17,624 nucleotides of DNA from Halobacteriales archaeon (lineage in GTDB: Archaea; Thermoplasmatota; SW-10-69-26; JACQPN01; JAIVGT01). Shown piece by piece: positions 1 to 17,624 of this stretch (positions within the stretch are counted from its first letter, which is position 1; the number at the start of each line of letters is the position of its first letter). The notes beneath the pieces are model-generated. The model saw only the letters and a program-made list of their open reading frames with translations, did not search any database and was not told the origin of the DNA. Location of the stretch: NCBI GenBank assembly GCA_020201485.1, contig JAIVGT010000197.1, forward strand, positions 1 through 17,624, in the 5' to 3' direction. A program made the translations under genes and the position numbers.

Positions 1-921
1 GTCCTTCGTCGCGCCGCCCGTCGTGCCCCCGGTCGCGCCCCCCTGCATGCTGCCGCCGGTCGTGCTGCCGTCGCCGTCCTTGTCCGCGGGGAGGACCACG
101 ACCGTGCCCCACATGCCGGCGTGGAGCTTGCAGAAGTAGACCCACGTGCCCGCGGCGTCGAAGGTGTGGGTGAACTGCGTGTTGTTCCCGTGCGCCTGGA
201 GCACGCCGTGCGCGCCGCTGAAGCCCGGCGGGTCGCCCTGGATGCCCGGGCTGGAGTCGAAGGCGAGCTGGCCGTTGGGGCCGATGCCGGTCACGGTGTG
301 CGGCTCGCTGCTGTGCATGTTCGTCCAGACCACCGTCGTGCCCGTCGCGACGCGGATGTCGCCCGGCCCGAAGCGGTCCACGCTCGTCTCGCCACTGCCC
401 CAGCCGGCGGTCACGTACACCGTCGCGTTGCCACCGGCCGTGCCGGCCTGGGGGCCGACGGGCAGCGGGTTCTGCGCGCCGGTGCCGTTCGTGACGGTGA
501 CGGTGCCGTGCATGCCCGGGTGGATCTTGCAGAAGTACGCGTACACACCCGGCTGGTCGAAGGTGCGGTTGAAGCTCTGGCCGGGGTTGAGGAAGGCGCC
601 CGGGCCGAAGAACACCGCCGCGACCTCGGGGCCGAGGCTCACGTCGGCGCTGCTGTCGAAGCTGCCGTTGCCGCCCGGCGGATAGCTCGTGACGGTGTGG
701 GGCGATTCGGAGCCCGCGACCCAGGTCACGGTGTCGCCCGCTTGCACGACGAGGGTCGCGGGCAGATAGCGCTGGTATTCGACGCTGGCGGCGGTGTCGT
801 CCCAGCCGACGGTGACGTGGCCGGGCGAGGGCGGCGTCGGCCCGGAAGGGCCTTGGGCCTGGGCCAGGCTTGCGAAGCTCGCGACGAGGAGCGCACCGAG
901 CACGAAGGTTCCTGCCTTCAT
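1..921 (-). CDS. Secreted protein with two plastocyanin-type (cupredoxin) domains, 3' end outside window
   Basis: The reading frame is open from the ATG at 921 to the left edge (307 codons, no stop), so the gene is cut off by the window. Residues 1-23 form a signal peptide (MKAGTFVLGALLV..., ending AQA). Two homologous cupredoxin domains follow, at about 35-145 and 165-277. Each carries the type 1 copper ligands: H75 (SPHTV), C131, H134 and M137 (YFCKIHPGMHG), then H208 (EPHTV), C264, H267 and M270 (YFCKLHAGMWG). After residue 280 comes a DKDGDGS stretch and a Gly/Thr-rich linker, which probably leads to a membrane or wall anchor beyond the window. Family knowledge: such blue copper proteins carry single electrons outside the membrane in respiratory chains. 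The partner is not visible here. An in-frame ATG at 927 is an alternative start. Neither has a clear Shine-Dalgarno motif, so a leaderless mRNA is possible. Confidence 0.9.
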   Translation of the reverse strand, partial: MKAGTFVLGALLVASFASLAQAQGPSGPTPPSPGHVTVGWDDTAASVEYQRYLPATLVVQAGDTVTWVAGSESPHTVTSYPPGGNGSFDSSADVSLGPEVAAVFFGPGAFLNPGQSFNRTFDQPGVYAYFCKIHPGMHGTVTVTNGTGAQNPLPVGPQAGTAGGNATVYVTAGWGSGETSVDRFGPGDIRVATGTTVVWTNMHSSEPHTVTGIGPNGQLAFDSSPGIQGDPPGFSGAHGVLQAHGNNTQFTHTFDAAGTWVYFCKLHAGMWGTVVVLPADKDGDGSTTGGSMQGGATGGTTGGATKD

Positions 922-1061
922 CCGCATCGCGCCGGCATGGCCCCGCGAAGGTTCTCCCTTTCGCTCCGCGCGCGCCGGAACGGTGCACGGGTCAAGGAGC
1001 GCGCTGCCGGACGCTCCCGCGCCCGGACCGCGGACGTGACCCGCCTCGCCCCGCGCCGGCC

Positions 1062-1079
1062 CCGAAAATCCTATAAAGG
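1062..1079 (+). promoter_or_regulatory. BRE/TATA promoter of the tRNA-Thr gene
   Basis: The segment CCGAAAATCCTATAAAGG is an A/T-rich island in very GC-rich surroundings. CTATAAA (1071-1077) matches the archaeal TATA box, and the purine-rich CGAAAA just upstream fits a BRE. The box centre lies about 29 nt before the first base of the mature tRNA at 1103. This is the expected spacing for transcription starting a few bases upstream of the tRNA. Confidence 0.75.
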
Positions 1080-1102
1080 TGGGCGGCGTGGCCCGTCCTG
1101 CC

Positions 1103-1214
1103 GCCGCCTTGGCTCAGTGGTAGAGCGACTCCTTGGTAACATCCACTTCGGTGACGCGTGCCGCGGGTGAGGCCGAAGAGGAGTAGGTCCCGGGTTCAAT
1201 TCCCGGAGGCGGCT
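1103..1214 (+). tRNA. tRNA-Thr(GGT) containing a 40-nt intron
   Basis: The cloverleaf can be folded by hand. The acceptor is GCCGCCT (1103-1109) with AGGCGGC (1207-1213). The D arm is GCTC/GAGC with loop AGTGGTA. The anticodon stem is ACTCC (1128-1132) with GGAGT (1180-1184). The T arm is CCGGG/CCCGG around TTCAATT. The spliced anticodon loop reads TTGGTAA, giving anticodon GGT at 1135-1137 (Thr). The discriminator base is T1214, usual for archaeal tRNA-Thr, and CCA is not encoded. An intron interrupts the gene after position 37. A TATA box lies 29 nt upstream. No T-run terminator is seen downstream, where an opposing small ORF ends at 1218. Confidence 0.93.
1139..1178 (+). other. Archaeal tRNA intron (bulge-helix-bulge) at position 37/38
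   Basis: Removing 1139-1178 restores a normal seven-base anticodon loop. The splice sites fit a bulge-helix-bulge: TTGG (1133-1136) pairs with CCGA (1173-1176) as a 4-bp central helix with one G-U pair. The flanking 3-nt bulges are TAA (1137-1139, cut after the second base) and AGA (1177-1179, cut after the second base). Inside the intron, CATCC (1140-1144) can pair with GGGTG (1165-1169), which leaves three extra bases (1170-1172) on one side. A CAC-TTCG-GTG hairpin at 1144-1153 is an alternative. This is the canonical position for archaeal introns removed by the EndA splicing endonuclease. Confidence 0.85.
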
Positions 1215-1217
1215 TGG

Positions 1218-1388
1218 TCAGGCCGGCAGCGGCGGCCCCTTCAGGGCGAGCATCTCCTCGGCGCAGGCCTCGCAATAGAACAGCCCGCGCTCCGCGCCGC
1301 GCGCGATGGCCTCGAAGCGCAGGTGGAAGTCCTTGCCGAGCACGGCCTGGAACCGCGCCTCGCCGCCGCAGCCTGAGCACGCGGGCAT
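1218..1388 (-). CDS. Small putative zinc-ribbon protein (56 aa)
   Basis: This short ORF has two CxxC pairs, C4-S-G-C7 and C39-E-A-C42, about 31 residues apart. The spacing fits a four-cysteine zinc ribbon. The middle is mixed alpha/beta in character (KDFHLRFEAIARGAERGLFYCEAC). The ATG at 1388 was chosen because GGAG lies about 8 nt upstream. Longer in-frame extensions run antisense to the next gene and look non-coding. The stop lies only 3 nt beyond the 3' end of the oppositely oriented tRNA-Thr. The 147-bp gap to the plus-strand gene at 1536 could hold divergent promoters, but no clear TATA box is visible. I do not recognise the family. A nucleic-acid or redox role cannot be told apart from sequence. 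Confidence 0.55.
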   Translation of the reverse strand: MPACSGCGGEARFQAVLGKDFHLRFEAIARGAERGLFYCEACAEEMLALKGPPLPA

Positions 1389-1535
1389 GCGCGCGACTCC
1401 GCGTCCAGGGGCTTGGGATTGCCGAAAGCGGGCGTTCCCCATAGCGGGCGCTGGTGCGGGGATTCGGCGGCGCCCGAACGGTTTGCCCGCGCAGAAGTGC
1501 CGGGAGCCGCCTCGCGTCATGATGACGAAAGCGCC

Positions 1536-2585
1536 TTGGCTCGCCGCGTGGTCGCAGCCTTGGCGCTGGTTCCCCTCACAGCGGGGAACGGCCAGACCTT
1601 CCCATGTCACGCGACCGTGGAAGTCCACGGCTCGCCCGCCGTCGGGCAGCCGCTCTTCACAACCCTGCACGTCCACGCGAACCTCGATGTGCATGGCGCA
1701 ATCTTCCTCGACGCCCCTTCTTGGGTCACGTCAGATCCGGCCGCCGCCCAGAACATCAGCCTTCGGGCCGGGCACGACGTCGCCTCGGCGTGGAACCTGA
1801 CGGCGACGCGGCCGGGCGCCTGGGGGCTCGTGGCCAGTCCTGTGAACGGTGCCGGCCCTGGCTGGTGGTGCTGCGGCTACGCGTTGTCCTACGCGGACGC
1901 GGGTGCCTTCAGCGAGCACCCCAACGACCTGGTGCCAGCCCCGCCGGTCGACACCGCATTCACCGCCTGGCTGCGCCCCAGCGCCATCGACTGGCGCGGG
2001 GAAGCTCGACCCACGACTCCGTGGCCCGGCCTCGTCTCGCTCCACGTCGACCTGAACCACGAGAATGAGACGAGCGGGAACGGCTCCGCCCCCGTCGTGA
2101 CCGAGGGTTCGCTCCCGCGTCCAGACACGGACACGGACTTTGATCTTCGTTTGCATGCCGTCGCCGAGATGCGATTCGAAGGGAACGCGACACCGGTTCT
2201 TGGACGGAGAGAAGCCGCTTGCCAGCTCGTGGACTTGCACCTCTCGGGCAACCATCTGGCGTACCGAGGGTTCCCTTGCTCCGTGGATGCCATCCCGCCC
2301 TGGCCCGATGCGTACGACGCCCCATCGCTTCCGACGCCGCGTCCTGCGGCCTCCCCTCCACCGGACGCGCGACCGGTTACGGCCACGCAGGATCCATCCC
2401 TACCTGAGCATCAGCGGGCGACCGTGTCGCAGCCGCCCGACAGGGACATGACCGGCGCATGGCCAGCCAAGAACGAAGCGGGCCACGAGCCTGGCCCCGT
2501 ACGAGCACTCCCGGGGCCGGGCGTGCTCACGGCGTCGCTCGGGGTCGGAGCGGCAGCCCACGCCGTCCGCCGCCGGCGCACCTGA
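1536..2585 (+). CDS. Secreted protein of unknown function with possible C-terminal sorting tail
   Basis: I do not recognise this protein. From the TTG at 1536 it begins with a short basic region and a hydrophobic stretch (ARRVVAALALVPLTAG), a plausible signal peptide. The same frame is open back to a TTG at 1413, and a GTG at 1548 is another candidate, so the start is uncertain. The body looks beta-rich and extracellular: many Thr, Ser, Asn and Gly, NxS/T glycosylation sequons (NISL, NLTA, NETS, NGSA), and a WWCCGY patch. About 100 C-terminal residues are Pro-rich. The last 23 residues (from GPGVLTASLG to RRRRT) have a PGPG motif, a moderately hydrophobic stretch and an arginine cluster, like archaeosortase-type tails. 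Its stop codon directly abuts the stop of the convergent cbf5 gene. Confidence 0.65.
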   Translation: MARRVVAALALVPLTAGNGQTFPCHATVEVHGSPAVGQPLFTTLHVHANLDVHGAIFLDAPSWVTSDPAAAQNISLRAGHDVASAWNLTATRPGAWGLVASPVNGAGPGWWCCGYALSYADAGAFSEHPNDLVPAPPVDTAFTAWLRPSAIDWRGEARPTTPWPGLVSLHVDLNHENETSGNGSAPVVTEGSLPRPDTDTDFDLRLHAVAEMRFEGNATPVLGRREAACQLVDLHLSGNHLAYRGFPCSVDAIPPWPDAYDAPSLPTPRPAASPPPDARPVTATQDPSLPEHQRATVSQPPDRDMTGAWPAKNEAGHEPGPVRALPGPGVLTASLGVGAAAHAVRRRRT

Positions 2586-3638
2586 CTACCATCCCTTGGG
2601 GTACGTCCCCAGGTCCATGAGCACGCGCATCGTGTCCACGGCCATCCCTTGCTCCGTGTCCATGACCTGCTGGCTGGTCATCATCGCCTGGCCCAAGGCC
2701 ACGCCCTCGCCTTTCAGGCTCTGGATGAGGACGATGTTCCCGGGCGCGATGCCGGCGTCGAGCTGGGCGATGCCGGGCACGGCCAGGTCCGCGCCGTGGC
2801 ACACCGCGTCCACGGCGCTGTCGCGCACGACGACCTTCGGCAGGTGCGTGAGCAGGCGCTCCATGGGCCAGACGACGCGGCGCAGCTCCGCCTCGTCCCC
2901 TTCCTTGTACCACTCCCAGGCGTCGCGCACGTCGTGCAGCGTGACCAGGTCCTGCTCGCCCACGCTCGCCGTGCGCGTGCGGCGCAGGTCCTGCATGTTC
3001 GCCCCGCAGCCCAGGACCGTGCCCATGTCCGTGCACAGCTTGCGGATGTACGTGCCCGCCTCGCACCGCACCTTGAGCAGGGCCTCGCGCCCCTCCATCT
3101 CCAGCAGGTGATGCTCGTACACGGTGCGCACGCGCAGCTCCTTCTTCACCGCGCTCTTCAGCGGCGGGGTCTGCCAGATGGGCCCGGTGAACTCCTCCAC
3201 GACCTGCTCCACGCGCTTGCGCGGCACGTCGGCGTGCAGGCGCATGACCGCCACGTACTCCTTGGGCGCGAGGAGCATGGCCTTGATGCAGCGCGTCGCG
3301 TCCTCCAGGGCGATGGGCAGCGAGCCGGTCACGTTCGGGTCGAGCGTGCCGCCATGGCCGGCCTTGCCCAGGCCCATGGCCTCCTTCACCCAGGCCACGA
3401 CCTGGTGGCTCGTGGGCCCGGAAGGCTTGTCCAGGGGTACGGCCCCGAGCCGGAGATGCTCCCGGATGGGCCGCTGCTCCGGGGGGCAGCCGTGGGCCGG
3501 GTCGGTCTCCGCCTCGCGCTTCACGAGGCGCTCCCGGGCCTGGTTCGGCAGGGGCATGGACTCCAGCGCGCGGTCGAAGCTGCGCGTCGGGGCCTTGCCG
3601 ATGGGCGGGCCGTCGCGGCGTGGCGGCTCAGCGCGCAT
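2586..3638 (-). CDS. cbf5: tRNA/rRNA pseudouridine synthase Cbf5 (TruB family)
   Basis: This is the archaeal Cbf5/TruB enzyme. In the H/ACA RNP (with Nop10, Gar1 and L7Ae) it converts selected rRNA uridines to pseudouridine, and alone it can modify tRNA U55. The diagnostic signature REAETDP lies at 41-47, followed by LDKPSGPTSHQVVAWVK. The catalytic motif GHGGTLDP has the nucleophile D100. Residues of about 265-350 form the PUA domain (VPGIAQLDAGIAPGNIVLIQ). The length (350 aa) is slightly above the usual roughly 330 because of an N-terminal extension of about 35 residues. The ATG at 3638 lies inside the cmk stop region (11-nt overlap), and M28 is an alternative start. It is the last gene of the minus-strand block and ends base-to-base against the converging gene. 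Confidence 0.95.
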   Translation of the reverse strand: MRAEPPRRDGPPIGKAPTRSFDRALESMPLPNQARERLVKREAETDPAHGCPPEQRPIREHLRLGAVPLDKPSGPTSHQVVAWVKEAMGLGKAGHGGTLDPNVTGSLPIALEDATRCIKAMLLAPKEYVAVMRLHADVPRKRVEQVVEEFTGPIWQTPPLKSAVKKELRVRTVYEHHLLEMEGREALLKVRCEAGTYIRKLCTDMGTVLGCGANMQDLRRTRTASVGEQDLVTLHDVRDAWEWYKEGDEAELRRVVWPMERLLTHLPKVVVRDSAVDAVCHGADLAVPGIAQLDAGIAPGNIVLIQSLKGEGVALGQAMMTSQQVMDTEQGMAVDTMRVLMDLGTYPKGW

Positions 3639-4188
3639 GCCGCACCCCCTCGACGATGCGGCGCACGACCTCGTCCGGCGGGCTTTGCTCCGTGCTCAGC
3701 GTGAGGTCGTAGTGCGCCTCGTCCTGCAGGTCCACGCCGTAGATGCTCATGTAGCGCAGCCGCTCGCTGCCCTCGCGCTGCTCGTTCGCGTGCAGCGCGT
3801 CCTCGACCCGCAGCCCTTCGCGCTGCGCGATGCGCTCGGCGCGCACGACGGGCGGGCAGTCGAGGCGCACCTTGAACGCGGGCACGCCGTGCGACTTGCA
3901 CACCCAGGCGGTGAGCCGGCCCTCGAGCACGACGCGCCCTCGCCGCGCCTCGTCCGCGACGCGGTCGTCGAGCATGCGGTCGATCTTCCCGTCGCGCTCG
4001 GCGAGCGCGCTGAACTGGTCCAGGCTCAGGCCGCGCTCCTGCGCCATGGCCCGGAACAGGCCGCCGGCGCTGACGAACCGGAAGCCCAGCTCCCGGGCCA
4101 CAAGCTGCGCGGCCGTGGTCTTGCCCGTGCCGGGCAGCCCCGCGATGGCGACAGCTTGCACCGTCGGCTCGTGGGGCGCGCGCGTCAT
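3628..4188 (-). CDS. cmk: Cytidylate kinase, archaeal type
   Basis: This enzyme phosphorylates CMP (and dCMP) to the diphosphate with ATP in the cytoplasm. The P-loop GLPGTGKTT is at 17-25, followed by the typical GGLFRAMAQERGLSLDQFSALAERDGKIDRMLDDR segment of archaeal Cmk. Next come GRVVLEGRLTAWV and the lid-region arginines (VRAERIAQREG). The length (186 aa) fits the short archaeal family. The ATG at 4188 overlaps the stop of the DUF106 gene as ATGA. The neighbourhood (adk, DUF106, cmk, cbf5) is the standard archaeal arrangement downstream of secY. The gene for L14e, which in some archaea lies between cmk and cbf5, is absent. Confidence 0.93.
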   Translation of the reverse strand: MTRAPHEPTVQAVAIAGLPGTGKTTAAQLVARELGFRFVSAGGLFRAMAQERGLSLDQFSALAERDGKIDRMLDDRVADEARRGRVVLEGRLTAWVCKSHGVPAFKVRLDCPPVVRAERIAQREGLRVEDALHANEQREGSERLRYMSIYGVDLQDEAHYDLTLSTEQSPPDEVVRRIVEGVRHAR

Positions 4189-4913
4189 GCCGACCCCGTC
4201 TCCGCCAGCTCCCGCACCAGGTCGCGCGTCTTCAGCCAGCGCTGCACGACCTGGCCGATGGGAATGCTGAACAGGGAGTACAGGGCGATCCAGCGGGGGA
4301 TGAACGTGAGCACGGCCTGGATGTTCACCGCCGCGCACCATCCCTGCTCCCAGGCCACGTTGACGCGCGTCGGGCAGTCGAACGTGGTGGCGGCGTTCGC
4401 CGCCATGCCGTGGTCCACGAAGACGAGGAGCCAGGCGAAGATGGGGATGACGACGAGCATGGTGATGGCCATGGGGCGGAGCTGGGAGCTGCTCTGCTCC
4501 GCCTGCAGGCTCATCAGGTCCTTGTTCATCTCCGTGAGCTTCTTCATCTTGTACAGGTTGTTCTCCTTCCGCGCGTCGCGCATCTCCTTCTGGAAGGCCT
4601 TCATCGTCTCCTGGTTCCGCGCCTGCTTCAGGTAGTCGGTGAAGTAGTGGCGCACCCAGCTCGTGACGAGGACCATGATGACGCTCGCCAGGAGGATGGT
4701 GAGCACGGGGTAGGCGTGGCCGAAGCCGATGACGGGCTCGAGCACCGCCCCGGCGAGCTGGCCCGTGAAGGCGCGCGCCTGCTGGTCGAAGAGCACGACG
4801 AAGGCGAGGATGAAGCTGACGAACACGACGAACTGCTCGACCGGGTTCGTCTTCGGCAGGCCGGCCTTCGTCGAGGCCTTCGTCGGGGCCTGGGCCTGCG
4901 CGTCCTCGCTCAT
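4185..4913 (-). CDS. DUF106 / EMC3-like Oxa1-superfamily membrane protein
   Basis: This is the archaeal Oxa1/YidC/EMC3 superfamily protein (DUF106), thought to help insert small membrane proteins into the cytoplasmic membrane. Hydrophobic segments lie at about 28-46, 68-86 and 148-167, with another at about 198-220. Between the second and third is a charged, helical, coiled-coil-like region (about 90-145, rich in Lys/Glu with KMKKLTEMNKDLMSLQ). This is the cytosolic hairpin expected for the family. A 24-residue polar N-terminal tail precedes the first segment. The length is 242 aa. The ATG at 4913 overlaps the adk stop as ATGA, and its own stop overlaps the cmk start. Linkage to secY agrees with a role in membrane protein biogenesis. 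In some archaea an L34e gene follows, but here there is none. Confidence 0.88.
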   Translation of the reverse strand: MSEDAQAQAPTKASTKAGLPKTNPVEQFVVFVSFILAFVVLFDQQARAFTGQLAGAVLEPVIGFGHAYPVLTILLASVIMVLVTSWVRHYFTDYLKQARNQETMKAFQKEMRDARKENNLYKMKKLTEMNKDLMSLQAEQSSSQLRPMAITMLVVIPIFAWLLVFVDHGMAANAATTFDCPTRVNVAWEQGWCAAVNIQAVLTFIPRWIALYSLFSIPIGQVVQRWLKTRDLVRELAETGSA

Positions 4914-5467
4914 GCGCGCCCCGCCATGACCTTGATGACGGCCTGCTTCGCGTCCTCGACCTTGCCGTCGTGGTTGAACACGGTGGCCACGGTGGCCCCG
5001 GTCAGCGTGGCCGTGGCCCACGCCGCATAGCGGTTCTGCCGCTGGTGCTCGTCGATGCTCGCCGGCTGGTCCTCGTCGCGCACGCGCGTCGCGTCCTTGG
5101 CGCGGCGGCCGGCGATCTCCTCCGGGGCGGCCTCGACGAGGATGATCTGGCGCAGCTCCAGGCCCTTCGCGACCCACTCCGGCAGGCCGGGCAGGAAGCC
5201 GCGGGGGGTCTTGATGGTGCAGTGCGTGTCCACGATGACCTCGCCCATGCCGGCGATGCGCTTGGCCGCGGCCTCCTGCAGCTCGCGCTGGGTCTCCGGG
5301 GGCAGGGTGCGCATCTGGTCGCGGTGCTCGACCAGGCCGCGCTCCTTCGCCAGCTGGAACATCTCCGTGCCATAGACCACGACCTTCAGCTTGCTCGCCT
5401 CCGCAGCAGCGTTGATGACCGTGCTCTTGCCCACCCCGGGCACGCCGGTGATGACGATGGCGCCCAT
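4910..5467 (-). CDS. adkA: Adenylate kinase, archaeal AdkA type
   Basis: This enzyme interconverts AMP + ATP and 2 ADP. It starts MGAIVITGVPGVGKST, placing the P-loop at 8-16. It continues with YGTEMFQLAKERGLVEHRDQMRTL, typical of the archaeal AdkA family and unlike the long-lid bacterial enzyme. VIVDTHCTIKTPRGFLPGLP is the AMP-site region, and RRAKDATRVRDED contains the lid arginines. The length is 185 aa, compared with about 190-195 in the family. The gene follows a 56-nt gap holding a palindrome and a TATA-like element, so it may start its own transcript (adk-DUF106-cmk-cbf5). Overlap with the next gene is 4 nt (ATGA). Confidence 0.94.
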   Translation of the reverse strand: MGAIVITGVPGVGKSTVINAAAEASKLKVVVYGTEMFQLAKERGLVEHRDQMRTLPPETQRELQEAAAKRIAGMGEVIVDTHCTIKTPRGFLPGLPEWVAKGLELRQIILVEAAPEEIAGRRAKDATRVRDEDQPASIDEHQRQNRYAAWATATLTGATVATVFNHDGKVEDAKQAVIKVMAGRA

Positions 5468-5480
5468 AGGACCGGCTGGC

Positions 5481-5494
5481 GAAGCCTAGGCTTC
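5481..5494. repeat. Perfect 14-bp palindrome upstream of adk
   Basis: GAAGCCTAGGCTTC reads the same on both strands. It lies 14 nt upstream of the adk ATG and about 30 nt downstream of the lipoprotein stop codon. It could be an operator for a dimeric regulator, a weak terminator hairpin (no loop if fully paired and no T-run), or chance. It falls between the TATA-like element and the adk start, at or near the expected transcription start. Confidence 0.5.
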
Positions 5495-5495
5495 C

Positions 5496-5508
5496 CGATA
5501 AGTCTTGC
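5496..5508 (-). promoter_or_regulatory. Possible TATA-like element for adk
   Basis: On the minus strand this reads CAAGACTTATCGG, one of the few A/T-rich patches in the block. ACTTATC lies 30-36 nt before the adk ATG. That would give a leader of roughly 10 nt with initiation inside the palindrome at 5481-5494. The match to a TATA consensus is weak and no BRE is obvious. Confidence 0.35.
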
Positions 5509-5523
5509 GGGGCCCGGCGCGCG

Positions 5524-6180
5524 TCAGCCCTGGGGCTCGACGACCAGGTCGTCGAACCGGGCGGCGCCCTGGGCCGCGACGAGCATCCCGGCCTGCCCCT
5601 CCCCCGCCGGCACGTCCGCGACCAGGGCCTGCGCCGCGCCGAGGAAGATGGTGGCACGGGTGCCGCGCACGTGCGCGCTCACCGTGACCCAGGCGCCGCT
5701 CACCGGCCAGTCGATCCGGCCGTCGAGGACGCTGCTGCCCGGCGCGCGGTGCCCCACCGTCAGGGTGTGCGTCGCCGGGTCGTACACGACGCCGACGTAG
5801 CTCCCGTTGCTGAAGCGGAACGCCACGCCCCCCGGCCCGCTGACGTTCACGCTCACGTCCACGTCCGCGTACGACTGGCCGGGCACGAGGAGCACCCCCG
5901 GCTCGCCCGCCGGGGGTTGGCCGAGGACGAGGTTCGGCGGGCTCGGCGCGCTGCCGTTCGCCTCCACGCTCCACGTCCCGCCGCGCGCGTCCCAGCTGCC
6001 GAGCGGCCCGGGCGGGGCGCGGTCGAAGCTCGCCAGCACGCGTACGCCGCCCGCGCCCGCCGGCGGCGGCGCGGGGGCAGCGCAGCCGGCGAGGACGCTG
6101 AGGACCAGGGCAAGCGCGAAGAGGCGCGCGCCGCGCATCGGCCTTCGGCCGCGCGTCCCCGCTCCGCGCATCGCGGGCAT
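5524..6180 (-). CDS. Predicted lipoprotein with a LamG/ConA-like beta-sandwich domain
   Basis: From the ATG at 6180 the protein has a basic N-terminus (MPAMRGAGTRGRRPMRGARL) and a hydrophobic core (FALALVLSV). A lipobox LAGC follows, with the lipidated cysteine at residue 33 and a Pro/Ala-rich linker after it. The remaining about 175 residues show alternating beta strands with FDRAPPGPLGSWDARGGTWSV, VAFRFSNGSYVGVVYD and FDDLVVEPQG. This resembles concanavalin/laminin-G-like sandwich domains (for example the DUF1080 class). A binding role outside the membrane is inference. The 6180 start was chosen for GGAGG 8 nt upstream; a GTG at 6195 and an ATG at 6138 are alternatives. It sits between secY and adk, where no such gene is usual. 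Confidence 0.75.
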   Translation of the reverse strand: MPAMRGAGTRGRRPMRGARLFALALVLSVLAGCAAPAPPPAGAGGVRVLASFDRAPPGPLGSWDARGGTWSVEANGSAPSPPNLVLGQPPAGEPGVLLVPGQSYADVDVSVNVSGPGGVAFRFSNGSYVGVVYDPATHTLTVGHRAPGSSVLDGRIDWPVSGAWVTVSAHVRGTRATIFLGAAQALVADVPAGEGQAGMLVAAQGAARFDDLVVEPQG

Positions 6181-6198
6181 GCGCTCGGCCTCCACGCG

Positions 6199-7818
6199 CT
6201 ACTCGCCGAAGAAGCCGCGCAGGATGGGATGCATCTCCATCACCTGCTCCTTGGCGATCTGCTCGTACAGGCGCTGCAGGATGCCCACGGTGAGCAGCAC
6301 GCCCGTGCCGGACGCGTTGCCGACCGTGCCGATCATGTCCGCGCTGAACGCCAGCGCCCCGACCGCAGCCCCACCGATGACCGTCACCACCGGGATGTAG
6401 CGCTCCAGGATCTTCTCCACGATGCGCGGGTCGCGCCGGAAGCCGGGGATCTGCATGCCGCTGCTCTGGATCTGCTTGGCCACGGCGTCCGGGCCCATGT
6501 TCGTCGTCTCGATCCAGAACTTGGCGAAGATGATGCTGCCGCCGATCATCGCCCCGCCGTAGCAGGCGATGCGCACCACGACCTGCCACGGCTCGCGGTA
6601 GGTGAACACGCGCGGCCCGTAGCGGTCCGGGTTCAGGAAGGGCAGGAGCCAGTCCTGCACGCCGTTGCTGAACGGCTGGAAGTAGTAGGCGAAGCCGGTG
6701 ATGGCCTGCGTCCTCCCGCCGCCCGGCAGGTACGTGCCCACCCACCCCTGGAAGCTCGGCGCGTTGTGCACGAGCCAGTTGTAGCCGAACAACGGCAGGT
6801 CGCGCAACGGCCCCTGGTAGAGGAGGAGCGAGATGAGGTTCACGTTCGCCAGCAGCGCCGCCATGAGGATGACCGGGATGTTGCTGCTGTACAGGAGGCG
6901 GATGGGGTACCGGCCGCGCGCGCCGCGCACCTTGCCGTGGGCCAGCGGCAGCTCGACGCGCGAGCTCTCGGCGTAGACCACGATGAGGAAGATGGCGAGC
7001 GTGCCGAGGAAGGCCACGAGCGCGTTCGTGCTCTCCATGAAGATGGTCTCGAAGCCGCCGCCGTGCACGAGCTGCGACGTGTCGTATGCGCTCAGCAGGT
7101 ACAGCGTGCGCGGGAACGTGCCGGGCGGGATGTTGGCCACGGTGCCGTTCGCCGTCGTGCAATCGGCCACGATGCTGTAGGCCTGGCCAGCGCAGGGCGG
7201 GACCCAGTTGAACGTGCCGATGAACAGCGTCTGGCTCACGCCGGCGGCGATGAACAGCGAGATGCCGCTCCCCATGCCCCACTTGCTCACGACCTCGTCG
7301 AGCAGGAACACGATGTAGGAGCCGGCGGCGAGCTGGACGATGATGAGCGCCTGGGCCATGCTGTGCCCGCCGACCTTGGCGTCCAGCGAAGGGGCGGGTT
7401 GCAGGAAGCCGAACACCTGGGGCACGGCCTCGACGAAGATCATGAGGATGACCAGGACCTTCTGCGTGCCCTGGTAGATGCCCTTGTCCTCGGGCTTCGT
7501 CAGGTCGAGCTTGATGATCTTCGCGCCCGTGAACAGCTGCATGATGATGCTGCCCGTGACGATGGGCCCGATGCCCAGGTGCACGAGCGAGCCGTTCTGC
7601 CCGGCGAGGATGGCGCGGAACTGGGCGAAGACATCGACGTTGCCCGAGCTCAGGCCGTAGATGAACACGTTCGCCATGAAGAAGTAGGCGATGAGCGAGA
7701 CGAGCGTCCACAGCAGCTTGCTCTTGAAGTGGACGTGGCCCTCCGGCTTCGTGACCGCGGGCATCCGCTTGATGAGCGGCTCCAGCTTGTAGAGGAGGCT
7801 CTTCTGCTCGTCAGCCAT
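6199..7818 (-). CDS. secY: Preprotein translocase subunit SecY (Sec61 alpha)
   Basis: This is the channel subunit of the SecYEG/beta translocon, which secretes proteins and inserts membrane proteins. The N-terminus (LEPLIKRMPAVTKP) is the usual archaeal amphipathic helix, followed by TM1 at about 35-55 and the plug-region segment. LGIGPIVTGSIIMQLFTGAKII (TM2) is the SecY signature. The protein ends EQVMEMHPILRGFFGE. The length (539 aa) is longer than the about 440-490 of many archaea. Extra sequence lies in external loops, for example the Cys-containing loop around PPCAGQAYSIVADCTTANG. The ATG at 7818 has AGGTG 4 nt upstream, with 75 nt of non-coding sequence between it and rpl15. The stop is 18 nt before the lipoprotein start. 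Confidence 0.96.
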   Translation of the reverse strand: MADEQKSLLYKLEPLIKRMPAVTKPEGHVHFKSKLLWTLVSLIAYFFMANVFIYGLSSGNVDVFAQFRAILAGQNGSLVHLGIGPIVTGSIIMQLFTGAKIIKLDLTKPEDKGIYQGTQKVLVILMIFVEAVPQVFGFLQPAPSLDAKVGGHSMAQALIIVQLAAGSYIVFLLDEVVSKWGMGSGISLFIAAGVSQTLFIGTFNWVPPCAGQAYSIVADCTTANGTVANIPPGTFPRTLYLLSAYDTSQLVHGGGFETIFMESTNALVAFLGTLAIFLIVVYAESSRVELPLAHGKVRGARGRYPIRLLYSSNIPVILMAALLANVNLISLLLYQGPLRDLPLFGYNWLVHNAPSFQGWVGTYLPGGGRTQAITGFAYYFQPFSNGVQDWLLPFLNPDRYGPRVFTYREPWQVVVRIACYGGAMIGGSIIFAKFWIETTNMGPDAVAKQIQSSGMQIPGFRRDPRIVEKILERYIPVVTVIGGAAVGALAFSADMIGTVGNASGTGVLLTVGILQRLYEQIAKEQVMEMHPILRGFFGE

Positions 7819-7846
7819 GCCGCACCTGACCCAGGCCGTGTGCCAT
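7811..7846 (-). other. Possible 11-codon leader ORF overlapping the secY start
   Basis: An ATG at 7846 preceded by AGGTG opens a frame encoding MAHGLGQVRHG. Its TGA lies inside the second to third codons of secY, an 8-nt overlap. It exists because the Shine-Dalgarno and start of secY are duplicated. It could couple translation to secY or be an accidental by-product of the duplication. If the TATA-like element at 7859-7864 is the promoter, transcription would start near 7836 and exclude this ATG. Only readthrough mRNA from rpl15 would then contain it. Confidence 0.3.
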
Positions 7847-7855
7847 GCCGCACCT
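7814..7855 (-). repeat. 14-bp direct repeat containing a Shine-Dalgarno and start codon before secY
   Basis: AGGTGCGGCATGGC occurs twice on the minus strand, at 7842-7855 and 7814-7827, with identical sequence and starts 28 nt apart. The downstream copy is the real secY ribosome-binding site and start. The upstream copy has the same layout in another frame. Confidence 0.85.
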
Positions 7856-7856
7856 T

Positions 7857-7868
7857 CGTTTTAACGCT
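7857..7868 (-). promoter_or_regulatory. Possible TATA-like element for secY
   Basis: On the minus strand the sequence AGCGTTAAAACG is the only A/T-rich patch in the 75-nt rpl15-secY gap. TTAAAA lies 41-46 nt upstream of the secY ATG and would predict a short leader carrying AGGTG. The match is weak, and the gene can equally be expressed by readthrough from the ribosomal protein genes. Confidence 0.3.
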
Positions 7869-7893
7869 GTTGCTGTGGCCGCATCGTCCGCGG

Positions 7894-8523
7894 CTACTTC
7901 GGGGGCTTGCCTTCCTTCGCGCCCTTCGCCGGCTTCGCCTCGCCCTTCGGCTTGGCCTCGCCTTTCGGCTTGCCGGCGTCGCCGCCCTTCGGCGGCTTGC
8001 CGCCCGCCGGGGGAGCGCCTGCGCCCGCGCCGCCCGGCCCGGGCTTGCCCGGCTTCACCGGGGGAGCGGCGACCGGGGCCGGGTTGGTCTGCGTGACCCT
8101 GCCCCCGGCCGCCTCGATCTTCCTCACCGCGCCCTCGCTGGCGCGGCCGACCGTGACCTGGATGGGCTGCCGCACCTGGCCCGTGCCGACGAGCTTCTCC
8201 ACGCCCATCGTCGCCAGGTCGATGCTGAACCCGTTGTCCTGCCGGCTCGCCTTGCCGACCGCGGCCCAGGCCGCGACCTGCTCGTCGAGGTGCTGCACGG
8301 TGATGCTCTCCTCCGCGCCCGCGTCCTGCGCGTGGCGCGTGAAGCCGATGTTGCGGTAGCCGCGCACGTGCTCCTTGTCGTAGAGGAGGAAGTGGAGCCG
8401 CTTGTGCTTCCAGCCGGCGTTGCCCTTGCCGCCGCGCAGGCCCGCGCCGCGGCCCTTCTTCATGCCGCGCCCGTGCTCGCGGGAGCCGCGCAGCTTGTGC
8501 GTCTTGTTCGTCTTCTTCGCCAT
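7894..8523 (-). CDS. rpl15: 50S ribosomal protein L15 (uL15)
   Basis: This is a large-subunit protein that binds 23S rRNA late in assembly. The basic N-terminus MAKKTNKTHKLRGSREHGRG and the glycine-rich MKKGRGAGLRGGKGNAGWKHKR segment are the archaeal L15 signature. LLYDKEHVRGYRNIGFTR and the core to about residue 148 (VTVGRASEGAVRKIEAAGGRV) complete it. The last about 60 residues are a low-complexity Pro/Gly/Ala/Lys tail with a PKGEAKPKGEAKP repeat, which makes the protein (209 aa) longer than the usual about 145-165 aa. It starts 3 nt after the L30 stop, with GGTG upstream. It is the last ribosomal protein gene before the secY gap. Confidence 0.96.
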   Translation of the reverse strand: MAKKTNKTHKLRGSREHGRGMKKGRGAGLRGGKGNAGWKHKRLHFLLYDKEHVRGYRNIGFTRHAQDAGAEESITVQHLDEQVAAWAAVGKASRQDNGFSIDLATMGVEKLVGTGQVRQPIQVTVGRASEGAVRKIEAAGGRVTQTNPAPVAAPPVKPGKPGPGGAGAGAPPAGGKPPKGGDAGKPKGEAKPKGEAKPAKGAKEGKPPK

Positions 8524-8526
8524 GGC

Positions 8527-8988
8527 TCACACCATCCGGTCGACGAGCCCGTTGATGTCCGCGCCCCAGTCGCCCAGGGCCCCGTCCGGGTAGTGGCGCT
8601 TGTTGCCGCCGTAGCCCTTGCGCGGCGGGTTGAGCCGGATGACCGGCTTCAGCCCGGGCACGTCCTTCAGCTGCGCCTGGCCGGCGATCATGGCCTCGGC
8701 CAGCTGCTGGATGCTCGTGAACTTCGTGTTCGCCTGGAGGTACCCCTCGGTGAGCGGCTTGTCGCCCTCGAGCTTCGCCCGCGCCTGGAGCATCTTCGCC
8801 AGCGTCGCGCTGTCCAGCTCGCCGTAGGCGATCCAGTCGCGCGCCCGGACGAGCATGCCCTCGGTGGAGGGGTTCTTGGGCACGATGACCGCGTGGTTCG
8901 TCTTGTGCAGGCGGAGGTGCTCCAGCGTCTGCGCGATCTCGCGGCGCACACCGATGTGCCCGCGCACCCGGACTGCCACGTAGCTCAT
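8527..8988 (-). CDS. rpl30: 50S ribosomal protein L30 (uL30)
   Basis: This is the long archaeal form of L30 (153 aa), compared with about 60 aa in bacteria. The N-terminal MSYVAVRVRGHIGVRREIAQTLEHLRLHKTNHAVIV is the conserved ferredoxin-like core. The C-terminal VIRLNPPRKGYGGNKRHYPDGALGDWG is the archaeal/eukaryal L7-type ending. The protein binds 23S rRNA on the 50S surface. The ATG at 8988 overlaps the S5 stop as ATGA, and the L15 gene follows after 3 nt. Confidence 0.95.
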   Translation of the reverse strand: MSYVAVRVRGHIGVRREIAQTLEHLRLHKTNHAVIVPKNPSTEGMLVRARDWIAYGELDSATLAKMLQARAKLEGDKPLTEGYLQANTKFTSIQQLAEAMIAGQAQLKDVPGLKPVIRLNPPRKGYGGNKRHYPDGALGDWGADINGLVDRMV

Positions 8989-9686
8989 TGCCCAACCACG
9001 CTCCCTTCGATGATGTGCAGGCGCTCCTTCTGCCCCTGCGTCATCTTGATGGCGCTCGTCTGGAGCAGGGCGTCGTACGCCGCCTGCGCGTTGTTGATGG
9101 TCGTCTTCGTCTGGCCGCTGCTCAGGCCCCACACGTCCTGCACGCCGGCCAGCTTCAGGACCTGCTTCGCCACGTCGCTCACCGCCAGGCCCGTGCCGCG
9201 GGGCGCGGGCTTGAGCGTGATCTCCACGCTCGCCGCCTTGCCCGTGACCTGCACCGGCACGCTGTGGCTCGTGCCGCAGCCGCACCTCCAGGAGCCGCAG
9301 CCGCGCCGGACCTGGATGATGTTGAGCTTGGCGTTGTCGATGGCCGTGCGGATGCTCGGCCCGACCTCCTTGCCCTTCGCCATGCCCAGGCCGACGTAGC
9401 CGTCCTTGTTGCCCACGACGCTGACGATGCGGAAGCGCACCCTGCGCCCGCTGTCCGTCATGCGCTGGACCATGTTGACGTCGATGACCTCGTCCTCCAT
9501 GCCGGGGAGGAGCACGTCCACGATCTCGGCCTCCCGCAGGGGCAGGCCGGTCTTGAGCGCGGCGCTCATCGTGGTCACCTCGCCCTGCTTCACCAGCTTG
9601 CCCAGGCCGGTCCGGGGCTGCCAGTTGCTCAGGCGCTGCTTGATCTCGTCCTGCGTCGGGCCTTGCGGCCGGCGGGGCGGCGGCAT
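8985..9686 (-). CDS. rps5: 30S ribosomal protein S5 (uS5)
   Basis: This small-subunit protein takes part in decoding fidelity and in the mRNA entry channel. The N-terminal RNA-binding (dsRBD-like) domain is at about 55-125, with VVGNKDGYVGLGMAKGKEVG. The archaeal/eukaryal signature RRGCGSWRCGCG (127-138) has C130, C135 and C137. The C-terminal domain carries KPAPRGTGLAVSDVAKQVLKLAG. The length is 233 aa, normal for archaea (about 210-240). The ATG at 9686 directly follows the L18 stop codon with no gap, and a G-rich run lies just upstream. The stop overlaps the start of L30 by 4 nt. Confidence 0.96.
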   Translation of the reverse strand: MPPPRRPQGPTQDEIKQRLSNWQPRTGLGKLVKQGEVTTMSAALKTGLPLREAEIVDVLLPGMEDEVIDVNMVQRMTDSGRRVRFRIVSVVGNKDGYVGLGMAKGKEVGPSIRTAIDNAKLNIIQVRRGCGSWRCGCGTSHSVPVQVTGKAASVEITLKPAPRGTGLAVSDVAKQVLKLAGVQDVWGLSSGQTKTTINNAQAAYDALLQTSAIKMTQGQKERLHIIEGSVVGQ

Positions 9687-10193
9687 CTACGCCCCCCCAA
9701 GGATCTTGCTCTTCACCGCTTCCACCTTCGCGCTGTCGAAGCCGTCGATGTGGCCGCCGTGCAGGCGGTCCTCGCCGGGCAGGACTTCCTCGTCATGGGG
9801 AACCTGGACGCCGGCATCGACCACGCCCTTGAGCGCGGCGAAGATGCGGCCGCCCTTGTGCGGCGTGTTGCGGCCGAGGTCGAGCACGGCCTGGCTCACG
9901 CCCGCCTGCTTCGCGCGCTGCCCGGCGAGCAGGCCGGTGAGGTAGGCCGCGGGCAGGCTCTTGCCGCTCGCGCCCTGCAGGCCGAGCTTCGCCAGCTCGC
10001 GCCCGTCGGCGCTCGCCAGGACCTTGTCCCCGGTCGGCTCGTAGCCCACGACCTGGACGCGCACGTTCGTCAGGCTGCGCCGGACGACGACGCGGGGTTG
10101 CCTGCTCTTCAGCAGCGCGAGACGGCGCTTGTAGTCGGTCCGGCCCTCGCGACGGCGGCGGAACGCGACGCGGTACTTGGCATCGTGGGCCAT
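9687..10193 (-). CDS. rpl18: 50S ribosomal protein L18 (uL18)
   Basis: This protein binds 5S rRNA together with L5 and helps dock it onto the 50S subunit. The archaeal signature YRVAFRRRREGRTDYKRRLALLKSRQPRVVVRRSLTNVRVQ opens the protein. It continues with YLTGLLAGQRAKQAGV and VLDLGRNTPHKGGRIFAALKGVVDAG. It ends around HIDGFDSAKVEAVKSKI. The length is 168 aa. The start at 10193 shares one base with the L19e stop (TGATG), and the next gene, S5, begins directly after its stop. Confidence 0.96.
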   Translation of the reverse strand: MAHDAKYRVAFRRRREGRTDYKRRLALLKSRQPRVVVRRSLTNVRVQVVGYEPTGDKVLASADGRELAKLGLQGASGKSLPAAYLTGLLAGQRAKQAGVSQAVLDLGRNTPHKGGRIFAALKGVVDAGVQVPHDEEVLPGEDRLHGGHIDGFDSAKVEAVKSKILGGA

Positions 10194-10858
10194 CAGGCCT
10201 CACCCTCCGTGTCCTTGGACTTCTTCTTCTTCGCCGCGGCCTTGGCCTTGGCCGGCTTCTCCGCCTTCGGCCGCGCCGCGGACTTCGCCTTCGGCGGCTT
10301 GGGCGTGGCCCCGCCCGCGGTGGCGCTCGTGCCATCCGGGCCCTTGCCGAACCACGCGGCGCGCTGCGCCTCCGCCCGGGCGCGCACGTCGCGCGCCTGC
10401 TGCTCGGTGAGCACGCCCTCCGTCACGAGGTGCGACAGGAGGTGCTGGCGGGAGCGGAACACGCCGCCCTTCGCCCGCCGGTAGTGCTGCCGGTACAGCT
10501 CGCTGGTGATGAGCTCCTCCTCGCGCATCAGGGCCAGGGTCTGGCGCAGGGGCCGGATGGTGCGCATCCAGCGCTCCTTGCGCGGGTCGCGCGCCATGCT
10601 GCCCTTGCTGCCCTCGCGCGAGCCCGGGCCCTTCTGCTTGCCCTTGCTCTTCTGCAGGGCGGTGTGCCGGGCGCGGCCGCGGGAGTTGCCCTTGGCCTGG
10701 AGCTTGCTGATGTAGCCCTTCTCCACCAGGCCGCGCACGTCCGCGCGCGTGACCGCGGTCGCGACCTCGTCGGCGTGGAGCGGGTCGATCCAGACGCGCG
10801 TCTCGCCCACGCTCATGACCTGGCTGGCCAGGCGGCGCTGGTTGCGGAGGTCGCTCAT
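10193..10858 (-). CDS. rpl19e: 50S ribosomal protein L19e (eL19)
   Basis: This protein is found only in archaea and eukaryotes and binds several 23S rRNA domains. The start MSDLRNQRRLASQVMSVGETRVWIDP matches the family. IKxL-type helices follow, including the KGNSRGRARHTALQKSKGKQKGPGSREGSKGS basic loop and RPLRQTLALMREEELITSELYRQHYRRAKGGVFRS. After about residue 165 there is a Lys/Ala/Pro-rich tail of about 50 residues ending KSKDTEGEA. The total of 221 aa is well above the common about 150. The ATG at 10858 overlaps the L32e stop as ATGA. Confidence 0.96.
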   Translation of the reverse strand: MSDLRNQRRLASQVMSVGETRVWIDPLHADEVATAVTRADVRGLVEKGYISKLQAKGNSRGRARHTALQKSKGKQKGPGSREGSKGSMARDPRKERWMRTIRPLRQTLALMREEELITSELYRQHYRRAKGGVFRSRQHLLSHLVTEGVLTEQQARDVRARAEAQRAAWFGKGPDGTSATAGGATPKPPKAKSAARPKAEKPAKAKAAAKKKKSKDTEGEA

Positions 10859-11574
10859 TGGCGGCGCACCCCCGTCGGGTTGAGGATGCGCAGCCCCTTC
10901 TTCTCGGCCGCGGCCAGGATGAGCCCGCGCTTCTTCGCGCCGACCTTGCCGCCGATGCGCGCCGCCTGCGTCGCGGGGTCGATGCCCTCCAGGTCCTCCG
11001 GACGGTGCACGAGGACCTCGGCGAAGCCCGAGCTGTGCAGGCCGCGCGCCGCGACCGGCCCGCGGTAGCCGATGACCGGCCGGCGGGGGCGGTACACGTA
11101 GTCGATGGCCTGCTTGTTGTGCGTGCCGCGGCCCTTGCGCCAGCCGAGGCGGCTGAGTTTCTTGTAGCGGAACCACTGGTCGTGCCGGAAGGTCGGGCGG
11201 TGCTTGCTCAGGACCTTGCGCACCTGCAGCGCCTCCTGCAGGTCCGGGCTGAGCTGGGGCTTGGCGCGCGCCTTGTGCACGCGCTCGCCCGGCTCGACGA
11301 CCTCGACCTCCTTCTTCGGCCTCGCCTTCTTCTCCTCGACGACCTGGATCTCCTGCTTGGCAGCGGGCTTCTCGCCGCGCTGCTCCGCGGCCCAGGCGGC
11401 CAGGGCTTGGACGCTCTTCGCCGGCAGGTTCTCCACCTGCTTCAGGCGGTCGCGCGTCGCGCCCTTGACGTCGTCCACGCTGTGGAAGCCCGCCGCGTAG
11501 AGGGCCTCGGCGGCCTTGCGGCTCACGCCGGGGATCTTCGCGAACTCGTCAACGACTTCGTCCTTCGTGGGCAT
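10855..11574 (-). CDS. rpl32e: 50S ribosomal protein L32e (eL32) with N-terminal helix-hairpin-helix domain
   Basis: The C-terminal half (about 108-239) is L32e: KHRPTFRHDQWFRYKKLSRLGWRKGRGTHNKQ and RRPVIGYRGPVAARGLHSSGF. The first about 65 residues form an added helix-hairpin-helix domain (KIPGVSRKAAEALYAAGF, then VENLPAKSVQALAAW). A charged linker with Lys/Glu/Val follows to about residue 105. Haloarchaeal L32e also carries an N-terminal extension of this type, so the fusion has precedent. The length is 239 aa. The ATG at 11574 lies 4 nt after the L6 stop, which is part of its own GGTGA Shine-Dalgarno. Confidence 0.95.
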   Translation of the reverse strand: MPTKDEVVDEFAKIPGVSRKAAEALYAAGFHSVDDVKGATRDRLKQVENLPAKSVQALAAWAAEQRGEKPAAKQEIQVVEEKKARPKKEVEVVEPGERVHKARAKPQLSPDLQEALQVRKVLSKHRPTFRHDQWFRYKKLSRLGWRKGRGTHNKQAIDYVYRPRRPVIGYRGPVAARGLHSSGFAEVLVHRPEDLEGIDPATQAARIGGKVGAKKRGLILAAAEKKGLRILNPTGVRRQ

Positions 11575-11578
11575 GGGT

Positions 11579-12115
11579 TCACCCGGGCTTCTGCGTGATG
11601 TAGATGCCGTCCTGGAACACCCGCGGGTCGCGGTCGCGGATGCGCGTCGCCTGCTCGATCGTCGCGGCGGTCTGGCCGACCTGCTCCAGGTCGGTGCCGG
11701 TGACGAGCACGACGTCCCCGTCGAGCTTGACCTTCACGCCGGCCGCGATGGGGGCCTTGCGCTGGTTGCGCTCGCCGAGGAAGTTCTCGATGATGAACGT
11801 GTCCCCGCTGACCTTGGCCTTGATGGGGAAGTGGCTGTACACGATCTTCAGCTTGTACTCCCACTCCTCCTGCACGCCGCGCACCATGTTGCGCACGTGC
11901 GCGGCGTAGGTCCCGACCAGGGCCTTGTCCTTCCGGCGGGCCATCTCGCAGCGGACGACGACGCCGCCGTCCTCCTGCAGGACCTGGACCCGGGGGTGGG
12001 CGAAGCTGCGCTGCAGCTCCCCCTTCGGGCCCTTGACCTTCACCGTGCCCTGGGCGAGCGTCACGCTGACGCCGCCGGGCACCTTCACGCTCTCGCGCGC
12101 TTCCGCGACCACCAT
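11579..12115 (-). CDS. rpl6: 50S ribosomal protein L6 (uL6)
   Basis: This protein sits near the factor-binding site of the 50S subunit and has two tandem alpha/beta repeats. Visible markers are VPGGVSVTLAQGTVKVKGPKGELQRSF, GTYAAHVRNMVRGVQEEWEYKLKIVYSHFP and GDVVLVTGTDLEQVGQTAATIEQATRIRDRDPRVFQDGIY. The C-terminal YITQKPG ending is archaeal. The ATG at 12115 is preferred to the in-frame GTG at 12124 because GAGGTG lies 6 nt before the ATG and includes the GTG itself. The length is 178 aa, as usual for archaea. Confidence 0.95.
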   Translation of the reverse strand: MVVAEARESVKVPGGVSVTLAQGTVKVKGPKGELQRSFAHPRVQVLQEDGGVVVRCEMARRKDKALVGTYAAHVRNMVRGVQEEWEYKLKIVYSHFPIKAKVSGDTFIIENFLGERNQRKAPIAAGVKVKLDGDVVLVTGTDLEQVGQTAATIEQATRIRDRDPRVFQDGIYITQKPG

Positions 12116-12125
12116 GTGTGACACC

Positions 12126-12515
12126 TCAGTAGACGTACGCCAGCAGCTTGCCGCCGGTCCCCAGCTCCTTCGCCTGGTAATGGCTAACGACGCCCGACGT
12201 CGTGGTCAGGATGAGCGTGCCGAAGTCCCGCCCGGGCAGGTACCGGCTCTCCCACTTCTCGAACTCCGTGCGCTGCACGTTGTAGCGCGGCTTGATGACG
12301 CCGCAGTCGTTGATCTGGCCGTTGAGGCGGACGCGGAACACGCCGCTCTTGCCGTCCTCGACGAACTCGTACGGCCCGATGTAGTTCAGCTCCTGCATGA
12401 CCTTCAGGACGCGGCCGAGCAGGTTGCTCGCCGGCTTCACGTCGCAGGTGCTCTTGCCCGAGCGCTCCGCGTTCTTCATCGCGGTCAGCGCGTCAGCGAG
12501 GGGGTCGTTCTGCAT
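12126..12515 (-). CDS. rps8: 30S ribosomal protein S8 (uS8)
   Basis: This protein binds the central domain of 16S rRNA early in assembly. It starts [21 protein letters not shown] and contains the archaeal pattern [46 protein letters not shown]. It ends [28 protein letters not shown], the usual S8 C-terminus. The length of 129 aa equals the family norm. The start lies 9 nt after the S14 stop, with TGAGGTG as a combined stop and Shine-Dalgarno. Confidence 0.97.
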
Positions 12516-12524
12516 GGGAGCACC

Positions 12525-12707
12525 TCAGGAGTACTTCTTGAACCCGAGCTGGGGGGCGATCTCGCGGAAGCACTGCCGGCACAGCCACAGCCGGTACTGC
12601 CGGATGAGGCCGCTCTGCCGGGCGCAGCGCACGCATTGCCTCGCGCCCCGGCCGAACACCATGTTCGGGGGCAGGCTCTTGTCGATGGGTCCAGCCTGGA
12701 GCACCAT
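12525..12707 (-). CDS. rps14: 30S ribosomal protein S14 (uS14), zinc-binding
   Basis: This is a short 60-aa archaeal S14 with two zinc-binding CxxC pairs, C25-V-R-C28 and C43-R-Q-C46. The surrounding pattern is [43 protein letters not shown]. It lies in the head of the 30S subunit. The ATG at 12707 shares one base with the L5 stop (TAATG) and has GGAGGTGGTGG upstream. M16 (MVFGRGAR) would give the common shorter form, but the overlap favours the longer start. Confidence 0.95.
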
Positions 12708-13261
12708 TACTCCACCACCTCCACGCCGAACGTCTGCGCGACGAAGCTCTGCGCTTCCTCGCGCGGCAGGCGGTGCGACTTGCCGACGCGGCCCTTGAGC
12801 AGGCGGCGCTGCTTCACGCGCGAGCCGGGCCGGGTGATGACGGCGGTGATGTTCATGCCGAAGATGCCGATGTCCGGGTCGTACTTCATCCCGGCGAAGT
12901 CCGTGTAGTCGGGCACGCCGAAGTTGAGGTTCCCCTCGTCGTCGAAGTGGTACCAGGGGATCTTGCCGTTGCGCACGTCGAACGCCTTCTTCAGGAACGC
13001 GACCGCGTCCTCGCCGCGCATCGTGACCTTGCAGCCGATGGGGCCGCCCTTGCGCAGCGCCCACTCCCGGTTCGGGGCCTTGGCCAGGGTTCGGACGGGC
13101 TTCTTGCCCGTGACCATGCCCAGGACCTTCTCCGCCTTGATGAGCTTCTCGCCGCCCTCCCCGACGCCGATGTTGACCACGACCTTCTCCACGCGGGGCT
13201 GGCGCATGGCGTTCGGGTAGCTGTAGGCCTGCACCGCCGCCGGGCTGTTCGCGCTCACCAT
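12707..13261 (-). CDS. rpl5: 50S ribosomal protein L5 (uL5)
   Basis: This protein binds 5S rRNA and forms the central protuberance bridge to the 30S head. Archaeal markers are [73 protein letters not shown] and the [33 protein letters not shown] motif. The length is 184 aa. The ATG at 13261 lies one base after the S4e stop (TGAGATG). The stop overlaps the S14 start by one base. Confidence 0.97.
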
Positions 13262-13262
13262 C

Positions 13263-13811
13263 TCAGCTCACCGCCTTGGGGTGGGCAGCCGTGATGCGCT
13301 CCTCGGGGAGCCGGATCTCCGCCTTGTCCTTGCCCACGACGAACACGTAGGGCTTGATGGTGCTGAACTCCAGGTCGCCGTCCTTGAGGTGCACGAGGTT
13401 GGCGCGCGGGTCGCGCGTGACCTCGATGTTCGTGATGCGGGCGTTGCCGCCGACGTGCGCGCCGCCGGTGATGAAGGCGTGCGCCCCCTCGGCCAAGGGC
13501 AGGTGCTCCATGACCTTCTGCTCCGGGAGCTTGATCTTCAGCACGTCGCCCGTCTTGTACGGGGCCTCCTTGACGACGATGTTGCGTCCGTCGTGGAGGT
13601 TGAGCTGGGTCGCGCCCCCGGCGATGGTCGTCTTGTCCTCGATGCGGCACAGCTTCCAGCTGGCGTTGGCCTTGTTCATCTCCGTCAGGGCCAGCCGGCC
13701 GCGCTCGTCCAGCAGGACGCGGTAGCTCGCGTCGAGCTTGGGGATGGTGATGACGTCCATCAGGCCCACGCCGCGCTTCGGGTCGGTGCAGGGCTTCTGG
13801 TCGACGAGCAC
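13263..13811 (-). CDS. rps4e: 30S ribosomal protein S4e (eS4), N-terminus missing
   Basis: The C-terminal part of S4e is clear: VLVDQKPCTDPKRGVGLMDVI (S4 RNA-binding domain), YRVLLDERGRLAL, GGATQLNLHDGRNIVVKE, and the KOW part AFITGGAHVGGNARITNIEV. Similarity in this frame continues upstream as HLKLCDTAREARIILSQRD to about 13868, but there is no ATG, GTG or TTG there. The first available start is the GTG at 13811, inside the S4 domain. The normal first about 40-45 residues (the conserved RLxAPKSW/RK region) are absent. Upstream of 13869 the DNA instead encodes the tail of L24 in another frame. The gene is therefore broken by a deletion, produced by frameshifting from L24 (a -1 shift would join the frames), or mis-assembled. 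The normal family length is about 235-245 aa; 182 codons remain. Confidence 0.85.
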   Translation of the reverse strand: MLVDQKPCTDPKRGVGLMDVITIPKLDASYRVLLDERGRLALTEMNKANASWKLCRIEDKTTIAGGATQLNLHDGRNIVVKEAPYKTGDVLKIKLPEQKVMEHLPLAEGAHAFITGGAHVGGNARITNIEVTRDPRANLVHLKDGDLEFSTIKPYVFVVGKDKAEIRLPEERITAAHPKAVS

Positions 13812-14326
13812 GTCGCGCTGGCTGAGGATGATGCGCGCCTCGCGGGCCGTGTCGCACAGCTTGAGGTGCGCTCCGCCGGCGTGGCCTGGGCCGGCTTGGG
13901 CTTCTCCTCGGCGGCCTTGGCCTTCTTCGGCTGGGCGCCGCGCTGCTTGTCCTCGGGGCTGACGTCGGCCTCGCTCGCGCCCAGCTTCTCCCGGCGCAGC
14001 TTGTCCGTCAGGTCGAGGCGGGTGAGGACGACGTCGCTCGGGTGCAGGGGCTTGGGCTTCTCCGTGCCATCCGCCTTGGCCACGCTCACGCCCTCGACGG
14101 TGATGGCGTAGCGCGTCCGGTCCACGCCCAGCACCTTGCCCGTCGTGCCCGCGCCCTTGCCGCGCACGACGCGCACCGTGTCGTTGACGCGCACCGGGAA
14201 GCTGCGCTTCCCGTACTTCACGAGGAGCTCCTCGCTGAGGTGCGCGTGCATCTGCTTGCCCCGCTGGTGGAGGGGGGCGTTGTGCAGCGCCTTCCGCTGC
14301 TTCCGGGGTTGGATACTGCTCACCAT
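13760..14326 (-). CDS. rpl24: 50S ribosomal protein L24 (uL24), reads through into rps4e
   Basis: L24 is an early 23S rRNA binder with a KOW domain. Residues 1-115 are a standard archaeal L24: QPRKQRKALHNAPLHQRGKQM, HLSEELLVKYGKRSFPVRVNDTVRVVRGKGAG, KADGTEKPKPLHPSDVVLTRLDL. A Lys/Ala/Pro/Glu-rich tail follows to about residue 152 (codon at 13871-13873). After that the frame continues for 36 residues (RTSSCATRPARRASSS...) that are only the shifted reading of S4e, so the true C-terminus and stop seem to have been lost. The ATG at 14326 is chosen over the GTG at 14335 because GAGGTG lies 6 nt upstream and includes that GTG. The gene follows L14 closely. Confidence 0.88.
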   Translation of the reverse strand: MVSSIQPRKQRKALHNAPLHQRGKQMHAHLSEELLVKYGKRSFPVRVNDTVRVVRGKGAGTTGKVLGVDRTRYAITVEGVSVAKADGTEKPKPLHPSDVVLTRLDLTDKLRREKLGASEADVSPEDKQRGAQPKKAKAAEEKPKPAQATPAERTSSCATRPARRASSSASATCSSTRSPAPTRSAAWA

Positions 14327-14336
14327 GTCTCGCACC

Positions 14337-14735
14337 TCACACGATCATGCTCGCCGTGGCCGCGATGCGCGGCCAGCGCTCGGCCGCTTCCCGCGCGACC
14401 GGGCCCTTGATGTCCGTGCCCTTCGTGTCGCCGTTGTCGGCGACGAGCACGCACGCGTTGTCCTCGAACTGCACCATGGTCCCGTCCGGCCGGCGGTAGG
14501 GCCGGCGCGTGCGAACCACGACCGCCATCACGACCTGGCGGCGCATCTCCGGCGTGCCCTTCTTCACCGAGCAGATGAACAGGTCGCCGATGGCCGCGGC
14601 CGGGTACCGGCGCTTGCGGTTGCCGACGCGGGGCACGGCCACGACCTGCACGACCTTGGCGCCGCTGTTGTCGGCGACGTCCAGGCGCGCGCCCGTGGGC
14701 AGGCCGCGCGTGATATTCGCTGCCAGGGCCTTCAT
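14337..14735 (-). CDS. rpl14: 50S ribosomal protein L14 (uL14)
   Basis: This protein lies at the subunit interface and contacts 16S rRNA. Markers are GLPTGARLDVADNSGAKVVQVVAV, RYPAAAIGDLFICSVKKGTPEMRRQVVMAVVVRTRRPYRRPDGTMVQFEDNACVL, and the ending GTDIKGPVAREAAERWPRIAATASMIV. The length of 132 aa is the archaeal norm. The ATG at 14735 overlaps the S17 stop as ATGA. Its TGA is part of the Shine-Dalgarno of L24. Confidence 0.97.
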   Translation of the reverse strand: MKALAANITRGLPTGARLDVADNSGAKVVQVVAVPRVGNRKRRYPAAAIGDLFICSVKKGTPEMRRQVVMAVVVRTRRPYRRPDGTMVQFEDNACVLVADNGDTKGTDIKGPVAREAAERWPRIAATASMIV

Positions 14736-15154
14736 TGCGCCGCAGCCTCCTTCGTGGCCTTGGCCTTGGCCTTGGCCGCGGCCTCGCGCTGGGCCTCGGT
14801 GTAGTCCTCGCCCTTGAACTCGAGGCTGCCCTTGCGCGCCTCGATGACGACGAAGTGCTTCGTCTTGCTCAGGGGGCGGCACTCCATGATGGTCACGTCG
14901 TCGCCCGGCTGCGCCCCGATGCAGGGCGGGCTGTGCGCGGCGTACTTGCCCCGGCGGCGCTCGTACCGCTCAAACTTGGGCAGGTAGCGCAGGAACTCGC
15001 GCTGCACGACGACGGTGTTCTGCATCTTCGCGGTCAGGACCCTGCCGATGAGGATCTGTCCGCGGACGCGGAGGTCGCCGTGGAACGGGCACTTCAGGTC
15101 GGCGCACTCGCGCTGGGGCGGCTGCACCGAGATGCCGATGTCACGCGTGGGCAT
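14732..15154 (-). CDS. rps17: 30S ribosomal protein S17 (uS17)
   Basis: This is a primary 16S rRNA binder with an OB fold. The archaeal N-terminal extension reads RDIGISVQPPQRECADLKCPFHGDLRVRGQ. It is followed by GRVLTAKMQNTVVVQREFLRYLPKFERYERRRGKYAAHSPPCIGAQPGDDVTIMECRPLSKTKHFVVIE, the S17 signature. The last about 25 residues are an Ala/Lys-rich tail, so the protein (140 aa) is longer than the usual about 110-115 aa. The ATG at 15154, with AAGGTGA 5 nt upstream, lies inside the end of the RNase P gene (14-nt overlap). Confidence 0.96.
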   Translation of the reverse strand: MPTRDIGISVQPPQRECADLKCPFHGDLRVRGQILIGRVLTAKMQNTVVVQREFLRYLPKFERYERRRGKYAAHSPPCIGAQPGDDVTIMECRPLSKTKHFVVIEARKGSLEFKGEDYTEAQREAAAKAKAKATKEAAAQ

Positions 15155-15452
15155 GGTTCACCTTGGGTGAGTTGGAACGCGGGACGCTCCGCGACTTCTT
15201 CGTGCGGTCCTCCGGGCGGTGCGCGAGGTCCTCGCCGCGCAGCCGCTGCTGCTGCCCCGAGGGCAGCGTGAACGTGAGCTCCTGGCCCTGCTTGGCCACG
15301 ACGCGCTCGCCGCGCTCCGTGCGCAACGTGAAGGTGCGCATCGTCTCGTCCACGACCTCGCCCTGCAGGCGCAGGAGGCCGGGGTCGCCGCTCGCGCTGA
15401 CCTCGCAGCGCAGGCCGATGAGCTCGTGCTTCGCCAGGGCCGCGGGCTCCAT
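15141..15452 (-). CDS. rnp1: RNase P protein component 1 (aRpp29/Pop4)
   Basis: This is a protein subunit of archaeal RNase P, which trims the 5' leader from pre-tRNAs. The core LAKHELIGLRCEVSASGDPGLLRLQGEVVDETMRTFTLRTERGERVVAKQGQELTFTLPSG is the Sm-like Rpp29 fold. Its ELIG and G-x-V-V-DET motifs are diagnostic. The basic C-terminus (EDRTKKSRSVPRS) is typical. The location between aIF1 and S17 is the standard one in archaea. The ATG at 15452 is 1 nt after the aIF1 stop, with GGAGGT upstream. Its 3' end overlaps S17 by 14 nt. Confidence 0.92.
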   Translation of the reverse strand: MEPAALAKHELIGLRCEVSASGDPGLLRLQGEVVDETMRTFTLRTERGERVVAKQGQELTFTLPSGQQQRLRGEDLAHRPEDRTKKSRSVPRSNSPKVNHAHA

Positions 15453-15453
15453 G

Positions 15454-15753
15454 CTACTTGACCTCCGTGTTGAAGCCGAGCTTCTCCAGCACGATCCTCA
15501 CGCGGTGCCGGTGGTCGCCCTGGAGCTCGACGCGGCCCTCCTTGTGCGTGCCCCCGCAGGCGCACGCGGCCTTCAGCTCCTTCGTGACGCGGTCCATGTC
15601 GATGTCGCCGGCGTTGATGCCCTCGACGACGGTCACCATCTTGCCATACCTGCGCTGGGCCGTGTAGATCTGGACGCGCTGCTGCTCGCGTGCGATCTCC
15701 TCGCACACGCAGATCTCCTTGGGCAGGCCGCAGGTCTGGCAGACGGAACTCAT
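15454..15753 (-). CDS. Translation initiation factor aIF1 (SUI1 family)
   Basis: This factor binds the 30S P-site region and polices start-codon selection. The N-terminus has four cysteines (C5, C8, C15 and C17 in MSSVCQTCGLPKEICVCEEI), a small zinc-finger-like motif of archaeal aIF1. The SUI1 core follows: RRYGKMVTVVEGIN, then KELKAACACGGTHKEGRVELQGDHRHRVRIVLEKLGF. The length is 99 aa, standard. The ATG at 15753 overlaps the L29 stop as ATGA. The position after L29 is conserved in many euryarchaea. Confidence 0.95.
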   Translation of the reverse strand: MSSVCQTCGLPKEICVCEEIAREQQRVQIYTAQRRYGKMVTVVEGINAGDIDMDRVTKELKAACACGGTHKEGRVELQGDHRHRVRIVLEKLGFNTEVK

Positions 15754-16103
15754 CGGGAGCCTCCGGTCTTCGCCTTCGCGGCCTTGGCGGCCTTGGCAGG
15801 CTTGGCCTTCGCCGGCTTGCGCACCGGCTGGCCCTTGGCCGCGCTCGCCGTGGCCCGCCGGCCCGCGCCCGCCGGGTTGGAGGCCGGCTGCGCCGCGTGC
15901 TTCGTGCGCTCCCCCATGCCCTGCTCCACGGTCAGGACGCGGGCGATGGTCGTGCGCAGGTCGCGGATCTTGCCCGGGTTCTTCACGCTGCCGCCCATCG
16001 CCGCCAGGCCGCGCTCGTGCATGAGCTCGGCGCGCGTGTCGGTGAGCAGCTTCGCCCGGTCGTCGGGGGCCAGGGCGCGGATGGCCTTGGGCTTCATCGC
16101 CAT
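15750..16103 (-). CDS. rpl29: 50S ribosomal protein L29 (uL29) with basic tail
   Basis: The first about 70 residues are L29: KAIRALAPDDRAKLLTDTRAELMHERGLAAMGGSVKNPGKIRDLRTTIARVLTVEQ, a two-helix protein by the exit tunnel. The remaining about 47 residues are an Ala/Lys/Pro-rich tail (KPAKAKPAKAAKAAKAK) not normally present, giving 117 aa instead of about 70. The ATG at 16103 shares one base with the S3 stop (TGATG). A GTG at 16106 and an ATG at 16097 are in-frame alternatives. Confidence 0.92.
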   Translation of the reverse strand: MAMKPKAIRALAPDDRAKLLTDTRAELMHERGLAAMGGSVKNPGKIRDLRTTIARVLTVEQGMGERTKHAAQPASNPAGAGRRATASAAKGQPVRKPAKAKPAKAAKAAKAKTGGSR

Positions 16104-17077
16104 CACGCACCACCGTCCAGGCGCTCCAGCTCCTGCTTGATCTTCTTCGCCAGGTTCTCGCCGATGCCGGCGATACGCGCCAGGTCGTCGACGCTCGTCT
16201 GGCGCAGGGCATCGACGTCGCCGAAGCCGGCGGCGGTGAGCGCCTCGGCCTTCTTCTTGCCGATGCCCTCGATGTCGGTGAGCTTCGTCGGCCGGCCGCC
16301 CTTGCGGCTCCCGCCGGTGTGCCCGGGGGGGGTGGGGCCTTCCTCGTCCTCCATGCCCTCGGTCGTGGTCGGGGTGCCGATGGCCTGGGGCTGTGTCGCG
16401 CTCGCCAGCTCGCTCCGGGCGTAGTCGCTCAGGGGCGGGATGCTCGGGGGAGGGGCGCTGGCGACGGGCGTCCCGCCGTGCTCCGCGCCCTTGATCTCGA
16501 CCTCGTCCGGCATGCGCGCCTTGGGGTCCATGATGGCGACCTTGACGCCGATGGCGCCGAGCTTCTTGCGCGCGACCGCGTAGCCCACGTCCATCCAGAT
16601 CAAGGACGGCTCGCCGCAGAACTTGATGTGGCCCTCCTTGAACTTCTCGCGCCGGCTCCGGCCGCCGGTGATCTTGCCGCTGATGACGATGAGGACGCCC
16701 TTCGCCCCGCCGTCCATGATGCGGCGCAGCGTGCTGTGCCCGGCCCGGCGGAAGTGCCAGCCGCGCTCCAGGGCCTCGGCGAGCTTCATGGCCATGATGC
16801 TGGCGTTGATGCTCGGGTTGCTGTCCTCCTGGACGTCGATCTGCGGGTTGTCGAGCTTGAAGCGCGTGCTCAGGTCCTCGGTGAGCTTCTTGATGGTCGC
16901 GCCGCGCCGGCCGATGACGAAGCCCGGGCGCTCGGCGATGAGGGTGATGCGCGTGCCCATGGGGGTGCGCTGGATGTCCACGCCGCCGAAGCCGGCGCGC
17001 TCCGTCTCCTTCTTCAGGTACTCGCGCACCATCACGCGGCGGACGTGCTCGTCCACCAGCTTCCGCTCGACCGCCAT
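16103..17077 (-). CDS. rps3: 30S ribosomal protein S3 (uS3) with C-terminal helix-hairpin-helix domain
   Basis: S3 lies at the mRNA entry site of the 30S subunit. The N-terminal KH domain is at about 15-95 with the GxxG loop GRRG (56-59). The S3 C-terminal domain is at about 96-190 (GWHFRRAGHSTLRRIMDGGAKG, SGKITGGRSRREKFKEGHIKF). A disordered Pro/Ser/Thr-rich linker (about 200-262) leads to a helix-hairpin-helix domain at 266-320. That domain has two hairpins, IEGIGKKKA (269-277) and IAGIGENLA (302-310). This makes 324 aa against about 210-250 normally. The ATG at 17077 shares one base with the L22 stop (TGATG). Confidence 0.96.
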   Translation of the reverse strand: MAVERKLVDEHVRRVMVREYLKKETERAGFGGVDIQRTPMGTRITLIAERPGFVIGRRGATIKKLTEDLSTRFKLDNPQIDVQEDSNPSINASIMAMKLAEALERGWHFRRAGHSTLRRIMDGGAKGVLIVISGKITGGRSRREKFKEGHIKFCGEPSLIWMDVGYAVARKKLGAIGVKVAIMDPKARMPDEVEIKGAEHGGTPVASAPPPSIPPLSDYARSELASATQPQAIGTPTTTEGMEDEEGPTPPGHTGGSRKGGRPTKLTDIEGIGKKKAEALTAAGFGDVDALRQTSVDDLARIAGIGENLAKKIKQELERLDGGA

Positions 17078-17624
17078 CAGGCTCCGCCCTCCTTCGTCTC
17101 CGACTTCGCCTTCGCGGGCTTCTTCTTCGCGCCGCCCTTGGCGCTCCCCGCCGCGCGCGGGCGCGGGGCAGGGGCCTCGGCGCGCTCCTCGCGCTCGCTG
17201 AGCACGATCTCGATGTGGGACATGTGCGTGTTCCAGGGCGTAGCCCGGCCCTGGGCGCGCGGCATCTGGCCGAGCTGCGTCGGGGCGCGCTGGCACGCGG
17301 CGTGGCTGATGAACATCTTGTCCGGGTCGAGGCCCTTGTACTCGGCGTTGCTCTCCGCCGACTCCACGACCTGGAGGATGACGCCGGCCGCCTTCACCGG
17401 GAACAGGCCCGGGCCGATCTTGCCGCGGCGGTGGTTGATCGTGCGGATGTGGCGGAAGAAGGGCACGGCGGCCTCCTCGCGCGTGACCGCCTCGAGGAAG
17501 CGCTTCGCCTGCCCGAGCTTCATGCCCCTGATGTGCCGGCACACGTTCACGGCGTGCTTGGGCTTGATGGGCACCTCGCGCGCCGAGGCCATCGCCGTCT
17601 TCTCCGGGTCCGGCTGGACCGAGT
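17077..17624 (-). CDS. rpl22: 50S ribosomal protein L22 (uL22), 5' end outside window
   Basis: This protein lines the nascent-peptide exit tunnel. The frame is open to the right edge. The residues before the first in-window ATG (17592) read SVQPDPEKTA, the conserved archaeal L22 N-terminus, so the true start lies beyond 17624. The core includes KPKHAVNVCRHIRGMKLGQAKRFLEAV, PFFRHIRTINHRRG, KAAGVILQVVESAESNAEYKG, and RAPTQLGQMPRAQGRATPWNTHMSHIEIVL (hairpin loop). The last about 35 residues are a Lys/Ala/Pro-rich tail. The stop overlaps the S3 start by one base. Confidence 0.95.
   Translation of the reverse strand, partial: SVQPDPEKTAMASAREVPIKPKHAVNVCRHIRGMKLGQAKRFLEAVTREEAAVPFFRHIRTINHRRGKIGPGLFPVKAAGVILQVVESAESNAEYKGLDPDKMFISHAACQRAPTQLGQMPRAQGRATPWNTHMSHIEIVLSEREERAEAPAPRPRAAGSAKGGAKKKPAKAKSETKEGGA

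Follow-up and report, generated by a model that had tools for sequence, protein, structure and literature searches.

The window, that is, the whole 17,624-nucleotide stretch of DNA that was analysed, is contig C48 of a draft genome whose 404 contigs total 2,243,238 bases (completeness 76.76%, contamination 0.67%), and the nearest named relatives of its proteins belong to Candidatus Thermoplasmatota. Among its genes is secY (6199-7818), with a product of 539 aa; the SecY of G001 (L046:7424-9475), a draft genome and the nearest relative among the genomes compared, has 683 aa, of which about 137, between aligned residues 142 and 280, are without a counterpart in the window protein. The minus strand carries an archaeal ribosomal gene cluster with the order L14-L24-S4e-L5, and the features around the junction of rpl24 and rps4e were as follows:

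14337..14735, minus strand: rpl14, the upstream neighbour of rpl24, with its Pfam domain present
13868..14326, minus strand: rpl24 (L24p), residues 1-153, with the C-terminal tail and stop codon missing (alignment, Pfam)
13760..13867, minus strand: non-homologous run-on of the L24 frame, overlapping the S4e coding sequence and closed by a chance TGA at 13762-13760
13867..13868, minus strand: breakpoint, to within a few bases, where the L24 arginine codon CGC is joined to ACCTCAAGCTG of S4e '(Y)LKL'
13263..13867, minus strand: rps4e (S4e), from which the initial 47 residues are absent (RS4NT plus the margin of the S4 domain), with its stop at 13263
12707..13261, minus strand: rpl5, the downstream neighbour of rps4e, with both Pfam domains present

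On our reading of the genes in the ribosomal cluster, no other was broken.

The L24 gene began with ATG at 14326 and was homologous, in frame, up to ...ATPAER153. Pfam placed the product in PF16906 (Ribosomal_L26/L24P, 4.7e-27), with a KOW match (2.2e-5). The last homologous codon was that of Arg153 (CGC, 13870-13868), and no native stop followed; instead, the frame ran on for 35 non-homologous codons, for which the L24 relatives aligned had no counterpart. The C-terminal tail seen in kin, which comprises 26 residues in the relative P0122, was absent, a loss that the preliminary description of the locus had not included. Homology to S4e began at approximately 13867, in the -1 frame relative to L24, i.e., shifted back by a single base (codons GCG-CAC-CTC-AAG-CTG, counted from 13871), reaching as far as 13263. 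Therefore, the earlier placement of the end of L24 near 13871 without a stop, and of an abrupt onset of S4e similarity near 13868 in a different frame, was accurate.

All S4e residues preceding 'LKLCDT' ('LxLCD' in kin) were lacking, amounting to 47 residues relative to kin with an MSKH or VSKH start, and to 43 from the called start of P0002, the closest S4e relative. The preliminary description was thus correct that the N-terminus and start codon were absent, while its estimate of 40-45 residues was slightly low. The S4 and S4e domains were present both in P0002 and in the window protein (in the latter, PF00900 at 3.6e-28 and PF01479 at 8.3e-6); RS4NT (PF08071) was found by Pfam in P0002 and not in the window S4e. 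In the S4e frame, the first ATG, GTG or TTG after the break was GTG 13811, and the 300 nt that precede 13871 contained no such codon. The position of the break was also recovered without homology, by an HMM of codon frame that was self-trained on long open reading frames and set the switch at 13870. When segments with homology to G001 served for training instead, the switch was set at 13867. This agreement between the ends of homology and the frame HMM indicates that the junction is due neither to chance nor to misreading. The region from 13750 to 14000 held one 9-nt inverted pair and two imperfect direct repeats, none of which spanned the break tellingly; at the break itself, no repeat offered an obvious cause for a misjoin.

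S4e was single in the 2.24 Mb assembly. A further complete rps4e, for which a search had been proposed when the locus was first described, was not found in these 2.24 Mb of a genome that is 76.76% complete; nor was a stray RS4NT, the best match scoring 13.5 bits against a cut-off of 27. In a phylum sample of 243 genomes, S4e was present in 229 and RS4NT in 205 (E <= 0.001). Each of the 229 gave one S4e match; second copies are not usual. A recount from both tables left 24 of the 229 genomes with S4e and no RS4NT match. Twenty of these belonged to one family (f27), whose S4e open frames of 237-325 aa, unaligned, look complete with a diverged N-terminus. In two others (G120 and G196) S4e was cut by the contig end, and in another (G159) the S4e match was itself weak (2.5e-4) and was not re-found with P0002 as the query. 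Setting G159 and family f27 aside, the window genome was the only one of 243 to have an internal S4e without RS4NT.

Among the best 120 of 1,542 S4e matches in the databases, eight lacked RS4NT, one of them being the entry for the window itself. Of the other seven, one is named as partial (P0116), three begin with Val, being either cut or started at GTG, and the remaining three (P0106, P0109 and P0113) are short, begin with Met, and may be cut or mis-called. Where eS4 chains from solved structures were listed, several of which we take to be from archaeal ribosomes, the match began at P0002 residue 1-7, except for 3kbg_A, which began at residue 28. Among the matches listed in a literature search, no title concerned the rpl24-rps4e locus.

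The junction was compared with related genomes, as the preliminary description had recommended. A DNA search of 41 genomes produced matches in 23, including the window's own, and returned the loci of 19 relatives; in all 19, L24 ended in a stop codon and S4e retained its N-terminus. The closest S4e relative, P0002 (243 aa, 92% identical), and the closest L24 relative, P0122 (approximately 91% identical in the alignment), are both metagenomic, each listed on a 3,274-bp contig, and their genes are complete and separate. The relatives found did not include a sequence of the same species showing the intact form. The S4e start was sought in eight kin loci and its motif found in seven; in six of these S4e occupied the -1 frame of L24, with junctions of GTGA (G001 and G002), CTGA (G005), ATGA (G030 and G011) and TAATG (G003). 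G034, the seventh, differed: its L24 frame closed directly before the S4e start and both genes shared one frame.

These loci permit the missing length to be estimated at 78 - 1 + 139 = 216 nt, a multiple of three. The exact length is inferred: it takes the tail from P0122 (26 aa), allows 47 aa for the start of S4e and supposes that the genes overlap in the GTGA manner; with the tail lengths of other kin (24-40 aa) it becomes 210-258 nt. The apparent -1 frameshift therefore arises because S4e lies natively in the -1 frame and has lost about 216 nt, and since the relation is native in kin, no frameshift signal is needed to account for it. Otherwise, the gene pair in the window resembles the rpl24-rps4e pair of other Thermoplasmatota in gene order (L14-L24-S4e-L5), strand and frame relation, but differs in lacking these ~216 nt, which include the L24 tail, the L24 stop, the S4e start and RS4NT.

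Same-strand frame switches without an intervening stop were scanned in 61 of the 404 contigs (334,781 bases); 46 of the 60 sampled contigs other than the window were shorter than 5 kb. With segments of at least 300 nt, there were 6 such switches, compared with 19 in 1,081,045 bases of G001 (1.79 and 1.76 per 100 kb, respectively), and with 150-nt segments there were 10 against 28 (2.99 and 2.59 per 100 kb). Given the equal rate in G001, the scan does not mark the assembly as unusually poor, and an argument that it was rich in errors, based on 8 of 104 switches being stopless, was dropped in favour of the cases examined with Pfam. Some of the stopless switches look like neighbouring or overlapping genes. 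A homology scan of the 61 contigs against G001 genes was noisy, with over-long and antisense G001 ORFs, and its counts were not used.

Seven stopless switches besides that of rpl24 and rps4e were identified in the first scan, and in three of them, one on C54 and two on C16, Pfam supported a break within one protein. The first concerned a subtilase on C54 (L101, ~3704-3714), where Pfam positions 1-85 were matched in one frame up to nt 3714 and positions 149-288 in another from nt 3710, with no stop nearby; positions 86-148, or about 190 nt, were missing. This lesion is of the same kind as the break between rpl24 and rps4e. On C16 (L064, ~574 and 1394), FG-GAP and UnbV domains were distributed over three frames, which we read as one protein, the first FG-GAP match being just below the cut-off. 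The switches on C2 and C32 read as in-gene breaks and had no Pfam match, while those on C17 and C58 were doubtful, the latter not being among the stopless switches when the scan was rerun.

Comparable breaks were sought among the 19 switches of G001 found with 300-nt segments, where pieces of nine (L114, L118, L123, L146, L147, L148, L160, L167 and L171), in some of their frames, were scanned with Pfam. Among these nine, a single domain clearly extended over two frames in L171 alone; L118 and L148 resemble adjacent genes. L171 (G001:C63, ~1179-1227) contains rpoB', which changes frame inside Rpb2 domain 6, positions 2-193 being matched in one frame and 182-373 in the next. The break coincides with an 18-nt perfect inverted repeat, with arms from L171:1179 and 1210, and looks like a fold-back assembly artefact; an error is far more likely than a broken core gene at rpoB'. 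Drafts of this kind contain lesions in the form of stopless breaks. The window break is like the local deletions and frame breaks of draft metagenomes in that a conserved protein, as with the C54 subtilase, suffers an internal loss and a change of frame; it differs in spanning two genes rather than one, and so mimics a fusion.

Three options had been put forward for the junction: a real deletion, a programmed -1 frameshift producing an L24-S4e fusion, and an assembly or consensus error. Sequence has indeed been lost relative to kin, and the last of these options is the best supported, because the draft is in 404 contigs, the C54 subtilase and the G001 rpoB' gene provide examples of such breaks, and close kin are intact. 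The missing segment, its absence from the 2.24 Mb assembly, the intact kin and the native frame relation were observed directly; the loss itself would have occurred in the assembly rather than in the cell. Very probably, then, an artefactual deletion of about 216 nt, by assembly or consensus, has removed the 3' end of rpl24 together with the 5' end of rps4e. A core gene disabled at a single-copy locus, when kin of 92% identity are intact, would have a low prior as a natural state. Against an artefact, stopless switches occur no more often here than in G001, the rest of the cluster is, on our reading, unbroken, no intact sequence of the species was found, the break shows no evident repeat, and three short S4e entries begin with Met.

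A real deletion in the strain, or in a minority of the population, by which the L24 tail and S4e N-terminus were lost, is unlikely. Either the cell would live with a truncated S4e, or an intact copy would reside in the unrecovered quarter of the genome. The otherwise unbroken cluster is consistent with such a deletion, as is the failure to find an intact copy in the assembly, while the ~23% of the genome outside the assembly leaves room for a second copy. However, the single S4e match in each of 229 genomes makes second copies unusual, and RS4NT is kept by close kin. Moreover, the first S4e start would then be GTG 13811, at the cost of part of the S4 domain also, and the solved eS4 chains listed match from P0002 residue 1-7 (3kbg_A from 28). 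That the deletion is both real and fixed, such that a free-living archaeon makes S4e without RS4NT through L24-S4e read-through or an internal start, is very unlikely.

A naturally short S4e, translated from an internal or non-canonical start (CTG 13859 or GTG 13811) while L24 ends in its run-on, might be suggested by a database gene call (P0001, 198 aa), which begins at the residue of CTG 13859, and by the short Met-start entries P0106, P0109 and P0113. Yet the nearest kin start 43-47 residues upstream, the 35-residue run-on lacks a counterpart in the aligned L24 relatives, and the three short entries are possibly cut or mis-called; this reading is highly improbable.

An L24-S4e fusion with a shortened S4e, made through a programmed -1 frameshift, is scarcely credible: although no stop separates the two overlapping frames, which stand in the -1 relation, that relation is native in six of seven kin loci, the L24 frame holds a single XXXYYYZ heptamer (a C-run at 14277 that is out of phase and far upstream), and close relatives have separate, complete genes with no fused or frameshifted arrangement. 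Folded with DNA parameters and not as mRNA, the stretch 13920-13820 looked unremarkable (z 0.65). The examples of programmed ribosomal frameshifts named in one source include dnaX, prfB and transposases (PMC3711429). The junction in the window is like the frameshifts described there in that its frames also overlap without a stop, but differs in having no slippery heptamer nearby, in being unseen in relatives and in having sequence missing. A joined-pair search did produce, among the best 120 of 1,819 matches, four proteins in which an L24 domain and an S4e domain occur together (P0241, P0242, P0254 and P0260). These all keep RS4NT and, despite being 92-100% identical to the first, are mutually inconsistent in their internal losses. 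They were considered as natural precedents for fusion and rejected, and are more likely products of gene prediction (bogus introns) or of assembly.

Under the preferred explanation of an artefactual deletion, the organism most likely has an ordinary gene pair, in which L24 with an acidic tail would be followed by a stop overlapping or abutting the S4e start, and then by a full-length S4e. The draft would have connected S4e, at codon 47/48, directly to the L24 tail, perhaps through a wrong overlap, a read merge or the closure of a gap in GC-rich sequence. The case carries a caution, as, when sequence is deleted across two overlapping genes, the resulting stopless -1 join imitates a programmed frameshift or a fusion; comparison with kin shows the -1 relation to be native, and an assembly error suffices. 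A real join would call into question whether archaeal ribosomes require the N-terminal domain of S4e, and were the deletion real and fixed, the rRNA-binding RS4NT N-terminus, otherwise widely kept, would be dispensable.
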